Shown here: piece after piece, positions 1 to 64,000 of the stretch
Layout of the letters: every line of letters starts with the position of its first letter
How positions within the stretch are numbered: the first letter of the stretch is position 1
Source of the DNA: a virus
Direction: 5' to 3' (one strand)
IMG/VR virus record: IMGVR_UViG_3300032265_003789
Span: 1-64,000 of that record
Length of the DNA stretch: 64,000 bases
Made by a program: the position numbers and the translations under genes
The notes under the pieces: generated by a model
What the model was told of the DNA's origin: nothing
The model's database searches: none
What the model saw: the letters and a program-made list of their open reading frames with translations, nothing else

Positions 1-3000
1 ATAGCGCAGATCGCTAATCCCCAAAAGTCAATAGGTTTGTTTGAACGCCTTGGCAATTATCTAGCAGACGGGCTAGGCACTGGCTTGGGCAAGGGACTAA
101 AAACCGTAGCCTCAATACAATTTGTATCAATATTGACTCAGCCGATTGTAATGGCAGGTGCGGCTATTGCGGGAGCTTTTGGCGCGATGGTTGGCGGCAG
201 CTTTGGCGCTGCGGTCAGTCTGGAAAAATTAAAAATCCAGCTTGAGGGAGTATACGGATCTAGCGCTAAAGCTTCCGAGCAATTTAAAGCTTTTGCTGCC
301 TCGGCTAAAAGCTACGGTGGAAACGCTCCCCAACTAGCGAGGTCTGCTGCTGAATTGAGATTGCAAACCGCTGGTACTTCTCTAGAGCCACAATCAGAAA
401 GAATTACCAGCGCTCTAGATAAAATTGGCGCAGCTAGAGGATTAGATAAAGAAAGCAGGCTGCAAGTTGCAGACCTTATTGAAAAGATTGCCGAAAACCC
501 CACACTAGAGAGTAGGGTAATTTCTAAAGCATTGCCTAAACTCTTACCAGGTGCTCTAGGTATAGCAGCTAAAGCGCAAGGCGTGAGTCAGGCTCAATTT
601 CTTGCTTTAGTCAAGTCGGGCAGTGTGAGCACTGAGCAATTCTTACCACAGTTTGCTAGGCAATCCGAATTAGAAGCCCAAGGCAATCTCGCAAATATTC
701 AATCTTCCCCACTAGCCCAGATTGATCAAGTTCAAAGCAAGTTCGCAGTATTTAGCCGTAACCTTGGCGCACCTGTATTAGCAGCAGTAGGAGCGCTGCT
801 GGCTCCAATTAACGCGCTATTGGATTTGAGCACGAAAACTAGCGGTGTATTCGAGACACTAGCTGGGATTATTGGAGGAAGACTAGTTCTATCTTTGCTG
901 CAATCCAATCCACTCATCATGTCGCTCCAAAGTGGATTTACTGGCTTGTTCGCTCAACTTACTAGCAATCCCATAGGCGCAGTCTCCACAGGATTTACTA
1001 ACCTAGCTGGCAGTTTAAAAACCGCAGGATTGGCTTTTGCTGAATTAGCAGTGCAAGCAGGTTTAGCTTTTGTGGCATTCAAAACTGTAGAAGCTGGCTA
1101 CCAAATCCTTTTTGCCCAAGATGATGAGATGAAAAAACGGGCAGAATATGCCCAAGGATTAACCCAAAAAGCCAGCGCCCAAGCCAACAAAACTGGAGAA
1201 GAATACAAACCCACTTTTACTGGAAACACTTATACAGACCTCCAGCAAAATCAAAAACAAATCACCAAAAATCTGTTAAGCAACTTCCTTAATCCCTTGA
1301 AAGCTGGAGAAAATATTTCTACGGTTTTCTCTTCTATTGGCAATTTAATCAATACTCCTAGCCAAGAGCGCGATGTTGCCAATGCCCAAAAATTCAATAC
1401 AGGGACGCAGGCTTTCCTCAATTCGCCAGAGTTTACTAAATATAGTAATGCCAGCTACATGGCGCAAAAATTCAAAGAGCTCCAAGATATCAGAGGAACA
1501 AGCGCCAATCTTCAAGCCCAAGCTGGATATGCCCAGCGCACCGGCAATTTTGATCAATATTCTAAGCTCAATAGCGCTCTAGGTACCAATCAAATCAAGG
1601 AGCAAGATTTCCTTAAAAAGAACTTTAACTTGGCTCAACTGACAACGCTCCAAAACAACCTTAAAAACCAAGCCACCGCCATAGACCAAAGCAAGCAAGA
1701 TGGCCCAATCAAAGCTGAAAATCTCAAGAAGGTAAATTCAGAATTGGCGCTGGTTGAAAAAACAATCAATAGTATCAACAAGCTTACTAACAACACCAAT
1801 ACTGAGTGGCTGGGACTAACCAATACAATCAATAAAGCTCAGCAATCTGTAGATAATATCAATTATTCCAACAGCAGGCAAACCCTTGCCAATCAAACTA
1901 ATGTTCTGCAAGGGCAAATCTCTGGACAATACAACTCTCAAGTAGCCGGACTCTATAGCGCTCAAGCTGAGCGCGGATTGCTGCAAAGTAAATCCGATGT
2001 GCTGCAGGCAAATCTTGAAAAATTAACCCAAGGATTGCAGGCAAGTTTGGCAGCCCGTGCTAGTGGCTCAAACCTTACTAATGCCCAAGAAATTGCTAGA
2101 CCTGAGCGCCTAGGCACAGATCTTCTATCTGGAATCCAATCGGGTAAATTATCCCCAGCTGCTATCAACAGTGAGCTAGAGAAAAACGGGCTTTCCTACA
2201 CTCCAGAGCAACAAAAATTACTCAAAACCGCAGCAGAGCTGGCACAATTCAAGGATCAATATCTAGAATCTCTCAAAGGAATCAAGGAGAAAGATTTACA
2301 GATTTTGCAGGTGCAGGCGGAAATCAACAAAGCAGCAATCCAAAGGCAAACAGCCTTGATTGAATCGCTTAACGCCATGGCGCAAGCTAGAGCTGATATT
2401 AACAAAACCTCTGCCCTATCTGGCTTGAATCAAGCGGTGGCTAATCGCTCTCTAGGTACAGTGCAATATGGAGTTCAATCAGCCCAGATCAATCAAGTAG
2501 CAGCCAATAGCAATCTCTCTAGTGCCACAACTTTTGTGCAATCTCTAGGGCAGGCTCTTGATAAATTTGACCCGGCTACTACCGAGAAATTTAAAGAGTT
2601 TATCGGTTTGCCAGCTTCTAGCAATCTCAAGAGCTCTCTAGCCAATACATCAAGGCAAGCTCTTGATCTCAGGTTGCAAAATCTGACCCCAGCTCAACAG
2701 CAGCAAATGGCAAACAATGGGCAGCTAAGCGGTTTAGCCTCTCGCGCGCAAGCATATACAGGTGCGAACGAATCCCAAAGACATGCTGGCTTACAATCTG
2801 CTGAAGCCAGTAAAGCGGTACTTGATTCACAGATGTCCGCGGCAGAAACCTTTATTTCAATTTCTAGGCAATTGCGCAATTTAGGCGAAAGCTTCCAAGG
2901 GTTCCAACGCGCTTTGACTAAAAATATACTAGATGCCCAAAACGCGCTTAAGGACGCGCAAAATGACTTGCAACTCAATCAGCTTAAAGGGCAATTGCAA

Positions 3001-5334
3001 AGCTTTATTATCCCTGGTAGCAACGGGCCATTTAGAGAATTATTCAAGATTATTACCGATTACGAAGCTGAGGTCAATTCAATCAGGTCTGGGCAAGGCA
3101 AGTTGCAATCCGACAAGCTCTCTATACAGGATCAGACAATTCAGCTAAGCCAGCAAATCAGAAACCTTGAAGAGCAAAGGCTAGATCTCTCTAGGCAATT
3201 AGTCAAAGACTTTGGCACTAATGCCGAAGCGATTATGTCTGCGTGGAAGAGCGCAACTACCAAGCTTACAGGTATCAATCAATACACAGATAAGATCCTT
3301 GAAACCTTTAAAGGAGTAGCAAACAAGCTCTCTGGTAAACCCACTACAGCTATTGATGCTAAAGCCAATACTGGCAACTTTACCGCAGTGGCTCCAACTA
3401 TGCCCAGCGCTCCAGTATTTGCCAAAGTGCCAGAGGAAAAGCAAGAAGGCACAATCGCGTACGCTCAATCTCCCTATGGTTACAACTTGCGAGATAACCG
3501 GGATATGATGGCGCCGGGCACTAGGGAATTTTTGTTTAATAAATACAGCAGCAATACCCCAGAATTAGCCAACAGCGACCAAAACCCAATAGAGCAAGGT
3601 GATTTTGAGCAAAGACCCAACTATCAATATGACGAGCAAACTCCCAATCTAGCGCCAGTTCAACCGGCAGCTCAAACCATAGCGGGTAATGCTCAAATAG
3701 TGCTAAATACCCCACAAGTGAACTTGCCAGCTAATAGCCAAATTAGCCAACTGCAAGGGCTCAAAATCCAAGCTAATGCTGTTCAGCAAAAAAACCAAGA
3801 ACAGCTAATGCAAAACGCTGGGGAAGGTTTGATCGATAAATTGCAAGGGTTTATCAACTCTCAAGGGAAAACCACAATACAGCAGCAAAGGCAGCTAGCC
3901 CCCGGTAGCAAGGAAGAAATAAATTATCAGCAAATGCTGGACAAATCAAGCGGGGTACTGACGTATCAAAATCAGATTACTGAAGCGGCCCGCTCTACTA
4001 GGCTGGAGTACGAACAGGCAGCCTACGCACTAGAAGATCAAAATAAGGAGCTCAAGCAACAAAGCGACGTGCTTTCTTCAAGGATTGAAGATCTAAACTC
4101 TAAATTATCAAAACGAGACCTATCAGATGAGCAGAGCCAAAAGCTAAAAGAAGCTCTGGCAATAGCTCAAAGCTCACAAGGACTGATGGTACAACAAATA
4201 GGGATCAACGATCAGCGTATTACTGGACTAAGAGGGGTTGAAGGTAACGCAACACAAACCGCCCAAGGTAGAAAGCAAGTTGAGGCTTATATTGAATCGA
4301 CTCAAGCTCTGGTAAATTTCCAAGTTCAATACGCTAAATTCAAATCTGATACAGGACAAGACCCTTTCGGCTCTATGGGAGAGCAGGCAGCTATACTCAC
4401 AGCCAAAATGGAGAATTTAAAACGCTCATTTGACTTAGAAGAATCTATAGCCAAGATGGGGGGAGAAGCTACTCTAGGAGTTGGCAAGATTGCCGAGCTC
4501 AGACAGCAGATGAATGAAATGAACGCTCAATCTTTAAAAGATGCCAAGATTGCTGGCAACAAGTACGCTAGCGGGTTCCAAACTGGATTGAAAGATATGT
4601 TTTCAGGATTGGCTCAAGACGTCGATGGCTATACTAAGCCACTAGAAATTGTGGCAAACGGTATTAGAAAAATGTTTTCGGGAGTGACGGATGAGATCAG
4701 TAATATGATGTCCAAATCCATTACAGAGTGGATATTTGGAGCTCAATCTGCTGTGGGGTCTTCAATACAAAATACAGCAGGGCTCAATACTTCTGGCATT
4801 TTTGCAGGTAACGGAGGATCAGGTATAGGCTCACTAATCGGCTCAGGTGCAAACCTGCTAAGCGGATTATTCGGAGGGATGGGCGGTGGTTTTAGCACTA
4901 GCGGGATCACCTCGTTGGGATTCTATCAAGGTGGACTAGTAGGCAACTATGCCAGCGGTGGCGCCATTGGCTCTCTAGGAGCTCAGGCTGCTCAAGCCCT
5001 CTTTGCCGAACAGAACGCGTCGGGCACCAAGCCAGTGTTGGCAGCGCTTACCCCTGGGGAATATGTGATTCCTAGAGACCAAGTAAATAGTATGCTCTCG
5101 GCAAATCCTAAACCCTACAGGCTCAATAACCTAGCGAACATGAGCGCCTATAGTGGGGTAGACACTGGCAACAGTGGATCTTCAGTGACCACAAATAACC
5201 GATCATACGCTGTGAGCAATAATTGGAATATCAATTACAACCCCAGCAATCCAAATAGCATGAGCGATTCGCAAGTACGAGCATACAACCAGATACAGAC
5301 CGAACGTACTGTGAAAAGATTTGGAGATGCGTAA
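1..5334 (+). CDS. Tail tape measure protein (5' end cut by window edge)
   Basis: Very long tail protein that sets tail length and threads through the tail tube. The first start-like codon is TTG at 37, but the frame is open back to base 1 with no stop, so the gene begins outside the window. About 1777 residues are visible. Hydrophobic segments occur at roughly residues 30-75 and 280-370. The middle is a very long Gln/Asn/Ala-rich, coiled-coil-like region with few aromatic residues. The C-terminus is Gly/Ser-rich and contains the tape-measure-like stretch ALTPGEYVIPRDQ near residue 1690. At about 0.15 nm per residue the tail would be at least 260 nm long (inference). The usual upstream partners, tube protein and chaperones, lie far away at 43-46 kb. 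Confidence 0.9.
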   Translation: MAQIANPQKSIGLFERLGNYLADGLGTGLGKGLKTVASIQFVSILTQPIVMAGAAIAGAFGAMVGGSFGAAVSLEKLKIQLEGVYGSSAKASEQFKAFAASAKSYGGNAPQLARSAAELRLQTAGTSLEPQSERITSALDKIGAARGLDKESRLQVADLIEKIAENPTLESRVISKALPKLLPGALGIAAKAQGVSQAQFLALVKSGSVSTEQFLPQFARQSELEAQGNLANIQSSPLAQIDQVQSKFAVFSRNLGAPVLAAVGALLAPINALLDLSTKTSGVFETLAGIIGGRLVLSLLQSNPLIMSLQSGFTGLFAQLTSNPIGAVSTGFTNLAGSLKTAGLAFAELAVQAGLAFVAFKTVEAGYQILFAQDDEMKKRAEYAQGLTQKASAQANKTGEEYKPTFTGNTYTDLQQNQKQITKNLLSNFLNPLKAGENISTVFSSIGNLINTPSQERDVANAQKFNTGTQAFLNSPEFTKYSNASYMAQKFKELQDIRGTSANLQAQAGYAQRTGNFDQYSKLNSALGTNQIKEQDFLKKNFNLAQLTTLQNNLKNQATAIDQSKQDGPIKAENLKKVNSELALVEKTINSINKLTNNTNTEWLGLTNTINKAQQSVDNINYSNSRQTLANQTNVLQGQISGQYNSQVAGLYSAQAERGLLQSKSDVLQANLEKLTQGLQASLAARASGSNLTNAQEIARPERLGTDLLSGIQSGKLSPAAINSELEKNGLSYTPEQQKLLKTAAELAQFKDQYLESLKGIKEKDLQILQVQAEINKAAIQRQTALIESLNAMAQARADINKTSALSGLNQAVANRSLGTVQYGVQSAQINQVAANSNLSSATTFVQSLGQALDKFDPATTEKFKEFIGLPASSNLKSSLANTSRQALDLRLQNLTPAQQQQMANNGQLSGLASRAQAYTGANESQRHAGLQSAEASKAVLDSQMSAAETFISISRQLRNLGESFQGFQRALTKNILDAQNALKDAQNDLQLNQLKGQLQSFIIPGSNGPFRELFKIITDYEAEVNSIRSGQGKLQSDKLSIQDQTIQLSQQIRNLEEQRLDLSRQLVKDFGTNAEAIMSAWKSATTKLTGINQYTDKILETFKGVANKLSGKPTTAIDAKANTGNFTAVAPTMPSAPVFAKVPEEKQEGTIAYAQSPYGYNLRDNRDMMAPGTREFLFNKYSSNTPELANSDQNPIEQGDFEQRPNYQYDEQTPNLAPVQPAAQTIAGNAQIVLNTPQVNLPANSQISQLQGLKIQANAVQQKNQEQLMQNAGEGLIDKLQGFINSQGKTTIQQQRQLAPGSKEEINYQQMLDKSSGVLTYQNQITEAARSTRLEYEQAAYALEDQNKELKQQSDVLSSRIEDLNSKLSKRDLSDEQSQKLKEALAIAQSSQGLMVQQIGINDQRITGLRGVEGNATQTAQGRKQVEAYIESTQALVNFQVQYAKFKSDTGQDPFGSMGEQAAILTAKMENLKRSFDLEESIAKMGGEATLGVGKIAELRQQMNEMNAQSLKDAKIAGNKYASGFQTGLKDMFSGLAQDVDGYTKPLEIVANGIRKMFSGVTDEISNMMSKSITEWIFGAQSAVGSSIQNTAGLNTSGIFAGNGGSGIGSLIGSGANLLSGLFGGMGGGFSTSGITSLGFYQGGLVGNYASGGAIGSLGAQAAQALFAEQNASGTKPVLAALTPGEYVIPRDQVNSMLSANPKPYRLNNLANMSAYSGVDTGNSGSSVTTNNRSYAVSNNWNINYNPSNPNSMSDSQVRAYNQIQTERTVKRFGDA

Positions 5335-5339
5335 TACAA

Positions 5340-6116
5340 ATGGCAATGCAATCACCATATGTACCCTCGCGTCCCAATTATCAAAAAACACAAGCTTCCA
5401 AGCAAATGAGAAAAGAAGCTTTTCAAAAAATAGAGCACACAGAAATAAAAGCAAAGCTTAAAAAAACTAATCCGACTCCTTGTGAAATTCTTAATTATTG
5501 CTTAAAAGCAATCAATTTAAATTTTTCCAAATACCAGATTTATGAGATTCTAGACGGGATTCGGCAAGGACATAACCTTGAACCTTGGGATCTCGAGGAT
5601 GCTTTTGTGCAAATAACAAAATATACATATTGGGACGATTTTACCAATGCATTAAAAAATTTAAATGGAAATGTACCAGAAGAGAATGTACCAAACGTTG
5701 ACGCATCTGGTAGCGAAGGGGTACAAATTGAAACTATTGGATCTACCCCTGGCGTTCTCACACTCACTAGCGGTCGCGGTGTTGGTATTCCAATAGAAAT
5801 CAGACAAAACAAAATTATTAACTATCAACGACCAATGGAGATCAGGATTGCTGAAGAAGGTTTTGCCTCTATTGATGTTAATCTTACCGGTTCTTTTGAT
5901 TACCAAAAAACCTTGTCACAATGGGAGATTTCTAAACCTAGGGACATAGACATTGAAAGCAATGAAATTTCTAGTGCATTCCCAGATAAGTCTATTTGCA
6001 CTGTAATCAGAATTGCCGGTGATTTTATTTGGTTGGACTTTCCTGATTTTGAAGGAGATCCCACATTACATCACATAGCATATATTCCAGAAAAGAAACA
6101 ATTGTTAATATACTAA
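5340..6116 (+). CDS. Hypothetical protein containing a fragment of the major capsid protein
   Basis: A 258-aa protein starting 5 bp after the tape-measure stop. Residues 1-120 are Lys/Asn-rich and not recognised. Residues about 124-185 clearly match the C-terminus of the major capsid protein encoded at 19422-21263. Shared elements are EGVQxETIGSTxGVLT, GRGVGxPxEIRQNxIxNYQR and EEGFAxxDVxxTG. Differences include an in-frame loss of the stretch YAFGNAAV. Residues 190-258 are acidic/aromatic and unrecognised. This is either a chimeric gene made by duplication of capsid sequence or a decayed head/tail decoration gene. Function unknown. Confidence 0.7.
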   Translation: MAMQSPYVPSRPNYQKTQASKQMRKEAFQKIEHTEIKAKLKKTNPTPCEILNYCLKAINLNFSKYQIYEILDGIRQGHNLEPWDLEDAFVQITKYTYWDDFTNALKNLNGNVPEENVPNVDASGSEGVQIETIGSTPGVLTLTSGRGVGIPIEIRQNKIINYQRPMEIRIAEEGFASIDVNLTGSFDYQKTLSQWEISKPRDIDIESNEISSAFPDKSICTVIRIAGDFIWLDFPDFEGDPTLHHIAYIPEKKQLLIY

Positions 6117-6144
6117 TACATTGTCTCTTTAGCACAAAAATTAA

Positions 6145-6600
6145 TACACTAAGTATATTTGCCTACAAAACAAGATATATGGAAACCTGATAAATCCGGC
6201 TGCTGGCGACAGAATATCTTATATATCCTATTTCAATACGATTACCGGTACGACACTCGATACGATTATCAATACAATATCCATATGAAAACCTGATGAA
6301 TCCGACTGCTATCGACAGAATATCTTATATATTCCCTTGTCGGTACGATTACCGGTACGATAACCCGTACAAATACTCGTACAGTATATATACAAATTCC
6401 TGATATTTTCCGGCAAAATCGACAGAATATCTTATATATTTCCCGGGTATCCGTACGTTTATCAATACGATTACCGACACATATAAGTAAAATCTCAAAA
6501 TATCTAGAAATATATAAGAAAGTTTATAGAAAAATACCCAAAATTAGGTATAAATACCTATTGATCTTCTAGGAAATATATCCGATAATATATATATTAG
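6145..6600 (+). repeat. Module R1: tandem ~106-bp units plus promoter
   Basis: AT-rich non-coding region with three related units of about 106 bp. Each contains GACAGAATATCTTATATAT (6208, 6314, 6421), preceded by a CCTGAT...CCGRC block and followed by palindromic TACCGGTA / CGTAC-rich sequence. The module ends in a strong promoter (6546-6589). Almost the same ~470-bp sequence lies inverted at 51860-52330 (R3), and a shorter relative lies at 18160-18531 (R2). The tandem units are upstream of the promoter, so they are probably protein-binding (activator, iteron or centromere-like) rather than transcribed. Confidence 0.85.
6546..6589 (+). promoter_or_regulatory. Promoter with AGGTATaaATACCT operator (R1)
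   Basis: Perfect inverted repeat AGGTAT-AA-ATACCT at 6546-6559, directly followed by -35 TTGATC (6561-6566), 17 bp, and -10 GATAAT (6584-6589). A strong ribosome site GATAAGGAGG follows before the ATG at 6622. The palindrome next to the -35 looks like an operator for a phage regulator. Confidence 0.75.
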
Positions 6601-6621
6601 CCCGATAAGGAGGTTCCGCTC

Positions 6622-6849
6622 ATGTCCTACTCAACTTTCGTTACTGCGTTCCGTTCCCACTACCTCGCTCTCGAGGTATCCCGCCCCGTTGCTTGCTTTT
6701 TTGTAGCCCAGGAGATCGCGGCTTTTGTTCAAGCCAACCGCATTTCCTACGCTCGTGCTCGCGCGTATTTCCAGCGCTTGGAGTTTGATGGACATATCCG
6801 TCTGATCGTCGTTCTCGGTGGCGTTGACACCATGTTCGAGTGGGTATAG
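6622..6849 (+). CDS. Small protein driven by module R1
   Basis: A 75-aa protein, MSYSTFVTAFRSHY..., mixed helix with a short hydrophobic stretch (VACFFVAQEIAAFV). It has a very strong Shine-Dalgarno sequence. Its codons are C/G-ending (cgt, ctc, gcc) and clearly richer in G+C than most of the phage, as expected for high expression or a different origin. It is monocistronic: promoter just upstream, intrinsic terminator 8 bp after the stop. No family recognised. R2 and R3 drive unrelated small proteins in the same layout. Confidence 0.75.
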   Translation: MSYSTFVTAFRSHYLALEVSRPVACFFVAQEIAAFVQANRISYARARAYFQRLEFDGHIRLIVVLGGVDTMFEWV

Positions 6850-6857
6850 TGCTCTCT

Positions 6858-6880
6858 CCCCCGAAAGGGGGTTTTTTTTT
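6858..6880 (+). terminator. Intrinsic terminator
   Basis: CCCCC-gaaa-GGGGG stem-loop followed by nine T. The same hairpin ends the R2 and R3 small genes. Confidence 0.9.
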
Positions 6881-6889
6881 GTCCATTAA

Positions 6890-7552
6890 CTACCTCGTAT
6901 TGATAAACCAATACTGCATGTCACCCCCCCTTGGCTTCGTGCTGCGTACCTGCGTTTTTACTATAGGTGCGCCATGCCTAGCCAAAGTTTGTAAGGTATT
7001 TTGCACCAGTGAGTAGGAAACTTCCCTGCCATATCTCGCTTGGTATTTTTCCGCAATTACCTGTGAATGCCTCCCCTCTGGACTAAGCAGGCTATAGATT
7101 TCTAGCGCTTTCTGGGCAGAATATGCCAGCGCTTTTTTTATAGGTAGCAAATCTATCCCATCTCGCAGTAGCTCGGCTAATATCGCTATCCCTTCGCTCT
7201 GGGCAGATTCGCACAGGAGCGGATAGCTGCTGATTTTTCTTAGGTGCCAATAGCTTAGGTGTTTCGAGGGAAACCCGGATCGCTCTACCCTGCGCGATAT
7301 GGGAGCGCCTGCTCGAACCATGGCTATCAGAAGGCTAGATATCCTGTGAGCGTCTAGCGGCTCGCTATACCTACTTTGGTAAATTGTAAATAAGTCCGTG
7401 GTACTTTGCGGGTAGTCCGTAAGCAGATCATACAACCTCAAGCCATTGCGAGCAGGGGGAATCAATACCGCCTCGGGTAGCGCCATATTCTGTGAGATTA
7501 TCTGAGATACCGCACTAAATACCTCGGTGCGCGATTGTATTGATTTTGCCAT
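6890..7552 (-). CDS. Putative DNA-binding protein with two winged-helix-like repeats
   Basis: A 220-aa basic protein made of two similar halves. About residues 35-120 are ALxxxxKALxLYxLL-like, then QSRYSEPL, then LLIAMVRAGAPISRRV, ending SYWHLR. About residues 130-218 run from ALAYSAQKALEIYSLL to EKYQARYGREVSYSLVQNTLQTLARHGAPI and end MQYWFI. The pattern (helix, helix, 'L..L...GAP', basic wing) suggests tandem winged helix-turn-helix domains. A single similar domain is at 17386-17727. Placed beside R1, it could be a regulator of the phage promoters (inference). No named family assigned. Confidence 0.6.
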   Translation of the reverse strand: MAKSIQSRTEVFSAVSQIISQNMALPEAVLIPPARNGLRLYDLLTDYPQSTTDLFTIYQSRYSEPLDAHRISSLLIAMVRAGAPISRRVERSGFPSKHLSYWHLRKISSYPLLCESAQSEGIAILAELLRDGIDLLPIKKALAYSAQKALEIYSLLSPEGRHSQVIAEKYQARYGREVSYSLVQNTLQTLARHGAPIVKTQVRSTKPRGGDMQYWFINTR

Positions 7553-7667
7553 TTGCCTGTTAGATTGAGTTTTCCAAAATTATACCCTAGGCTGAGAGCA
7601 CCTGCTATTTTGCCAATAAAAGCTATAGGGTACAATACTAGTAAACTTAACTATTGTTTTACTAAAT

Positions 7668-8090
7668 ATGTATTACATCGAAAAAATAACTTATTTTATT
7701 GAAGAAGCGGCAATTCCTACCTATATAGCAGCCGAGGAAAGAATCTGGGACACTTGGCTAATTCAACAACCAGGCGTAGTTCGCAAAGAGCTCTGGCTTG
7801 ACCCTGACCAGCCCAATATTCTAAAAGTCGTAGTCACTTGGTTTTCTATGGATTTTGCTAATGCATGTGATCAAAACGAGATAGCAAGATTAGAAGGGCA
7901 AATGGACGAAGCACTCGCTGGCTATACTTGCGTCAAAATGTCTACAGATTGTTATTTTAGTAAGACCTGTATCGAAAACAACATGATCGACAATGACGAA
8001 GATCAAGACGACGACGGGGCAACTGACAGCAAGGATTACGTGCCTAAAGACGATCAGCCGGCTATGGTAGGATTGCTAGATATGGTTTAG
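7668..8090 (+). CDS. TIGR03792-like small cyanobacterial protein
   Basis: 140 aa. Residues 1-90 resemble, from memory, the small uncharacterised cyanobacterial family TIGR03792 (a ferredoxin-like, ABM-type fold). The pattern is a conserved IExI-x-F start, then ERIWDTWLIQQPGVVRKELW, then a 'V..TWFS' strand. The tail (residues 105-140) is very acidic (DNDEDQDDDGATDSKD) and looks disordered. Function of the family is unknown. It is monocistronic, with a terminator right after the stop. Confidence 0.6.
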   Translation: MYYIEKITYFIEEAAIPTYIAAEERIWDTWLIQQPGVVRKELWLDPDQPNILKVVVTWFSMDFANACDQNEIARLEGQMDEALAGYTCVKMSTDCYFSKTCIENNMIDNDEDQDDDGATDSKDYVPKDDQPAMVGLLDMV

Positions 8091-8096
8091 AAGCGG

Positions 8097-8125
8097 AGCT
8101 CCTAGGTTTTTCTAGGAGCTTTTTA
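8097..8125 (+). terminator. Intrinsic terminator
   Basis: AGCTCCTAG / CTAGGAGCT stem with a T-rich loop and TTTT tail, just after the 7668-8090 gene. Confidence 0.8.
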
Positions 8126-8130
8126 GTAGC

Positions 8131-8159
8131 TTGACATTTTTAAAAAACTAGAGTAAGCT
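8131..8159 (+). promoter_or_regulatory. Sigma70-type promoter
   Basis: TTGACA (8131-8136), 17 bp, TAAGCT (8154-8159). The same -10 variant recurs before the accessory genes at 8974, 37408, 41719 and 56825. It is set for the gene at 8233. Confidence 0.7.
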
Positions 8160-8232
8160 GATAGCAATAAAGGTTTTAGCCACTCGATACACAGGCTAGG
8201 ACAATTAATCGCTACAATAGGATATTCGCACC

Positions 8233-8538
8233 ATGGAACGCTTTATACTTCAAGTAATTTTGTTTTTAATGTTTTTGACTTTCTACAGCTACATGATCAG
8301 TGCCCCTAAAGCAACAGCTCAACCAGTTTGCACGGAGAGCGTCTATATTGCTCAAGCTAAGCCCAATACCGTCTTAATAAGGGAGCAGGTGCAAGCTAGC
8401 CAGCTTCCTACTAAAGTTTCCACTGCCTACCTAGCATCAAAACCACTTTGCACACCCAAACGGGGCAAAGGAAAGCAATCTATCTCGGGACTGATTCGAG
8501 AGGTCAACTCTGCCACTTTAGCTCCCATCTTTGAATAA
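8233..8538 (+). CDS. Small secreted or membrane-anchored protein
   Basis: 101 aa. Residues 4-24 form a strong hydrophobic segment (FILQVILFLMFLTFYSYMI) followed by an Ala-rich possible cleavage region (APKATAQ). Two cysteines (CTES, CTPK) lie in the outer part and could pair outside the cytoplasm. Unrecognised; an envelope-acting moron or lysis accessory is possible but not shown. Confidence 0.6.
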   Translation: MERFILQVILFLMFLTFYSYMISAPKATAQPVCTESVYIAQAKPNTVLIREQVQASQLPTKVSTAYLASKPLCTPKRGKGKQSISGLIREVNSATLAPIFE

Positions 8539-8613
8539 AATGACAAAGCCACTGAGAGATATACCCGGTGGCTTAACCTAAAAAATCTGCAAGAACCTCT
8601 TTTCAGTATAACC

Positions 8614-8829
8614 CTATTGAGGCTTGCGTAATTCTTTTACTAAAGTGTGGAGAAAATCTACGCTCTCTGCAACCTTTGGATCGTTAATCAAACCAGCGTC
8701 GCTAACTGGCTTGAGAACGCTGATCACCTTGTCAATATGTCCTAAAGCCTCTTGAGTCCTGTGATCCTTGGTATCTACAGCGCTAGCGGTAATAGCCGCA
8801 CCTATTCCTAATAATTTCCAGAAATTCAT
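8614..8829 (-). CDS. Small hypothetical protein with short hydrophobic N-terminus
   Basis: 71 aa, MNFWKLLGIGAAITASAVDTK..., with an N-terminal hydrophobic stretch of about 17 residues. An amphipathic helical region follows (HIDKVISVLKPVSDAGLI ... VDFLHTLVKELRK). It could be a small membrane protein, holin-like in size only. It faces the 8233 gene; a GCCAC...GTGGC hairpin lies between them at about 8550-8575. No family recognised. Confidence 0.5.
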   Translation of the reverse strand: MNFWKLLGIGAAITASAVDTKDHRTQEALGHIDKVISVLKPVSDAGLINDPKVAESVDFLHTLVKELRKPQ

Positions 8830-8911
8830 ATTGTCGAAGGCTGGCAGCCAGCTAATCAGGTTATTCTTTTAGCGTACCATATAGGCTAATATCTTTTATT
8901 TTAAAAACCTA

Positions 8912-8940
8912 TTGACTTTCTCTAGAATATTGGATAAGCT
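8912..8940 (+). promoter_or_regulatory. Promoter of accessory cassette 1
   Basis: TTGACT (8912-8917), 17 bp, TAAGCT (8935-8940), then the shared leader AGTTAAAAAATACAGGAGAT ending in the ribosome site of the 8974 gene. ACCTAT before the -35 is a half of the AGGTATaaATACCT box. Confidence 0.75.
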
Positions 8941-8973
8941 TAGGGAAGTTAAAAAATACAGGAGATACGACAA

Positions 8974-9486
8974 ATGACTGCTACTCAATTGAAAAACGTA
9001 ATCAAAAATCTAAAATATATACCCGTCGTTTATGGGAAGATAACTATTCAAGAGGCATCTGCGGATGTTTTAGAGCATAAATCAAAAATTAAAGAGTGGC
9101 ACGCAAGTTTCCCCACACCTCAATTAGACGATTTTGAAGAAGCAATAACTGTATTGCTTAAGTTAGATACTGAGGTAAACTCCTCAAGACTGTATCTCAA
9201 AATCACAGAGACAGCATACGGGGAAACTTATTGTTTGTTTGCTGACAATAATATTTTGTATTGGTCTCGGCAAATTGACAACGGGCAATTTGCTTACACT
9301 GAACAAGCTTTTGAGGCAGAGCGCAAGGCGAGAGGCTTAAGCTCCAAAAAGTGTAAATTTGTACAATTGTGGCCCGAACCGTGGGAACACGACAAAGTTG
9401 CTGAGTATACAACCAATCCTTTAGTAGAAGGGGAATGGGCGTTCAAGCCATTGCCTAATAATAAATCCAAATGGGTTCGAGTGTAA
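8974..9486 (+). CDS. Accessory cassette protein 1
   Basis: 170-aa soluble protein, MTATQLKNVIKNLKYIPVVY.... It has alternating Lys/Glu-rich helices and strands (RLYLKITETAYGETYCLFA) and several Trp residues near the C-terminus (LWPEPWEHD, GEWAFKPL). No known domain recognised. It is the first of four genes that each have their own promoter, ribosome site AGGAGATACGACAAATG and hairpin terminator. Such layouts often hold host-takeover or anti-defence proteins; that role is only inferred. Confidence 0.6.
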   Translation: MTATQLKNVIKNLKYIPVVYGKITIQEASADVLEHKSKIKEWHASFPTPQLDDFEEAITVLLKLDTEVNSSRLYLKITETAYGETYCLFADNNILYWSRQIDNGQFAYTEQAFEAERKARGLSSKKCKFVQLWPEPWEHDKVAEYTTNPLVEGEWAFKPLPNNKSKWVRV

Positions 9487-9487
9487 C

Positions 9488-9605
9488 CCCCGAGGCTCGG
9501 TTGAGCCTCTTTTTTTTTGACCAAAACTTTTTTTAAAAACCTCTTGACTTTTCAGGCTATATACCCGATAATTAAGAAAGTTAAGAAATAAAGGAGATAC
9601 GACAA
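9488..9605 (+). repeat. Inter-cassette repeat A (terminator + promoter + leader)
   Basis: About 118 bp. Contains terminator GAGGCTC-ggtt-GAGCCTC plus T tract (9492-9518), then promoter TTGACT (9544-9549), 17 bp, GATAAT (9567-9572), then AAGAAAGTTAAGAAAT and AGGAGATACGACAA. Nearly the same sequence recurs at 9995-10113 and 10549-10670. Confidence 0.9.
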
Positions 9606-9992
9606 ATGACAACTTTCACTCACTACAGCCCTAACTACACTCAAAAAGACAAAGATTCCATCAAGTTGGCAGAAATCACTGATTGCACTGTCGAGCTAGT
9701 AGGCTCTCCCAAGCAAGTAGCTTGGGCTAAGCAAATCAAACAAAAATTATTTATCTCAATTGAGGTTTGTGCAAACACACAGACCCACACAGGCTCCACT
9801 TTTGGAGCGTTGCGCCTTGTCCAACGCGCTCTCTACTATGAAACTTCTGCTCAATTCTTTATTTTGCATCGCACCAAGCCCCTAAGCTGGTTTGAGTCGC
9901 ACTACGCCAAAAACCCTAAACAATATCCAGTTGAACGATTTGGGCCAATAGGCGCAGCCGAAGTGCGCAAATGGCTTAACGAAAATCCTTAA
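9606..9992 (+). CDS. Accessory cassette protein 2
   Basis: 128-aa basic protein. Residues 32-50 carry the stretch LVGSPKQVAWAKQIKQKL, a 'GS-KQ-WA-I' motif that I recall from assorted phage and plasmid proteins. The rest includes ALRLVQRALYYETSAQFFIL and a C-terminal AAEVRKWLNENP helix. Function unknown. Same regulatory frame as its neighbours but unrelated sequence, so the cassettes share control regions and not coding ancestry. Confidence 0.6.
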   Translation: MTTFTHYSPNYTQKDKDSIKLAEITDCTVELVGSPKQVAWAKQIKQKLFISIEVCANTQTHTGSTFGALRLVQRALYYETSAQFFILHRTKPLSWFESHYAKNPKQYPVERFGPIGAAEVRKWLNENP

Positions 9993-9994
9993 CA

Positions 9995-10113
9995 CCTCCG
10001 AGGCTCAACCGAGCCTCTTTTTTTTTGCCCAAAAACTTTTTTCCAAAACCTATTGACTTTTCAGGGTATATACCCGATAATGAAGAAAGTTAAGAAATAC
10101 AGGAGATTCAATC
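9995..10113 (+). repeat. Inter-cassette repeat B (terminator + promoter + leader)
   Basis: Terminator GAGGCTC-aacc-GAGCCTC with T tract (10000-10026). Promoter TTGACT (10053-10058), 17 bp, GATAAT (10076-10081), then the shared AAGTTAAGAAATACAGGAGAT leader. Confidence 0.9.
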
Positions 10114-10545
10114 ATGGAAACTAAAAAACATTTAATTAATGCAAACGTTTGGCTCGAATTGCAAAAACAAAATTTTATTTGTGCCCCAAACGAAGTTGAG
10201 TATTCCCTGCCTCCTCACGATGCCTTGCTTTTTGGAAAACACAAAGAAAATCAAAAAGCATACTACACTGCTCTCACTTGGGAAGGTGGCGGATTTTATC
10301 AACAAGGTGACTGGTTTTTATGTGATAATTGTTTTTTTTCTAGTTCATTTTTGGATATTGTGGAAGAATATAATACATTCGCATGTGAATTTGTAGGATA
10401 TCAACGCCTCCTACCATGCAGATTTTTTAGTCACACACTAGAAAACAAATTGACACAAAAACAACAAGACAAGTTAAACGAAGCTATCTCAGAGGGCAAG
10501 TTTCCTTCTCTCTCTGCCTATTTAGAGACGGAATTACTTAACTAA
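10114..10545 (+). CDS. Accessory cassette protein 3
   Basis: 143 aa, AT-rich, METKKHLINANVWLELQKQN.... Aromatic-rich centre with cysteines (FLCDNCFFSSSFLD) that might bind metal. The C-terminus LTQKQQDKLNEAISEGKFPS is helical. Not recognised. An overlapping alternative frame at 10139-10396 lacks a ribosome site and is rejected. Confidence 0.6.
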   Translation: METKKHLINANVWLELQKQNFICAPNEVEYSLPPHDALLFGKHKENQKAYYTALTWEGGGFYQQGDWFLCDNCFFSSSFLDIVEEYNTFACEFVGYQRLLPCRFFSHTLENKLTQKQQDKLNEAISEGKFPSLSAYLETELLN

Positions 10546-10548
10546 CAA

Positions 10549-10670
10549 ACACCCCCGAGGCTCAACCGAGCCTCTTTTTTTTTGCCCAAAAACTTTTTTT
10601 AAAAACCTATTGACTTTTCAGAGTATATACCCGACAATGAAGAAAGTTAAGAAATACAGGAGATTGAATC
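10549..10670 (+). repeat. Inter-cassette repeat C (terminator + promoter + leader)
   Basis: Terminator GAGGCTC-aacc-GAGCCTC plus T tract (10557-10583). Promoter TTGACT (10610-10615), 17 bp, GACAAT (10633-10638), then the shared leader and AGGAGATTGAATC before the ATG at 10671. Confidence 0.9.
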
Positions 10671-10970
10671 ATGACAACCGCTACTAAAACATATTTATCA
10701 GACAACCAAAAATTGGCAAATAAAGCTTTTATGCGCAATTGGAAAAAAACAGTGGGAGAGTTTTTGCCACTAATGGGGCTTAAAGGCACCACAGGTCGTT
10801 TTAAGCTAGTTTGCTTGAGTATTGATGAATATTACGTTCAATTAACCTTGAATGATTCGGGTAAGATTTGGAAAAGCAAAATATACAATAACCCAAGAGC
10901 TGCCGTTGACAAAGGCGTTACTCGGGCGATTCTGTTGCAAATGGTTGCTAGACGAAACGCAAATCCCTAA
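10671..10970 (+). CDS. Accessory cassette protein 4
   Basis: 99-aa basic protein, MTTATKTYLSDNQKLANKAF..., with a beta-rich centre (FKLVCLSIDEYYVQLTLNDSGKIWKSKIY) and a helical C-terminus. No family recognised. It ends the cassette array and has its own different terminator. Confidence 0.6.
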   Translation: MTTATKTYLSDNQKLANKAFMRNWKKTVGEFLPLMGLKGTTGRFKLVCLSIDEYYVQLTLNDSGKIWKSKIYNNPRAAVDKGVTRAILLQMVARRNANP

Positions 10971-10979
10971 ACCTGCCAA

Positions 10980-11001
10980 GGACTCGAAAGAGTCCTTTTT
11001 T
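10980..11001 (+). terminator. Intrinsic terminator
   Basis: GGACTC-gaaa-GAGTCC stem followed by T6; ends the cassette array before the kinase genes. Confidence 0.9.
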
Positions 11002-11046
11002 GTTGCTTGATACAATAAGAAAATTAATCAAGACAACTCGCAAAAA

Positions 11047-11604
11047 ATGACTAAAATTATCTGCTTTGAGGGAATAGATGGAGTTGGGAAAACTACGCTG
11101 GCAATTAGGGTCTCTAGGGCTTGGAATGCCACTTATATTAAATGCCCTAGCGAGTATTACTACCTCAATAAAACCGATTGCGACTACACAAATGCCATGC
11201 TGCATATGGCAGATTTTTACGGGATTCAGGACAAGATAAGAGATTCTGAAAAAGTAGTATTGGATAGATATCTGCCAAGCCATCTAGCCTACGAAAAATT
11301 GAGCAACGCGCAGGTAAAAACCGACACTTGGATAAAACTAGCCACCGGGCTAATTGTGCCTGATATCACCTATTTCATGGCGATCTCGCCTGAAAAAGCT
11401 CAGCAGAGAATTATGGAGCGCGCGTGCTATAGAGGGGAACCCGTGCCCGAGATTGAGAGCCACGCTAACCAAGTAAAAGCCCTTGAAGCTTACGGTGAGG
11501 CTATAGCTAGCCTGCGACGGCTGGGTTGGAATTTCCAGACCTTGGATGCCAGCAAGTCCGTAACAGAGCTCATGGTACAGGATATGGAGCAATATTGTGT
11601 TTAG
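11047..11604 (+). CDS. tmk: Thymidylate-kinase-like nucleotide kinase
   Basis: 185-aa P-loop kinase: Walker A GIDGVGKTT at residues 9-17, DRYLPSH (DR[YF] motif) near 73-79, and PDITYFMAISPEKAQQRI near 109-126. This is the dTMP kinase pattern, phosphorylating dTMP to dTDP. At 185 aa it is slightly shorter than bacterial Tmk (about 205-215). It overlaps the next gene by 8 bp. With dUTPase (58390) and a ThyA-like protein (58808) it would supply dTTP for phage replication. Substrate identity is not proven from sequence. Confidence 0.75.
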   Translation: MTKIICFEGIDGVGKTTLAIRVSRAWNATYIKCPSEYYYLNKTDCDYTNAMLHMADFYGIQDKIRDSEKVVLDRYLPSHLAYEKLSNAQVKTDTWIKLATGLIVPDITYFMAISPEKAQQRIMERACYRGEPVPEIESHANQVKALEAYGEAIASLRRLGWNFQTLDASKSVTELMVQDMEQYCV

Positions 11605-11992
11605 AAGGTTTGACGTCGCGGTGGTATATCCGCTAGGTACCAACGAAGCCCACAGCATACTAAATGACCCTAACTTGATTATTGATTTTTTGATCAATCA
11701 TCCAGAGGTACGCTATTTGCTATTGAATAAAACTTGTGATAATACTGAGCTTTTGAAGTTTTTTGATCAGGGTGTGCATGAATCTGTGGATGCTAGTGGG
11801 CTCCCAGTTTGGCGTATAGGAAAAAGGCGCAATCCTAGCAAAGTGACGCTTAGCGGTAACTTCACCCTAAATGACATGCAACTAGTAAGCTTGTTTGTCA
11901 AGCCAATACTTATAGAAAATTGCAACCTTGCCGAGGAAATAGATGATTTATATATCAAGCCGGCTTATAGATATAGAAAACCATCTAACTAG
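11597..11992 (+). CDS. Hypothetical protein following kinase 1
   Basis: 131 aa from GTG at 11597, overlapping the end of the kinase gene, so translationally coupled. Contains DVAVVYPLGTNEAHSILND and a conserved-looking PVWRIGKRRNPSKVTLSG segment. No domain recognised. Its stop codon lies inside a 25-bp repeat that is a leftover of the 3' end of the minus-strand gene at 12739. Confidence 0.6.
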   Translation: MFRRFDVAVVYPLGTNEAHSILNDPNLIIDFLINHPEVRYLLLNKTCDNTELLKFFDQGVHESVDASGLPVWRIGKRRNPSKVTLSGNFTLNDMQLVSLFVKPILIENCNLAEEIDDLYIKPAYRYRKPSN

Positions 11993-12013
11993 ATGTGCTT
12001 TGGAAGAACTGCA
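11989..12013 (+). repeat. 25-bp direct repeat, left copy
   Basis: CTAGATGTGCYTTGGAAG plus AACTGCA, matching 12743-12767 with one mismatch. The right copy is the 3' end of the minus-strand gene 12739-13197. On the minus strand the left copy still reads FFQSTSS then stop (right copy: FFQGTSS then stop). It brackets the second kinase gene. Confidence 0.85.
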
Positions 12014-12042
12014 ATAGGTTAATAAGTAATCAGTAGAAAAAT

Positions 12043-12738
12043 ATGATACCTCAAAAAAATTGGATTATCTGTGTTGAAGGTTGTGATCGCAGTGGCAAAA
12101 CTACTATTGCTAAATACATTGCAAAATTGTGGAAAGCTGAATATCTAGAATTTCCCTCACGTAAATATTATTTTTTAAAAACTAGCGACAGCGAACAAAA
12201 CAATTGTTATTTAATGGAAGATCTTTTAACAATCAATCAACGCTTAAAGGATTCGCAACGAGTGGTTATTGAGCGAGGGTTTTTGTTTTTTTGTGTGCAG
12301 CAATTTTTGCGTTCTTCCACAAATACGGACTGGGTAAACTTACGCAACATTAAAAAAACCTTGCGTACTCCTGATATTACTTTTTTATTGACAATACCCC
12401 CAGAAATTGGATATCAAAGAAAAAAAGAATTATCTGACTTTGTGCCAACATCAATTGATCCATTGTATGAACCGATGAGTTATGAGGAAAATCAAGTTTA
12501 TTTGGAAGAGTTTAAATTGTCTATTGCCCCAAAAGAAAAATATGGTTTTCACGCTCAAAAAAGTTTAGTGGGCTACCATCAAACAATGATAAATTTATTT
12601 GCTCAACCCGACACAATTTCTGGCAAAATCGATTGGAATATAACTCAAATAGATGGCAGTAATCATTTTTTTAAAAATTGTGACATTGTCTATCATCAAT
12701 TGTGCAAGCAATTTAATTATCCCCCTCACCTTACATGA
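12043..12738 (+). CDS. Second thymidylate-kinase-like protein, likely inserted
   Basis: 231-aa P-loop kinase paralogue: Walker A GCDRSGKTT (residues 13-21), then a divergent VVIERGFLFFCVQQ where the DR[YF] motif normally sits, then TPDITFLLTIPPE. It has an extra C-terminal region (after residue 150) compared with kinase 1. Its codons are far more AT-rich than the 11047 gene, and it lies between 25-bp direct repeats, so it was probably acquired separately. Possible roles are dTMP or another (d)NMP kinase, or a kinase for a modified base; not resolved. Confidence 0.7.
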   Translation: MIPQKNWIICVEGCDRSGKTTIAKYIAKLWKAEYLEFPSRKYYFLKTSDSEQNNCYLMEDLLTINQRLKDSQRVVIERGFLFFCVQQFLRSSTNTDWVNLRNIKKTLRTPDITFLLTIPPEIGYQRKKELSDFVPTSIDPLYEPMSYEENQVYLEEFKLSIAPKEKYGFHAQKSLVGYHQTMINLFAQPDTISGKIDWNITQIDGSNHFFKNCDIVYHQLCKQFNYPPHLT

Positions 12739-13197
12739 TTAGCTAGATGTGCCTTGGAAGAACTGCACGAATAGCCCCAGCTTTTGTCCCATCTGCAAAT
12801 CATAATTAAAAGCTTGGGCTGTGGGAGTGCTAAAAGCCCTCACGCTGGTTACCCTGCCTTGCTGCCCATTGATAATGGCTGTGATATCGCCTTGGGCTTG
12901 AATTGGCAGAGGGTATGTCTTGGGCTCTACTAGCCTGCCCTCAAAATACACGGTTTCAAGATCCGCACCTCGGCTCACATCAAAAGTGCCTCCGGGTATT
13001 GCCCTTTGCACAAGATACAGCGAGAGCGTAGTGGTTTGTATATCAGCGGATTCAACCACTGGGTTGCCATCAGCTTGGTAGATAATATCAATTGTGCCAG
13101 TATCTTTGGCATCTTTAAAAGTCAGGGTCGCATTAGGCAATTGATTGAGAATATCTCCCACAAATTGCGCTTCAGATTTGAGCGAAAAATCAAACAT
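12739..13197 (-). CDS. Hypothetical beta-rich protein, possible structural component
   Basis: 152 aa from the ATG at 13197 (MFDFSLKSEAQFVGDILNQLP...). A longer reading from 13248 would overlap the upstream gene heavily. Beta-rich, mostly acidic, with LSLYLVQRAIPGGTFDVSRG and a C-terminal FVQFFQGTSS. It overlaps the 13190-13468 gene by 8 bp. Fold and place near the head genes suggest a head-tail or tail component, but no family is recognised. Confidence 0.55.
   Translation of the reverse strand: MFDFSLKSEAQFVGDILNQLPNATLTFKDAKDTGTIDIIYQADGNPVVESADIQTTTLSLYLVQRAIPGGTFDVSRGADLETVYFEGRLVEPKTYPLPIQAQGDITAIINGQQGRVTSVRAFSTPTAQAFNYDLQMGQKLGLFVQFFQGTSS
12743..12767 (+). repeat. 25-bp direct repeat, right copy
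   Basis: The intact version, inside the 3' end of the minus-strand gene 12739-13197; see the left copy at 11989-12013. Confidence 0.85.
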
Positions 13198-13468
13198 AAT
13201 AAATACCAGTAAAAATCTTGTGACGGCAATCCCAACCCACCGGTTCAAAGACCGGATATTGCCAGCTAATCTCGCTTATTGCTAGAGTTTGGCTATCTAG
13301 TTTGATTCCCTTAAAGCAAGCCATCAAACCCAATTTAAAAAAGATATTCTCTGGCAAAATATTAAACGCGCCATGGTAAATTTTGCTGCAACTTGCAATT
13401 TCAATAGTTTGATTTTGTAAATTAATATCTTTGATAGTACCGCTTAAAAATAGCATGATCTGCGCCAT
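13190..13468 (-). CDS. Small hypothetical protein
   Basis: 92 aa, MAQIMLFLSGTIKDINLQNQTIEIASCSKIYHG...; small beta-barrel-like pattern of alternating strands. The phrase KGIKLDSQTLAISEISW weakly resembles SGINLNSQSLACAQVDF in the 50458 protein, so both might be short tail or neck proteins. Forms an operon with the endolysin upstream and 12739 downstream. Confidence 0.5.
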   Translation of the reverse strand: MAQIMLFLSGTIKDINLQNQTIEIASCSKIYHGAFNILPENIFFKLGLMACFKGIKLDSQTLAISEISWQYPVFEPVGWDCRHKIFTGIYYV

Positions 13469-13503
13469 AACTTATTTCTAAATCCTACCAAAGATATTAT
13501 TAT

Positions 13504-14322
13504 TTAAAATTCGACTAAACCTTTAGCCTCTAAGCGTTTTAGCAAAGCTGCGCATCCCAATTGCTCATCTACAGCAGATGGGCTATAGCGTCCATCTTCT
13601 ACGTATTTGCCGCGGGAATACTGGTTAGTACCTGCCCAAACATATGGACTATTAATTTCTGGATGGTACTCCATATAGCCTGTGCCGTTGTAGCGCTCTA
13701 TTTTTTCTAAAGTATTGGCAATAGACCAATTGCGGTTATTGGCTATCCCGTTTTCTTGTAGAGCATCAATCGCGCTTTCGTACCACTTATAGGGAGGCTT
13801 GCCCCAAGTGGGTCTACCTGCTGGCACGTGGACTGTTCTAGCGCTGAGAGGATCCCCATTGTGCAGATGGCAGGTGAAATCACAATCGCTCTCTCTAGAG
13901 TGCAATACAGCTACCACGTACCAAGGCACTCTGGTTACCTTTTCGACCGCATCATAAAATCCTTTGTTGGGTATAAATTTACGGTTAATCACCCAGTCGC
14001 AATCATCAATCTTGTCGCTATTGACAGAGCAGGCATTCCACAAATTGGTATAGCCATCTGCTAGGGGGGAAACTACCCTAGGCTCGGCTTTTAAGAGTAA
14101 GTCAAGGCTACCTGGTCCGCATATATCAAAGCTTGCCTGGCAATGATCCAATTTAAAGTGCTTCCAAGCCTCTGCTGTATTGGTGCCGTAAACGCCATCT
14201 ACAGCATCAAAATAATAGTTTAAATTTTTGAGCTTTTGCTGGAGCTCAATCAAAAATTCATTATCAGCTTTGGGCAATGGAAAGGCTATCTTTTCAGCAA
14301 TTATTTGTGCAATAGTTGTCAT
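13504..14322 (-). CDS. Endolysin: peptidoglycan-binding domain plus lysozyme-like domain
   Basis: 272 aa. Residues about 20-70 form a peptidoglycan-binding type 1 domain (LQQKLKNLNYYFDAVDGVYG). Residues about 115-265 resemble the lysozyme-like domain of cyanobacterial and cyanophage muramidases. Conserved features there are VPWYVVAVLHSRESDCDF with a likely catalytic Glu, HLHNGDPLSARTVHVPAGRP, SAIDAL, YNGTGYMEYHPEINSPYVWAGTNQY and GKYVEDG. It would cut peptidoglycan for host lysis. No signal peptide is seen, so it needs a holin; the 14393 protein is a candidate. Confidence 0.85.
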   Translation of the reverse strand: MTTIAQIIAEKIAFPLPKADNEFLIELQQKLKNLNYYFDAVDGVYGTNTAEAWKHFKLDHCQASFDICGPGSLDLLLKAEPRVVSPLADGYTNLWNACSVNSDKIDDCDWVINRKFIPNKGFYDAVEKVTRVPWYVVAVLHSRESDCDFTCHLHNGDPLSARTVHVPAGRPTWGKPPYKWYESAIDALQENGIANNRNWSIANTLEKIERYNGTGYMEYHPEINSPYVWAGTNQYSRGKYVEDGRYSPSAVDEQLGCAALLKRLEAKGLVEF

Positions 14323-14392
14323 AGCAGTAAGTTATTACTAAAATTTAAATGTATGTATACTAATAATATTAATATATTTACTTTTTATTCCA

Positions 14393-14695
14393 GTGAACTA
14401 CGAATTCATTACCCTACTCCTTTCGATTCTAGGAGGTGGCTTTACTCTCAGTAATAGCTTATCCAAACAGATTGAACAGCAAAATATCCGAATTGAAAGG
14501 CTTTATGAAGTTTCGCAGCAAAACTGGAACGCTATTACGAAAATCACTAATTACCTAGAAGTGACTCAGGTTAAGCTTTCCGCGGTAGAAAAGGATATAT
14601 CTCAAATTGAAACTGACCTGCATTTTATTAAAGCCAATTCAAACGGGCATGAGCCTAGCGTGATTTACCCCAAAAACAATGATCCCTCAAGCTAA
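14393..14695 (+). CDS. Small membrane protein with coiled coil, holin-like or spanin-like candidate
   Basis: 100 aa from GTG at 14393. Residues 4-22 are a single hydrophobic segment (FITLLLSILGGGFTLSNSL). A coiled-coil region follows (QIEQQNIRIERLYEV ... LSAVEKDISQIETDL) and a polar tail. One membrane span plus coiled coil next to the endolysin suggests a lysis role, but capsid scaffold anchoring cannot be excluded. Overlaps the portal start by 17 bp. Confidence 0.55.
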   Translation: MNYEFITLLLSILGGGFTLSNSLSKQIEQQNIRIERLYEVSQQNWNAITKITNYLEVTQVKLSAVEKDISQIETDLHFIKANSNGHEPSVIYPKNNDPSS

Positions 14696-15953
14696 AAAAC
14701 AGCTAAGTATATTTGATGTCATGCCCACCGGCGCTCAGCCTCCGGTGCAAGGCTCCCAGCGTCCACTAAGCCAGATATACGCTAGTGTATTGAGGGCATA
14801 CGATACCGAGATCCCGGAATCTAGCGTAAGAGATCCCAACAAAGGCAAGGAGCTAATCGAGCTAGTAAATTGGTGCTACGAGGCTAGACACTGCCTAGCT
14901 GCTGCCATAGATGATACTTTCGCTAGTGCAGATGGCGATGACATGGGCTGGCAAATTGGCGAATTTATTGACCGCAACAAAACCGAAGCAATCAACCCAG
15001 AGACAAAAGCTATACTAAATGATTTAGTAAGTCGCAAAGAGTCAATTGACCAATGGGTCATCGGTGGCGACAAATTGGAAAAAGCCCAAAAGCAATTTTT
15101 AGGATATGGCGACAGCTTTTTAGAAATTGGGGTAGAGAAAGATGGGAGCACTTACGGGGTTTCTAACTTGCTGTATCTGCCTACTTGGGAGATTTTCAGG
15201 CGTGAATCAGACCAAGGAATTCTAGAGGGATTTGACCAGAGACGCTTTATGAGCTCGCGCGGTGCTGATGCGGAATTTGACGCTTGCCAGATAGTGCACC
15301 TGCGACACGATAGACAATTCCTTTATGGTCAATCAGTCTTTGCTCAATCGCTCCAAGCATGGGGTAATCTTAAGGCTGCTATTTTGGCTCTAGCGCAGGC
15401 TGCCACGGCTTTAGGTGTGAACCCAACTTTGCATATCTTACCCCCTGAGTTTGACGAGCAGGATCGCCAAATTTATATACAGAGTTACCAAAACCGCCAG
15501 CTAGATGGAATTATTACAGATTTGTTTTTATTCAATAATACAGAGCTTAAAAAGCTCCAAAGCGACTTTCCAAATCTAGGGAGCTTGATTGATACTTGCA
15601 ATTACTGGAAATATCAGATAATACCGGCTGGTTTTCCAGTGTGGTTTTTCCCTGGGCTAGATAATACCGGTGCTAGGGATATTGCCGGAGAGCCTGCTCG
15701 TAAGTATGGCAGGATGCGCCAATCTTGGTGCTCAATCCTATCCAAGGCGATCAAGCAGGTTTGCGATACTGAACTAGTATTGCGCAAGGGCTACGATTGG
15801 TATCTAGAAAATGGGCGCTACAGGATAGAGTGGCCCATCTGGGATATACAACAAACTGGATTAATTAACGAAGGAGCACAACCAAATGAGCAGCAATCCA
15901 ATATTGAACCAGCAGAGCAGCAACGAAGACGAAGGCTTGGACTCGTTTCATAA
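14679..15953 (+). CDS. Portal protein
   Basis: 424 aa. Portal-type features are an N-terminal helical part (YDTEIPESSVRDPNKGKELIELVNWCYEARHCLAAAID) and FLGYGDSFLEIGVEKDGSTYGVSNLLYLPTWEIF (wing). Also present are IVHLRHDRQFLYGQSVFAQSLQAW and the long stem-like helix starting AILALAQAATAL. It forms the dodecameric DNA gate at the capsid vertex. It is followed by the MuF-like and protease-like genes in overlapping frames, a classical head operon. The C-terminus is basic (QRRRRLGL). Confidence 0.85.
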   Translation: MIPQAKKQLSIFDVMPTGAQPPVQGSQRPLSQIYASVLRAYDTEIPESSVRDPNKGKELIELVNWCYEARHCLAAAIDDTFASADGDDMGWQIGEFIDRNKTEAINPETKAILNDLVSRKESIDQWVIGGDKLEKAQKQFLGYGDSFLEIGVEKDGSTYGVSNLLYLPTWEIFRRESDQGILEGFDQRRFMSSRGADAEFDACQIVHLRHDRQFLYGQSVFAQSLQAWGNLKAAILALAQAATALGVNPTLHILPPEFDEQDRQIYIQSYQNRQLDGIITDLFLFNNTELKKLQSDFPNLGSLIDTCNYWKYQIIPAGFPVWFFPGLDNTGARDIAGEPARKYGRMRQSWCSILSKAIKQVCDTELVLRKGYDWYLENGRYRIEWPIWDIQQTGLINEGAQPNEQQSNIEPAEQQRRRRLGLVS

Positions 15954-16080
15954 TTTGAGCGCCAAATCTAAACTGACTCCAGATGTGATAGCCGAAGCGC
16001 TCAAAGCTTGGCAGCAACACGCTCCGGATGAATTTAAAAACCTTGTAGAAGCTGAGATTGAGGCAGATGGCAAGCCCTAA
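15886..16080 (+). CDS. Small overlapping protein between portal and MuF-like gene
   Basis: 64 aa, MSSNPILNQQSSNEDEGLDSFHNLS...; acidic, helical C-terminal half (TPDVIAEALKAWQQHAPDEFKNLVEAEIEADG). Overlaps both neighbours. GGAG precedes the ATG. Unknown, possibly a small head accessory protein. Confidence 0.5.
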   Translation: MSSNPILNQQSSNEDEGLDSFHNLSAKSKLTPDVIAEALKAWQQHAPDEFKNLVEAEIEADGKP

Positions 16081-16762
16081 CTTCTCTTTCAACAAACGCA
16101 CCCAGCGCTACCACTACACAGATGGCAACAAGAAAGGACAGTTTGTTGCTACCTCGAAAGTGCGAGATGCCACTCAGAATTTTATCGATAGCTACAAGGG
16201 TACTTTTGCCCAGATAAACCAAGATTTTAGCTCTGGCAAAATCCCTATTGCAGCCTGGGAAAACAAATTGGCAGATGCGATCAGGGAAGTCACAGTCTGT
16301 TCATACAAAGTTGCCAATCCCACCGCTACAGCTTCAGATTGGGCAAACGTAGGGCGCCATTTGCAAAAGCAATATACTTTCTTGCGCAATTTCACTCGAG
16401 AGGTACACGCTGGCAAGCTTTCAGACGCTCAAATTCAGGCTAGGGCTAATCAGTATTTACAAGCTGCCCATACTGTTTTCAATAATGCCACTAGGGACTC
16501 TTATGCAGACGCTGGATATAAGTGGGAGCGCAGGTTACTAAGCTCTAAAGAACCATGCTTTGATTGCCCAAAATACGCAGAGGCTGGCTGGCAACCGATG
16601 GGCTCCTTGCCAGCAGTTGGCGAGAAATGCGAGTGCCGCTCTCATTGCCGGTGCTACTTTGAATTTAGCCAGAGCTATACTATGCCTAAAGAACGTTTGC
16701 TCTATAATAGTTTAGATATACTTATAGAACAAATTTATGATAAATCCAGATACTTTAAATAA
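16067..16762 (+). CDS. MuF/SPP1 gp7-like minor head protein
   Basis: 231 aa from ATG 16067. The helical N-terminal part has FIDSYKGTFAQINQDFSSGKI. The C-terminal part, residues about 150-200, has a cysteine-rich phage head morphogenesis signature: KEPCFDCPKYAEAGWQPMGSLP, GEKCECRSHCRCYFEF. Proteins of this family bind portal and capsid and may be injected. The position directly after portal fits. A longer start (TTG 16058) is possible. Confidence 0.75.
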   Translation: MASPNFSFNKRTQRYHYTDGNKKGQFVATSKVRDATQNFIDSYKGTFAQINQDFSSGKIPIAAWENKLADAIREVTVCSYKVANPTATASDWANVGRHLQKQYTFLRNFTREVHAGKLSDAQIQARANQYLQAAHTVFNNATRDSYADAGYKWERRLLSSKEPCFDCPKYAEAGWQPMGSLPAVGEKCECRSHCRCYFEFSQSYTMPKERLLYNSLDILIEQIYDKSRYFK

Positions 16763-17414
16763 AATTAATAGCTACAGGCCGCATGGCCACCCAGAATATA
16801 GCGATTCTGACGTGAGCACTTTTCACATTTTAGCCAGTAATAACCTCCTGCATTCAGATTTATTTCGCTGGGATTTGCCAAGCCTTAAGCAGATGGCCCG
16901 CACTTACCCTGGTAAACCCCTGATGCTGGATCATGATTGGGAGGATGTGCTTAAGCAATGCGGTTTTGTGTATGATGCTACCTTGCTGCATTATGCCAAT
17001 CCATCACCTGAGCTTAAAGAACATATGCTCTCTCACTCACCTAGACCTGAGATTGACAGCAAGACTCTAGAGCAAGAGGGACTGTATCAGTTAATGTGCC
17101 ACGTTGCTACAGAAACCTCTCACCCTATTACTAACGATCTGCACTACAACAGGAAAGTAAACGCTTCTATTGGTGGCTTTAGCACTGGAGAAACTTACTG
17201 CCCAATTTGTGATACAAGCTTTGAGGATGATAACTGTCCGCACTACTTGCCAGTAGGCAAGATCCACGGCAATGTAAAAGCTGAAAATATAGCTCCCTAT
17301 TGGATTCGTGGAGGCTACCTCAATACTGTGGAGCTCTCTCTGGTAATGGCAGGCAATTGCCCCAGCGCCAGAGTGCTCAATAGCTCTATTGCCCAGAAGA
17401 TGTGCCTGAGCTAG
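16737..17414 (+). CDS. Putative prohead protease / capsid maturation protein
   Basis: 225 aa. Seen: GKPLMLDHDWEDVLKQCGFVYDATL, then ASIGGFSTGETYCPIC with a CPIC...DNCPHY cysteine/histidine cluster, then YLNTVELSLVMAGNCPSARV. The 'DHD ... G.V.DA ... SIGF ... VELSLV ... A.V' arrangement is typical of phage head protein/protease family proteins located between portal and capsid. No catalytic residue can be assigned with confidence. Overlaps the MuF-like gene by 26 bp. Confidence 0.55.
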   Translation: MINPDTLNKINSYRPHGHPEYSDSDVSTFHILASNNLLHSDLFRWDLPSLKQMARTYPGKPLMLDHDWEDVLKQCGFVYDATLLHYANPSPELKEHMLSHSPRPEIDSKTLEQEGLYQLMCHVATETSHPITNDLHYNRKVNASIGGFSTGETYCPICDTSFEDDNCPHYLPVGKIHGNVKAENIAPYWIRGGYLNTVELSLVMAGNCPSARVLNSSIAQKMCLS

Positions 17415-17727
17415 CAGCCCATAACTTCGGCTTGCCTCGCACTTGCTTTTCTTCACACTTGATAGCTACTCCATTGGCTTGGAGTATCCGCAAGTAGATA
17501 TGAATGTGCGAGATTTGACCTGGCAATGTCGCTAATCCTCTGGCTTGCTCAGTGCGCTTGGCAATTTCAGCGCTGGTAATAAAGTTTTCATCCAGTACTG
17601 ACCAATAACATATGGCTTTGTAGGTAGCCTGGTATATTGCTTTTTCTGGCACAATAAGCGCAATCCCTTGGTTGATAAGCTCGGCTGCTGCTGCAATTTG
17701 CAGCTCTTCTGATTGTGATAATCCCAT
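17386..17727 (-). CDS. Small winged-helix-like protein
   Basis: 113 aa, MGLSQSEELQIAAAAELINQG.... The segment KAIYQATYKAICYWSVLD ... EIAKRTEQARG ... ISHIHIYLRILQANGVAIKCEEKQVRGKPKLWA matches the pattern of the two repeats in the 6890-7552 protein. A DNA-binding wHTH is therefore likely. It lies downstream of the ParB-like gene with a terminator in between, and overlaps the end of the protease-like gene antiparallel by 29 bp. Confidence 0.6.
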   Translation of the reverse strand: MGLSQSEELQIAAAAELINQGIALIVPEKAIYQATYKAICYWSVLDENFITSAEIAKRTEQARGLATLPGQISHIHIYLRILQANGVAIKCEEKQVRGKPKLWAASSGTSSGQ

Positions 17728-17751
17728 GTAATTTCTCCTTGTAGGTATTAT

Positions 17752-17780
17752 AAAACCCCTCGCTAGTGGAGGGGTTTTTG
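17752..17780 (-). terminator. Terminator after the ParB-like gene
   Basis: AAAACCCCTC-gctagt-GGAGGGGTTTTT stem, with A/T tracts on both sides so it could work in both directions. Separates 17785-18084 from 17386-17727. Confidence 0.8.
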
Positions 17781-17784
17781 GTAT

Positions 17785-18084
17785 TTAGTTGTAGATGGCG
17801 ATTTGAGCTTTAATCGATTCGATCTCTTCGTCTTTTACGACAAAAGCGTCAATCATTTCCGCTTTCCTAGGATCCAATTGTCTAGCGCGGGCTGCTGCAT
17901 GGTAGCTGAGGTGCCCTGCGACAACCTCGAGCGATTCGATGTGAATCTGCTTGAGGATGATGGGTCGAACTAGCCCTCCATGCTGCAAAATACTTTTGGC
18001 TAATTCCTCAATATCGGTTTTAGAAAACTCGGTAGCAGGAACAACGGAAAAAATGTCTTTGATATCGACAAGAGCGTAACGCAT
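17785..18084 (-). CDS. ParB/Srx-fold domain protein (short)
   Basis: 99 aa that is essentially a lone ParB N-terminal domain: VDIKDIF, IEELAKSILQHGGLVRPIIL (box I-like), then LEVVAGHLSYHAAARARQLDPRKAEMIDAFVV (box II-like GHxRYxAA pattern, here GHLSYHAA with Arg changed to Ser). No helix-turn-helix or dimer domain follows, so it may be a regulator or nuclease-type ParB-like protein, not a full partition protein. Its promoter (18158-18201) is of the R-module type and faces away from the R2 plus-strand promoter. Confidence 0.75.
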   Translation of the reverse strand: MRYALVDIKDIFSVVPATEFSKTDIEELAKSILQHGGLVRPIILKQIHIESLEVVAGHLSYHAAARARQLDPRKAEMIDAFVVKDEEIESIKAQIAIYN

Positions 18085-18157
18085 GATGTGGTCTCCTAAT
18101 TGTTAAGGTACGGGCGCGGGTGGGGCGTGAGGCATTTCCTCTTTCACCTGTATATAC

Positions 18158-18201
18158 ATTATCGGATATATTTCCTAGAAGATCAATAGGTATTTATACC
18201 T
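18158..18201 (-). promoter_or_regulatory. Minus-strand R-type promoter for the ParB-like gene
   Basis: Reading on the minus strand: operator AGGTATaaATACCT (18188-18201), -35 TTGATC (18181-18186), 17 bp, -10 GATAAT (18158-18163). Same design as R1 and R3. Confidence 0.75.
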
Positions 18202-18531
18202 AATTTTGAATATTTTTTTATAGGATATCTTATGTATTTTCAAATATTTTAAGATTTTGCTTATATATTGTAATGACTGTATTGGTACATAGCAACAGAT
18301 ATACAAAATCCTGATGAGTTTTAGCAAAATCGACAGAATATCTTATGTATTTTTCGGGTATCCGTACGTTTATCAATACAATTATCGCTATACATAAGTA
18401 AAATCGCAAAATATTCAAAAACATATAAGAAAGTTTATAGGAAAATACCCAAAATTAAGTATAAATACCTATTGATCTTTTAGGGAATATATCCGATAAT
18501 ATATATATTAGCCCGATAAGGAGATTGTCCC
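18160..18531 (+). repeat. Module R2: short relative of R1 with divergent promoters
   Basis: Non-coding. Contains one copy of the GACAGAATATCTTATGTAT unit (18331) followed by GGTATCCGTACGTTTATCAA, the same ending as R1, and a plus-strand promoter. At its left is an oppositely oriented copy of the promoter end. It lacks the two upstream ~106-bp units seen in R1 and R3. Confidence 0.8.
18457..18500 (+). promoter_or_regulatory. R2 plus-strand promoter with operator
   Basis: Operator AAGTATaaATACCT (18457-18470), -35 TTGATC (18472-18477), 17 bp, -10 GATAAT (18495-18500), followed by GATAAGGAGAT and the ATG at 18532. Confidence 0.75.
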
Positions 18532-18693
18532 ATGTTTACCGCACCTGAAGAAATCCTAGACCTCGCTCAGCAAGAACAAGTAGCCCGCACTGCCCGTCGT
18601 CTCAAAGGCGAGCCCGAGCCACAAGCTCCTGACTTGGGTAGCGCCCAAGCTTCCATCAGGGAGCTCAAAGCCAGAGGGTGGTGGCCCCGCTAA
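18532..18693 (+). CDS. Small protein driven by module R2
   Basis: 53 aa, MFTAPEEILDLAQQEQVART...ELKARGWWPR. Highly charged and helical, with a C-terminal RGWWPR. Strong ribosome site, G+C-rich codons, terminator 9 bp after the stop. No similarity seen to the R1 or R3 small proteins. Function unknown. Confidence 0.75.
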   Translation: MFTAPEEILDLAQQEQVARTARRLKGEPEPQAPDLGSAQASIRELKARGWWPR

Positions 18694-18702
18694 CCACCTC
18701 CT

Positions 18703-18727
18703 CCCCCGAAAGGGGGATTTTTTTTTG
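18703..18727 (+). terminator. Intrinsic terminator
   Basis: CCCCC-gaaa-GGGGG stem, A, then T tract; same hairpin as after the R1 and R3 genes. Confidence 0.9.
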
Positions 18728-18728
18728 T

Positions 18729-19190
18729 CTATTTGGAAAAATACGGAGAAGATTCAATGTACCCCCAGACGTATGGGTAATGCTCTGCTATCTCCTGCTG
18801 TAGCAACTCTAGGAGCTCTCTGTTAAATTGTGCCAGCGCCGCGTCAATTTGCCTGCGGTATTCCCGCTTTAAATCTTGATGGAATCCGTTGCCGGCGAAG
18901 CGCTTATCCCAACTGCCTGTATCTATCGAGTACATTCTCTGGCAACCGCGCTGACTATGATCGCTCTTGACGTATACCAGAGCGCCATGAGCTCTAACTA
19001 GTGCTGATTGCAACTTGTTAATTGAGCTAAGGCTTTGCTCAAATCTGCTTTCCGGCACTCTAGTATCAGCCTGCCACAAAATCCTAGTAAGTAGCTGCTC
19101 TCTACGATTGAGCGCTCTAGATGGATGGGTTACTAGGGGAGCTATTAATATCAAATCGTCAAGGTCAGCCTTAAATAGTTCAATCGACAT
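18729..19190 (-). CDS. Hypothetical helical protein
   Basis: 153 aa, MSIELFKADLDDLILIAPLV.... Arg/Leu/Gln-rich helices (QLLTRILWQADTRVPESRFEQSL; KREYRRQIDAALAQFNRELLELLQQEIAEHYPYVW). Lies antisense between module R2 and the capsid gene. Not recognised. Confidence 0.55.
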   Translation of the reverse strand: MSIELFKADLDDLILIAPLVTHPSRALNRREQLLTRILWQADTRVPESRFEQSLSSINKLQSALVRAHGALVYVKSDHSQRGCQRMYSIDTGSWDKRFAGNGFHQDLKREYRRQIDAALAQFNRELLELLQQEIAEHYPYVWGYIESSPYFSK

Positions 19191-19232
19191 GGTTTAGTTG
19201 TTCTCGTTGCAGTATTTCTAATTTAATAATAA

Positions 19233-19266
19233 TTCTACCCCTAAAGTGCGCTCTAGGGGTTTTTCT
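19233..19266 (+). terminator. Terminator upstream of the capsid gene
   Basis: ACCCCTA ... TAGGGGT stem followed by TTTT, oriented to stop plus-strand read-through before the capsid promoter region. Confidence 0.65.
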
Positions 19267-19345
19267 GTTGCCGGCAAAACAACTGGCTTTTGTAAAAGAT
19301 TGCTAGGCAATAGCTCTAGTTGCTATTAGTAACTATATGCTTAGG

Positions 19346-19371
19346 TACGTATTAAATACAATTAATACGTA
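19346..19371 (+). promoter_or_regulatory. Inverted repeat upstream of the major capsid gene
   Basis: TACGTATTAA, 6 bp, TTAATACGTA: perfect 10-bp arms, 50 bp before the capsid ATG. A candidate late-gene operator or activator site. The AGGTATaaATACCT box is absent here. Confidence 0.6.
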
Positions 19372-19421
19372 TTTATGGTATAAATGTAGTTAGTAATAAT
19401 ATATCAACTGGAGTATATATA

Positions 19422-21263
19422 ATGCCTAGACGTTCCGTGCGCACGGAAGTTAGGGAAGAACTAAATTTCCCTAATGACCAGGTAAAAATTGTTAATACAA
19501 ACGATTTAGCCGATTCAATTAACAGCGTAAAAGCAGTTAAGCAGCAACAAGAAGAAGTCATCCCATCTGCACCTGCAATTAGCAACGCTGACCTTATCAA
19601 GCAGGCTATTGATGCTGCTACAGCAATTCAAGGAGAAAAGCTAGCAGTTGAGCTCAAAGCCAAAGAACTAGAAATTGAAAAAACCCTACAAGAGCGCGAC
19701 TTGGCTCATCAGCAAGAGCTCGAAAGCTACAAGGCGACCCTTGAAGCTTTGACTGCTAAAACCAGCGAACAAATCGAAAGTATTCAATCAGAACTTAAAC
19801 AAACCAATACAAAGCTTGAAGATGCCAAAGTTGCTGAAAAGCGCATGGCTGAAGTATTCAAACTACATGGTAAAGCAAACCCAGTGGTACAAACTAAGAC
19901 TCCCGCTTTGAACGTTCTGACCTCCACTACTTCTGATCGCATGGTTGGCGCCTTTGCTGAATTCCAGGCGATTAAACAGAAATCCCAGCAAGTCCTTAAG
20001 CAGTCCTCCAAAGGTACTGCTTACGTGATGGGTGACTTTAGAGAAGCTGATCGCTTTGTTACTGAAAACCGCAAAGCGGTAATCAAAGACCTTGAAGCTT
20101 TTGCTAAGAAAAACGGCATGCTCCAAGGGCTCAACCCAACTCCAGAAGCTATCAAGCAGGCAAGCACTCAGATTACTGATGTGCCCGGTGGCTTCCTTGA
20201 TACTCTAAGCTCTATTGTTCGTACCACTCACAGACCCGGCTTTGTCTTCTGGCAATTTGCCCAGACTGAGTTCAACTACCTCAAAGGTGAAGGCTCCAAC
20301 GTATTAGTTCAGCGCGCTGCTTACGCTGCTGCTTCTAACAACCCAGCCGATTGGGAATTAAGTGGCGGTGGTAGCTTTGTTGCAATTGACAATACCCTAC
20401 AGCAGATCACTACTGGTACTGTTCCTATCACCCTAAAAGAATACGGACTAGGTAAATCTGGCACAACCAATCAGCCAATCTCCCTACCTAGCTTTGTCAT
20501 GGCGTACTCCATGATTGATCTAGTATCTGTTCTAGAGCGCAACTTAGGACAAAACTACGCTTACTTTGAAGACCTCAAAATCAGATCTCTCTATGCTGGT
20601 ACTAGCGTTAGGCTCTATAACAATAACAGCTCTGTTGTCTCAGCAGGCTCTGGCGTATCCGCAGGTACAGCAACTAATCCTTCTGGAGTAATCACCAAAG
20701 AATTCTTGATTAACCTTTACGCCTATATGTTAGGTCGTCAGGTTGAGCGCTTTGCTGATGGCTGTTACGCGCTGGTACTGCATCCTACTGCTGCTAGCCA
20801 ATTCTTAAATTCCTTGGCCGCGCTTTACAGGTTTGTTACCAAAGACGATATTGAAGCGCTAACCACAATTCTCAACCCCGGTGTAATTCAACCAGAAAAC
20901 GGTTCTAGAGTTTCTGGCTATATCGGTACTTACTACAACTTCCATATCTTCCAATCCAACTCTTTTAGTGTTGGCGCGGCCGCAACTGAAGGAGTACAAA
21001 CTGAAACCATTGGATCTACCTCTGGCGTTCTCACTCGCACTAGCTACGCATTTGGTAATGCGGCGGTTGGTCGCGGTGTTGGTACTCCAATGGAAATCAG
21101 ACAGAACGAAATCACTAACTATCAACGTTTGAACTCCTATATCTGGAGATCTGAAGAAGGCTTTGCCCCTCTTGACGTTGATCCTACTGGTTACTCTGAT
21201 GCTTCTGCTGTTCCTCAACAGCTTCGAGTATTCCAAATTCGCTCTACTGATATCGCGGTATAA
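19422..21263 (+). CDS. Major capsid protein with N-terminal scaffold-like domain
   Basis: 613 aa. Residues about 1-165 are charged and coiled-coil (ELKAKELEIEKTLQERDLAHQQELESYKATLEAL), as expected for a delta/scaffold domain removed by the protease. Residues about 165-613 form the shell part, for example PGGFLDTLSSIVRTTHRPGFVFWQFAQTEFNYLKGEGSNVLVQRAAY and FADGCYALVLHPTAASQFLNSLA. These are typical of HK97-fold capsids. Residues about 520-600 are copied in the chimeric ORF at 5340. Highly expressed codon choice. The ATG is preceded by CTGGAG. Confidence 0.8.
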   Translation: MPRRSVRTEVREELNFPNDQVKIVNTNDLADSINSVKAVKQQQEEVIPSAPAISNADLIKQAIDAATAIQGEKLAVELKAKELEIEKTLQERDLAHQQELESYKATLEALTAKTSEQIESIQSELKQTNTKLEDAKVAEKRMAEVFKLHGKANPVVQTKTPALNVLTSTTSDRMVGAFAEFQAIKQKSQQVLKQSSKGTAYVMGDFREADRFVTENRKAVIKDLEAFAKKNGMLQGLNPTPEAIKQASTQITDVPGGFLDTLSSIVRTTHRPGFVFWQFAQTEFNYLKGEGSNVLVQRAAYAAASNNPADWELSGGGSFVAIDNTLQQITTGTVPITLKEYGLGKSGTTNQPISLPSFVMAYSMIDLVSVLERNLGQNYAYFEDLKIRSLYAGTSVRLYNNNSSVVSAGSGVSAGTATNPSGVITKEFLINLYAYMLGRQVERFADGCYALVLHPTAASQFLNSLAALYRFVTKDDIEALTTILNPGVIQPENGSRVSGYIGTYYNFHIFQSNSFSVGAAATEGVQTETIGSTSGVLTRTSYAFGNAAVGRGVGTPMEIRQNEITNYQRLNSYIWRSEEGFAPLDVDPTGYSDASAVPQQLRVFQIRSTDIAV

Positions 21264-21267
21264 ACCA

Positions 21268-21552
21268 ATGGCAGCAGTACCAAATCAAAACGGTACTACT
21301 AAAGTAGCTGAGGGGCTCAAGCAGCCCTCTGCTGCTCAAATAGTAACCGAGCAGATTAATTCTCCAGGCAAAACCAGTAAAGCCAAAAACTTACCAGAGT
21401 TTGTTGATTTTCGCAGTTCAGCAGATTATCAACTCTGGGTTGGCAACGGGCTCAAAGTCTGTGCCAAGTGTGGCTCTAAAAAAAGCAGTGATGGCTACGG
21501 CAACCTAGTTTGCCCTAACGAGCTGCCAGATTGCACATTTATCAAGGAGTAA
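21268..21552 (+). CDS. Small zinc-ribbon-like protein after capsid
   Basis: 94 aa from ATG 21268. N-terminal half polar; C-terminal CAKCGSKKSSDGYGNLVCPNELPDC looks like a four-cysteine zinc ribbon. Between capsid and connector genes, so probably a head-associated or head-tail protein. Not assigned. Confidence 0.6.
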   Translation: MAAVPNQNGTTKVAEGLKQPSAAQIVTEQINSPGKTSKAKNLPEFVDFRSSADYQLWVGNGLKVCAKCGSKKSSDGYGNLVCPNELPDCTFIKE

Positions 21553-21556
21553 ATTT

Positions 21557-22270
21557 GTGGGGCTACTGACCGTAAACGATGCCCTAACTTTTGTACCTAG
21601 CTGGAGCTCTCTTGACGGGGCTCAGCTAGGCTCTTTAGTGAATCTGATTAACTATACTATTGAATCTCCATCAGGTGCCAATAGAGCTTTGGGTATCACT
21701 CAATATACCGAACTTAAACGTTTGACCCTCAAACTTCAAAATACCTTTCTAAGCTTTAGACCCCTAGTATTTAATCCCACAGTAGATCCCACCTCTCAAA
21801 TCAGCTTTACAGGCAACGATCTATATAAAGCTCATTTCCAAATCAGGATAGCCGACGCGCTCAACTACTATGGTCGGGCTGTACCTGTGCAACCTTGGCT
21901 TACAATTGACAACAAAAACATGGTGCAAGTTGATATCCATGGACAGTTATCTTTATTTTTAACTCAAGCTTATTTTTACAATTTCCCAGAATTTAGCCAG
22001 AGTATCCGGACTATCGCCACAGAAATCAGATGCCAATATTGGGCAGGACTAGACTTTACCAAAACCACTCCTGAGTTGACCAATCTTAAGATAGCCGCTT
22101 GTGAAATTGGCAAGTATCTCCAGAGCAAGCAATATTCTGGAGTATCAAGTATTCAAGGGCCTTTTGATGATCTTACAGTTGGCTTTAATAGCTCTGGAGC
22201 TTCTGCCTATAAAGTGCCAGATTATCTGCTTTTACCCTTTAGGAGATATAGAGCCAAAACGGTTTTTTAA
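21557..22270 (+). CDS. Probable head-tail connector or neck protein
   Basis: 237 aa from GTG 21557 with AAGGAG just upstream. Seen: helical start (LTVNDALTFVPSWSSLDGAQLGSLVNLINYTIES) like phage head-tail adaptor proteins, then beta-rich regions. No firm family assignment; the call rests on position after capsid and this helical pattern. Confidence 0.5.
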   Translation: MGLLTVNDALTFVPSWSSLDGAQLGSLVNLINYTIESPSGANRALGITQYTELKRLTLKLQNTFLSFRPLVFNPTVDPTSQISFTGNDLYKAHFQIRIADALNYYGRAVPVQPWLTIDNKNMVQVDIHGQLSLFLTQAYFYNFPEFSQSIRTIATEIRCQYWAGLDFTKTTPELTNLKIAACEIGKYLQSKQYSGVSSIQGPFDDLTVGFNSSGASAYKVPDYLLLPFRRYRAKTVF

Positions 22271-22313
22271 TTGTTGCTAAAATCAGACAAGTAACAATCA
22301 ATACAAACCAAGT

Positions 22314-23792
22314 ATGACTCAATATATTTTAAATAATAATGTTCCGCTGGTTGACAAATCTCAAGAATTCAAAGAGCAGGTAATCAATAACGCCCTACTA
22401 GCTACTAGCTGTTTGACCCGTAGCGTGCTCACTAGGACTCTTGCCACCCCACCGGGCTCTCCAGCAGACGAATCTCTATATATAATTCCTGCCACGGGAT
22501 CCACTGGGGATTGGGCAAATAAAGCCAATCAATTAGTTTTGTATTATAATTCTCTGCCCTTGTACTTTCAGCCCTACGAGGGGCTAGTAGTTTTTGTAAT
22601 TGATGAGCAAGTATGGTACAACTACCATGGCAGCGCTTGGGAGCCAATCAATACGGGAGCTAGCGGTGGTAGCACCAATCCCTTAACTGCCCTTGGGGAT
22701 ATTTATGTGGGCAGAGCTAGTGGCGCTGCTTCAAGATTGCCAGTAGGAACTAATGGCTCTTTTCTCCAATCCGATAGCACTCAAACCCTAGGGTTGAAAT
22801 GGCAATCTATACCAACACTGCCGACAACTAGCCAAGCTCAAGCAGGGTTTTCTCCAGTAATCAACAGCGCAGGTACAGCTTACACCTTACAGCCGGGCTT
22901 ACCCTTGCCAGCTTTAGCCTCAGCCGGGTTTATCCCTGTGGTAAATGCCCAAGGCACAGCTTATACCTTACAGCAAGTTGGCTCAGGCAGTGGTAGCGGT
23001 GGCTCTACTACTACTTTTAGCAATACTCCCCCCAATAGTCCAACTCAAGGTACAAGCTGGTTTAGCCAGAGCACGAACAAACTTTATCTCTATCAAACTG
23101 ATTCACGCAGTTTATCAGCTTGGGTACCAGTTGGCACAGGAAACGGGCTATTTGCAGCCTATCCTCTAGAGCTCAATTTCAACGCGCTACCTCTAGCCAA
23201 TAGCGCCTTGGATCACTGGACGCTTGGGGATTCGCTTATCGATAATGTCGGAGTCACCCTTGGTACTACCGTCCATGTTGGCACAAGCTCTGGCGCATTC
23301 AATGGCAGGAGCTATATAGGTATCACTAGCGCAATAGGCGATGTGTTTGATTTTGGCTCTGGAGATTATACGGTCACCCTTTGGTTTAATCTGAGCGATT
23401 TTGATGCTAGTGGAAATGCAATCTTGTTCAGCAAGTGGCAAAACCCCGGGTATAGCTATATAGCGGGGGTTACAGCAAGTAGTGTAAACTTTAGTTCACA
23501 ATCAGCAACAGGCGCTTTAGATAGCGGTGTATCGGGCTCAGTGTCAATTAATACAGGCACTTGGTATCACTACGCTATATCCCGTCTGGCAGGTCAAAGG
23601 CGATTGTTCCTAAATGGCACTCTGCTGCAAACCACTACAGATTTTACGCAATATACCAGCAACGCGTCGCCTTTTGTCATTGGCGCCAATGGGGATGCTG
23701 GTATTGTCTGGAATATTTATGGATTTGTGGAGCAATTTAGGGTTTATCGCAAGGGGATCTATACTGCTAATTTCACGCCTCCCACTAGCTAG
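22314..23792 (+). CDS. Tail fibre/adhesin with DUF2793-like and LamG-like domains
   Basis: 492 aa. Residues about 35-115 resemble DUF2793 (SLYIIPATGSTGDWANKANQLVLYY ... VVFVIDEQVWYNYHGSAWEPI). Residues about 165-230 hold a tandem repeat (AGFSPVINSAGTAYTLQ / AGFIPVVNAQGTAYTLQ) and a Gly/Ser linker. Residues about 310-490 look like a concanavalin A/LamG lectin domain (DYTVTLWFNLSD, TGTWYHYAISRLAGQRRLFLNGTLLQ, EQFRVYRKGIYTANFTPP). Probably binds surface sugars of the host. Confidence 0.75.
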   Translation: MTQYILNNNVPLVDKSQEFKEQVINNALLATSCLTRSVLTRTLATPPGSPADESLYIIPATGSTGDWANKANQLVLYYNSLPLYFQPYEGLVVFVIDEQVWYNYHGSAWEPINTGASGGSTNPLTALGDIYVGRASGAASRLPVGTNGSFLQSDSTQTLGLKWQSIPTLPTTSQAQAGFSPVINSAGTAYTLQPGLPLPALASAGFIPVVNAQGTAYTLQQVGSGSGSGGSTTTFSNTPPNSPTQGTSWFSQSTNKLYLYQTDSRSLSAWVPVGTGNGLFAAYPLELNFNALPLANSALDHWTLGDSLIDNVGVTLGTTVHVGTSSGAFNGRSYIGITSAIGDVFDFGSGDYTVTLWFNLSDFDASGNAILFSKWQNPGYSYIAGVTASSVNFSSQSATGALDSGVSGSVSINTGTWYHYAISRLAGQRRLFLNGTLLQTTTDFTQYTSNASPFVIGANGDAGIVWNIYGFVEQFRVYRKGIYTANFTPPTS

Positions 23793-24154
23793 CTATAGTA
23801 AAGCGATAAGGAATCGGTAGGCTCTAAGTCAAAAGCTCCAGTCCAAATCAGTTGTGTTCCATTAATATAATATTGAGCGCCAAAGCCCTGTTGTTGCCCA
23901 TTTAAAAATAGCAGGGTCTCGGTGGGACGCACTGGAGGATGCCTCAGCGTAAATTGAGTCTGCCCCAGACTAGGATTAAAAATATCTAGATACTGGGATA
24001 TAACTTGGACTTGGTTTATCGTAAATCCGCTGGGGTTTACTAGGGCTGTAACCACCTGCTGAGCTTGAGGGGTGACTGTAACCACCTGCTGAGCTTGGGG
24101 AACAACAGTAACAACAGTGGGTGATCCAACTTGAATAGTATAATTGTCGCTCAT
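23789..24154 (-). CDS. Tail fibre-associated protein with tandem PQAQQVVT repeat
   Basis: 121 aa from ATG 24154 (MSDNYTIQVGSPTVV). Residues about 15-40 contain a 30-bp tandem repeat encoding TVTPQAQQVV twice. The rest (FTLRHPPVRPTETLLFLNGQQQGFGAQYYINGTQLIW) resembles short phage fibre modules that describe a 'value plus units' beta domain. Ends the minus-strand fibre block and overlaps the 22314 gene end-to-end by 4 bp. Confidence 0.6.
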   Translation of the reverse strand: MSDNYTIQVGSPTVVTVVPQAQQVVTVTPQAQQVVTALVNPSGFTINQVQVISQYLDIFNPSLGQTQFTLRHPPVRPTETLLFLNGQQQGFGAQYYINGTQLIWTGAFDLEPTDSLSLYYS

Positions 24155-24155
24155 T

Positions 24156-25091
24156 TTAACCGTTCCATCCAATTGTCCTATTTGGCTCAGTTACTCTTGG
24201 GCTCACCTCGACATAGCCTGAAGCAATCTTTGTATTTTTAAATAAAATGTGAGCATTATAAGAAATCAATGTTGATGAGTTTGCAGTCCTAGAGGTTTCT
24301 AATGCTGTTCCTGGTAACACCCTGATTGTGCCATCTTGATAATCAATATAACCAATGCCATAATTAACAAGTTGAGCAAAAGTCAAAGGATTTTGTTCAA
24401 GGTCTGCTGAATTTATTCCAGATAAAGAGCCAGCTATAACAGGAAGATTATCTTGATTAGTAACAATATTTCCTTGCTCATCGTAATTGAAATACCAAAG
24501 TGAGTTAATTTCAAGCAACGTTGGGGTGATTTTTTGCCCATCAAAGCGTTTCTGAATATTGGTATTAAGATCTACAATTGTTCCCTCTGGTGGGATTGTA
24601 TTTAGCTCCACGTAAGGTAAAAAATCACCCCAGCGAGTTGGGGTAGTAGGACGCGCTGTCAAGCTAACCCAAATATCGTACACGTAAATATTATTACCAG
24701 GAATAGGCGTTTCCTTGCTTGATTTCCTATTGTTAGTATGCGGCAAACTAGCGCTCTGGGTAGCGCTCAACGTGGGAATAATTGTAGTCAAATCACTGGT
24801 TGGATCATAAACAAAAGTTTCAAAATACCAATTAACCAAAGGGGGCTCATTTGGCTCTGAATCTGCATAGTTTTTTCTGATAGAGCCGTTGACTGTATAA
24901 GCATAAGTTTTAGCATTGCTACCAGCATTTAAAGGATTAAAGTTAGGATCAACTGTTGTCAAATCTTCGGGCTCTTGAATTACAATTTTGTTGTAATCTG
25001 CGCCTTGCTCTATTGATAAATCCACTGGGTTGCCATTGGCATCTAGCAGGTTTAAATTATCGGTTTTTGTCAGATGAAGTACTATACTCAT
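24156..25091 (-). CDS. Tail fibre/baseplate-type structural protein
   Basis: 311 aa from ATG 25091, whose ATGA overlaps the stop of the 48-aa gene upstream. Starts MSIVLHLTKTDNLNLLDANGNPVDL; beta-rich with many Thr/Asn/Pro and TIPPEGTIVDLNTNIQKRFDGQ, GIGYIDYQDGTIRVLPG. Reads as a virion structural protein; no named family. Confidence 0.55.
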   Translation of the reverse strand: MSIVLHLTKTDNLNLLDANGNPVDLSIEQGADYNKIVIQEPEDLTTVDPNFNPLNAGSNAKTYAYTVNGSIRKNYADSEPNEPPLVNWYFETFVYDPTSDLTTIIPTLSATQSASLPHTNNRKSSKETPIPGNNIYVYDIWVSLTARPTTPTRWGDFLPYVELNTIPPEGTIVDLNTNIQKRFDGQKITPTLLEINSLWYFNYDEQGNIVTNQDNLPVIAGSLSGINSADLEQNPLTFAQLVNYGIGYIDYQDGTIRVLPGTALETSRTANSSTLISYNAHILFKNTKIASGYVEVSPRVTEPNRTIGWNG

Positions 25092-25234
25092 TGGCTTACT
25101 CCTGTGGGCCAAAGTTGCCCAGTGGTGATTTGTGGACGAGCATTTAATTCATTCGTACTAGCAGTAATAGTATTTGCAGAAATTGAATAATTTTTTATTA
25201 ATACATTATTTAACCCAACGGTAAAATTTGCCAT
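25088..25234 (-). CDS. 48-aa protein in the fibre operon
   Basis: MANFTVGLNNVLIKNYSISA...LWPTGVSQ. ATG is 1 bp after the stop of 25236-26012 and its TGA overlaps the next ATG (ATGA), so it is translationally coupled on both sides. Ser/Thr/Asn-rich like the neighbouring fibre proteins. Confidence 0.65.
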   Translation of the reverse strand: MANFTVGLNNVLIKNYSISANTITASTNELNARPQITTGQLWPTGVSQ

Positions 25235-25235
25235 A

Positions 25236-26012
25236 TTAAGTGATCCTCACATAGAATCCTTGAGTTGCCGCAGTAGGCGAAATATATTTCCACACCTGCG
25301 ATCCACTAGTATAGGTATCGTTAAAACTTGCACTAGCAACCCTAAATCCAATATCGGTAGAGCTTAATCCCAATCCCTGAATTGAAAGTGGATAAGCAAT
25401 TACTGGAGTAGTATTATATACGGGCAACGATGCACTACCTAAAGAATAAGTGTATTGAGCATTGCCAGTTGCCCCTTGGCTGTTTCTAGTAGTTGGCGTA
25501 ATCGTGCCATTATTGAGAATTGCTTGAATTGAGGGCATTGTATTTTCAGATTGAAAAGCGTTGTTGCTGGTAGTGGCAATATAACCCAAAGCCAATACAC
25601 TTGTAAAAGCAGGATTGTATAAAGTAATTATTCCGTAACTTGTATTGTCAGTATAAGTACTATAGGATATTGTTGATCCCGGGACCCAATTTAAGTTTGA
25701 GGCAATTGTTCCAGAATTAGTCCCTGAACTAGTGCCTGTATTCCAAGTTTCGGAAATTGAAATATTGGCAAACCGTTGATAACCATCAATTTGAGTTGTA
25801 TTGATAGACAAATAAACTGTATTATACGATCCACTCCCAATTGGATTTGTAATAGCGTACACAAGTAAATTTGGACTGCTGCTTTGATAAAGCGTAATAT
25901 TTGTATTGGTGGCAGTGATTGCAGCAAAAGCCGCGGCAATTGCATTAAACGTATTTAGGGATGTAGTTCCAGTTGTGTAGTAGCTGTTTACTGTTGATGT
26001 AACTGCTGGCAT
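25236..26012 (-). CDS. Ser/Thr-rich tail fibre protein
   Basis: 258 aa, MPAVTSTVNSYYTTGTTSLNTF...; very rich in Thr, Ser, Asn, Tyr with alternating hydrophobic strands, the composition of beta-helical or beta-sandwich fibre proteins. Shares its first base pair with the end of the 26012-26410 gene. No family recognised. Confidence 0.6.
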   Translation of the reverse strand: MPAVTSTVNSYYTTGTTSLNTFNAIAAAFAAITATNTNITLYQSSSPNLLVYAITNPIGSGSYNTVYLSINTTQIDGYQRFANISISETWNTGTSSGTNSGTIASNLNWVPGSTISYSTYTDNTSYGIITLYNPAFTSVLALGYIATTSNNAFQSENTMPSIQAILNNGTITPTTRNSQGATGNAQYTYSLGSASLPVYNTTPVIAYPLSIQGLGLSSTDIGFRVASASFNDTYTSGSQVWKYISPTAATQGFYVRIT

Positions 26013-26410
26013 TAGTTCTCCAATGAGTCAATATATGTGATCGTGATAGTTATTGTACCAGTGGCGCCATTATTGGTGATTGTGATTGGATAGCTAGTGG
26101 AAGCTGGGGTTTCTGCGTTTATCGGAAAAGGCACAGGATTAAAAATTACAAAAGTTTTGTTTATCTCAAAAATTACTCCAGTTCCGCTAGTAGCAAGAGT
26201 GCCAAGCGCTCTAGTACTATCGGCGCTTTGAGATGCTGTATTGTTGTAGAGCCTGACTCGGCATGTCGTAGAACAGCTAATTGAAAATAATGCGCAGGAT
26301 TTGGGTAGGGTGATTGTGCCAGAGAATGTGGACCCTGCCGTGATTGACTGGCTAATGGAGCTAGTTTTTTTGACAATTTCAATTTGTTTGGCTTGAATTA
26401 GTTTGACCAT
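26012..26410 (-). CDS. Fibre/adhesin-associated beta protein
   Basis: 132 aa, MVKLIQAKQIEIVKKTSSISQSITAGSTFSGTITLPKSCALFSISCSTTCRVRLYNNT...; an all-beta domain resembling small phage proteins that decorate fibres. Three cysteines in a row of short strands. Part of the minus-strand fibre operon. Confidence 0.55.
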   Translation of the reverse strand: MVKLIQAKQIEIVKKTSSISQSITAGSTFSGTITLPKSCALFSISCSTTCRVRLYNNTASQSADSTRALGTLATSGTGVIFEINKTFVIFNPVPFPINAETPASTSYPITITNNGATGTITITITYIDSLEN

Positions 26411-26412
26411 TA

Positions 26413-27120
26413 TTAAGGATTGTATTCATAATTTGCGGTCACTGTATCGGTTGTTGTGATATTAAACCCGTTATTGGGGTTGATTGTGACTGCTTTATTG
26501 GTCACAGAAAATAGTGGAGCTGTATCAGTAGTTTGATAGGGAACTGTATTAACCCTAAATGTTACGCCATACAAGGGAGTATAGGTTAATTGCTGTGAGA
26601 TTGTATTAGTAGAAGCCACTGTGAGTACTTCTCTAATTGTGCGCACTTCCTTGACTACAGAGCTATCTAGTTCAACTACACCAACTCTGGTGAGCGCATC
26701 TGGAGGAAAAGTTGCTAGGCTAAAAACATAAATTATGTTTGTACCAATAGAAGTAGCAGAAGCAAAAGAATAAGCGGTTTCAGTACCAGAAACCAAGCTG
26801 TAAAAACTTAAAGTCCAAACGGGGCTAGAATAAGTTAATTTTCCGTAGACAAAATTACCAACTGAGTCTTTAAATTCGGATTTATCAGTCGCATCATAAA
26901 TCTGTAATCTGGTAGATCCAGTTTGAATTCCCTGCCCTTCATCGTAGGTTGTAAATTCCCGATAAGTGACGCTAGTGCCTCCTTTCCCTGCGGTATTACA
27001 AGCAGTAGAAAGAGCGCTAGTGATATTAGCTGAACTACCAGAAACACTTATCCCACTTAGGACAATATAAGCGTGAATAAAACCATCGAGTTGCTTGAGC
27101 GAAATTAAATTATTGGCCAT
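26413..27120 (-). CDS. Tail fibre-type structural protein
   Basis: 235 aa, MANNLISLKQLDGFIHAYIVLSGIS...; beta-rich, with LTRVGVVELDSSVVKEVRTIREVLTVAST in the middle and a C-terminal repeat-like domain. N-terminus resembles short fibre adaptor proteins. Not assigned to a family. Confidence 0.55.
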   Translation of the reverse strand: MANNLISLKQLDGFIHAYIVLSGISVSGSSANITSALSTACNTAGKGGTSVTYREFTTYDEGQGIQTGSTRLQIYDATDKSEFKDSVGNFVYGKLTYSSPVWTLSFYSLVSGTETAYSFASATSIGTNIIYVFSLATFPPDALTRVGVVELDSSVVKEVRTIREVLTVASTNTISQQLTYTPLYGVTFRVNTVPYQTTDTAPLFSVTNKAVTINPNNGFNITTTDTVTANYEYNP

Positions 27121-27144
27121 AATATTTTACGTATTTACTTAATT

Positions 27145-29853
27145 CTATACTACATTTAATTTTGGGCTATTGCCATCAGATACTCCCCAGCTATTAGGAT
27201 TATCTATAGCCTGATAGATAAAGGGATAGCTGCCACCGGAGGTAAAGAATTGATCGTAAGTCGCTTGACAGAAAGCTGTATTACGAGAATCTAAGTTGGC
27301 ATAATACCCTACGTTTGGCACATTGGAGCTGTAGCCAGATCCTCCCATATTGATTGTGTACGCATTTGCGCTGTTATTGGTAATATTCTGGTTAAAATCC
27401 CACCCTCCCTCGTAGCCTACTAAATCTCCTAAATTGTATTTATTAATCAAGGTTTTATCTGCTGGCACAGTACCAATCCCAGTGGCTGCATTGAAAGCAG
27501 CAATTAATTGAGGATTGCCAGCCTCAGCAAACATCGCGTTGACTGTTTGTATTCCTAAGCCAGTAAAATAAACAGCTTGAACCGAGGTATTAGTAAAGGT
27601 GACATTGTATTGATAATTGCTATTACCTGTATTAAAAGCTATAGTCCGGCAAAATTGCCAATCAGTGCGTTGTGGTGCGGTAGTACCGTTCCCTCCTTCA
27701 GAGAAAACTAACGGCTGACCATTATTAATAGCCGGCCCTCCATTTACTGGAGTAAGTGATACTGTTAAGCCAGCACCATAATCGCTTTGTGCTATTGCGG
27801 CAAGAAAAGTAATATCTGCCCAGCCACCGGTAAAAGTAATTGTCTGGGATACTTCCCCTCCTTGGTTTAATCGCAGGCAGTAATCCCCAGCGCTTGCACC
27901 TTGAATTTGCCCATCGCCTGATGCGGCTAGTCCAGTGATCGCCAAATCATAGGAAATGGTATTGCTAGTAACAGCAGTGATCGTCACAGCTCTAGGAGTT
28001 TTATTCCAAGTGTTAACAGGATCTAAATTACTATATCCCTCTAGAGCCACATATTGCACTATGACCTGATCTCCTACTACAAAAGAGTGCGGTTTTACCG
28101 TGGCCAGAGTAACTGTATTACCAGATTGACTAGCGCCATTTAGTGCAATAAAAGCCACCTCTCCTGGAATATCAGGTTTAGCGGATTTTGATACAAGGCT
28201 AGTGCTACCGCTAGTCGTCCATCCAGTTGTGTTGCCGTTGAAATTATTATTAATGAATTCCACTTGGCTGTAGCCTCCAACTAGTACGTCAACATACCAA
28301 CCACCGCCTCCGCCTGCAAAATAGTAGCGCACTGGATGAGCAGTGAAAGTGTCTTGTATGAACTTCAAACCTCGATCTGCTGTGGTACCACTATCGCCGT
28401 ACTGCCATTCTAATATTGGCTTAATTTGGGCAGTAGGATTAGAAGCCTCTATCGCGGTTTCACCAAAAGTTGATTTAAAAATATCTGATATTTGCTTGAG
28501 CCTGAGCGCTACCCAGACCGGCCCAATTGACCAACCAAAGCTCCCACCATCAACTTTACTAAACCAGCTTGGAGCAAACTTGGGATATAGTGGCGTGGTA
28601 TTAGAAGTAAACGTACTTTGAGCAAAATTGTCCGCTAGATGATTAGCGGCGATAAAAGCGCTCATCGCCTGCCCATCTAAATAGCCTTGATTGCCACCGC
28701 CTGGGTAAATTGAATCGCTTTGTATATTGTGGAGAAAATCATAATAAGCTCTTTGAGAAAGCTGGTTAGCCCAGCCAATATCTTGGTTGAAACTACTGCA
28801 AAAAGCGCTGTTCCAAAGCTCATTCCCATACTCAATATAGAGCTTACTAGTGTTATTAAGTGGAGCCCACAGCGGGTTAGTTTGAGTTGAATTATATGGG
28901 TCAGTTCCATCGCTACCGTACTTGAAGAGATTAGCTAGTTTCTGGAGATAATCAAGGCTAATCAGTATAGGAATATTTATATATAAATCAGTGTGGGATT
29001 GATTGGCTAGCGCTATCAATACTTCCCAAGGAATTTCAGTTTGTAAGCCAACAGTGTCGTTTTGAGTATAGATTGTTGTCGGGCCTTTACCTACTATTTG
29101 ATTTAGCGTAGAGTTGTTGCCCCAGCTCCAGCAATTTGGAGTAGTGCGATCACTCCAATCCGTGGTCAAATTGATATTAGTTGCCGCGCTATCCATGTGG
29201 CGAATTCCTGTTACCTTAGCGGCAATCCCTAGAGCTTTTTCGCTGAAGATTTGTCCTACAGGATGCGGACTGCCATCAGCTTTAGGCTGCATCAAATAGA
29301 TATTTTGCACACCGCCAGTGGTTTGCAAAAAGGCTATATAAAAAGGGCCACCCGGATTATTAAAAGTGAACCTCGCGGTGGTTTTGTTAGTAGCAGGATC
29401 GTAACCTTGACCTATCAATAAAGTGTTAGCTGGATTGCCAGAGAGATCAACCCCGGGCATTGACCAAGTGACGTTTTGATATCCAATAAATACTTGAGCT
29501 CTGCCAGTAAATTGCACTAAATAGGTGCCAGCTTTGCTGCTAGCAAAATAGATACTGGCATCAACTGTCGGATTGCCATTTACTATTTGATTGGCGCTTA
29601 GGGCTTGATTGTTGTTAGCCCCAGCGCCCCAAGGGTATGGCGTGATATTGATTAAATTGGCGTAAAGCTCAGGGCTTTTGGAAAAGTTGATGCCAAGCTT
29701 TCTTCTGTTGCTTGGTGGAGGTGTGGGGTTGTTATTTTGCAGATTGGTTAGGGTAAAGATTCCCGTGACGTTTGTTTTTATTTTGATTAGGTCTTTGGGG
29801 TCTATCGAAAATTGATATTTTCCGGGAGTTGGTTGAGTGATTTTTACAGCCAT
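27145..29853 (-). CDS. Large tail fibre with glycosidase-like domain
   Basis: 902 aa from ATG 29853. Residues 1-45 (MAVKITQPTPGKYQFSIDPKDLIKIKTNVTGIF) form a small domain also found twice in the 42553 protein. Residues about 50-560 look like a clan A glycoside hydrolase: KLGINFSK, beta/alpha segments, LYIEYGNELWNS (acid/base Glu context NELW) and PILEWQYGDS (possible nucleophile). Residues about 575-770 look like carbohydrate-binding beta domains. Likely a receptor-binding depolymerase acting on host polysaccharide. Enzyme class is inference from motifs. Confidence 0.7.
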   Translation of the reverse strand: MAVKITQPTPGKYQFSIDPKDLIKIKTNVTGIFTLTNLQNNNPTPPPSNRRKLGINFSKSPELYANLINITPYPWGAGANNNQALSANQIVNGNPTVDASIYFASSKAGTYLVQFTGRAQVFIGYQNVTWSMPGVDLSGNPANTLLIGQGYDPATNKTTARFTFNNPGGPFYIAFLQTTGGVQNIYLMQPKADGSPHPVGQIFSEKALGIAAKVTGIRHMDSAATNINLTTDWSDRTTPNCWSWGNNSTLNQIVGKGPTTIYTQNDTVGLQTEIPWEVLIALANQSHTDLYINIPILISLDYLQKLANLFKYGSDGTDPYNSTQTNPLWAPLNNTSKLYIEYGNELWNSAFCSSFNQDIGWANQLSQRAYYDFLHNIQSDSIYPGGGNQGYLDGQAMSAFIAANHLADNFAQSTFTSNTTPLYPKFAPSWFSKVDGGSFGWSIGPVWVALRLKQISDIFKSTFGETAIEASNPTAQIKPILEWQYGDSGTTADRGLKFIQDTFTAHPVRYYFAGGGGGWYVDVLVGGYSQVEFINNNFNGNTTGWTTSGSTSLVSKSAKPDIPGEVAFIALNGASQSGNTVTLATVKPHSFVVGDQVIVQYVALEGYSNLDPVNTWNKTPRAVTITAVTSNTISYDLAITGLAASGDGQIQGASAGDYCLRLNQGGEVSQTITFTGGWADITFLAAIAQSDYGAGLTVSLTPVNGGPAINNGQPLVFSEGGNGTTAPQRTDWQFCRTIAFNTGNSNYQYNVTFTNTSVQAVYFTGLGIQTVNAMFAEAGNPQLIAAFNAATGIGTVPADKTLINKYNLGDLVGYEGGWDFNQNITNNSANAYTINMGGSGYSSNVPNVGYYANLDSRNTAFCQATYDQFFTSGGSYPFIYQAIDNPNSWGVSDGNSPKLNVV

Positions 29854-29945
29854 AATAGTTACAATACATTTTGATATTTCTAGAATACCATTAGAGAAAA
29901 ATGGCAATTTGATACTATTAGTAAGACACAATTAAAACAAACAAT

Positions 29946-32822
29946 ATGACTCAAAGTTTACTTTGGCGTTTTTCCTACGGGCAAGGCAGTAGCTCTAGCG
30001 ATCCATATCCTCCACTAATTGGCGGTCAAGTTACTTTTACGACTAACAATATACTAATTAGTTCGGCAGTTGATCAGCTTGTTTTATCCGTAGTGCAAGG
30101 CTCTGCTAACTTGGGCCCGCATCCAGAGCATCGCTCAATTACCTACAACGATTTAAGCCAAGTTGTTAGTATTACCGTTCCCTACATAACCTCCGGTAAT
30201 TATCAATACAACTTTAACTACAACGCTGATAACCGGATTGAATCAATCCATTATCAAGACCCCACAATCTCTTCTGCTATTGCGCTTTGGTCTTTTACTT
30301 ACAGCTCAACAGGTAGAGTTCTCTCAATTCTCAATGAGGGTTCAAGCTACTATAGCTATACCCCTGGTACTTTTTACGATACTGACTCAAGCTACGTTCC
30401 TTCTTACCAGATACTTGCAGCCACAGGTACAGTTGAGGGGTATAGCGTAAATCTGCCTGCGACTTTCTGGGAAACGCTTGAAAATGGGCAGTCACAAATC
30501 CTAGGTAATATTCCCCAATCTGGCTTACCAAACTTTCCCTATTGGCAGGGCAACTCTTTTGAAAACTCCAACTTAAATCGGCTTTACCCTAATACGCCTC
30601 CAGTTTATTTCGCTGGCGGTACTACAGTAGCAGGGACAGTAATCCTATTAGATAAAGGAGACGGCAAACCGCATCCTGTGGGTTTGGGTTATCAAACAGG
30701 ATATCTGCCTACTGGAGAGCCAACTAAATATCTATATTTGCTATTTGGAGATTATGCCAACAACTACTCCTACAACGGGCAAAGTTGGGATGGCGTTGTT
30801 GTAAATAGAATCAACTTTACTGACAATTTCAATCTCACTTTACAGACCAATCAATATTTTAATCCTAGGATTTTCCCCCTGATAGAATCCACTGGCATTA
30901 ATACTACTATCAGCTTTTCTAATACTATTTTGATTAACAGCTCTGGCGCTGAACAAAGGCTGATCAAATGGCAAGATCCGCTAAGGTCTTTCAACCTCAC
31001 TAGAAAGATATTAAGCTTAGCTGAACTGCTTACAATACTGGAATTTTTCAAGACTAAATTAGGCTCTGACCTTGAATTTCTCTATCAAGATAGGAGCGAT
31101 TATATAGCCAGTAATGGACAAGGCATATTGTATCCTTTGCCCGACGGCAACAGGACTGAATTTCAATTGTGCAAGCTGTATGTCGCTGGAGATTGCGCTC
31201 ATTTTAGGGCGATCTCCAGACCTGAGACGGTGGTTTCTGTGCCAGGCTACAACGTAGCTGATTGTGTGATTGATTACAATACCGGAAAGATTGTCCTGCC
31301 TAGCGCTCCTGCCGCCTCAACTAACTATTTCGCGGTGGATTTCCGCTTCTATGTTCCAGTGATTTTTGATGGGGATGAACTGGACTATACGATTGCCGGC
31401 CCAGAGGTTTATCAAATCAATAAGCTAATACTAAAAGAGATTAAGGTAATTCCTTTTATTTACCCCAGAGATAGCTTGGTAGATAGCTCAAATTCTGGGC
31501 AAAATAAAGTAGTATTTCCCAATAATTTAAACTTCATTGCTAATAATCAAATTGCCACAAATTACGATACAGAAATTGTCACTCTCAGCAGCGGTTACAA
31601 TAAGCGCACTCCCAGAATCAGCCAGAGCTGGACAAAAACCACACTAGCTCAAAGGAGCACTTTTAGCCAATTACAATTAGAAACCCTGCTAGGATTCTGG
31701 CTTGCACATAAAGGCAATGGCGCGTACTTTTACTACAACAATTTTGGTGATTCCAATAATCAATATTTGGCTAGATTTTGGTCACAAGATTTGAATTATG
31801 TCCTGCAATCTACCAATAATATCTATCAAGTTGCTCCAGTGGAATTGCGCGTTTTCACCTTTGGAAATCCGATTAAAGATGCGCCAATTCAACAGCCAAC
31901 AGATATTCTCAGCACTCCACTGTTGACCCTAGCAAGGGTCTGTAATATCACTGTTCCCTTAATCGGAACAACTGAAGTACATGGCTTTACTACTTCAGAT
32001 CGTGATATCACAATTGATGGCGTGGTATACAAGGCCTCTACTGCTTTTGACCCCAGCGCTGTACAAAAGACTGTGGATATTTCGGTAGACAATCAAGAGA
32101 TTAAAACCATTATTCACAGCGAGATAACAGAAGCAGAGCTTGCCTCTGGCAAGTTTGATGAGGCGACTATCACTGTGGCAGTTGTGGACTACACTAACCC
32201 ACCGGTTCACTTGAGTGATTGCGTGATTGAACAAGAAGGATTTGTAGGAGAGATCACCTCCACAGATACCTATTTCAAGATGGAAAATTTAACCAAAGCT
32301 GCCAGCTTGCTTAGAAAAAACGTCTCAGTCAAAACGCAATTCTCATGCAGATATAATTTTTGTGATGTGCCGGCAAGACCCGATAGCCATTGCACTTTGA
32401 ATATTAATAATTTTCAATGGGACGCGCAAGTAATCCAAGGGGTAAGCGGTTTTAATAACAGGCGCCAATTTTTTATTCATTGCGATACAGCAATTACTAC
32501 TCACGTCCTATCCTATGGCTCAATTTACTTTTATAGCGGGGCAAATATTGGGTTAGAATATGGTATTTTTGATAACTATTATGATGTTGGTTTTATTGGT
32601 TCACAAACTCAGAGTGGGTTGTTAATTCTAGTAGTAAATAACGCGCTATTTTATGACCCGGCTGTAGGTGATACGATAAGGCTTAGAGGCGGTTGTAATA
32701 AGCGATTTGAAACTTGTAAAAACCTATACAATAACTATATTAATTTTGGCGGTGAACCTGCCCAAGGGCGCTTTATGCCCACCAATGATTTTTATAATTC
32801 ATCTACTGCTTCAATGGGGTAA
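29946..32822 (+). CDS. Fused distal tail protein (DUF2460-like plus DUF2163-like)
   Basis: 958 aa. Residues about 40-130 carry YD-like repeats (NADNRIESIHYQDP, FTYSSTGRVLSILNEGSSYYSY). Residues about 380-640 resemble DUF2460 (YPLPDGNRTEFQLCKLY, FDGDELDY, KRTPRISQSWTKT). Residues about 650-958 resemble DUF2163 (LARVCNITVPL, VHGFTTSDRDITIDGVVYKAS, EGFVGEITST, SCRYNFCDVPARPDSHCTLNI, GGCNKRFETCKNLYNN). In gene-transfer agents and related siphophages these are separate hub proteins (gp12/gp13 type). Here they are fused. Confidence 0.75.
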   Translation: MTQSLLWRFSYGQGSSSSDPYPPLIGGQVTFTTNNILISSAVDQLVLSVVQGSANLGPHPEHRSITYNDLSQVVSITVPYITSGNYQYNFNYNADNRIESIHYQDPTISSAIALWSFTYSSTGRVLSILNEGSSYYSYTPGTFYDTDSSYVPSYQILAATGTVEGYSVNLPATFWETLENGQSQILGNIPQSGLPNFPYWQGNSFENSNLNRLYPNTPPVYFAGGTTVAGTVILLDKGDGKPHPVGLGYQTGYLPTGEPTKYLYLLFGDYANNYSYNGQSWDGVVVNRINFTDNFNLTLQTNQYFNPRIFPLIESTGINTTISFSNTILINSSGAEQRLIKWQDPLRSFNLTRKILSLAELLTILEFFKTKLGSDLEFLYQDRSDYIASNGQGILYPLPDGNRTEFQLCKLYVAGDCAHFRAISRPETVVSVPGYNVADCVIDYNTGKIVLPSAPAASTNYFAVDFRFYVPVIFDGDELDYTIAGPEVYQINKLILKEIKVIPFIYPRDSLVDSSNSGQNKVVFPNNLNFIANNQIATNYDTEIVTLSSGYNKRTPRISQSWTKTTLAQRSTFSQLQLETLLGFWLAHKGNGAYFYYNNFGDSNNQYLARFWSQDLNYVLQSTNNIYQVAPVELRVFTFGNPIKDAPIQQPTDILSTPLLTLARVCNITVPLIGTTEVHGFTTSDRDITIDGVVYKASTAFDPSAVQKTVDISVDNQEIKTIIHSEITEAELASGKFDEATITVAVVDYTNPPVHLSDCVIEQEGFVGEITSTDTYFKMENLTKAASLLRKNVSVKTQFSCRYNFCDVPARPDSHCTLNINNFQWDAQVIQGVSGFNNRRQFFIHCDTAITTHVLSYGSIYFYSGANIGLEYGIFDNYYDVGFIGSQTQSGLLILVVNNALFYDPAVGDTIRLRGGCNKRFETCKNLYNNYINFGGEPAQGRFMPTNDFYNSSTASMG

Positions 32823-32824
32823 CT

Positions 32825-33235
32825 ATGGCTTTATCTATTAGTGAAATAGCCAAACAGTGGCAAGGTACACCATGGAGACATAATCAATCCGTCAAGGGCG
32901 TTGGTTGCGATTGTGTGGGCTTTTTATTGGGAGTAGGCAAAGAATACGGAGTGGTTTCTCAAGATTATCAATTAGGTAATTATCACAGAATTCCTAGGTT
33001 TAATCAGATTGCTCAAACGCTTGATTCTTTGGCTCAATTTGTGCCAGTAGAGCAATACCAACCCGAAGATATTTTGCTATTTAAAATGGGTAATATTGCC
33101 GGGCACGTAGGCTTAGCGCTTGAGAATGAAATGCTTATCCATGCGGATTTAGAATGCGGTGTCCAGATAATACCAAATACTTTTTGGGTTCCTAAAATAT
33201 ACAAAATTTATAGAATATGTCAACAGCAATTGTAA
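32825..33235 (+). CDS. NlpC/P60 tail peptidase
   Basis: 136 aa. Catalytic Cys in GCDCVGF (Cys30), His in GHVGLAL (His94), and downstream LIHAD (His106). A tail-tip peptidoglycan hydrolase (gp14-like in gene-transfer agents) that helps DNA entry. Overlaps the following gene by 19 bp. Confidence 0.85.
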   Translation: MALSISEIAKQWQGTPWRHNQSVKGVGCDCVGFLLGVGKEYGVVSQDYQLGNYHRIPRFNQIAQTLDSLAQFVPVEQYQPEDILLFKMGNIAGHVGLALENEMLIHADLECGVQIIPNTFWVPKIYKIYRICQQQL

Positions 33236-36033
33236 TCCCAGTTGTTACTTCTTTGGTAGGTAATTTAATAGCTAATTTACTAACTCCAATTCAAAATAAA
33301 AACAAGCTCGACCCATTGGCTTTGAGGGCTACCGCTGAATATGGGGCGCCAATTTCCCAAGCATATGGACACGTCCGAATTGACGGACTTTCTATGTTTT
33401 GGGGGCAAAATTTAATCCAAACAATAAATGGCGGTGGCAAGGGCTTTGGCGCTAGGACAAGGGATTACAAATACTATATGACCTGCGCTTATATGATCGG
33501 TGGAGAAATTAGCGATCTCAGGTGCGTTTGGTGTAATGGCGTACAAATCTACAGCAAAGAGACTGTTCAGAAAAAATCAGCTAATTTTGTCCGACATAGT
33601 GAGGTTTTTCTAGGGACTCTAAATCAGCCCATTTCCTCTGTAATTTCCTCTGTTGAGGGTAACGCGATCCCAGCTTTTAGAGGTAGATCCTACATTACTT
33701 TTAACCGTTATCCGCTTTCGGATTTTAATGGTTCTGGCTTTCCCAAGGTGGATGTACTTGTCTACGGCAAGGGAGGAGTCAATCCCACAATTAGGTCAAT
33801 AATCCAAGATATCTTTACTAGTGCGGGATTTGATACAAACAAGCTAGATTTATCAGATGTGCCAGCGGGTCAGCAGATTGAGGGATTGCTTTTTCAGCGC
33901 ACAGGCGAAACCTACGCTGATTATTTAAACGAGATTTGTAGATTATTTTTCTTGACTCACAGGGAGGAAAATGGCGTTTTAAAACTGCTCCAGAAAAACA
34001 GACCATCTGTATCGCTCAACCTAGCTTTAAATAATCTGGGCGCTCGCAATACCCCCGGCAAATCTCCAGACCTGTTCCAAGAGAAAATTCAACACAAGCG
34101 CGAGATGCCCTCCGAGGTGCAAATCAGCTTTAGAAACCTTGGGGATAACTATAGCCAGTGGGTTGTCACAGCAAGCGATCCTCTGGCTAAATCTAAAAAT
34201 CCACTCTCGATACAGACTAGGGCTTGGGCAAATCCCACCTTTATGGAGGGACTGGCAAATCGGATTATTGGCGAGGTAGCCTCACAGCGCAATACTTTTA
34301 GCGGGATAAGCCTGCTGCCCTGCTGGTATACCAAATTGCATTTAGGCGATGTCATCGAGCTCAACATAGGGCAAAGATCAGTGCAATTACAGCTTACTAA
34401 AAAGCTACTGAGCGCTGATTATCTTTGCCAGATTGAAGGCAATCAATATCTAAGTCCTATTGAGTGTGTTACTAAAAAAATCCATGTGTGGATCGCGGTT
34501 AGAAATATTAGTTGGATTTTTGCACAATCGGGATCAAATGGCGTGGCGTTTCCTCCAGGCGGTTTGGTTTTTTACACGCGAACAGTTGAGCCATTTGTGG
34601 GGTATGTTGATAATTTGCGAATAATTAATCAAGCAGTTCAACGAGGCGACGGGGTTGCTCGTCTTGTAATTGCTCCCGGTGGGGTTGGGTTTTCAGAAAA
34701 TCCGTTGGCTTTCCCTGGAGTACCAGATATACCAGAATTTCAAAATTCTGGCCCTGTGCCTATATATGGTCTTGACGGGTTTATAGGCGATCCCACAATC
34801 TATATTGATTATCCAGATGCTGCGATGCCAACTTCTTTAGGCGGTAGCTGGGGCTACAGTTCTCCAGCTTTTGATTGGGATCGTGGGGTGATTGTTGCCA
34901 CATCACAAATAAGCGATACCGTTGCATCGGGAAGTAATGCTTCTGACACAACGGTTTATGATTTCGGAAACGACAATAACTTTTACGCCATCTCACAAGT
35001 CGTTTCCAACTACACTCCCCAAGTTGCCAAGCCATATTCTAGAGTCAGCTCTTACACTGAGGGCATTTTGCATGTATTGGATATCCCTGTATTGAAAAAT
35101 TCAGATAATCCTCTAGGGATATATTTTGCGGTTGAGAGCGTTTCCAATTTCTCCACAGGCACAGTATTTGTCTCTACCGACAATGGGCTAACCTTCAATG
35201 GTTCAAGCACGGTCAAGGGCGCAAGCGCAGTCGGTATAGTCTACAGCTCCCCAATGCAAGCTGGCCCCACTGGAATAATTGACACTAATACAAAAATTGA
35301 TATTTACGCTCAAAATTCTATATTTGAATCAGTCACAGATGCTGCGTTTCTAGCAGGGGAAAATTTAATTTTAATTGGGCAAGAGATTATAGCCTTTAGA
35401 GATGTGCTGGTTAAACCAAATAATGTTTATCAAATCTCCCATTTAATCAGAGGGGCAAAAGGCACAGAAAGATTAACAGGAACTCACGTTTCAGGAGAGA
35501 GCGCCATACTTTTAAATAACGTTACGCAATTGGCAACCAAACAGGGAGATATTGGTAAAAACGTAGAGTTTAAAATTGTGCCTTATGACCAGACTGAACC
35601 AGATATTACAGATATTGTGACAGTCAACTACAAGGCTCAATCTGCCACGCCATACAACGTTACAGGCGTCAAGCAATCCCTAGCAGACAATGGCGATGTG
35701 AGTCTGTCTTGGTATAGGAGAACATATCAAAATGGAGAGCTATTGGATTATGTTGATATTGGGTTTGCTTCTGGGGAAATCAATACTTTCAAGATTGAAA
35801 TTTGGCAAGCTTTTAACAATAATCCAGTTTTAGTTAACACTCATTTTGCCAGTGGCAGTATTTTTTTATACACACAAGATCTGCAAAATATTGACGATAA
35901 TCTGGCTAATAATCTCTATGGTGGCAATGGCGGTAGTAAGTGGTTTAGGATATCGCAGCAAAGCTCAATAGTAGGCTACGGCCCATATACGCAAGTGCCA
36001 ATTATGAATATTTATTCAGGAACAATTTACTAA
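33217..36033 (+). CDS. Tail tip host-specificity protein (megatron-like)
   Basis: 938 aa. N-terminal part starts with a short hydrophobic region (IVIPVVTSLVGNLIANLL). Then GAPISQAYGHVRIDGLSMFWGQNL, YMTCAYMIGGEISDLRCVWCNGVQIY, a TIM/baseplate-like middle, and FESVTDAAFLAGENLILIGQEIIAFRDVL ... HLIRGAKGTERLTGTH. The last two are conserved in gpJ/GTA gp15-type central fibres. Forms the tail tip with the DUF2460/2163 and NlpC proteins just upstream. Confidence 0.8.
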   Translation: MSTAIVIPVVTSLVGNLIANLLTPIQNKNKLDPLALRATAEYGAPISQAYGHVRIDGLSMFWGQNLIQTINGGGKGFGARTRDYKYYMTCAYMIGGEISDLRCVWCNGVQIYSKETVQKKSANFVRHSEVFLGTLNQPISSVISSVEGNAIPAFRGRSYITFNRYPLSDFNGSGFPKVDVLVYGKGGVNPTIRSIIQDIFTSAGFDTNKLDLSDVPAGQQIEGLLFQRTGETYADYLNEICRLFFLTHREENGVLKLLQKNRPSVSLNLALNNLGARNTPGKSPDLFQEKIQHKREMPSEVQISFRNLGDNYSQWVVTASDPLAKSKNPLSIQTRAWANPTFMEGLANRIIGEVASQRNTFSGISLLPCWYTKLHLGDVIELNIGQRSVQLQLTKKLLSADYLCQIEGNQYLSPIECVTKKIHVWIAVRNISWIFAQSGSNGVAFPPGGLVFYTRTVEPFVGYVDNLRIINQAVQRGDGVARLVIAPGGVGFSENPLAFPGVPDIPEFQNSGPVPIYGLDGFIGDPTIYIDYPDAAMPTSLGGSWGYSSPAFDWDRGVIVATSQISDTVASGSNASDTTVYDFGNDNNFYAISQVVSNYTPQVAKPYSRVSSYTEGILHVLDIPVLKNSDNPLGIYFAVESVSNFSTGTVFVSTDNGLTFNGSSTVKGASAVGIVYSSPMQAGPTGIIDTNTKIDIYAQNSIFESVTDAAFLAGENLILIGQEIIAFRDVLVKPNNVYQISHLIRGAKGTERLTGTHVSGESAILLNNVTQLATKQGDIGKNVEFKIVPYDQTEPDITDIVTVNYKAQSATPYNVTGVKQSLADNGDVSLSWYRRTYQNGELLDYVDIGFASGEINTFKIEIWQAFNNNPVLVNTHFASGSIFLYTQDLQNIDDNLANNLYGGNGGSKWFRISQQSSIVGYGPYTQVPIMNIYSGTIY

Positions 36034-36356
36034 TGCCCAGCTCCCACTTAGAGGATTATTTTGAGCGCAGTTGGCAAGAGCTCTATCCAGAGATTGCCCT
36101 AGAGCGCGAGGTCAAGTCAATCCCCGGCAGAAGATTTAGACTTGATTTTGCCCACACCGCATCCAAAGTAGGGATAGAGATTGAAGGGCAAATCTGGCAC
36201 AAATCGAGGCACACTAGCGGCTCTGGCTTGCTCAAATCCTACGAGAAACACAACCTCAATTTAGTTCACGGCTGGAGAGTTTTTCAATTGGCAGAGGATA
36301 TGATCTGCCCAGATTGGCTCAATTTGATTGCTGATACAATTAAAGGCGCAGATTGA
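36033..36356 (+). CDS. Small Vsr/DUF559-like endonuclease
   Basis: 107 aa, start codon overlapping the stop of the tail tip gene (TAATG). RRFRLDFAHTASKVGIEIEGQIWHKSRHTSG resembles the D-x-n-ExE core of Vsr/DUF559 PD-(D/E)XK nucleases. It is followed by LKSYEKHNLNLVHGWRVFQL, typical of the family's end. Could nick or cut DNA during recombination or against competitors; role unknown. Confidence 0.7.
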   Translation: MPSSHLEDYFERSWQELYPEIALEREVKSIPGRRFRLDFAHTASKVGIEIEGQIWHKSRHTSGSGLLKSYEKHNLNLVHGWRVFQLAEDMICPDWLNLIADTIKGAD

Positions 36357-36422
36357 AACCCTTACCTAGTAATGCTTACAAATTTAGTTCCCGAAAAAGA
36401 TAAACAATCCAATTCTGTGCTA
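36356..36422 (+). repeat. 67-bp direct repeat, left copy
   Basis: Matches 36659-36725 (offset 303 bp) with a few mismatches. Both copies encode an ATG and MLTNLVxExxKQSxSVL. Confidence 0.85.
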
Positions 36423-36551
36423 AGCCATTATCAATCAGATTTAGCAAAGGCTCTGGTTGAATTGCGACAAAAAGCAATCAAGCAAGATCTGCAGCTGTGG
36501 ACAATTGAGCAGATTAACCAAGAGCTGAGCTTACGCCGTGGCACAAAATAA
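36372..36551 (+). CDS. 59-aa protein sharing the first 17 residues of the cas6-like gene
   Basis: MLTNLVPEKDKQSNSVL then an unrelated helical part (SHYQSDLAKALVELRQKAIK ... SLRRGTK). The shared beginning comes from the 67-bp duplication, so this may be a fusion of a copied start to another small gene. Overlaps 36538-36672. Confidence 0.5.
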   Translation: MLTNLVPEKDKQSNSVLSHYQSDLAKALVELRQKAIKQDLQLWTIEQINQELSLRRGTK

Positions 36552-36672
36552 GCAAAAAATACTGCTTAAAAACAAAGCAGGCGAGTTAATCGAAATCGAC
36601 ATCCAACTGGCTAAATTGGCAATGGCTCAAGCCCTAAAAACACTGAACGAATCAACCAAAACCCTTGCCTAG
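36538..36672 (+). CDS. Small helical protein (44 aa)
   Basis: GTG start at 36538, overlapping the end of the preceding gene. Reads VAQNKQKILLKNKAGELIEI...LNESTKTLA. Stop is 2 bp before the cas6-like ATG. Unknown. Confidence 0.45.
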   Translation: MAQNKQKILLKNKAGELIEIDIQLAKLAMAQALKTLNESTKTLA

Positions 36673-36725
36673 TAATGCTTACAAATTTAGTTACCGAAAG
36701 AAATAAACAATCCGATTCTGTGCTA
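36659..36725 (+). repeat. 67-bp direct repeat, right copy
   Basis: Overlaps the start of the cas6-like gene; see 36356-36422. Confidence 0.85.
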
Positions 36726-37373
36726 GAGCAATTTCTAGAATTAGAATTTAAAGTATCAGGCTCATCCTTGCCAGCAGACAACGGATTTTCTCTATATAGT
36801 GCAATCAAGGCAATTGCTGGCGATTTACCAGAGGATATGCTGCTTTGCTCAATTCCCGGCAAATCAGATCCTCCGGGACTAATTAAGATTAACGATGGCT
36901 CAAGGCTCAGGCTAAGGGCTAAAGGGAGCGACACTGCCTATTACCAACAGGCTTTAGCAGGTAAAATTCTAAATATCAGAAATCACCAAATCAAATTAAT
37001 TAATATCAGCTTGAAGGAGATAGAGCCAAAAAGCAAGTTGCAAGCTCGAATTGTGACTTTTAAATTGCTAGGGATCTGGGACTACGGCAATCCTCCGGTT
37101 GATAGATTTTGGCACATCTGCAATAAGGCGCTAGCGACAATTGGCGTTACCGCAAGATTGGATTTTACTAGGGTTAGTTCGCTCAAGATTCACGATAGGT
37201 CCGTCTTGGAATTTGGCGTGATTGCCTCTCGATTATCCGAGCAAGACTCAATAACCTTGCAGCAAAAGGGTTTAGGGGGAAGAAAACACTTTGGATCGGG
37301 ATGGTTTTTTAAATTTTCTCAAATTAGGTATAAATACCTATTGACCCCCAACGAAAAATCGCATAAGCTATAG
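36675..37373 (+). CDS. cas6: Cas6-like RNA endonuclease family protein
   Basis: 232 aa, close in pattern to the Cas6/Cmx6 (I-MYXAN type) family. FKVSGSSLPADNGFSLYSAIKAI lies near residues 25-47 (family form 'LPxDHGyxLYsAl'), then CSIPGK and RLRLRAKGSDTAYYQQALAGKILNIRNHQIKL. After those come ARIVTFKL, EFGVIASRLSEQDSITLQQKGLGGRKHFGSGWF with the glycine-rich loop. Cas6 cuts CRISPR repeats to make crRNA. The His expected after Asp35 is Asn36 here, so cleavage may be lost. It lies just upstream of the csf genes. Its last ~18 residues are encoded by the next gene's operator and promoter. Confidence 0.75.
   Translation: MLTNLVTERNKQSDSVLEQFLELEFKVSGSSLPADNGFSLYSAIKAIAGDLPEDMLLCSIPGKSDPPGLIKINDGSRLRLRAKGSDTAYYQQALAGKILNIRNHQIKLINISLKEIEPKSKLQARIVTFKLLGIWDYGNPPVDRFWHICNKALATIGVTARLDFTRVSSLKIHDRSVLEFGVIASRLSEQDSITLQQKGLGGRKHFGSGWFFKFSQIRYKYLLTPNEKSHKL
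37326..37369 (+). promoter_or_regulatory. Operator and promoter inside the cas6-like 3' end
   Basis: AGGTATaaATACCT (37326-37339), -35 TTGACC (37341-37346), 17 bp, -10 TAAGCT (37364-37369). The shared AGAAAGTTAAGAAATTAATC leader follows and AGGAGATACAAA precedes the ATG at 37408. Confidence 0.75.
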
Positions 37374-37407
37374 AAAGTTAAGAAATTAATCAATTAGGAG
37401 ATACAAA

Positions 37408-37815
37408 ATGACACTTGCTACTACTTGCCTCAACGATCCCATCGAGACCAAATCTTTTGAAGGAGTTCAATTGAGAGGATCCTCTCAATTGCATCGCTTA
37501 GCCCAAGAAATTTGCAGCTTGTTTCAAGAAGAGGAAATGCAGGAAGAAGGATTAGATCCTTCGCACAAATCTCTGTACTATATCAAATCCGTTCCTCATG
37601 GAGAATCAACTACAATCATGTTTTGCGACGTTCGCACGAAAGCTGGTGTCACAGTGCGGTTAAAGGATCTGGCTACAGAAACAATACAGCACTTTGCATT
37701 TAGCGGAGGCAAAATATGCCTAGAAGTTGACACATTGCAAGCTCATGGTTTTGGAATTGTTGAAGCTAGTCTTGTCGGTCGGGAAAAAATGTCGCTTGCT
37801 GCTCTGACTTGCTAA
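37408..37815 (+). CDS. Hypothetical protein between cas6-like and csf1
   Basis: 135 aa, MTLATTCLNDPIETKSFEG...; mixed alpha/beta, with LHRLAQEICSLFQEEEMQEEGLD and TTIMFCDVRTKAGVTVRLKDLATE. Own early-type promoter, single gene, followed by a hairpin. No family recognised. It may be a phage accessory gene placed here by chance, or a partner of the CRISPR-like locus. Confidence 0.6.
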   Translation: MTLATTCLNDPIETKSFEGVQLRGSSQLHRLAQEICSLFQEEEMQEEGLDPSHKSLYYIKSVPHGESTTIMFCDVRTKAGVTVRLKDLATETIQHFAFSGGKICLEVDTLQAHGFGIVEASLVGREKMSLAALTC

Positions 37816-37822
37816 AAATATT

Positions 37823-37853
37823 AGGGGCTTGCAATAGCCCCAACAAAAAAAAG
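37823..37853. terminator. Hairpin between the convergent 37408 gene and csf1
   Basis: GGGGCT-tgcaat-AGCCCC stem, followed on the plus strand by an A-rich run that is a T tract for minus-strand transcripts a little before the stem. Weak or bidirectional terminator. Confidence 0.45.
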
Positions 37854-38504
37854 TTAGTCCATCTCTGCTTGCTTATTACAAGCGACGTGTGAAATCAATT
37901 CAAAAACTCTAGTCCCTCTAATTGGTGCTAGGACTTGTTCTGCTTTCCAGAATTCAGGATTGCTGTGAAGCTTGAGCAGATTTTGTGATTTGTAGTTTCC
38001 GCTGAGTATTTCTGTCTTCGTAAGCTCCAAGCCCATTAATAATTCAAATTGCTCTAGATTTTCTGTAAATTTAGCTCGATCAATTTCCAGTAAATCCAAT
38101 TCGAAAAGCACAGGGAATCTATCTTTTTCTTGAGCTTCTTGAGCTAGAAATAGGATATGCTTTTGCCCACTTTCAGCTATAGCAATTGTAAAAGGTGGCT
38201 CAGGTGGATTTATAAGCCACTGCCTGATTAGCGATCTATTGGGCAAAGTATGCACGCGATCACCTTCAAAAATTGGATAGGATTGCTGGTTGGAAAGCAG
38301 CCAGCTAAATGTGCGAGAAAATAAAAGCCCTTCCTTTTTTGTATTGGGATTGTAATACTTGACGCGCATGGGAATCACCCAAGCGCACCTATCGCACCAA
38401 AGCTTAGATTCTGGTACTTTGGCTCTAGAGTGAGCTGTAAAGGTATCTTTTAAACTTAGTGATTTAGTGGCTCCTTGAGCTCCACACAAATAACAGAAAT
38501 TCAT
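37854..38504 (-). CDS. csf1: Csf1 (type IV CRISPR large-subunit-like, zinc-finger protein)
   Basis: 216 aa from ATG 38504. N-terminal C-x2-C (Cys4, Cys7 in MNFCYLCG) and second C-x2-C (Cys37, Cys40 in LWCDRC) form a zinc-finger pattern as in Csf1. It is followed by FSRTFSWLLSN and EGDRVHTLPNRSLIRQWLINPPEPPFTIAIAESGQKHILF, typical of the family. Csf1 is the Cas8-like small large-subunit of type IV complexes. It is encoded divergently from cas11-csf2-csf3, separated by 51 bp, an arrangement that could allow separate control. Confidence 0.8.
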   Translation of the reverse strand: MNFCYLCGAQGATKSLSLKDTFTAHSRAKVPESKLWCDRCAWVIPMRVKYYNPNTKKEGLLFSRTFSWLLSNQQSYPIFEGDRVHTLPNRSLIRQWLINPPEPPFTIAIAESGQKHILFLAQEAQEKDRFPVLFELDLLEIDRAKFTENLEQFELLMGLELTKTEILSGNYKSQNLLKLHSNPEFWKAEQVLAPIRGTRVFELISHVACNKQAEMD

Positions 38505-38523
38505 ATTTTTAGTAATTGGTATA

Positions 38524-38537
38524 TTGATATAAATCAA
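38524..38537 (+). promoter_or_regulatory. Inverted repeat between csf1 and cas11
   Basis: TTGAT-ATAA-ATCAA in the 51-bp divergent region. A plus-strand promoter could be TTGATA (38524), 16 bp, TACTAG. Weak evidence. Confidence 0.35.
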
Positions 38538-38555
38538 TCAAACCATACTAGTAAT

Positions 38556-39071
38556 ATGCTTGGATTTGCTACAGACGATAGGATTACTTCACTAGCTGCT
38601 GCTTTAAGCTATTGGGTTTTTAGGTGCCGAGATACCAGTTCAGCAGCAAACGGGCTAAAAACCTGGGAGTACATGCAGTCTTCTATACAAAACGCTGCCA
38701 CACCTTCAAGAAGCCTTAGTGACTATTTAGTGAATCTTTCGCTCAAGCTTTCAGTCCCTACGCTCAAGCCCAATATCTGGCGCCAGATAGTTCAACCTAA
38801 TCAGGTTGTCCTAAGAGCTGCTATTTCAGAAGATGGCAGCTTGGGTGATTTGCAACAATTCAACAAAGATCAAGCTTTAGCCTATCAAGATTGGGAGCAA
38901 TTGATTCACCAATGGCGCATTGAGTACGGAATTACTGAAAGGCACGTTCTGAGGGTTTGCTTAAATAGACCTCAACTAGTAACTCTATACGTGAGGCTCA
39001 AGCACGAAGAAGAAAAGCTTAATTGGCAAAACAATACACAAGAAAATAAAGGAGACACTATCGATGTTTAG
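38556..39071 (+). CDS. Cas11-like small subunit of the type IV complex
   Basis: 171 aa from ATG 38556; all-helical (LAAALSYWVFRCRDTSSAANGLKTWEYMQSSIQNA ... LIHQWRIEYGITERHVLRVCLNRPQLVTLYVRLKHEEEKLNW). Size, helical nature and position directly before csf2 fit the small subunit of type IV-B loci. Sequence alone would not identify it. Overlaps csf2 by 8 bp; AAAGGAGACAC lies before the csf2 start. Confidence 0.65.
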   Translation: MLGFATDDRITSLAAALSYWVFRCRDTSSAANGLKTWEYMQSSIQNAATPSRSLSDYLVNLSLKLSVPTLKPNIWRQIVQPNQVVLRAAISEDGSLGDLQQFNKDQALAYQDWEQLIHQWRIEYGITERHVLRVCLNRPQLVTLYVRLKHEEEKLNWQNNTQENKGDTIDV

Positions 39072-40221
39072 TACTTACAATCCAGACAAACGCCATCGCA
39101 TTACTTTTCACCTTGTATTAGAAACTCTAGCTCCTTTGAGCCATATTGGGGAGACCGTGGGCAATCAAGCCAATTTGCGGACAGTAACCCTGACTGATAT
39201 TGAAGGTGAACCTACTCCTATATTCTGCCTATCCGGGAATTCATTGAGAAATAGAATATTGCGCAGAGTAGGGATTGACGATATGCTCTCTCGCCTAAAA
39301 ATCACAGTAAATCCACTTTTGCATCATGCACTTTTTTGTGGGGGCGCTCTTGATGGAGGCACTTCTAATAATCTTGAATTAGATAAAAAAATTAGGCAAT
39401 TCTTACCACCAATTTCTTTATTGGGCACAGCTAAACCTAAAGGGGTTTTTGGTGCTACTGATGCCCAAATGATTGGCGGTAGGCTCAATGTGGGTGATGC
39501 CGCGCTGGTCTGCTACGAAAGCGCATTAGCAATTTTTAATACTTTTAAGCCGGCTTTACCAGTTGAAGTAATTGAAGCTTTAACTCAAATTGAAAACGCC
39601 AAAAGGACTTTAGAAGCAGAACGAGTGCAGGCTTTTTTATCTGGCAAAGAATCTACTAATACAGGTTTAGATTACAAGGAAACCTTGAAGTATTGGCTGC
39701 CTTTTTTAGAGCAAAAGCTCAGACCCTACCCACACTGGCTTACCTATATACAAAAAACCAGACGCGATTCTCACCATGATCCCAATTTGGTAAAGCACCT
39801 TTTACCAGCAGCCGGCAAAGTTCAACAAACGCTTTTTGATTCTGGAGAAACTAAAAAGGAAAAACCCAAGAGTAATCAGATGATCATGGGTTCATGGTTA
39901 ATACAACAAGGCGCAACCTTGTATTCTCGGTGGGACGGATATATCACAGATGTCGAGGAAGGTTTTATTGCTCGGGCTATATTGGCTTGGGCAGATTCTC
40001 CTTACGTCGGTGGGCAAGCTAATACAGGCTGTGGTAAGGTTGCAGCTAAAATCTATTATTCCAGTGAGGGGGAAATAGGGGACTGGATGCTGGTACAAGA
40101 AGGCAAACATACCTTGACTGAGCGCTCAGCCAAACAACAGGCAAGATACGATCAATACCTTCACGAATACGAACAATATTTAGAACAAAATTCAAACGAA
40201 ATTGCAGGTATACTAGGATGA
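39064..40221 (+). CDS. csf2: Csf2 (Cas7-type backbone of type IV CRISPR complex)
   Basis: 385 aa with strong family features: RITFHLVLETLAPLSHIGE, FCLSGNSLRNRILRRVGI, VNPLLHHALFCGGALDGGTSNNLELDKKIR, FLPPISLLGTAKPKGVFGATDAQMIGGRLNVGDAALVCYE, and a late PYVGGQANTGCGKV glycine-rich loop. Csf2 polymerises along the guide RNA to form the backbone of the complex. Length is normal for the family, slightly extended at the C-terminus by charged helix (RYDQYLHEYEQYLEQN). Shares ATGA with csf3. Confidence 0.9.
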   Translation: MFSTYNPDKRHRITFHLVLETLAPLSHIGETVGNQANLRTVTLTDIEGEPTPIFCLSGNSLRNRILRRVGIDDMLSRLKITVNPLLHHALFCGGALDGGTSNNLELDKKIRQFLPPISLLGTAKPKGVFGATDAQMIGGRLNVGDAALVCYESALAIFNTFKPALPVEVIEALTQIENAKRTLEAERVQAFLSGKESTNTGLDYKETLKYWLPFLEQKLRPYPHWLTYIQKTRRDSHHDPNLVKHLLPAAGKVQQTLFDSGETKKEKPKSNQMIMGSWLIQQGATLYSRWDGYITDVEEGFIARAILAWADSPYVGGQANTGCGKVAAKIYYSSEGEIGDWMLVQEGKHTLTERSAKQQARYDQYLHEYEQYLEQNSNEIAGILG

Positions 40222-40898
40222 CTCCTTTACAAATTACAGCGCACCTTTCACGACCTTTAGCCACTACTGATAGCCTTTCTCCAGCGATTGAAGGATTGAT
40301 TGAATATAAGCTCAGAGAAGAACTAGGGCTACTAGATCCCAATCCACAAAAGCTTGAAGAAATAACACAGATAGATTTACCCCTACTAAAAAACAAATTG
40401 GGATTTTATCACTGTAGCTCTCCACACTATCTTTACAGCAAAGAAGAGCAAGTCAATTTTCGTAAGCGCTGGGATTATCAGGATAGGCACTTAGACTGGG
40501 GCAAAAAGAAAGCCAAGGTTGATACAAGTCAAGGGCAGTTCAAGTCTTACGATATGCCACTTTTTTTGCGTACGATTAGTAGAATTGACTGGTTCGTGGT
40601 AGGAGAGCAAGAGACAATTTTAAGATTACTCAAAAACGTAACTCACCTAGGCAAAAAACGCAGTCAAGGATATGGGTTGGTTACTAGCTGGACTGCTCAA
40701 GAAATTCCAGGGGATTGGTCAATAATTGGCCCAGACAACAGGCTTAGACGACCGGTTCCAGTAGAGCTATTTACTCCTAAGTTGCCTGAGCACAAACAAC
40801 TAGCAGCCTGGAAATTACCAAGCTGGCACCACGAATCTACTAGCCTTTGCTGGGTACCAAGCGTGAATATTAAGCAGGAGAATTGTCTTGCCTCTTAG
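40218..40898 (+). CDS. csf3: Csf3 (Cas5-type subunit of type IV CRISPR complex)
   Basis: 226 aa; LQITAHLSRPLATTDSLSPAIEGLIEYKL, YSKEEQVNFRKRWDYQDRHLDW, GQFKSYDMPLFLRTISRIDWFVVGE, LLKNVTHLGKKRSQGYGLVTSW (RAMP glycine-rich loop GKKRSQGYG). This is the Csf3/Cas5 pattern, the subunit that caps the 5' end of the guide RNA. Overlaps csf2 by 4 bp and the cysH-like gene by 11 bp. Confidence 0.85.
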   Translation: MTPLQITAHLSRPLATTDSLSPAIEGLIEYKLREELGLLDPNPQKLEEITQIDLPLLKNKLGFYHCSSPHYLYSKEEQVNFRKRWDYQDRHLDWGKKKAKVDTSQGQFKSYDMPLFLRTISRIDWFVVGEQETILRLLKNVTHLGKKRSQGYGLVTSWTAQEIPGDWSIIGPDNRLRRPVPVELFTPKLPEHKQLAAWKLPSWHHESTSLCWVPSVNIKQENCLAS

Positions 40899-41625
40899 CA
40901 AAGGCTCTGGCTTACAAATTCCTTGGCTCAAGCCCAAAATCAACAAGGCTCTAGATTTAATTAAGCAGTGGCTAGAGCTTTGTGATCATCAGGTTTATTG
41001 CGCGGTTTCGGGCGGTAAGGACAGCTTGGTTTTAAGCCATTTAGTGCAACAAGTATATCCAGATTGCCCAAACCTTTGGATTAATCAAGGCCCTTTGGCT
41101 GAATGGGATGATTGTATTGAATTGTTGTCAACTTTCAATAATTTGATTGAATTGTGTCCGAGAAGGTCTTTATTAAAGTTGTATTGTGATTACGGGCTTA
41201 ATTTTGATGGCACAATGCACACAAAATTAGACAAAATCATAAATCAAATTTTAATTTATGATCCACTTGATGAGTACATTGAGCAACATCAAATAAAAGG
41301 TTCTGCCGTAGGGATTAGATCTCAAGAATCAAAAGCAAGACTTTTAAATCTTGCCAGAAGAGGACTATTGTATCAAATGAAAGACAAATCTTGGAAGTGC
41401 TGCGCAATCGGAAAATGGACAACTCAAGATATTTGGAACTATATTGATCACCATAAATTGATCTATCCTGCAATTTATGATTTAGACAGGTATACAGTTA
41501 GAAACGGGCCGCCTAACGGAACTACCGGCGCCAATAGGGGGCGAATAACTTTTCTTAAACGACACTACCCTGAGCTCTATCATCAATTTATTCAAGCTTT
41601 TCCCGAAGTAAAAGACCACTGCTAA
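40888..41625 (+). CDS. cysH: CysH-like PP-loop ATPase of the type IV-B locus
   Basis: 245 aa from TTG 40888 (AGGAG 8 bp upstream). PP-loop AVSGGKDSLVLSH at residues 39-51, then GSAVGIRSQESKARLLNLARRGLLY and KWTTQDIWNYIDHHKLIYPAIYDL, as in PAPS reductase/CysH proteins. It lacks the C-terminal ECGLH-type cysteine of true reductases, so assimilatory sulfate reduction is unlikely. CysH-like genes are a known companion of type IV-B csf loci, where their job is unknown. ATP-PP-loop chemistry on nucleotide or RNA is possible (inference). Confidence 0.85.
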   Translation: MPLSKGSGLQIPWLKPKINKALDLIKQWLELCDHQVYCAVSGGKDSLVLSHLVQQVYPDCPNLWINQGPLAEWDDCIELLSTFNNLIELCPRRSLLKLYCDYGLNFDGTMHTKLDKIINQILIYDPLDEYIEQHQIKGSAVGIRSQESKARLLNLARRGLLYQMKDKSWKCCAIGKWTTQDIWNYIDHHKLIYPAIYDLDRYTVRNGPPNGTTGANRGRITFLKRHYPELYHQFIQAFPEVKDHC

Positions 41626-41641
41626 AATATTTTCCCAAATT

Positions 41642-41685
41642 AAGTATAAATACTTATTGACCCCTAATAGGAAATGGATTAAGCT
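41642..41685 (+). promoter_or_regulatory. Operator and promoter for the 41719-42450 pair
   Basis: AAGTATaaATACTT (41642-41655; both arms changed so the palindrome is kept), -35 TTGACC (41657-41662), 17 bp, -10 TAAGCT (41680-41685), then AAAAGTTAAGAAATTAATTA and GGAGATACGAG before the ATG. Confidence 0.75.
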
Positions 41686-41718
41686 ATAAAAGTTAAGAAA
41701 TTAATTAGGAGATACGAG

Positions 41719-41946
41719 ATGTCAATGGAATTATTTTTACGTGACGGCAAGTTGTATTACAGAACCGCTAAAGGGGACGTATTTGTCCTCAACGGACTAC
41801 GTAGCGAGATCATCAGAAACCCTTTCAATTATTTGGTTCACAGCGCAGTCTGTGACGCCACGGATACTTTCAACCTTATTGCCTCAAAAGAGGTAATCGC
41901 TGATCTAGTAGAATCTCTAGAAGCAGCCAGTGAAGTCGGATTTTAG
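41719..41946 (+). CDS. Small hypothetical early protein
   Basis: 75 aa, MSMELFLRDGKLYYRTAKGD...; strand-rich start, helical acidic end (ASKEVIADLVESLEAASEVGF). Expressed from the operator-bearing promoter just upstream, with 41965 as second gene. Confidence 0.6.
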   Translation: MSMELFLRDGKLYYRTAKGDVFVLNGLRSEIIRNPFNYLVHSAVCDATDTFNLIASKEVIADLVESLEAASEVGF

Positions 41947-41964
41947 CAGATTTAGGAGAAAATC

Positions 41965-42450
41965 ATGAAACCAATCAATACTACCGCCAGATTGTACTTT
42001 CAAATTGAAAACCTTGAATTGTCCGAGGTTGTGAGAATTTGCCAGCTAACTAAATGCTTAGAGGACAATCCCCTCCTAGGCTACCTTGCCAGAATTGGCA
42101 GTTTTGCCCCCACGTCTGTAGAAGACTGGTTGTCAATTGTCAACCTGTGTCAGAAAGAAATCCAAAGGGTTGGCTATGTTTTTAGCTCACTAGATACAAC
42201 AGTGGAGCTAAAAGATTTTGTAGATATAGCCAGCGATGGACACGCGGTTACAGGTCTAAGTTACGACCGTGGCAATTATCAAATTGTCATTACACACAAA
42301 TGGGATTCAACATCCCTGCGCTCTTGGGCAGTAGAATTTCATTGCAATGAGGTCACTTCGCAATTTGAGAATTTTAGATTTGAGGTGGCAGACGCCATCG
42401 CATCTCAAAGAGCAATCACTAGGAAGATCTCGCATCTGCTAGCTGCCTAG
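41965..42450 (+). CDS. Hypothetical early protein
   Basis: 161 aa, MKPINTTARLYFQIENLELS...; alpha/beta with IVNLCQKEIQRVGYVFSSLDTTVEL, DRGNYQIVITHKWDSTSLRSWAVEF. TTAGGAGAAAATC ribosome site. Second gene of the pair directly after the csf locus; unknown. Confidence 0.6.
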   Translation: MKPINTTARLYFQIENLELSEVVRICQLTKCLEDNPLLGYLARIGSFAPTSVEDWLSIVNLCQKEIQRVGYVFSSLDTTVELKDFVDIASDGHAVTGLSYDRGNYQIVITHKWDSTSLRSWAVEFHCNEVTSQFENFRFEVADAIASQRAITRKISHLLAA

Positions 42451-42552
42451 TATAATAGAAGTTGACTTTAAGATTTGTACGATGTAGCCTTGGCAATTGC
42501 CAGGGCTATTGTTATTGATAAGATAAGTGTATTATTTATATTTTTAATACAT

Positions 42553-43329
42553 ATGGCTTTACGAGTTACCTTGAGCGAATCAGGTGATTATGCTCTCACA
42601 ATAGATGCTGCTGATTTGGAGCAAATAACATCTCAGGTCACTGGGATTTTTGATTTAAAATCTTTAAATGTTCCAGCCGCTAATCTAGCGGGAGATGCTC
42701 TCCCTCAATCGATTAATCAGCCTCTTAATGATTTTCAATATCGCTATACTCTTACGGTAGATACTTCAAATTTGCAGCAAATCCCACCTCAAGTTACTGC
42801 AATTCTAAATTTACAATCAAATAGTTCAACAGCTCCAGTTTTGCCAAAGCCAGTTCCTCTAGTTCTGCCTCGACTGCCTAGTCAGGCTCAAATCGATGCG
42901 CGTTTCAAGTACCTCAACAATACAATCAAACAACTTTTAAAATCCGAGTTAGGGCAGTACGAATTAGTCAAAGCAAGCAAGGTGATCAAGACATTGCCAG
43001 CGGTTTGGACTGAGCCACCTGTATTGCCAACAGAATACAGGATGAAAGAAAAATCTGGTATCGAGGTGATAATCTCCAGAGAAAGCGATCTTTCACAGCA
43101 ATCAGCCTTCAACAACGTATTGGAGCTCTACGAAAAATACACGCTGACACTGAGGCAATATGACACAGCAAAAACAACTCAACTTGCAGTGACTAAATTG
43201 CTCAACTCCAATCTTTTTGTGATTATTGATCAACCTAGGACTGTACCCTATACCCAGCTCAGCAGCGGTCTAGTCTACGAAACCACAACCGTCAAGATCA
43301 CCTCAGCTAGTTGGTATTTAAGGAGTTAA
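42553..43329 (+). CDS. Tail fibre/adaptor with duplicated N-terminal domain
   Basis: 258 aa from ATG 42553. Residues 1-40 (MALRVTLSESGDYALTIDAADLEQITSQVTGIFDL) and about 60-100 (FQYRYTLTVDTSNLQQIPPQVTAILNL) are two copies of one domain. The same domain starts the large fibre at 27145-29853, pointing to a shared virion anchor. The C-terminal half is helical, then a strand-rich end. Sits before the tail tube gene. Confidence 0.65.
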   Translation: MALRVTLSESGDYALTIDAADLEQITSQVTGIFDLKSLNVPAANLAGDALPQSINQPLNDFQYRYTLTVDTSNLQQIPPQVTAILNLQSNSSTAPVLPKPVPLVLPRLPSQAQIDARFKYLNNTIKQLLKSELGQYELVKASKVIKTLPAVWTEPPVLPTEYRMKEKSGIEVIISRESDLSQQSAFNNVLELYEKYTLTLRQYDTAKTTQLAVTKLLNSNLFVIIDQPRTVPYTQLSSGLVYETTTVKITSASWYLRS

Positions 43330-43343
43330 TACAGCTATGTTAA

Positions 43344-43380
43344 AATACAAATAAACTTAATCGATTAAGGTATTTGTATT
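43344..43380 (+). promoter_or_regulatory. 37-bp near-perfect palindrome before the tail tube gene
   Basis: AATACAAATA arm, inner palindrome CTTAATCGATTAAG, then TATTTGTATT; symmetric except for one mismatched pair of positions in each arm. Ends 5 bp before the ATG at 43385. Likely operator or mRNA hairpin controlling this highly expressed gene. Confidence 0.65.
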
Positions 43381-43384
43381 AAAT

Positions 43385-44332
43385 ATGGCAGTTTTAAATT
43401 ATTCACGTGTTGTCAACGACAAGACCTCATACACTCCAGGTCAAGACACTAAAATTTTAATTTCTCCCGCGTACGCGCGCGGTAGCGCTGTGCCCTTTGT
43501 CACAGTTTATTTAGCTGGTAACGCGACCCCTCAAGGTGCAAGTGCAACTGTTGAAGTAGTTGTTGCCAATGGTGTAATTGTTGACTTGACAATTACTAAT
43601 GGTGGAGAGGGTTACAACGATGGCGCGGTCATTTCTTTCTCTGGCTCAGGCAGTGGCGCTAGCGCTACTTTGATTGTTGAAGGCGGTGTGGTTACTGGCT
43701 ATAGTGACCTAATTGGTGGTATTGGCTATGGCGCAACTGGCACTACTGCTACAATTGTTGGTTTTACAAACGCTAGTGGGGCGATTACAGTTGGTACTCA
43801 AGAGCTGATTCTAGATGCTCCCTTGCCAGATCTCTATGAAGGTACTAGATTACCTTTTCTAGATAATGGCGTACTCAAACCAGTGTACGTCTCACAATTT
43901 ACCCCAGCAGGTAGCCAAGCTGTGCCAATTCTGCCTAGCAGATATAATATTGCTGTTAGCGCTCAAGCAAAGGTAAAAGCTTTTATCCCTCTGTTTAGTG
44001 CAAACCAAGTTAACCTTGATCAAAAAGCAGACGTGATTAAAGAGCTTAACTTCAGCGCTGGCTTGTTCTACCAAAAAGCGGTCACTGGAATTGACGGTAC
44101 AGCTTCAGCTCAAGGTACCCAGGTCTACGGAGACCCTGGGTTAAACGTACTTGAAAGAGCAAACCTTAACGCTCAGTTAGTATACGTGACCGTGCTCAAA
44201 GGCTCCCAGCGTGGCGGCGCATCTTTTGAAGCGATTGTTGCTGGCTTGCCTGAATCTGTACAAAGAAACGGGTTCTTCCAGCAAACAATCAATTTTGAGC
44301 CTAGTGGCGCTGTTGATAAATTTGATTATTAA
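43385..44332 (+). CDS. Major tail (tube) protein
   Basis: 315 aa, beta-rich. Residues about 45-125 form a Gly-rich repeat domain (GASATVEVVVANGVIVDLTITNGGEGYNDGAVISFSGSGSGASATLIVEGGVVTGY) like surface Ig/GxGY-type insertions of phage tail tubes. C-terminus QRNGFFQQTINFEPSGAVDKFDY. It is followed by two small genes with a likely frameshift, the typical tube-then-chaperone order. No direct family match recalled, so the call leans on context. Confidence 0.6.
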   Translation: MAVLNYSRVVNDKTSYTPGQDTKILISPAYARGSAVPFVTVYLAGNATPQGASATVEVVVANGVIVDLTITNGGEGYNDGAVISFSGSGSGASATLIVEGGVVTGYSDLIGGIGYGATGTTATIVGFTNASGAITVGTQELILDAPLPDLYEGTRLPFLDNGVLKPVYVSQFTPAGSQAVPILPSRYNIAVSAQAKVKAFIPLFSANQVNLDQKADVIKELNFSAGLFYQKAVTGIDGTASAQGTQVYGDPGLNVLERANLNAQLVYVTVLKGSQRGGASFEAIVAGLPESVQRNGFFQQTINFEPSGAVDKFDY

Positions 44333-44588
44333 GCAGCAAAATCAATTTGAGATATTACGCTCTCACTGGAGTGAGGGCGATCTCATTTGGATAGCAAACG
44401 CTAGGAGATATAGGCAAAAACTCCTAGCTAATTTTTGCTATTTTGCCCCGACAATCAGGCAAAATATTTTGATTTTATATCCAGATGAGGCGAAATCCCA
44501 AAGTATTAAAATAGTAATACCGCGCGAGCTTTTGCATCAAAGTTCAGCGCGTTTACTCACCAATTTTGAACTATCAATCCAAACATGA
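44322..44588 (+). CDS. Small protein between tail tube and chaperone genes
   Basis: 88 aa from TTG 44322, overlapping the tube stop; reads LIIKQQNQFEILRSHWSEGDLIWIANARRYRQKLL...; ends with ATGA overlap into 44585. The open frame goes back to 44211 but inside the tube gene. Unknown, possibly tail completion. Confidence 0.5.
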   Translation: MIIKQQNQFEILRSHWSEGDLIWIANARRYRQKLLANFCYFAPTIRQNILILYPDEAKSQSIKIVIPRELLHQSSARLLTNFELSIQT

Positions 44589-45229
44589 CCTCATTACTTA
44601 GTAAATTCAAGCCCAGTATTTATTTTTTAGAAATCAAACCAGAGTGGATCGAATTTAGCTACAACTCTCCAGAATTCGACCTGCTCGATAAGATAGCCAG
44701 CCAAAATAAAGAAGGAACTATCGGGCTTAGCCTGCTCAAGCGCCATGGCATTCATCCCAGCGAGGATGAGGCAATTAAAGAAATTCACGAAGCTTATCTA
44801 GATTGTGCCAAGCAATATTTCAATACAATCAAGCTAATCTCTGAGAGCACAAGCTTAACCCCTAGCGAGGTCACATCTCGCACTTCACCTCAGCTTTTAG
44901 AGGAAATTGACGCGCTCTCTCTAGAGTCAGATAAAGCCAAACTTGCCCAGGCTAAAAGGGATTTAAAGCAAGAAAATGCGGCTATTGCCGAGCGACTAGC
45001 TCCCTATAATGAGCAATACAACCAAGTGCAAGCTGACTACAATACCAGCTTTGATAACTATTACGTGGCGCTCATATCCCTGTTTCTCTCTGGCAAAAGA
45101 CTAGAATCCAGTGTTGCTTTTACCAGCGAGAATGTGCGCAATCTCCACAGTGGCTTGCGCTCTGCCCTAGCAAATTTTGTGACTAACGAGATCAACGGCT
45201 GGAGCTCTAGTGAGGGGAAGCAGAACTGA
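44585..45229 (+). CDS. Probable tail assembly chaperone (G-type)
   Basis: 214 aa, MTSLLSKFKPSIYFLEIKPEW...; middle is strongly helical and charged (LDALSLESDKAKLAQAKRDLKQENAAIAERLAPYNEQYNQVQADY). Position between tube and a frame-shifted partner ORF matches the G/GT chaperone pair of siphophages. Sequence alone would not identify it. See the slippery site at 45214. Confidence 0.5.
   Translation: MTSLLSKFKPSIYFLEIKPEWIEFSYNSPEFDLLDKIASQNKEGTIGLSLLKRHGIHPSEDEAIKEIHEAYLDCAKQYFNTIKLISESTSLTPSEVTSRTSPQLLEEIDALSLESDKAKLAQAKRDLKQENAAIAERLAPYNEQYNQVQADYNTSFDNYYVALISLFLSGKRLESSVAFTSENVRNLHSGLRSALANFVTNEINGWSSSEGKQN
45214..45220 (+). other. Candidate -1 ribosomal slippage site GGGGAAG
   Basis: In frame of the 44585 gene the codons read GAG GGG AAG CAG AAC TGA. 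The -1 frame opens at 45214, right after its own stop at 45211, and stays open to 45681. P-site re-pairing on GGG would be perfect; the A-site pairing is imperfect. Confidence 0.4.
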
Positions 45230-45681
45230 GCGACAATCTAATCGAGGCTCAGATTGAATATTACAATCTGCCTCAGCCGGATTGGGAAGAGGTTTTTTAC
45301 CAGTGGATTGCCTATGGTTTGCCTCTAGATGATTTTTACAATATGCCCAAAAACCAGATTCTCAAGATTTGGCAAGGAGTAAAGAAAGTCAAAGCTGAGG
45401 AGATAAACGCTCAATCCCTAAGCGCGGCAAATTTGGCTTATATGGCGTACGAGTATATCAGGGATCACGAGAAATCTGCAGGCAAAGACCTACAAGATTT
45501 TCTACCTTTTGACCTGCGCTCAATAGAGCAGGCTGAATTAATAGATCCCAAGACGGCGCAAATAATCATCAAAGCTAGAGATAGCGGACTATTGCCACCA
45601 AGAATTTTTAAAGAGATTACTGGAGTAACAGAGCTACATGCGCAAATCGTTAAATTGGGAACCAAGTCAGAGCCTGATTGA
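45226..45681 (+). CDS. Probable T-part of the tail assembly chaperone (start uncertain)
   Basis: No ATG or GTG is available. CTG at 45226 or TTG at 45319 are the only start-like codons. The 93 bases before 45319 read as coding-like protein (SDNLIEAQIEYYNLPQPDWEEVFYQWIAYG). The gene may therefore be made by -1 frameshift from 44585 or start at CTG. The rest is helical (KIWQGVKKVKAEEINAQSLSAANLAYMAYEYIRDH), with HhH-like DPKTAQIIIKARDSGLLPPRIFKEITGVTE at the end. Confidence 0.6.
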   Translation: MSDNLIEAQIEYYNLPQPDWEEVFYQWIAYGLPLDDFYNMPKNQILKIWQGVKKVKAEEINAQSLSAANLAYMAYEYIRDHEKSAGKDLQDFLPFDLRSIEQAELIDPKTAQIIIKARDSGLLPPRIFKEITGVTELHAQIVKLGTKSEPD

Positions 45682-45922
45682 AGTTGATATCCACCAGGCT
45701 GCTAGAAGGCTAAACAAGATAATTTCAGACTGCATAGAGAACAACTGGGATTCCACCAAGCAAATTTATATAGACCGCCACAATATAATCAGATGGCTTT
45801 CAATCCCTGGCGAAGATTGTATCTGCCTAGGCTCAATCAAGGAGCTGCACAATAAAGCTCCCAAAGAGGATCCCTTTTGGTACTATGCCAATTTAATCAA
45901 ATCAAAGAAGCGATTGAGCTAG
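45638..45922 (+). CDS. Small hypothetical protein ending the tail chaperone operon
   Basis: 94 aa, MRKSLNWEPSQSLIEVDIHQAARRLNKIISDC...; basic C-terminus (LIKSKKRLS). Overlaps 45 bp with the previous ORF and 21 bp antiparallel with 45902-46219. Unknown. Confidence 0.5.
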   Translation: MRKSLNWEPSQSLIEVDIHQAARRLNKIISDCIENNWDSTKQIYIDRHNIIRWLSIPGEDCICLGSIKELHNKAPKEDPFWYYANLIKSKKRLS

Positions 45923-46219
45923 TAGTTCTCTAGCTTTATTGAGAAATATTTGAGCAATTATTGCTTGATTTTTGCCAGTGATTTCGGCATTTACAACTAT
46001 GCCTAGCAATAGATCAACTAGCTTATCTTGACCCTTGAGCTGTGGAGAATATGGGGTCAGATTATCGTCAATTCTATGATCTTCAAATTGCCCAATTAAC
46101 TGGTTGAACTGGGCAATATAACTAGCGTCAAACCTGTAATATTTGTCAATATAAACGCAATCAGCAATCCAACTGGAGAGAGCCGATTTTATTGTCGCCA
46201 GTGTTGTTAATGTCTGCAT
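45902..46219 (-). CDS. Small protein of the W-x3-C cluster
   Basis: 105 aa, MQTLTTLATIKSALSSWIADCVYIDKYY...LLLGIVVNAEITGKNQAIIAQIFLNKARELL. The SSWIADC start resembles NWLADC and DWLKNC in the two genes upstream, so the three may be diverged paralogues. Overlaps the 3' end of 46161-46565 by 59 bp. Confidence 0.5.
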   Translation of the reverse strand: MQTLTTLATIKSALSSWIADCVYIDKYYRFDASYIAQFNQLIGQFEDHRIDDNLTPYSPQLKGQDKLVDLLLGIVVNAEITGKNQAIIAQIFLNKARELLAQSLL

Positions 46220-46565
46220 GTATTGATTTTACAATACTGGAGATTTTGTCGTAATATTCTGCTTCAATGTAGTATTTGGAGGGATTAAAACTATTTGGAT
46301 CGCACGAGCTAGCATCATATAAAGCCTGCTCAAGCAGGATCAATAATTGGTCTGTCAAACTGCCTGACCAAAGCTCAACTTCTTTCCAGCGATCCAGTTC
46401 TTCAGTTAGATCAAACAAATAAACTGCGTGAAAAACATAGATTTTACTGACAATGAATTCGTCATCCTCCTCGTTTTCAAAGTACTCTATGTCTTGAAAA
46501 TCTTCTTGGCAATTCTTAAGCCAATCTTGGACAAGGTCTAATAATTGTTTTAGTGATTCTGTCAT
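46161..46565 (-). CDS. Small acidic protein of the W-x3-C cluster
   Basis: 134 aa from ATG 46565 (ATGA overlap with the upstream gene). LLDLVQDWLKNCQEDFQDIEYFENEEDDEFIVSKIYVFHAVYLFDLTEELDRWKEVELW is acidic and helical. Related in pattern to 46562-46873. Function unknown. Confidence 0.6.
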   Translation of the reverse strand: MTESLKQLLDLVQDWLKNCQEDFQDIEYFENEEDDEFIVSKIYVFHAVYLFDLTEELDRWKEVELWSGSLTDQLLILLEQALYDASSCDPNSFNPSKYYIEAEYYDKISSIVKSIHADINNTGDNKIGSLQLDC

Positions 46566-46873
46566 ATCCTTTTTTGTATTGGTTTCGTAAATTTGACAAT
46601 GTCTTGGTAAATTTTGGGCTCTGTACAAACATGCAAAGGACTAGAATCTTCATACCAAGAAACGTCCAGCATTTGCTCTAAAGCTTTTAACAAAAAAAAC
46701 AAATGCCATTTGATATGATAGTCATCCCACAGTTTTAATTGATCGAATATTTGATCAGAATACTCCACTGGATAGATATAGTAGGGCAATTCTTGTTCAT
46801 TTTGAGGCTCTATAAGTTGACAATCTGCTAACCAGTTGTCGACTAGGGCTAATAATTCTTCTTCTGACGGCAT
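46562..46873 (-). CDS. Small acidic protein of the W-x3-C cluster
   Basis: 103 aa, MPSEEELLALVDNWLADCQLIEPQ...YSDQIFDQLKLWDDYHIKWHLFFLLKALEQML. Shared outline with its neighbour: helix with W-L-x-x-C, acidic loop, hydrophobic helix pair. Unknown. Confidence 0.6.
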   Translation of the reverse strand: MPSEEELLALVDNWLADCQLIEPQNEQELPYYIYPVEYSDQIFDQLKLWDDYHIKWHLFFLLKALEQMLDVSWYEDSSPLHVCTEPKIYQDIVKFTKPIQKRI

Positions 46874-46891
46874 AATTGTTTCTTATGTAGA

Positions 46892-46911
46892 TAGCTGGGT
46901 GATTAGCCCAG
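46892..46911 (+). repeat. 20-bp hairpin repeat, copy 1
   Basis: TAGCTGGGTGATTAGCCCAG, a CTGGG/CCCAG-type stem-loop, identical at 47356-47375. Each copy sits just upstream of a minus-strand gene start and just after the stop of another. Lacks a T tract, so an RNA hairpin or processing site is as likely as a terminator. Confidence 0.7.
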
Positions 46912-46920
46912 TTTGTAAGG

Positions 46921-47328
46921 TTAATCAAAAGACCACAATGCAGTGGAGTCACCAAGTTGCTTAGGCCACCTATACCTTTCCTCAAGACTTAAAAGTTTTC
47001 CATCAACTAAAACCTTGGCTTTAAGTGCAGACAATACCATTTCATGGTATTGCACAGGAATAATACAAATCGAATCAGGATTGTACGCATCAAGTGCATT
47101 TTTAGCGTAGACAAATTTATCTACTAACCACAAAGCCTCTATTAATTCCTCATAATGCGGCAAATCATCATCAGAAAGCCCACAATGTTCCAAGAGAATT
47201 TGTTGAAATTTTTTCAACCAACTATAGGTAAATTTGCAAAAATCTCCTTCTATTTTGCGACTATTAGCCCATATAGAAGCTTCTAAAATCACTAAATTTT
47301 GCTTTGGTGATATGACATTTGATAACAT
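46921..47328 (-). CDS. Hypothetical protein of the minus-strand cluster
   Basis: 135 aa, MLSNVISPKQNLVILEASIW...; FCKFTYSWLKKFQQILLEHCGLSDDDLPHYEELIEALWLVDKFVYA has the same kind of helix-Cys-acidic pattern as the three smaller neighbours, in a longer form. GGAGAATC ribosome site. Unknown. Confidence 0.6.
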   Translation of the reverse strand: MLSNVISPKQNLVILEASIWANSRKIEGDFCKFTYSWLKKFQQILLEHCGLSDDDLPHYEELIEALWLVDKFVYAKNALDAYNPDSICIIPVQYHEMVLSALKAKVLVDGKLLSLEERYRWPKQLGDSTALWSFD

Positions 47329-47355
47329 AAGCGATTCTCCTAAGATTGATAATTT

Positions 47356-47375
47356 TAGCTGGGTGATTAGCCCAG
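47356..47375 (+). repeat. 20-bp hairpin repeat, copy 2
   Basis: Identical to 46892-46911, between 46921-47328 and 47388-48329. Confidence 0.7.
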
Positions 47376-47387
47376 CTAATAAGGTTA

Positions 47388-48329
47388 TTAGAACGGCATC
47401 AAATCGGCATTTTTAGCATCAACAGTTTCTATTTCATCATCAACTGTATCAATAATAGCTTGAGCCTTTTTGCCACCGGGCAAGGCAAATTCCAAGTTGT
47501 CTTGGTGTAAATCCCTGAGTTGCTGTCCAAACTTTGTAGAAGCGCTAACCAACATAGACTCAATGCTCACCCCAAAATGCTTGACAGTTTTACCCTTGCT
47601 GTCAACCTCTTGAAATTTGCCCAGAGCAACGCTAGGAGTAGATAGTGTCTCAACAACAATCTGAGGACTGTTGGCGCCGGGCTTTTCCAAACCCAGTTTT
47701 AGGTCAATTACAATGCGAGCTCTGCCAGCCGGTGAGATTATAGAAGGCGGTTTTTTGATGCTCGCAAAATAGGACTTTTCAAAATTGACATAAGTATCTA
47801 CAATAGCTTGTCCAATTGCGTATCCTCCAGCGCCCTTTAATTTGAGTTGTAATGGTTTGCTGTGAAGAGTCTGATTTTTTTCATCAACAAACATCAAAAG
47901 GTAGCGCGTGATTGACCGCCAGCTTTTTTGATCATCGGAGCTGAGACCTTTAATTAATTCGTGGTAATTGGTTGATGCTGAATTGGCAGAATCTCCAAAA
48001 TACAGCCCTTCGTATCGCCAATTTTCATAAGAATTTTTTTTGTATGCTTCGGGACGTGAACGCTGAATTACAACAAACCTTGGCGATTTGGTTAGATACC
48101 CATGTGTTGGTTCATCGTCAACAAATTCTATATCAATATCATCCCAATTGTTATCAGGCTCAAATCCCACCTCAGTGGCTTGCTCTTGCGCTAGGAAAAA
48201 CCCCCAAGGTTTGTTGTCTTTTGCAATGTTTTTTAGTGAATCGTTTTTGACGTTCACTACCTGAACCCAAGGTCTTACCAATGGTTGCGCGATCTCGTTT
48301 TCGAATTCGTTGCTAAATGTGTTGCTCAT
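47388..48329 (-). CDS. Conserved-looking cyanobacterial/phage protein, unknown function
   Basis: 313 aa from ATG 48329 (MSNTFSNEFENEIAQPLVRPWVQVVNVKND). Reads like a family of cyanobacterial mobile-element proteins that I recall only as uncharacterised. Seen: VRPWVQVVN, GFFLAQEQATEVGF, PRFVVIQRSRPEAYKK, LQLKLKGAGGYAIGQAI, an acidic C-terminal tail (DTVDDEIETVDAKNADLMPF) like that of single-strand DNA-binding proteins. It lies divergently beside the sliding clamp gene, so a role in replication is possible (inference). Confidence 0.6.
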   Translation of the reverse strand: MSNTFSNEFENEIAQPLVRPWVQVVNVKNDSLKNIAKDNKPWGFFLAQEQATEVGFEPDNNWDDIDIEFVDDEPTHGYLTKSPRFVVIQRSRPEAYKKNSYENWRYEGLYFGDSANSASTNYHELIKGLSSDDQKSWRSITRYLLMFVDEKNQTLHSKPLQLKLKGAGGYAIGQAIVDTYVNFEKSYFASIKKPPSIISPAGRARIVIDLKLGLEKPGANSPQIVVETLSTPSVALGKFQEVDSKGKTVKHFGVSIESMLVSASTKFGQQLRDLHQDNLEFALPGGKKAQAIIDTVDDEIETVDAKNADLMPF

Positions 48330-48479
48330 GATTGTTACTCGTAATGTTAGTTTTACTCTGTTGAGTAATTTTGATTCTAAAGGGTTGCTATCTTCCTTGT
48401 CAATAGGTATATCGATCACTTGGCTAATCGCTGGCTTATTGTACAATCAAGGTAAATCAATCAACACAAATAATGTCTT

Positions 48480-49595
48480 ATGGAATTTATAACCACTAAA
48501 GCACTACTGTATCAGGCATTGAGCAAAGCTGCTGCCTTTGTTCCAGCCAATGCCAATCACCCAATTCTCAAAACAGTCCTAGTTGAAGCGAAGGACAAAC
48601 AAGTCAGCTTTACAGGGTTTGACCTGCAATCGGGATGCGTGGCACAATCTCAAGCCACTGTGGTTAAACCGGGCTCTGTAGCGATAAATAAGCAAATATT
48701 GAGCGATTTGATTAGCAGGCTATCTGGGGATATCAAATTCCATGTGGATGAGAATTTTCTAACGACAATCACAGCTTCTACCGGCAGCTATCAAATTGCT
48801 TCCGGCAATTACAAAGATTATATAAGCCTGCCTGTTATCACGCCAGAAATCAAATTTGATATAGATCCCAAGTTGCTCAAGCAATTTATAAAATTTACTG
48901 GTTCTTTCTATACTAATGAGTCAAGTAAGCAGATTCTCACTGGTGTTGATTTTAAATATTTACCTGAGCAGCAAAGCCTTGTAGCAGCCGCTACTGATAG
49001 TCACAAGTTGGCGGTGCAAGCAAGCAGTTGTGATTCTGGGGAAAAAGCTTTTGAGGTAGTGATACCAGGAGCTAGCTTGCAAAAAATCAACCGATTACTA
49101 GAAGGTTCGGTGGTTTCTCTGGAGATAGATTCGGCATGGCTGCGCCTAACCCTATCTTCTGGAGATATTGTGATTACTAGAAAACTTGAGGGAACATATC
49201 CTAAATATGAGTCCCTAGTGCCTAAAAAATTTGAATTAGAATTTACAATCAATCGCAAGGAGCTATTGAGCTCACTAGAGCGCGTGGCATTATTTTCTAA
49301 TAAAGATATAGTTCAATTTAGTATTAGCCACAAGGAATTAGAGCTCAGCGCAAAAAATGAAGTTAACTCCAGTCAAGAATTGATGTCAATTGAACCAGCT
49401 AGGGGTAATGGGCTTACTTCTTTGATTATTGCCTTCAATATTAAATATTTGATTGAGGCTATCCAATCTGTCAGCTCTGATTCAATACGGATTAAGTTGA
49501 ATCAGCCTACCAATCCAGTGATTATCACTCCAGAGCAAGAGGAAGAAAATACCAATTCCTTAATCCTAATCATGCCAGTACAAATTGTAAAATAA
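48480..49595 (+). CDS. dnaN: DNA polymerase III beta subunit (sliding clamp)
   Basis: 371 aa, near the usual bacterial length. Three clamp domains are visible: MEFITTKALLYQALSKAAAFVPANANHPILKTVLVEA (residues 1-37), LPVITPEIKFDIDPKLLKQFIKFTGSFYTNESSKQILTGVDFKY with ATDSHKLAVQ (about 118-180), and a C-terminal domain ending SLILIMPVQIVK (normally ...MPVRL). The clamp tethers polymerase to DNA. Being phage-borne, it may recruit the host polymerase or a phage polymerase outside the window. Stop overlaps the next start. Confidence 0.92.
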   Translation: MEFITTKALLYQALSKAAAFVPANANHPILKTVLVEAKDKQVSFTGFDLQSGCVAQSQATVVKPGSVAINKQILSDLISRLSGDIKFHVDENFLTTITASTGSYQIASGNYKDYISLPVITPEIKFDIDPKLLKQFIKFTGSFYTNESSKQILTGVDFKYLPEQQSLVAAATDSHKLAVQASSCDSGEKAFEVVIPGASLQKINRLLEGSVVSLEIDSAWLRLTLSSGDIVITRKLEGTYPKYESLVPKKFELEFTINRKELLSSLERVALFSNKDIVQFSISHKELELSAKNEVNSSQELMSIEPARGNGLTSLIIAFNIKYLIEAIQSVSSDSIRIKLNQPTNPVIITPEQEEENTNSLILIMPVQIVK

Positions 49596-50275
49596 TGAGC
49601 AGATTACCTAAACCAGTAAAACGCAAGATTACCCCACCAGAGGATCATTTCTATCAGGCAATTGGCTTGATTCAAGGAGCAATTTCCTACAAAATAGAAC
49701 AAAAAGACGGCAAGGATGTCTGTTTGTTTTACCTGCTTCTTGATAAAAAATACAAATTGTTTCTTAAGAACAATTGCCAGTATATGCAATCAAAGCTGTT
49801 GGATTTCATGGCAAGCCAGCAAGATCCATACTATCTAAAGCAAACCCTACCAGTATGGCTCAAGGTCTATCCCCAATATCATCCAGTGCGCAAGGAATAT
49901 TATTTTAGATTGCTTTACTGGTATCCTACTCAGCCTCAAGAGCCAGATGGGTTTTTGCTTAAAGGAGTCTGGCAAAATGTGCCGATCCTCAAAGGAAATT
50001 ATTTTACAATTTACCGCAACGCTCAAGCTGAAGTTAAGCAGTTTTTTAAAAATAGTTACCTGCCAATTAGCTGGGATGAGCCAGCGTTTAGACCTAGCAA
50101 AAAGACCAAAATTAAAGCTAGCTTTACAGTAATCAAAGCTGATTTTGAGGATGGACAGTTGGTTCACAAAGCAACGGTTTCAACTCATGAGCAGTTGCCA
50201 GCAAGGAAAGTAAAAGCCAAGCGGCAAGCGGTCTCTAATAGTATGTCAAGCAAACCTAAGCTAGTTAGTGTATAA
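49595..50275 (+). CDS. Hypothetical protein coupled to the sliding clamp
   Basis: 226 aa; start overlaps the dnaN stop (TAATG). Aromatic, basic middle (YYLKQTLPVWLKVYPQYHPVRKEYYFRLLYWYP). The charged C-terminal tail (KVKAKRQAVSNSMSSKPKLVSV) looks disordered. The beta/aromatic pattern would suit an OB-type nucleic-acid-binding protein, but no family is recognised. Confidence 0.65.
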   Translation: MSRLPKPVKRKITPPEDHFYQAIGLIQGAISYKIEQKDGKDVCLFYLLLDKKYKLFLKNNCQYMQSKLLDFMASQQDPYYLKQTLPVWLKVYPQYHPVRKEYYFRLLYWYPTQPQEPDGFLLKGVWQNVPILKGNYFTIYRNAQAEVKQFFKNSYLPISWDEPAFRPSKKTKIKASFTVIKADFEDGQLVHKATVSTHEQLPARKVKAKRQAVSNSMSSKPKLVSV

Positions 50276-50325
50276 TTAATTTGGTGTTTGATTGGTATAA
50301 TCGAGCGATCTCCTATTATTTCAAG

Positions 50326-50363
50326 AACCCTCCAAAAACTACAAATTGGGGGGTTTTGTTTTT
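50326..50363 (+). terminator. Terminator after the clamp operon
   Basis: AACCCTCC ... GGGGGGTT stem followed by TTGTTTTT. Confidence 0.75.
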
Positions 50364-50424
50364 GCGATAAAATAAAACTTGGTATATACCTCCTGGGGTA
50401 TATCATCTTTTAAATAATGTTTTG

Positions 50425-50455
50425 AACCCTTTTGCCCAAGAGGGTTTTGTTTTAA
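50425..50455 (+). terminator. Second hairpin just before the 50458 gene
   Basis: AACCCT ... AGGGTT stem followed by TTGTTTT. This is why the longer reading from 50422 is rejected as the start. It may act as an attenuator, since the ATG follows 3 bp later. Confidence 0.6.
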
Positions 50456-50457
50456 AT

Positions 50458-50991
50458 ATGCTGCAAGTAATGGTTCTGGGCATTGGCACATCTGGCATTA
50501 ATTTAAATTCTCAATCTTTAGCCTGCGCTCAGGTAGATTTTGCTGGCGAGGATAAGGTATTTGAGGTAAAGAAATTTAAACGGTTGGCTAATCTCACTGA
50601 GCTAAATAAAGTTTTTATTGAGCCTATAGATATTGGTCTGTATCGTAAAATTAATATAGTATTTAAAAGCAAAAAAATAGCCAGCTTTTTTAAAGCAAAT
50701 TACCGGCAAGGTTTACCAGCAAATTGCCAAATTTTAAATCTAGAAGACAACAAAAATTACACTTTTGATCCTGCGGCTGCCTATGCTGTCTTAATTGAAT
50801 CGCTATCTTGCCAGTACCTCAAACTAGACAAGCTATCCAAGACCGACAAGGAAATTTTAGAACGAGCCATAGTCAACCAGTCTGACGCAATCACGCAATC
50901 TTTGATAGTTGCCACTGCTAGACCTCCACGAATATATGATTCGGCTGTAGAAAAACCTGTAAATACTCCTAAAATCAATGAGTATATCTAG
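50458..50991 (+). CDS. Hypothetical protein of the neck/tail operon
   Basis: 177 aa from ATG 50458 (MLQVMVLGIGTSGINLNSQSLACAQVDFAGEDKVFEVKKF). First half beta-rich, second half helical (DKLSKTDKEILERAIVNQSDAITQSLIVATA). Forms a tight operon with 50978 and 51241. Probably a head-tail joining protein by context. Confidence 0.55.
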   Translation: MLQVMVLGIGTSGINLNSQSLACAQVDFAGEDKVFEVKKFKRLANLTELNKVFIEPIDIGLYRKINIVFKSKKIASFFKANYRQGLPANCQILNLEDNKNYTFDPAAAYAVLIESLSCQYLKLDKLSKTDKEILERAIVNQSDAITQSLIVATARPPRIYDSAVEKPVNTPKINEYI

Positions 50992-51244
50992 AGCGCAATG
51001 GCTGGCAACAGAGACGATTGAAGCGATAGCTCAAGATCTGCGCATTTGTATCAATCCTGATTTGTTTGAGCCTGTTGAGCCTCCAGAAGGGGCTATCTAC
51101 AGAGACAAAATCTATCAAAAATTCAACAGCCAAAAACAGCTAAATATTTTTAGGCAGGTCTACCCCAAAGACGCATTGCAGATGGCAGCCAAGCTTTTAA
51201 CAGATGATGAGAAAATCAAACTTAAGGAGCTACTGACAACGTGA
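50978..51244 (+). CDS. Small hypothetical protein of the neck operon
   Basis: 88 aa, MSISRAQWLATETIEAIAQDLRICINPDLFEP...; overlaps the previous gene by 14 bp and the next by 4 bp (GTGA). Helical; no family. Confidence 0.55.
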   Translation: MSISRAQWLATETIEAIAQDLRICINPDLFEPVEPPEGAIYRDKIYQKFNSQKQLNIFRQVYPKDALQMAAKLLTDDEKIKLKELLTT

Positions 51245-51591
51245 TTAACTGGGAATTTGCAGAGAGCGTAATAGAGCAAAATTTTCAAGCTGTGGTGGAA
51301 TTGTTCGAGCAAGAGCAATTATCACAAATTGACCAGCAGAAGTGGGGATGGCCCAACGATACCCACAGGCGCAACAGCTCTATAGTAGGTTCACCCAGGG
51401 ATATAGTCGATACTGGAGAGCTGCGCGATAGCCTGAGCATCAATAGGGTATCTCCTACCGAGGTAGTCTATAGCTATCAGTGCGATCATGCGATCATAGT
51501 GCATGAGGGCGCGACACTGGCAAGCGGTACGGTAATTCCAGCGAGACCTTGGGTTGATGCTGCCGCTGCTGAGTTGCACAAAGTGCTTTAA
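51241..51591 (+). CDS. Neck / tail completion protein (HK97 gp10-like)
   Basis: 116 aa from GTG 51241. VDTGELRDSLSINRVSPTEVVYSYQCDHAIIVHEGATLASGTVIPARPWVDAAAAEL matches the usual pattern of HK97 gp10/tail completion proteins (DTGxLRxS ... YAxxVHEG ... iPARPW). It caps the tail or joins head to tail. Confidence 0.75.
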   Translation: MINWEFAESVIEQNFQAVVELFEQEQLSQIDQQKWGWPNDTHRRNSSIVGSPRDIVDTGELRDSLSINRVSPTEVVYSYQCDHAIIVHEGATLASGTVIPARPWVDAAAAELHKVL

Positions 51592-51690
51592 TGACTTGTC
51601 GGTAAATCGCAAAAGGTATTGGTGCGCAACTATTAGCAGCACATATACTATTGCCCATAAAAAATCCAGTGGGTAGGAATGCTTATGGGC

Positions 51691-51713
51691 AAAAAAAATC
51701 CCCCTTTCGGGGG
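51691..51713 (-). terminator. Intrinsic terminator of the R3 small gene
   Basis: CCCCC-gaaa-GGGGG (minus strand) with T tract; same hairpin as for R1 and R2. Confidence 0.9.
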
Positions 51714-51721
51714 AGGGGTTA

Positions 51722-51856
51722 CTAAACTCCTCGAGCTGCGCGGATAGCCGCGCTACGAGCCAAAACAACATCAACATCATTGGGCTCATCGTTGTCAACG
51801 GTCATGACAATAGGAGCAACAACGGACTTAACAACGGACTTGGTGGACTGGGACAT
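51722..51856 (-). CDS. Small protein driven by module R3
   Basis: 44 aa, MSQSTKSVVKSVVAPIVMTV...AIRAARGV. Strong ribosome site (GATAAGGAGG), G+C-rich codons, terminator 8 bp after the stop. Unrelated to the R1 and R2 small proteins. Function unknown. Confidence 0.7.
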   Translation of the reverse strand: MSQSTKSVVKSVVAPIVMTVDNDEPNDVDVVLARSAAIRAARGV

Positions 51857-51859
51857 AAC

Positions 51860-52330
51860 GAACCTCCTTATCGGGCTAATATATATATTATCGGATATAT
51901 CCCTTAAGAGATCAATAGGTATTTATACCTAATTTTGGGTATTTTTTTATAAACTTTCTTATATATTTCTAGATATTTTGAGATTTTACTTATATGTGTC
52001 GGTAATCGTATTGATAAACGTACGGATACCCGAAAAATATATAAGATATTTTGTTGATTTTGCCAGAAATTATCAGGAATTTGTATATATACTGTACGGG
52101 TATTTGTACGGGTTATCGTACCGGTAATCGTACCGACAAGGGAATATATAAGATATTCTGTCGATAGCAGCCGGATTTATCAGGTTTCCGTATGGATATT
52201 GTATTGATAATCGTATCGAGTGTCGTACCGGGTATCGTATTGAAATAGGATATATAAGATATTCTGTCGCCAGCAGCCGAATTCATCAGGTTTTTGTATA
52301 TTTCGCTTTATAGGCAAATATACTTAGTGT
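51860..52330 (-). repeat. Module R3: inverted near-copy of R1
   Basis: About 470 bp that, read on the minus strand, follows R1 closely from AATACACTAAGTATATTTGC through three GACAGAATATCTTATATAT-type units (the one nearest the promoter reads AACAAAATATCTTATATAT) to the promoter. It forms a long inverted repeat pair with R1, about 45 kb apart. Confidence 0.85.
51887..51930 (-). promoter_or_regulatory. R3 promoter with operator
   Basis: On the minus strand: AGGTATaaATACCT (51917-51930), TTGATC (51910-51915), 17 bp, GATAAT (51887-51892). Confidence 0.75.
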
Positions 52331-52461
52331 ATTGATATCTGTACAATCTACTGTATGGATAATTGATCTGTAGTGCGCTTGTGTATAAGCACAAAAGAAC
52401 CCACCGTTTGCAGGTACCTATTGCGGCATAGCTGGGTGAGTTGTGTTGTGTATAGTATAGC

Positions 52462-53172
52462 TTAGTTCAGTTGAGCAAAAACACTGTGTATTGCATTTTC
52501 TAGTTCGTGACTGTCCTCGTAGCAGTTGATCGGTCGCATTTGCCCGTTGCAATATCTTTCCTCTCTGGTATATGGAAGTCCAGTGTCTTTTACTAATTTG
52601 CCAATCCGAACTCTTTGACTGTGATCCAATTTGTAGCCTAGCTCTTCTGCTTTTTGCACTACTCCTACTAATCTAGGTGCGGTGGCTATTTGCCCAAGGA
52701 TTTTAGTAGTAATCATTTCATCCCCAAGGCGATCTAGGAAAGCCTGCTTGAGGGCTGCTGGCATGGCAGTAGTGGTTATTACAGCCAGCGATTTGGCATA
52801 ATCCACTACGTCTCTTACCGGTGGCAGCTGCCTAGCGGGTTGACGCTCAACTTGATAGCCTCCAGTTTGACGGATTGAGGGGAGCACTACTGCGGTAATC
52901 CATTTCTTAAAGACTTTGGCTTCGGGTTTGCGAGATTTAAGGACAAGGCTGTACATGCCGGATTCGGAAATTATAGATATTTCTTGTGAGCCGCCAAGGG
53001 TGTCGGCATTAACGACCCCCTTTTCATCCTCATCTAATTTGTTGATTGCATCTCTAGGATTAGCTATTTCTAAAGCATTGCATACATCCTTGGCAACAAA
53101 CCAAGGTTGTCCTTCAATAGACACTGTGCGAACTTGATTGGAGTTAAAATCAAAAGCTGTAAGATTGCTCAT
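52462..53172 (-). CDS. BRO-N domain antirepressor
   Basis: 236 aa. Residues 1-105 are a BRO/Bro-N domain (FDFNSNQVRTVSIEGQPWFVAKDVCNALEIANPRDAINKLDEDEKGV ... SEISIISESGMYSLVLKSRKPEAKVFKKWI). The C-terminal part, residues about 150-236, is a second domain ending EDSHELENAIHSVFAQLN, probably DNA- or repressor-binding. Antirepressors relieve the lysogenic repressor during induction. Its first 8-9 codons are copied at 54620-54645 by the 98-bp repeat. Confidence 0.8.
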   Translation of the reverse strand: MSNLTAFDFNSNQVRTVSIEGQPWFVAKDVCNALEIANPRDAINKLDEDEKGVVNADTLGGSQEISIISESGMYSLVLKSRKPEAKVFKKWITAVVLPSIRQTGGYQVERQPARQLPPVRDVVDYAKSLAVITTTAMPAALKQAFLDRLGDEMITTKILGQIATAPRLVGVVQKAEELGYKLDHSQRVRIGKLVKDTGLPYTREERYCNGQMRPINCYEDSHELENAIHSVFAQLN

Positions 53173-53244
53173 ATATGGTTGTCGATATGATTGATAACCT
53201 CAATAATATCAAGACCTAAAAACCCCAATTTTTACCAGAAATTA
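53147..53244 (+). repeat. 98-bp direct repeat, left copy
   Basis: Identical to 54620-54717 except one base (GTCGATATG versus GTCGGTATG). Contains the antirepressor start and its 5' region. Together the copies bracket the PtuA-like cassette. Confidence 0.95.
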
Positions 53245-54524
53245 TGAAGATCACCAAAATAAATTTATCAAATTTTCGAGGAGTTGAATCTCTATCTTTA
53301 AAGCTTCATGAAAGATTAAATGTATTATTTGGGATGAATGGTACCGGAAAATCAACAATTTTCTATGCTGTTGCAATAATGCTTTCATGGACTATCCAAA
53401 GAATAAAATCTATCCAATCTAATGGAAAGGATATTCCACAACTTGATATTAAAAATGGATCTCATAGATCATCAATAGAGATATTTTGTAGTGATAACAA
53501 TAGGGAAATTTTTTGGAGGCGCACTAACCATTTAGAAGGATATGGTTTGTCAGAAGAGCGCAGTGATTTTACCCATTTAAACGAATATGTAAAACAAATT
53601 CAAGATGAAATAGCTGCACAAAAAGAAAAAATTAATTTACCTTTATTTGTTTATTATCCAGTTAATCGAGCAGTTTTAGATATTCCTTTACGAATTAAGT
53701 CTAAACATCAATTTGATTTACTTGCTGCTTATGAAGATGCATTAACAAGTGGAGCTAATTTTCGTACTTTTTTTGAATGGTTTAGAGACAGAGAGGATCG
53801 TGAAAATCAAAACAGAAAATATATAGATGCTTTAATAAAGCCAGAGGATTATGTTTTTCCCGATCCTCAGCTTGAAGCAGTACGTCAAGCATTGCAAGAA
53901 TTTTTACCTGAATTTAAAAATATAAATGTAATAAGAAATAATCCTCCTAGAATGGAAGTAACAAAAAATGGGGAAATATTGCGAATCGATCAACTTTCTG
54001 ATGGAGAAAAATGCTTGATTGCTATGATAAGTGATTTAGCTCGTAGATTAGCTATTGCCAATCCAAAACGAGACAATCCATTAGAAGGCGAAGGAATCGT
54101 ATTAATTGATGAAATAGAGCTACATCTTCATCCAAAATGGCAAAGAATGATCGTTCCTAAATTATTAGAAGTATTTCCTAATTGTCAATTTATTATTTCA
54201 ACTCATTCTCCAAACGTTATCACACATGTTAAACCTGAAAGTCTTTATTTACTTGAACAATCTCAAGGAAAGATAAACGTTAGTAAACCCCAAGAATCTT
54301 ATGGAAAGACTGTAGAAAGAATTCTTGAAGATCTTATGGGATTAACCACAACAAGACCTGATGAAGTAAATGTTAAACTTCGTGAAATATATGACAAAAT
54401 TCAACAAGGCAATCTTGATGAAGCTAAGCAAATGATAGACTCTATGAGAAAAATAATTGCCGAAGACCCTGAATTAGTTAAAGCAGAAGTTTTGATTAAG
54501 CGTAAAAAAATAATTGGCAAATGA
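53244..54524 (+). CDS. PtuA-like (Septu-type) AAA ATPase
   Basis: 426 aa. Walker A GMNGTGKST at residues 30-38, a helical insert of about 150 residues, signature LSDGEKCLIAMISDLARR near 250, Walker B IVLIDEIELHLHPKWQRMIVPKLL near 286, and FIISTHSPNVITH. This SMC/OLD-like form occurs in Septu PtuA and retron-associated ATPases, which fight phage together with an HNH protein (PtuB). A ptuB remnant overlaps its stop. Codons are much more AT-rich than the surrounding terminase genes. Probably an inter-phage defence gene. Confidence 0.75.
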   Translation: MKITKINLSNFRGVESLSLKLHERLNVLFGMNGTGKSTIFYAVAIMLSWTIQRIKSIQSNGKDIPQLDIKNGSHRSSIEIFCSDNNREIFWRRTNHLEGYGLSEERSDFTHLNEYVKQIQDEIAAQKEKINLPLFVYYPVNRAVLDIPLRIKSKHQFDLLAAYEDALTSGANFRTFFEWFRDREDRENQNRKYIDALIKPEDYVFPDPQLEAVRQALQEFLPEFKNINVIRNNPPRMEVTKNGEILRIDQLSDGEKCLIAMISDLARRLAIANPKRDNPLEGEGIVLIDEIELHLHPKWQRMIVPKLLEVFPNCQFIISTHSPNVITHVKPESLYLLEQSQGKINVSKPQESYGKTVERILEDLMGLTTTRPDEVNVKLREIYDKIQQGNLDEAKQMIDSMRKIIAEDPELVKAEVLIKRKKIIGK

Positions 54525-54663
54525 AGCATATTAGAAAAAACAAGAACCGGCATCTTTTTCAAACTGGAAATCTCAAGCTAACGATGATTGGAGACCAGCC
54601 TATGAAAATTTTCAAGGTGAAATCAAAAGCTGTAAGATTGCTCATATATGGTTGTCGGTATGA
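54521..54663 (+). pseudogene. Truncated PtuB-like remnant with frameshift
   Basis: ATGA overlap with ptuA. Frame 0 reads MKHIRKN; after a -1 shift at A AAA AAC (54535-54541) it continues QEPASFSNWKSQANDDWRPAYENFQGEIK, matching the N-terminus of PtuB-type proteins. It then runs into the right 98-bp repeat and stops at 54663. The HNH domain is missing. Confidence 0.65.
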
Positions 54664-54717
54664 TTGATAACCTCAATAATATCAAGACCTAAAAACCCCA
54701 ATTTTTACCAGAAATTA
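54620..54717 (+). repeat. 98-bp direct repeat, right copy
   Basis: Begins exactly where the ptuB-like sequence breaks off and ends at the terL stop codon. See 53147-53244. Confidence 0.95.
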
Positions 54718-56154
54718 CACAACAACTTGAGTTATTGACAGGGCAAAAGCTAAGCTCATAATGATATCATCGTGCCTGCCAGCGATGGCTTGAAGCTTCC
54801 CATCGGTATTTCTAAAGCTTAGGAATTCTTCTATCACAACCCGGTCATTGGGGATTATAAGTTGCGTTTTCTCCAGTATTAGCAGTAGCCTGTTGATAAA
54901 CACTGGCTTGGATACAGCAGTGGTTTTTACTGGTTCAATATTGGTATTAATATTAGATTTTGTAAGCTGTTCAAAGTAGATTTGACCGCCACTATTGACC
55001 TCAATCCCCACTGCTACGGGGTTATATTTTTGTATTAATTCTGTTAGCTGATAAATATGATAATCGTTAGTTTGCTTGCGTTTGCGATACATATCCACCA
55101 GATACAATTTATCCCCAGTGGATTTTAGGACAGTTGCCACGCAATAATCTAAGCCCAACAAACTAGTATCAATTCCGATATAGTAGGACGCGTCGGGGTC
55201 TACTTCTTTTTCCCAGTTACCTGTATTGACAGTGCGTATTAAGTCGTTACTAAATATGATAGATTCTGCGCTGGTAAACGACAAATTATATTCCTGCTCG
55301 ATTACTTCCATCGGAGCGCCATACTGCTTTTGTAAATCCTCCAGATAAGTAGCTTTTTTGAGCTTAAATTTAGGATGATCTAACCAGTGAAGGACAAATT
55401 TGCACCAATTGTTTTTATCAGTCCAGTATTGGCAGGGTACCACTTCCTCAGCTTTGATTTTCTCGCAAAGCTCCAATATGTCCACGTTATCGTTATTGTT
55501 AGCCAGTTTATCCCAATACCATCCCGACTGGCCGTTAGGGGTAGAGAGGATGATGATTTTAGCCCTATCGCCCATCATCGTGGTACAGGGGATGGACGCT
55601 TTGTAGATTTCCTCTATTTCCTCCACAAATGCCGATTCATCAAATAAAATGTCGGATACAGATTCTAGTCCCCTGGCGCCATTGGGAGTAGAGTTTCTAA
55701 AAAGGATTCTGCCACCGTTTTTAAATTCAATATCGGTCAGTGAATCGGTTTTAGTTTCGCAGTACTGATACAAAAACTCAATAGTCCGCCTAAGTCTTTT
55801 AGCGATATTACTGGTATCAGATTGGGATTTGGAAAATACTACTGCTAAATATCCAGGGTTACTTAAAGCCTTGAATAAAAAGTAATTGATAATCGTTTCA
55901 GTGATTCCTAGCTGCCGAGTTTTGGTAATTACTGTAGTAGGATGAGTCTCAATTTGCTGTATTAACCTGACTTGATACTCATAGGGATTAAAAAATATAA
56001 TCCCATCGCCAGAACGAATCTTGCAAATCTTGGCAAACTCTAGCCAAGTTGTGGGAATAGGTAGCAGGTGAGATTTGTTGGCTTGCGAGGGACTATTACG
56101 GTAAGTCCGCTCTAGATAGACCCGTTGTCCCCAGCTCTTAAGTGTTAGTTTCAC
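54715..56154 (-). CDS. terL: Terminase large subunit
   Basis: 479 aa. ATPase part: TKTRQLGITET (Walker A variant without Lys, as in many TerL), SDILFDESAFVEE (Walker B), STPNGQSGWYW (motif III). Nuclease part: YIGIDTSLLGLDYCVATVL and VGIEVNSGGQIYFEQL acidic residues, ending GRHDDIIMSLAFAL. Packages phage DNA into the prohead. Overlaps terS by 17 bp. Confidence 0.92.
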   Translation of the reverse strand: MKLTLKSWGQRVYLERTYRNSPSQANKSHLLPIPTTWLEFAKICKIRSGDGIIFFNPYEYQVRLIQQIETHPTTVITKTRQLGITETIINYFLFKALSNPGYLAVVFSKSQSDTSNIAKRLRRTIEFLYQYCETKTDSLTDIEFKNGGRILFRNSTPNGARGLESVSDILFDESAFVEEIEEIYKASIPCTTMMGDRAKIIILSTPNGQSGWYWDKLANNNDNVDILELCEKIKAEEVVPCQYWTDKNNWCKFVLHWLDHPKFKLKKATYLEDLQKQYGAPMEVIEQEYNLSFTSAESIIFSNDLIRTVNTGNWEKEVDPDASYYIGIDTSLLGLDYCVATVLKSTGDKLYLVDMYRKRKQTNDYHIYQLTELIQKYNPVAVGIEVNSGGQIYFEQLTKSNINTNIEPVKTTAVSKPVFINRLLLILEKTQLIIPNDRVVIEEFLSFRNTDGKLQAIAGRHDDIIMSLAFALSITQVVV

Positions 56155-56704
56155 CGGCAGCCTTGAGTTGTTTTTCTTTTTCTGCTAACAGCTCTTTAAT
56201 ACCAGTGAGCTCAGCTAGCAGGTTGATAGCCAATTGGTTGTTTTCGGTCAGCGCTTGGGCTGCTTTGATACAATTTAGAGTGTCAATTGGACGCTTAAAG
56301 CCTAGAGGTGTGCCTCGATAAGCATTGTCAAATTGCTCGGCAAGATAGCCAACGCGCTCTGTATCAAGTTGGACTAGTTCTATTCGTTTTTTGATAATAT
56401 CGAAAATTAATGCTGATTCGCGCTCGACTATTTCAGCAGCCTGAGCCCGTTTGAAGTCAATAGCTCGTTGTCTCCACTGGTAATCAGTGCAAACTTTTAT
56501 CCATTCTCTAGGAATCTTTAGAGCGCTGAGAGAACTCGGCTTTTTGCCGGTAGATAGCAAATAATTATAGTAAGCGCTTTGGAGAGAGTCGCTCTCATCT
56601 ATTACCCCAGGCAGGTAATAGGCAATAAATTTTAAATACCAATCAAGTGGCTCCGTATCAAGCTGAGCCCAAGATTTAGTTTCTTCTGGTAGCTTAGAGA
56701 CCAT
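56138..56704 (-). CDS. terS: Terminase small subunit
   Basis: 188 aa, helical; ALKIPREWIKVCTDYQWRQRAIDFKRAQAAEIVERE resembles phage TerS central regions. C-terminal coiled helix (LLAELTGIKELLAEKEKQLKAAGE). Directly upstream of terL, in the usual order, so it recognises DNA for packaging. Confidence 0.75.
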   Translation of the reverse strand: MVSKLPEETKSWAQLDTEPLDWYLKFIAYYLPGVIDESDSLQSAYYNYLLSTGKKPSSLSALKIPREWIKVCTDYQWRQRAIDFKRAQAAEIVERESALIFDIIKKRIELVQLDTERVGYLAEQFDNAYRGTPLGFKRPIDTLNCIKAAQALTENNQLAINLLAELTGIKELLAEKEKQLKAAGETNT

Positions 56705-56766
56705 CTTTGTAAAATAGTATTAAATATTATTAGTATACCTTGATTGAAAAATCTTTAAAATAGGTA

Positions 56767-56795
56767 TTGACTTTCTGAAAAATATCGCATAAGCT
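56767..56795 (+). promoter_or_regulatory. Promoter of the 56825 gene
   Basis: -35 TTGACT (56767-56772), 17 bp, -10 TAAGCT (56790-56795), with half operator TAGGTA before the -35 and the GAAAGTTAGAAACTAGGAGAT leader after. Same early-promoter set as 8912, 37341 and 41657. Confidence 0.75.
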
Positions 56796-56824
56796 AAGGA
56801 AAGTTAGAAACTAGGAGATTAGAA

Positions 56825-57721
56825 ATGAACATCAACGACTGTCACAAGATTGACCGTTACGGATACACTAGCTATTGGTATATCAAGCCCAATGCTCCAG
56901 AGAGGGTATTCTTAAAAGAAAAAATTGACGACAGAGAGGACTTCCACATTGTTGGAGAAATTGACGGATATTATGAATATCAAATTACCAATGATTTCAT
57001 AAACGCCGTTGGCGCATCTGGTGAGTACCTGATGACTGCTAATGGGGCTTTAGGATTTAATAGCATCTGGGATTACGATAACAGCAAAGAATTGTATTGG
57101 TGTGTTGACCTTTGTGAAAGTCCATATATTGTGATAAACAAAGTAGAACTAAAGCCCGAGCCATGGTGGGACGCTCAAGGCTACTACCAAGGACAGTGGA
57201 TTGCGGCATTTTGCCGTGAGTGGGATTTAGAGGATGATGAAGAGGAAGATGATATAAAACTAGGAGAAGATATTGTGGAAATGGAAATTGTAAAAACCGA
57301 GGAAATGCGTGGCGGCGACAGCTTGTTTTGGAATTGGGAGATTGGTAAAAAACCACGGTTGTTTTCGCTAACTCAACTCACCTATCCTTCTGAAATTGAT
57401 TGGGAATTTTCCACAATCCGCGAAGGAAGAGGTCAAGAACAAAAAATTTATAAAGCATTTGAATATGCTGTAACTTCAGAAATGTTAACTGCCTACGCAA
57501 GGGTAGATAAAAAGGTCACTACTCCTGCGGGTGACTTAACCTTTTATGTTGTTCGAGACAACGGGTCTAGATCTTTAGAAGATACCAACTTCTTCTACTG
57601 GGCAGTTGACCCAGATGGAAATGTATTGGGAACTTATTCCCGTTGGATAGGCGATAATGAAGACTTAAATTGGCGCGCCAGAATCACAAAACAATTCTGC
57701 TCAGAACCGGTTAATGTATAA
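56825..57721 (+). CDS. Hypothetical early protein with duplicated C-terminal domain
   Basis: 298 aa. Residues 1-160 are Asp/Tyr/Trp-rich, with an acidic linker (DLEDDEEEDDIKLGEDIVEM). Residues about 170-298 (WNWEIGKKPRLFSLTQLTYPSE ... KAFEYAVTSEMLTAYARV ... FYWAVDPDGNVLGTYSRWI) are paralogous to the 57837 protein. No family recognised. Followed by a weak CCTCA/TGGGG hairpin with T tract. Confidence 0.65.
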   Translation: MNINDCHKIDRYGYTSYWYIKPNAPERVFLKEKIDDREDFHIVGEIDGYYEYQITNDFINAVGASGEYLMTANGALGFNSIWDYDNSKELYWCVDLCESPYIVINKVELKPEPWWDAQGYYQGQWIAAFCREWDLEDDEEEDDIKLGEDIVEMEIVKTEEMRGGDSLFWNWEIGKKPRLFSLTQLTYPSEIDWEFSTIREGRGQEQKIYKAFEYAVTSEMLTAYARVDKKVTTPAGDLTFYVVRDNGSRSLEDTNFFYWAVDPDGNVLGTYSRWIGDNEDLNWRARITKQFCSEPVNV

Positions 57722-57760
57722 TTAATCTGTTTTCAAAATATGTTTATGCCTCAATTTTTT

Positions 57761-57819
57761 TGGGGTTTTTTGCTGTTTAAGCGTATTGATAAAATTAAAC
57801 AGAATCAATCAAATTTGTG
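57761..57819 (+). repeat. 59-bp direct repeat, left copy
   Basis: Perfect 59-bp match to 58324-58382; begins with the 3' arm of the terminator hairpin and its T tract. The two copies bracket the 57837 gene, so tandem duplication of the gene or insertion by homology is likely. Confidence 0.95.
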
Positions 57820-57836
57820 TAAATAAAATTCATAAA

Positions 57837-58283
57837 ATGCAAGTCACCGTCTCCATGAAAACAAATGAATGGATTAAAATGCAAAAATCCGATAGGATTT
57901 GGTCTTGGGTAATTGGTAGCCAACCACGTTTGTACACATTAAATAAAATTAATTACCCAAGACAAGAATTAGAGCCGATAGGGTTTGGCGTAATACAAAT
58001 TGGAGATTTGCTTTATACGGCATTCAAATATGAAGTTACTCCAGAAATATTAAATCTTTATGCAATTCTAAAAAGCGTTGTCAACACACTAAAAGGAGAT
58101 GTCAAATTCTATACCACGTTACCAGAAGACCACAAAACATCCTTGGTGGGAAACAGAACATTTTATTGGTGGGCAGTCAATCCAATGGGTGAGGTTTTAG
58201 ATGTGTGTTTAGTTTGTGTTTACGATACTGAAGATAGAATCCGCTGGTGCAATCAAGTAATTCAAAACTTTGTGCATAATTAA
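57837..58283 (+). CDS. Paralogue of the C-terminal domain of the 56825 protein
   Basis: 148 aa from ATG 57837. SDRIWSWVIGSQPRLYTLNKINYPRQ ... TAFKYEVTPEILNLYAILKSV ... FYWWAVNPMGEVLDV lines up with residues 170-298 of the preceding protein. Earlier in-frame start codons lie in the 59-bp repeat and are unlikely. Function unknown. Confidence 0.65.
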   Translation: MQVTVSMKTNEWIKMQKSDRIWSWVIGSQPRLYTLNKINYPRQELEPIGFGVIQIGDLLYTAFKYEVTPEILNLYAILKSVVNTLKGDVKFYTTLPEDHKTSLVGNRTFYWWAVNPMGEVLDVCLVCVYDTEDRIRWCNQVIQNFVHN

Positions 58284-58310
58284 AATTTATTGCTAACAAA
58301 ATATACTTAC

Positions 58311-58334
58311 AACCCCAGTTTTCTGGGGTTTTTT
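58311..58334 (+). terminator. Intrinsic terminator
   Basis: AACCCCAG-TTTT-CTGGGGTT followed by TTTT, after the 57837 gene. Confidence 0.9.
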
Positions 58335-58382
58335 GCTGTTTAAGCGTATTGATAAAATTAAACAGAATCAATCAAATTTGTG
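58324..58382 (+). repeat. 59-bp direct repeat, right copy
   Basis: Identical to 57761-57819; ends 8 bp before the dUTPase ATG. Confidence 0.95.
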
Positions 58383-58389
58383 GAGCGCT

Positions 58390-58887
58390 ATGGCACTTTC
58401 AATAGATTATTTGCGCTTGCCGCATTGCCCAGAAAATCAACTAATCAAGCACAATCCTACTGATGTCGGTTTTGATATTTACCTAACTCATGACACTTGG
58501 GTCTATCCATACAGCCAAATACCCTACGACAATGAGCGGGACGAGTATCGCGTATCATTGCAGCCTACTGGAGTGATATTAGCACCTTTAACTACTGATT
58601 ACTGGTTTGGGCTTTACCCTAGGAGCTCCACAATAAAAAAGGGAGTTGCGCTAGCTAATACAATAGGCATTATTGATCCCACTTATACTGGAGAGTTACT
58701 GCTGGCTTTATATAGTTTGCACAAGCCAATTCTGCTCAAAGCTGAAAAAGCTATAGCTCAACTAGTAATACATCACAACATCACTACAGAATTTAACCTA
58801 ATTGAAAATGACCCCAGATTTAACAAACGTGGCGGATTTGGATCAACAGATAGTAAATCAAACTTACCGACCGCTATACCAGGCTAA
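58390..58887 (+). CDS. dut: dUTPase (dUTP diphosphatase)
   Basis: 165 aa from ATG 58390. All five trimeric dUTPase motifs are visible: TDVGFDIYL (motif 1), YPRSSTIKKGV (motif 2), NTIGIIDPTYTGELLLAL (motif 3), EKAIAQLVI (motif 4), KRGGFGSTD (motif 5). Turns dUTP into dUMP and PPi, keeping U out of DNA and feeding the thymidylate-synthase-like enzyme whose gene overlaps by 80 bp. An extra loop of about 20 residues lies between motifs 1 and 2. Confidence 0.92.
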   Translation: MALSIDYLRLPHCPENQLIKHNPTDVGFDIYLTHDTWVYPYSQIPYDNERDEYRVSLQPTGVILAPLTTDYWFGLYPRSSTIKKGVALANTIGIIDPTYTGELLLALYSLHKPILLKAEKAIAQLVIHHNITTEFNLIENDPRFNKRGGFGSTDSKSNLPTAIPG

Positions 58888-60307
58888 TCAGGTAATTTGC
58901 GGACATGGCTCTATTGTGATAGTAACTGGATGGACGCCAGCGGCAATAATAGCCAAGCAACTTGACCCGGACTATTACGCTGCTATTGGTAATTTGTATA
59001 GCCCTACTCGCGGTCTATCTCCACTATTGCGCAATATCTTAGCCAATCCGTATATCAACTGCATCACAGGCTTGAAATGCACCAAAGAAGACGATAATGC
59101 TGGCGGTGTTCAAGCTTTGAATGATTTTTTTGTTAAGGGTTTTGAGGAAGGATTTAGCGATCTTGGCAAGCCAGTATGGGTAGTAAATTCACAAATTCGG
59201 GCTTATATTGATATTGAAATCCCCGGAGAAGCTTTAGAAGATATCAGGCGAAATGTCCGTTGGGTACTTAATTACACTGTGGCAGATTGTGTTAGATTTG
59301 TATTTCTTAAAATATTTCAGGCTAAATCTCACTGGGCTTATCCTAGAGCGTATCCCGAGCCTGAGTTTGTTCCTAGTAAAGCTTTGCCAGCTTCTCCCTT
59401 TGCTCACAGGGTTGAGGCAAAAACCATAGCCAAAGCTTGGGTGAAAATTCTACACAGAATAACAACCTCTGGCATAATCAGGCAGAGTAGTTATGGGCTC
59501 TGGCAAGAGCTAATAGATTTGGTTGTAGTGATTACAGATGAGCCAGATGTTTTGGAGTTTACTAATTACTTGCCAATCACTCGAATGTTTTTCAAAAACT
59601 ACTTAGCTGAATTTTCAGACCCTGCCAATCTTGGGGATGTTAGCTATACCTACGGGCAAAGGATCCGCTCACATTTTGGCGTGGATCAGGTTGAGCAGGT
59701 GATTGAAAAATTAAACGCTGACGCCAAAAGTGGAGGAGATTTCAATTGCTCTAATGCTGTGATTTCCCTGTGGGATCCAAGCGTAGATGGCAAGCAAACC
59801 AAGAATACGCCTTGCTTAAATCACCTTTGGTTTAGAGTTGTCCAAGGCAGGTTAACTCTTATTGCCACATTTAGGAGCAATGATATGTACAGCGCTTGGG
59901 TAGCCAATACAATGGCGCTTAGATGCCTTCAGATTGAGGTAGCTAAAAGGCTTGATATATTGGCAGGTGAGCTAATCACAATTAGCCAGAGCGCACATAT
60001 TTATCAAGATGATTGGCACGATGCCCAAGCGATTGTAAAGCGGCAATACAGGAAATTATGCAAACCCAATTTTGCAGATCCCGTAGGCAGTTTTATTATT
60101 GAGCCTAATGTGCGGGAAATTGTTGTCCATCAAACCACTGCCGGCAATGGCGAACTTGTCAATACCTACCGAGGTAAATCACCACTGACGCTTGTTCGGG
60201 AGATAGCAGCAGATAACCCCACAATTGCTCCAGAACACTTAGGGTATCTAGGCATCGAGCTAGAAAAAGCTTATAGATTAGGCTACAAGTACAAACAGGA
60301 TAAATAA
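58808..60307 (+). CDS. Thymidylate-synthase-like protein with N-terminal extra domain
   Basis: 499 aa from ATG 58808. C-terminal part about 240-470 carries ThyA features: NTPCLNHLWFRVVQGRLTLIATFRSNDMYSAW (catalytic Cys near 335 in a PC motif; R-S-N-D) and ELITISQSAHIYQDDW. N-terminal part about 30-190 has GHGSIVIVTGWTPAAIIAKQLDPDYYAAIGNLYSPTRG, a domain I recall from cyanobacterial and archaeal fusion proteins. Probably makes dTMP (or a 5-substituted dUMP) from dUMP and a folate cofactor; the exact product is not certain. Confidence 0.75.
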   Translation: MTPDLTNVADLDQQIVNQTYRPLYQANQVICGHGSIVIVTGWTPAAIIAKQLDPDYYAAIGNLYSPTRGLSPLLRNILANPYINCITGLKCTKEDDNAGGVQALNDFFVKGFEEGFSDLGKPVWVVNSQIRAYIDIEIPGEALEDIRRNVRWVLNYTVADCVRFVFLKIFQAKSHWAYPRAYPEPEFVPSKALPASPFAHRVEAKTIAKAWVKILHRITTSGIIRQSSYGLWQELIDLVVVITDEPDVLEFTNYLPITRMFFKNYLAEFSDPANLGDVSYTYGQRIRSHFGVDQVEQVIEKLNADAKSGGDFNCSNAVISLWDPSVDGKQTKNTPCLNHLWFRVVQGRLTLIATFRSNDMYSAWVANTMALRCLQIEVAKRLDILAGELITISQSAHIYQDDWHDAQAIVKRQYRKLCKPNFADPVGSFIIEPNVREIVVHQTTAGNGELVNTYRGKSPLTLVREIAADNPTIAPEHLGYLGIELEKAYRLGYKYKQDK

Positions 60308-60315
60308 AGGAACAT

Positions 60316-60705
60316 ATGTTAAACGAAAAATATATAACAATAATTATTAAAACTAATTTAAATTATGAAGATATTGAATTAAAACAAAGTCAATTTATAA
60401 AAAATTTAAGTTATATTATTGGCAGCGTTGATATTAATAAGCTTACCGCTTGTAATCATAAAAACTGCATATCTTGGGTATTTACTATACCTTTAACTGC
60501 TGCAATGAGACTTTTTCAATCTGAACATCTTAAAAACTTTGGGAAAAAACCAGAGTCTAGGACAGTTCATGTTATGAATTTTTTTATAGATAATTTTAAA
60601 ATAAATTTTATTAATTGTGCTAGGCATCCTAAAGAAGTTTTCTTAACAACTGAAAGTGTAATTGAATATTTTACAAAATTAAAAATTAAATTATCTGACA
60701 TCTAG
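60316..60705 (+). CDS. AT-rich hypothetical protein
   Basis: 129 aa, MLNEKYITIIIKTNLNYEDI...; Lys/Asn/Ile-rich, two cysteines (CNHKNC). Codon use markedly more AT-rich than the genes around it, suggesting recent gain. Starts 8 bp after the ThyA-like gene. Confidence 0.6.
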   Translation: MLNEKYITIIIKTNLNYEDIELKQSQFIKNLSYIIGSVDINKLTACNHKNCISWVFTIPLTAAMRLFQSEHLKNFGKKPESRTVHVMNFFIDNFKINFINCARHPKEVFLTTESVIEYFTKLKIKLSDI

Positions 60706-60879
60706 TCCACGCTTAAATCGCAATCTGCGAAGTAAATCGCCTTTAAAAGCTTGAGGCTCAGATTCTACTAAGCGATAAAACATAATCTTGTTATCATCTG
60801 GTTCAAATTGTAAAATTAAATTAATAACTTCTAATACTTCCGTCCAGATAACAATTTTTATATCCTTTAGGCTATTCAA
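60691..60879 (-). CDS. Small protein coupled to the Cas4-like nuclease
   Basis: 62 aa from TTG 60879, overlapping the end of the nuclease gene by 8 bp; MNSLKDIKIVIWTEVLEVINLILQFEPDDNKIMFYRL...RRLRFKRGLDVR. Basic C-terminus. Unknown. Confidence 0.45.
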   Translation of the reverse strand: MNSLKDIKIVIWTEVLEVINLILQFEPDDNKIMFYRLVESEPQAFKGDLLRRLRFKRGLDVR

Positions 60880-61516
60880 AGCTTACCTGAGCCTCGGGTA
60901 TTAGCTTGCTTTTCTTATCACAAAACGAAGCCACTGCGCAATATTTGCACTCTTGGCAAGAAGGGCTAGCTGGAGGCAATTCGGACTGCGTCGCAGTTTT
61001 TAGCAGCCTAGTAACAAAACCTTTCCAGTCGGTAGAAATAGAATCTGGATAGACCTCAAAACTATGGTCAGGATAGACTACTAGTCCGCTTGGTATAGTT
61101 TTAATTCCGTGAAGCGCCACAGTAGGAATTGTGCACATATACAATTGCACTTGTGCTATATCCTTGGCTCTGGGTTTACCAGTTTTTATATCTAGCACCA
61201 AATATTTGTCAAACATTTTGGCTACAATATCTGGTTTGCAGGCAAGAATGACCCCAGCTTCAGTGTTGACTCTGTACTCGTTTTCATGCTCCCTAAAAAC
61301 GTCGTAGCCTTGCTCTGTAAGTTCACGCGCGCTCTGGTCAAGCAGAGTATTATGTTTGATTTTGTAAGCTTCCAAATTAAAATCTGATTGACGCTTGGGG
61401 AGGAAATAGTTTGATTTTAGGTGCATTGCCAACTGGCATTGATTATCTCCAGCTAGATATCCGCTAATCCAACTGGGGTGAATAAAAGGATATTGACGTT
61501 TAGGTATATTTTGCAT
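60872..61516 (-). CDS. Cas4/RecB-like PD-(D/E)XK nuclease with iron-sulfur cysteines
   Basis: 214 aa. Nuclease core: KPDIV (Asp96), VLDIKTGK (Asp109, Lys111), QxxxY motif QVQLY (Gln122-Tyr126). Four cysteines placed as in Cas4/AddB: Cys27, then Cys187, Cys190 (or 193), Cys199 (CQECKYCAVASFC). Likely a DNA exonuclease for phage recombination or end processing. About 19 kb from the csf locus, with no cas1/cas2, so CRISPR adaptation is not supported. Confidence 0.8.
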   Translation of the reverse strand: MQNIPKRQYPFIHPSWISGYLAGDNQCQLAMHLKSNYFLPKRQSDFNLEAYKIKHNTLLDQSARELTEQGYDVFREHENEYRVNTEAGVILACKPDIVAKMFDKYLVLDIKTGKPRAKDIAQVQLYMCTIPTVALHGIKTIPSGLVVYPDHSFEVYPDSISTDWKGFVTRLLKTATQSELPPASPSCQECKYCAVASFCDKKSKLIPEAQVSFE

Positions 61517-61732
61517 CTACAGCTTATCTAAAGCCTCCAGCCATTTTTCTATATTTATCTGAAGCTTTTTATCACTGATTTGTCGCCAATGCTCACCGCG
61601 CTTGAAGGGGCTTTGTCCTGGAAAGTTTTTGGCTTTACGAATTTGCAAGTAGAATAGATGCTGCTTGATCCCTGATAATTGCGCAGCAGTCGCCACGTCG
61701 ACCCACTGTACTTGTATTGTAAAACTTTTCAT
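61517..61732 (-). CDS. Small excisionase-like DNA-binding protein
   Basis: 71 aa, MKSFTIQVQWVDVATAAQLSGIKQHLFYLQIRKAKNFPGQSPFKRGEHWRQISDKKLQINIEKW...; helix-turn-helix followed by 'FKRGxHWR', the MerR-like pattern of excisionases and AlpA-type factors. Divergent from the integrase (57 bp apart), as expected for a recombination directionality factor. Confidence 0.6.
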   Translation of the reverse strand: MKSFTIQVQWVDVATAAQLSGIKQHLFYLQIRKAKNFPGQSPFKRGEHWRQISDKKLQINIEKWLEALDKL

Positions 61733-61789
61733 TTATTGGTGTATTTAATTGATATCCTAAAAAATATCACAATCAAAAAACCGCAAAAA

Positions 61790-62899
61790 ATGGACAAAAA
61801 GCTGACAGAGGAATTGACAAAAATTAACCTGCGATTAAGCAAAATCAAATTAAGAATTAAAAATAATCGAGTATATCTGAGGGGCACTTTACCGCCTAAA
61901 CCCAATGAGGGAGTATTACCTCGACAATATGAGCTAAGCACTGGTTTAGCTGCCAACCCACAGGGATTAAAAATAGCTCTAGCTAGAGCTCAAGAGATTG
62001 AATCAAGATTAGTGCTCAATCAATTTAGCTGGGGTGATTACCTGCAAAACGGCATCCTAGGCACTAAGCCGGCGTCACAGTGGATTGCAGAATTTGAAGA
62101 GCATTACTGGCTTACTCACCAGAAAACCACCAAAAGAAAATATGTTTTTGATGTGCATTGGGGCAACGCATTTAGTCGACTTGCTCCAGATGAGCCACTA
62201 AGCGAAAAAGCCATAATTCCAATTATTAGCGCGTATTCGGTAGATAGTCCCCGTCGCGATATGCTGCTAAATTACTATATTCAATTGTTCAAATTTGCTG
62301 GCATAGCAAACACTTTACACCAATTAAAAGTAAGTTGGAAAGTGAAAATCAAACGAGAACTTCCCAGTGATTTAGAACTAATTGATTTTGTCGATTCAGT
62401 CAATCCGGATTACAGGTGGATTTTTGGCACACTTGCAGCCTATGGTTTACGCAGTCATGAGTTAATAGAATTAGATCTTTCCAGAGCGCATATAGAGCCT
62501 TATGTTGTGAAGGTAAGCGACAATACAAAAACTGGCGCTCGGTTAGTTTATCCTGTACCTGGGGATTGGGTAAATCGCTGGAAATTATACGAAAAGCATG
62601 ACCCGATATACAAAACACGATTTATTAACTACGATTACGGCACTAGAATATACAAACTCTTTCTAAGAGAAACAAAACGACTTAAAATAAGGACAATGAG
62701 TCCATATCATTTTAGAGACGCGTATGCAGTGCGTTGCTCTTTATTGGGAGTAGATGCCGCTATTGCCTCAAAGTGGATGGGGCACAGCTTAAAAATTCAC
62801 TGGGAATCCTATTTAAAATTCTTTGATGAAAATCATCATAATCAAGCTTGGATGGAGATGAACAAAAATATTAAATCAAAATCTAAAAAGGGGCTTTAA
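61790..62899 (+). CDS. Tyrosine site-specific integrase, XisA-like
   Basis: 369 aa from ATG 61790. Catalytic residues: Arg in YGLRSHEL (near 222), Lys in TKTGARL, Tyr-x-x-Arg in SPYHFRDAYAVR (near 303-307; Tyr replaces the usual His), His in KWMGHSLK, nucleophile Tyr in WESYLKFF (near 341). The Tyr-for-His change is what I recall for the heterocyst excision recombinases XisA/XisC and relatives. N-terminal DNA-binding part is about 1-160. Integrates and excises the phage. Confidence 0.85.
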   Translation: MDKKLTEELTKINLRLSKIKLRIKNNRVYLRGTLPPKPNEGVLPRQYELSTGLAANPQGLKIALARAQEIESRLVLNQFSWGDYLQNGILGTKPASQWIAEFEEHYWLTHQKTTKRKYVFDVHWGNAFSRLAPDEPLSEKAIIPIISAYSVDSPRRDMLLNYYIQLFKFAGIANTLHQLKVSWKVKIKRELPSDLELIDFVDSVNPDYRWIFGTLAAYGLRSHELIELDLSRAHIEPYVVKVSDNTKTGARLVYPVPGDWVNRWKLYEKHDPIYKTRFINYDYGTRIYKLFLRETKRLKIRTMSPYHFRDAYAVRCSLLGVDAAIASKWMGHSLKIHWESYLKFFDENHHNQAWMEMNKNIKSKSKKGL

Positions 62900-63226
62900 T
62901 ACCAGCCCCAACATCAATCAAAACAACCAAACAAATTTACTATAACACGAGTAAACTTATTGATTTTTTGATTGATTCCACAGCAAGTTGATTGATTTTG
63001 AAAAAAATAGAGTTAGGGGAGGTTTAGGGAAGATAATTTTAAAAGCGTTGATTTGTAAGGGTTTGATGTGGTTGTCTTAATTTACTCACAATTCATCAAC
63101 AAAACATCTTCAACCTTCCCTAATCCGTTGAAACCTAGCTGGAAAGCTTATTTTGGTATTGACACAATTTTGTCTAATGCTCAAAATATCAATCCATTTA
63201 ATTTAGTTTAGGGAAGTTTTAGGGAA
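62900..63226 (+). promoter_or_regulatory. Non-coding region with TTAGGGAAG repeats, candidate attP/integrase arm sites
   Basis: No gene seen. Contains TTTAGGGAAG at 63023-63032 and 63207-63216, TTTAGGGAAA at 63218-63227, and the inverted CTTCCCTAA at 63115-63123. Also repeated TTGATTGATTTT and a promoter-like TTGACA (63158) for the 63227 gene. Position right after the integrase fits attP with arm-type sites. Confidence 0.5.
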
Positions 63227-63529
63227 ATGTTTGCAATCAAATTAGAACACGTGATCACAGGTGCAACTATCTGGGTTGAAGTAACTCAAGAGGAAGAAAT
63301 GCTCATAGCAATAGAGCGACCTAAACAAGAATATCAAATCATAGAGCATACGTTCCCAGTGATAATTGATGCTCACGAAGATTTTGCAACTTTAGTAGCA
63401 ATTGATAGGGAAGTCGATATTTGGGGTGGCGACGCGTTTCGATCTGCTGCTCTCCTGTGCAATAGGAATCTGGAGGCAACACTAGAGCTATTGGAGTTCA
63501 GGCAAGCTTTGCTAAATAAAGCTTGTTAA
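63227..63529 (+). CDS. Small acidic hypothetical protein
   Basis: 100 aa, MFAIKLEHVITGATIWVEVTQEEEM...; YQIIEHTFPVIIDAHEDFATLVAIDREVDI then helical acidic end. A faint resemblance to acidic DNA-mimic antirestriction proteins was considered but is too weak to call. GGGAA precedes the ATG. Confidence 0.5.
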   Translation: MFAIKLEHVITGATIWVEVTQEEEMLIAIERPKQEYQIIEHTFPVIIDAHEDFATLVAIDREVDIWGGDAFRSAALLCNRNLEATLELLEFRQALLNKAC

Positions 63530-63894
63530 CCGCCAATTTCTGGTGGTTGCGAACCTAAAAAGGACTCTAGTAAGCTAGGGTCTTTTTTTATTACTTGATC
63601 GAATTTGTCCAGTTGGGATAACCACTCTCCAAAAAAAGCGATCCTCATCTCCCAAGGAAGCGCAGTTAGGATTTTATCCAATTGGGTAGTCTTAATCTCG
63701 GTAAGCTTGGCTTTCTTGAGCATCGAGATTAGATTGGCGCTTTGTCTGCTGGCATCTGCTATCTGCTTGCCAGAAAAGTAAGTGCAGTGATTCAGCTGAC
63801 TGCCCAAAATAACTGCTGAATTAGGATGCCCACCGTTGTCTTGGAAAAACCCCACTTGCTGACTAAAGTTTTTGACTTCAATTTGATTGAGCAT
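63526..63894 (-). CDS. Hypothetical protein at the right edge
   Basis: 122 aa from ATG 63894 (MLNQIEVKNFSQQVGFFQDNGGHPN...), preceded by AGGAGAATA. SGKQIADASRQSANLISMLKKAKLTEIKTTQLDKIL is helical. C-terminus WLSQLDKFDQVIKKDPSLLESFLGSQPPE. Its stop overlaps that of 63227-63529. Unknown. Confidence 0.6.
   Translation of the reverse strand: MLNQIEVKNFSQQVGFFQDNGGHPNSAVILGSQLNHCTYFSGKQIADASRQSANLISMLKKAKLTEIKTTQLDKILTALPWEMRIAFFGEWLSQLDKFDQVIKKDPSLLESFLGSQPPEIGG
63563..63589 (+). terminator. Terminator of the 63227 gene
   Basis: GACTCTAG ... CTAGGGTC stem followed by T7, lying inside the 3' end of the opposing gene. Confidence 0.75.
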
Positions 63895-63946
63895 GATTAT
63901 TCTCCTATTTGTTGCCGTAATTACAATTTTAATTACTTTTGTTTGG

Positions 63947-63969
63947 CTGTGAAACAAATTGTCTCACAG
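63947..63969 (-). promoter_or_regulatory. 23-bp palindrome upstream of the 63526-63894 gene
   Basis: CTGTGAAACAAATTGTCTCACAG, near-perfect dyad, plus a perfect GTAATTA...TAATTAC inverted repeat at 63917-63936. Operator-like pair, possibly for a repressor acting on the gene at 63894 or on genes past the window. Confidence 0.55.
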
Positions 63970-64000
63970 TCCAATTTTGTTTTAGACTAATCTATACATA

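Follow-up and report, generated by a model that had tools for sequence, protein, structure and literature searches.

Repeated promoter modules of a probable temperate cyanophage appear to form exchangeable cassettes for short ORFan genes downstream of a putative protein-binding array of 12-bp dyad repeats

The window analysed covers the first 64000 bases of a virus record of 79,733 bases (79.7 kb; hereafter G000) and contains three repeated modules, R1, R2 and R3, all copies of which are non-coding and end, as the first-pass annotation had described, in a common promoter followed by a ribosome-binding site (RBS) and the ATG of a tiny ORF. The R1 module (6134-6616, plus strand) consists of a three-unit upstream array, a proximal AT-rich region, the promoter and the RBS, and the R3 module (51860-52342, minus strand) likewise contains three units, the proximal region, promoter and RBS. 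Sequence comparison of R1 with R3 gave a 483-nt match at 94% identity with no gaps, upholding the earlier description of R1 and inverted R3 as near-identical non-coding DNA, and the three units spaced 106-107 bp were recovered as claimed: the unit containing GACAGAATATCTTATATAT recurs in R1 at 6177, 6283 and 6390, with spacings of 106 and 107, and in R3 at 52037, 52144 and 52250 (106-107 bp apart), with the conserved blocks of R1 lying on the plus strand at 6177-6226 (unit 1, which contains GACAGAATATCTTATATAT), 6283-6332 (unit 2) and 6390-6439 (unit 3). R2 had been credited with a single unit, which is present in its plus arm (18299-18526, plus strand; block 18301-18350, 12-bp repeats 18362-18397; a 228-nt ungapped alignment to R1 at 89% identity), and it contains more than this, namely a second, array-less copy of the promoter in a minus arm (18151-18287, minus strand; 137-nt ungapped alignment; promoter at 18191). 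R2 is thus two head-to-head copies, i.e. a divergent pair, of which only the plus arm has a unit. With 31 differences between R1 and R3, and with the module also carried by an independent contig, an assembly artefact of the kind raised earlier, in which a re-assembly would leave only one copy, is unlikely.

Behind the conserved block of each unit lie three or four 12-bp tandem repeats with the consensus CGGTACGATTAC, each of which, on direct reading, is a GTA-N4-TAC dyad. On the plus strand of R1, unit 1 contains four repeats (CAATACGATTAC, CGGTACGACACT, CGATACGATTAT and CAATACAATATC; 6234-6281), unit 2 also four (CGGTACGATTAC, CGGTACGATAAC, CCGTACAAATAC and TCGTACAGTATA; 6341-6388) and unit 3 three, the last of them degenerate (6451-6486). 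The TACCGGTA palindromes listed in the first-pass annotation are present and can be read directly as the junctions between neighbouring 12-bp repeats, which had been overlooked. Across the units of R1, R3 and the related contig G001, the lag-12 match was 0.50-0.57 vs 0.25-0.28 for dinucleotide shuffles, 12 was the best lag within 5-20 in every unit, and the periodicity was significant (p 0.000-0.024 per unit, with the maximum over lags 5-20 taken). A scan of the whole 79.7-kb record found high-scoring 12-bp repeat triplets in R1, R2 and R3 only. The array stands at a fixed distance 5' of the promoter, with its last repeat approximately 75 bp before the palindrome TAGGTATAAATACCTA, and, being upstream, should therefore not be transcribed from that promoter. 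A long conserved non-coding stretch might be expected of an array encoding a structured or regulatory RNA, but the single-strand fold was no better than those of shuffles (z -0.26, DNA parameters) and an Rfam search returned no match; this explanation was rejected as extremely unlikely.

Variable columns were compared among the three full copies, which are kin to each other (R1, R3 and the R3 module of G001). These numbered 3/127 in the repeats and 19/180 in the blocks (p = 0.006); the proximal region had 1/85 and the promoter core 12/38, all within segment limits set post hoc, with the differences in view. As the array is locked in register with the promoter and its repeats vary less than the remainder of the unit, a protein-binding regulatory array, raised earlier as an activator array among other options, would fit best. 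The array of 12-bp repeats probably binds a control protein, as yet putative, and a protein-bound control element with a presumed role in regulation is the best inference from sequence. The R2 minus-arm promoter would, if it is active, work with no array of its own, which counts against array-based control.

The R1 promoter (6545-6589, plus strand) comprises the palindrome TAGGTATAAATACCTA, a -35 element TTGATC (6561), a 17-bp spacer and a -10 element GATAAT (to 6589), and this sigma-70-type arrangement, predicted to be a host-type promoter from its match to the consensus, occurs in all four copies (R1, both arms of R2, and R3). The three array-linked promoters lead into three different ORFs, each closed by a common terminator, CCCCCGAAAGGGGG followed by a T run: a 75-aa ORFan in R1 (6622-6849, plus strand; terminator 6851-6880), a 53-aa ORFan in the R2 plus arm (18532-18693, plus strand; terminator 18697-18726) and a 44-aa ORFan in R3 (51722-51856, minus strand; terminator 51685-51712). 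A family search found no match for any of the three, and a search of PDB structures with the 75-aa ORF of R1 gave a best match of only E 0.96. Their GC content (0.51-0.59) exceeds that of all 63 phage genes scanned that encode 100 aa or more (maximum 0.493), so these ORFans were probably acquired or are unusually codon-biased. The R2 minus arm drives a fourth cargo gene, which encodes a 99-aa protein with a ParB_N domain only (17785-18084, minus strand).

Related promoters without an array were located at 37326, 41642, 8907-10605 and 56754. That at 37321-37407 (plus strand) drives a 135-aa cargo gene (37408-37815), another occupies 41637-41718 (plus strand), and the region 8899-10970 (plus strand) holds a tandem series of four small genes, every one of them under its own CCTATTGAC-type promoter, the genes at 8974-10970 being separated by terminator-promoter composites (a 131-nt repeat, 9482-10678). 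A 21-base promoter piece was matched in G001, in its close relative G002, in the unrelated phage contig L068 and in two MAG contigs; the match in L070 falls within a coding region and was taken as chance. In a Deltaproteobacteria MAG (L071:2200-2226), a promoter piece around AAATTAGGTATAAATACCTATTGACC lies upstream of a gene and is identical over 27 bases to 37321-37347; it may be a recurrent promoter-operator or a chance occurrence. Weak near matches to the palindrome TAGGTATAAATACCTA (E 0.3-4) precede genes in two phages, Mastigocladus phage CHP58 and Synechococcus phage S-CRES3, and another coincides with a host promoter predicted in Pectobacterium phage PP81. The palindrome is not specific to this phage, and no mention of it was found in the literature searched.

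Conservation in relatives, to which the first-pass annotation had tied its reading, was found in the independent contig G001 (IMGVR_UViG_3300010334_006366), a 45.8 kb fragment whose alignment to G000 starts at 33.5 kb, runs to the end and covers the R3 locus, not R1 or R2. The search of other phages and plasmids that had been advised showed no wider occurrence: blastn against GenBank phages and PLSDB plasmids returned no relatives of the array, pattern scans of IMG/VR with the unit and with the 12-bp repeats returned G001 only, and just two contigs, this phage and the one relative, are known to carry the array. A 20-base pattern also hit contigs L080 and L081, which had no array, and these hits were taken as chance. 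The R3 module of G001 shares 95% identity with R1, from which it differs at 23 positions, and differs from R3 at 29; the paralogue R1 being as close to it as the orthologue R3, this suggests that module copies exchange sequence with one another. Homology between G000 and G001 is lost at 51717 and regained at 51833; the break falls exactly over the tiny ORF of R3, where G001 has an 82-aa ORF that shares just a few initial codons with the 44-aa ORF. Cargo also differs at two of the array-less promoters in G002 (L067), where other genes stand in place of the 135-aa gene at 37408-37815 and where an additional gene of 100 aa, with a terminator, is inserted at 41719, before the next gene.

Repetition of the modules, the ungapped register of array and promoter, different cargo in each copy, and replacement of cargo with promoter and terminator kept were all directly observed. 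For R3 and the two further loci, exchangeable promoter-ORFan-terminator cassettes are well supported, and we infer the same for R1 and R2. Homology for recombination, another of the options put forward earlier, also fits, given the exchange of cargo between modules and relatives. In its strictest form, the modules would be recombination homology and nothing else, with an array that has no bound protein and persists through copies converting one another, as would be consistent with the equal similarity of paralogous and orthologous copies and with cargo exchanges that are delimited by module and terminator. However, the 12-bp periodicity in every unit would be needless for homology alone, and the lower variability of the repeats than of the blocks suggests constraint on the repeats themselves, making this form of the explanation unlikely.

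Two candidates for the array-binding protein lie beside the modules. The protein encoded at 6890-7552 (minus strand) has two similar halves and is a paralogue of that at 17386-17727 (minus strand), the two genes adjoining R1 and R2. Both had been put forward earlier as wHTH proteins that might bind the array, and as such they stay putative, their fold models being of low confidence (AlphaFold models of P0001 and P0002, mean pLDDT 42 and 50). Neither tblastn nor a related-locus search found relatives elsewhere of the double-wHTH-like proteins near the modules or of P0001 and P0004, and no paralogue of the 6890 and 17386 proteins was found in G001, a fragment in which the R3 module is intact. 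TubR, which acts in type III partition, is a wHTH protein. In the tubC centromeres of such systems, a promoter is preceded by several short repeats, which provide multiple TubR sites (PMC7762940), a layout resembling the arrays here; the two differ in that no TubZ match was found in this record and that the arrays drive ORFans, not tubRZ. The likeness to tubC-tubR, with candidate wHTH-like proteins nearby, and the ParB_N gene driven by R2 could be explained if the arrays were centromeres of a plasmid-like prophage, of parS, parC or tubC type, to which a wHTH or ParB protein would bind. Against such an explanation, the domain content of the ParB-like protein is limited to ParB_N (residues 15-68 of 99), with no HTH, the R2 arm that drives it has no array, the integrase-like gene of the phage suggests chromosomal integration, and the arrays are dispersed and locked to promoters that each drive a different ORFan and not a partition operon. 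Profile searches of the record, which may be incomplete, found no PF13614 (AAA_31) match to a ParA Walker ATPase and no PF00091 match to a TubZ GTPase, of which a divergent form could be missed, while PF06406 (ParM) matched neither the record nor any control genome. The partition role suggested in the first-pass annotation is consequently unsupported, and centromeres are considered very unlikely.

Arrays that are AT-rich, repeated and non-coding could also be iterons, acting as replication origins or replication enhancers, as had likewise been proposed. A more typical origin-like locus, however, lies at record positions 64046-64358 (L007:2046-2358), with TCTTCACA/TGTGAAGA repeats, a 52-nt inverted repeat and an AT-rich centre, adjoining a primase-like gene (65154-68531) and near a Cro-like HTH gene; this locus would be a likelier origin than the arrays. 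The GC-skew mapping that had been advised placed the cumulative minimum near 23 kb and the maximum near 67 kb, away from R1 and R3, and an iteron function for the arrays is highly unlikely.

On balance, R1-R3 would be exchangeable expression cassettes, each made up of the array, a strong sigma-70-type promoter, an RBS, a short variable ORF and the common terminator, with a protein-bound array controlling transcription and cargo acting on the host, an explanation held with some confidence, short of strong. Under such a scheme, host RNA polymerase would transcribe the cassette promoters early, a DNA-binding protein of phage or host would bind contiguously along the 12-bp dyad repeats and repress or activate these promoters together, cargo would be swapped by homologous recombination through module and terminator, and the cargo proteins would act on the host. 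A more speculative extension, considered rather doubtful, is that a protein forming a filament on the 12-bp dyad tandem repeats that precede early promoters co-ordinates the exchangeable ORFan slots, i.e. a partition-like filament put to transcription control. The cassettes have the appearance of interchangeable slots into which short, host-directed genes are placed. Many short genes of obscure role that phages swap probably disarm the host, and a common promoter-terminator frame makes such genes findable by the frame and not by sequence similarity, with the array as a concrete target for finding their regulator.

Among known systems, the best reading is that of cassettes of the PeSL or moron kind. 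Morons are promoter-ORF-terminator units between phage genes, as the R1-R3 cassettes are, and differ in that here there are several copies with one common promoter and terminator, and the structural context is established for parts of the genome. Promoter early stem-loops (PeSLs) of T4-like phages (Arbiol et al. 2010; Comeau et al. 2014), in the account of them given in PMC4503421, similarly flank small ORFs, which are shuffled between relatives, with recurrent promoter and terminator motifs. The same promoter and terminator motif recurs at several loci here, the ORFs between the motifs differ among related phages, and the PeSL layout as outlined there is matched by the 131-nt composites at 9482-10678; the PeSL carriers described are T4-like, and the best terminase matches here are Nodularia phages (42%). 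R1-R3 differ in their 300-bp upstream array of 12-bp repeats, which to our knowledge is no part of PeSLs. The 13-bp start-associated sequences GGGATAGGAGCCC of cluster K mycobacteriophages (SAS) and the 17-bp inverted repeats of their extended form (ESAS) are also non-coding elements that recur directly 5' of genes, some of them with the extended inverted repeat (PMC3203893), while R1-R3, read directly, carry a full promoter and tandem 12-bp repeats. The new part is the 12-bp dyad array, the kind of cassette being already known from PeSLs and morons.

The Nodularia-phage terminase matches, together with the integrase-like gene, the Cro-like HTH gene and a BRO antirepressor, indicate that the phage is probably a temperate cyanophage. 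The integrase-like gene is of the tyrosine-recombinase type (61679-62899, plus strand; phrog_1, E 1e-11). A Cas6/Cmx6-like gene (36675-37373, plus strand; Pfam 1e-39) is preceded by a short ORF (36372-36551) that repeats its N-terminal coding region (67-nt repeat), and no other cas genes or CRISPR array were noticed among the genes scanned. A PtuA-like (Septu) ATPase gene (53244-54524, plus strand) lies between direct repeats at 53142-53244 and 54615-54717 (103 bp, 97% identity), and G001 lacks the gene and has one copy of the repeat. Near the end of the record is a 22-bp tandem repeat of 3.9 copies (L007:17370-17454).

Follow-up and report, generated by a model that had tools for sequence, protein, structure and literature searches.

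A phage-borne type IV-B CRISPR-Cas module with a conserved cas6, CRISPR arrays in relatives and an exchangeable cysH half

Introduction

Which RNA does a type IV-B CRISPR-Cas complex carry when a phage encodes it, and what does the complex do with it? Type IV-B is a CRISPR subtype of unknown RNA and purpose, and the complex studied so far came without array and without Cas6 and bound random RNA. IV-B was reviewed in 2021 as lacking both an array and a processing enzyme (PMC8175902), and according to the 2025 classification arrays are missing from most IV-B loci (PMC12669027). Here we describe a locus in a window of 64,000 nucleotides, which is part of a 79,733-bp IMG/VR record with open ends (IMGVR_UViG_3300032265_003789). 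A preliminary description had taken this locus for a type IV-B-like module of a cyanophage, with a Cas6/Cmx6-like gene as an unusual neighbour.

Results

A divergent type IV-B locus with cas6

The locus and its borders comprise the following features:

36675..37373, + strand: cas6 (Cmx6 type), 232 aa; Pfam Cas6 1e-39; NCBIfam cas6_cmx6 TIGR02807, 106 bits, above the cut-off
37313..37413, + strand: promoter-like cassette with palindrome GGTATAAATACC, TTGACC/TAAGCTAT-like boxes and RBS; 81% identical to 41629-41724
37408..37815, + strand: 135-aa ORF without family assignment or notable family match, between cas6 and csf1, behind the repeated phage promoter
37854..38504, - strand: csf1 (Cas8-like large subunit, zinc-finger CxxC pairs), divergent from cas11; PADLOC Csf1_0_IV 1.6e-28
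38556..39071, + strand: cas11 (small subunit); PADLOC Cas11_2_IV 1.5e-13
39064..40221, + strand: csf2 (Cas7-like backbone); PADLOC Csf2_0_IV 2.3e-38
40218..40898, + strand: csf3 (Cas5-like); PADLOC Csf3_0_IV 2.8e-45
40888..41625, + strand: cysH-like PP-loop gene (SGGKDS); Pfam PAPS_reduct 3.4e-14
41629..41724, + strand: second copy of the promoter-like cassette at the right border of the module, from sequence comparison with 37313..37413

The six genes of the preliminary description were all recovered by Pfam, NCBIfam and PADLOC profiles with scores far above chance, including the placement of the products starting at 39064 and 40218 in Csf2 and Csf3. Matches to the csf1, csf2 and csf3 models of NCBIfam fall below the models' own cut-offs, so this is a divergent member. 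The two CxxC pairs described for Csf1 are present, and their cysteines (C4, C7, C37 and C40) are invariant in an alignment across five relatives. The more likely starts are ATG 38556 for cas11 and ATG 38504 for csf1, which leave a divergent gap of 51 bp. At the site of the 135-aa ORF, the related record G005 carries different ORFs (L003).

The csf1, csf2 and csf3 genes, a cas11-like subunit and a linked cysH, which mark type IV-B, are all found in the window. Among eight neighbouring proteins scanned with PADLOC profiles, there was neither a dinG as in IV-A nor a cas10-like or HD subunit as in IV-C, and the Csf2 profile reaches both the solved IV-B Csf2 (7jhy) and the IV-A Csf2 (8rc2). The typical lack of an array holds for the window's record, seven relatives being exceptions. 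The typical lack of a crRNA-processing enzyme does not hold, as cas6_cmx6 is present and conserved in relatives, and we therefore class the locus as a IV-B variant.

Phage context and integrity of the assembly

The left flank consists of clear tail genes (PHROG 4271 tail protein, 2e-81), and the right flank carries a terminase, a beta clamp and a weak integrase match. The position amid virion genes that had been proposed thus stands on the left, and only weak matches assign right-flank genes to the virion; the basis for calling the phage temperate is that one weak integrase match. Terminase and portal are among the products of the large ORFs in two relatives (G018 and G029), which are hence tailed phages. 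The proposed cyanophage carrier agrees with our reading of a tailed phage whose host is probably a cyanobacterium, judging from a relative on a Gloeobacter plasmid and from the DUF5895 and DUF4346 gene content of the window, which is known mainly from cyanobacteria.

As the source is a metagenome contig, we considered that the locus might be an assembly artefact joining unrelated genes. Two independent metagenome assemblies (G005 and G009) show the same arrangement at 91–96% DNA identity to the window, which excludes an assembly join, and the gene set recurs in many records and in one finished plasmid; the chance of an artefact is negligible.

One copy of the promoter-like cassette follows cas6 and another follows cysH, where they border the module, and the cassette recurs elsewhere. 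In the record as a whole, the palindrome is found five times with one mismatch allowed, and a reversed-pattern control not at all. Over its first ~20 codons, cas6 repeats the start of the small phage ORF that precedes it (36356-36429 versus 36659-36733, 90.7% identity), so the gene has apparently acquired its translation start from the phage.

Relatives in the Csf2 tree form a single clade

Searches of IMG/VR and plasmids with Csf2, Csf3 and the 3′ part of CysH recovered the module in 36 further IMG/VR records and in the Gloeobacter plasmid pGMOR1; the viral contig L014, which is more distant (Csf2 28%) and would be the 37th, was left out of this count. In a Csf2 tree, from which the third group of relatives (G028-G043) was left out, the window groups with 15 other rows in one clade (support 100/100) that adjoins other IV-B sequences. 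The IV-A Csf2 pair is set apart (99/97), and the window's Csf2 lies outside it on the IV-B side, in line with the first reading of the locus as IV-B-like. The divergent, split-off csf1 that had been regarded as unusual is indeed present in the window, but its separation is common among relatives: in G016 and G018, csf1 lies 52–54 kb from the rest. The 16 records of the third group mostly have the order cas11-csf2-csf3-cysH-csf1.

cas6 is a component of the module

Far from being an odd one-off, the Cas6/Cmx6-like neighbour is a clear Cas6 that is conserved in two lineages. All seven records of the window's group (the window, G005-G008, pGMOR1 and G009) carry a cas6 that passes the Cmx6 cut-off. 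The same gene is found in 9/9 lineage-2 records that extend past cysH, above the cut-off in eight and truncated at the contig end in one; two other lineage-2 records (G021 and G022) show only a 37-residue remnant. This Cmx6-type cas6 is retained although the gene order of the module is reshuffled among records: it lies between csf2 and csf3 in pGMOR1 and G006, after cysH in G007 and G008, and after cysH or its partner gene in lineage 2. Cas6 identity also tracks Csf2 identity (r 0.97 over 14 rows, 0.70 over six distinct lineages), whereas CysH identity does not (r 0.06 over distinct lineages). Five whole IV-B plasmids and four genomes outside the clade lack cas6. In the third group it is present in one of 16 records and missing from the other 15, so it is not required everywhere. 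The nearest solved relative of the Cas6 family alignment is a type I-B Cas6 (8fcj, E 7.5e-42). We conclude that cas6 is a genuine component of this IV-B lineage, kept despite reshuffling.

Arrays in seven relatives

Arrays or mini-arrays were detected in seven members:

G006: two arrays with 36-nt repeats, eight in one and about eight in the other
G008: five repeats, and a two-repeat mini-array at the csf1 5′ end
G016: five repeats
pGMOR1: eight repeats
G029 (third group): 15 repeats
G033 (third group): two arrays, of 28 and 10 repeats
G034 (third group): two repeats, 6 bp from csf1

Mini-arrays thus contact csf1 in two members (G008 and G034). With its 123-bp terminal repeat, the G008 contig is probably complete. 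The earlier statement that there is no array is right for the window's 79.7-kb record, whose ends are open and in which exact and degenerate repeat scans found neither an array nor a solitary repeat, only 106-nt-spaced repeats and 22-nt iterons; it is wrong for these seven relatives. The repeats of the relatives do not occur in the window's record (at least 13 mismatches in 36), and neither the window stretch nor the G029 array gave a CRISPR repeat above the Rfam threshold. Arrays were likewise not found in G005, G009 and G018, in the stretches read of G028 and G035, or in four IV-B plasmids outside the clade. What looked like a repeat in G018 falls within coding-like sequence and was left out of the count, and the 18-nt match of two contigs to the G006 repeat was judged to be due to chance. 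No cas1 was found in ten array-bearing and related records, with a control that was positive in nine genomes.

The spacers are irregular, with lengths of 12–27 nt and some of only 12–14 nt, the repeats are degenerate, and repeat folds gave no useful gain over shuffled sequences. No protospacers for the relatives' spacers were found in the module records or in a phage collection. In IMG/VR, no protospacer was found for 18 spacers searched as 24-nt patterns, a search which mismatched targets would escape and in which some pattern hits are unconfirmed. Back-translated spacer peptides against IMG/VR, and plasmid searches with the array regions of G006, G029 and G033, returned only the arrays themselves. 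Some arrays may belong to other systems, as pGMOR1 also carries a I-D cas3 gene and, in G029 and G033, a transposase gene is adjacent to the arrays. The recurrence of arrays among the members and their contact with csf1 in G008 and G034 nevertheless suggest that arrays belong to the IV-B module.

These observations bear on two alternatives to guide loading. One is that the proteins form a filament that coats RNA regardless of sequence, the phage arrays being unrelated, decaying passengers. The irregular spacers, the degenerate repeats, the several members without a detected array and the mixed RNA in the IV-B complex of known structure (PMC7937560) would fit such a filament, but it leaves unexplained why a conserved cas6 tracks Csf2, why mini-arrays abut csf1 and why all four IV-B plasmids outside the clade are without an array. 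We regard it as unlikely.

The other, somewhat less improbable but still doubtful, is a sponge that captures host pre-crRNA or crRNA, which the phage Cas6 would cut, so that host CRISPR is blocked while CysH modifies or locks the RNA. In its favour, the window's record has no array, and the solved structure nearest to the phage Cas6 is that of a type I-B Cas6. The arrays of G029, a record without cas6, end in AGGGATTGAAAC, which resembles cyanobacterial chromosomal repeats. Such models have been proposed for IV-B (PMC8175902), yet co-expression with a IV-B complex gave no crRNA enrichment (PMC7937560), and the arrays or mini-arrays that seven members carry, two of them touching csf1, would be superfluous for a sponge. 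Given these arrays, guides that are the phage's own or made by the host are no less probable than the borrowing or scavenging of host crRNAs put forward in the preliminary description. The action against host or rival defence that was also suggested there may apply, but no protospacer was found.

The 3′ part of cysH is exchanged together with a partner gene

Within lineage 2, Csf2 is 95–100% and Cas6 93–99% identical, and CysH ranges from 52 to 100%. Records G013 and G016, for example, share 100% of Cas11, 100% of Csf2 and 98% of Csf3 but only 54% of CysH, and have coq4 and cupin genes, respectively. The DNA breakpoint lies at nt 192–212 of cysH, and similarity resumes at the first codons of cas6. 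Between the window and G005, the break is at nt ~203 and the match resumes at the repeated promoter. In both phage lineages CysH switches at codon ~65–68, directly after the PP-loop; in the window, cysH is common to its siblings up to ~41090, PP-loop included, and the remainder is exchanged. The segment between the lineage-2 breakpoints holds the cysH 3′ part with a cupin gene (G012, G014, G016 and G023), with coq4 in two versions (G013 and G026; G018 and G020) or without a partner (G017). Cupin and Coq4 were identified by Pfam in two records each and in the others by profiles built on those.

These swaps could simply result from homologous recombination in the flanks that the phages share and have no bearing on function, cysH being an auxiliary metabolic gene. 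The window phage is a mosaic with repeated promoter cassettes flanking the module, and CysH does score against PAPS reductase families. We nevertheless hold this to be very improbable, since the intragenic breakpoint is identical in two phage lineages, cupin or coq4 is exchanged along with the cysH 3′ part, and cysH of IV-B is strictly conserved and reported to lack the catalytic cysteine (PMC8175902). In the alignments of CysH among relatives, no C-terminal catalytic cysteine motif stands out.

An AlphaFold model of CysH (pLDDT 76) shows a PP-loop enzyme with the fold of PAPS reductases; its best Foldseek match in the PDB is CysH 6vpu (E 5.7e-9), and further matches include FAD synthase and TtuA. 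Families of the PAPS reductase fold, FAD synthases and TtuA activate their substrates with ATP, and for this reason we guess that adenylylation takes place at the target.

Discussion

Our working model, to which we give an even chance, is an RNA-guided IV-B variant that takes guides from phage or host arrays and uses the CysH half as an exchangeable payload. Csf2, Cas11, Csf3 and Csf1 would assemble into an RNA-binding filament, and Cas6 would process repeat-containing transcripts into guides, which may come from a phage-borne array if there is one and otherwise from arrays in trans, either of the host or of a co-infecting element. The loaded complex would locate matching nucleic acid and then recruit the CysH-like PP-loop enzyme, which is expected to activate its substrate by adenylylation, a guess that agrees with a review of the type (PMC8175902). 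The part of CysH after the PP-loop and the optional cupin or Coq4-like partner would act as the payload that sets the outcome at the target. In the published structure, the Csf filament binds RNA and holds it ready to pair (PMC7937560). As Cas6 and arrays are available here, the simplest proposal is that guides are loaded, although the one studied IV-B complex bound RNA without crRNA preference (PMC7937560).

The module shares csf1, cas11, csf2, csf3 and cysH with the plasmid-borne IV-B systems of Mycobacterium JS623 and Rhodococcus, and cas1 is absent here from the ten records searched. It differs from plasmid IV-B in its cas6, in the arrays of relatives, in a csf1 that is often elsewhere or divergent, and in the exchangeable cysH 3′ part and accessory gene; Csf2 has ~385–405 aa here and 300 in IV-B 7jhy. 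A virus, the Fuxivirus of Bathyarchaeia, is also described as carrying IV-B together with cysH and a mini-array of two repeats, without mention of cas6 (PMC10848311). That virus is archaeal, whereas the present carriers are tailed phages with probable cyanobacterial hosts and arrays of up to 28 repeats. Type IV-A likewise combines Cas6, an array and a Csf effector, but Csf2 lies on the other side of the tree, and Cas11 and cysH replace the DinG helicase. The module's Cas6 is a clear homologue of type I-B Cas6 (8fcj) and Cmx6, but here accompanies a IV-B effector that lacks cas3 and adaptation genes. We found no earlier report of IV-B with Cas6, with long arrays or with cysH exchange in a literature coverage that is incomplete, and priority is therefore not certain.

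Overall, this natural IV-B family has a Cas6 and, in relatives, arrays, so the question of which RNA the complex carries can be addressed with cognate parts. The exchange within cysH marks the variable half of the enzyme and gives a way to approach CysH, whose strict linkage has so far lacked an explanation. More tentatively, we consider it possible that these phages hold a branch of IV-B of their own, a near-constant RNA-guided complex that takes guides from phage arrays, cut by a dedicated or a host Cas6, and bears interchangeable payloads made up of the CysH part behind the PP-loop with a cupin, a Coq4-like or no partner. If so, different phages would apply different chemistry at guide-selected nucleic acids, and a sizeable phage clade would possess its own nuclease-free CRISPR device.

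Gene content in and around type IV-B modules

A small phage gene (window 36033-36356) adjoins the type IV-B-like module, as it also does in the related records G005, G006 and G009. No family match was found for its product, which, judged by eye, we would guess to be a Vsr-like endonuclease. Near IV-B modules there is often a second PAPS-reductase-family gene in addition to the module's cysH (contigs L014, L018, L052, L055, L056, L008 and L006, in the last at 6119-7306), and in L052 and L055 this gene adjoins a ParB-N gene. One phage contig (L140) carries a csf3-cysH-csf1 IV-B-like set twice, in tandem, and the cas6 of the records G021 and G022 is a 37-residue remnant with cysH on one side and csf1 on the other. 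Elsewhere in the window, thymidylate synthase and a pterin-binding DUF4346 domain form a single fusion (58802-60307).

Repeats and HEARO RNA

Three copies of a ~50-nt repeat, spaced by 106-107 nt, lie at window 6177-6439 and have an inverted counterpart 46 kb away (52037-52299), with GGTATAAATACC promoter-like cassettes adjoining. Another repeat lies at the end of the full record (G000):

G000 79370-79454 (L002 19370-19454), end of record: iteron-like repeat GGCAAATGTTCGGAGCTAATTG, 22 nt, four copies

Further copies occur in G009, with a 331-bp duplication close by. HEARO RNAs are guide RNAs of IscB-type nucleases, and one lies between the two CRISPR arrays of G006:

G006 42757-42919 (L031 2757-2919), minus strand: HEARO RNA (RF02033, 118 bits)

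A partial second copy is located at L031 4934-5000.
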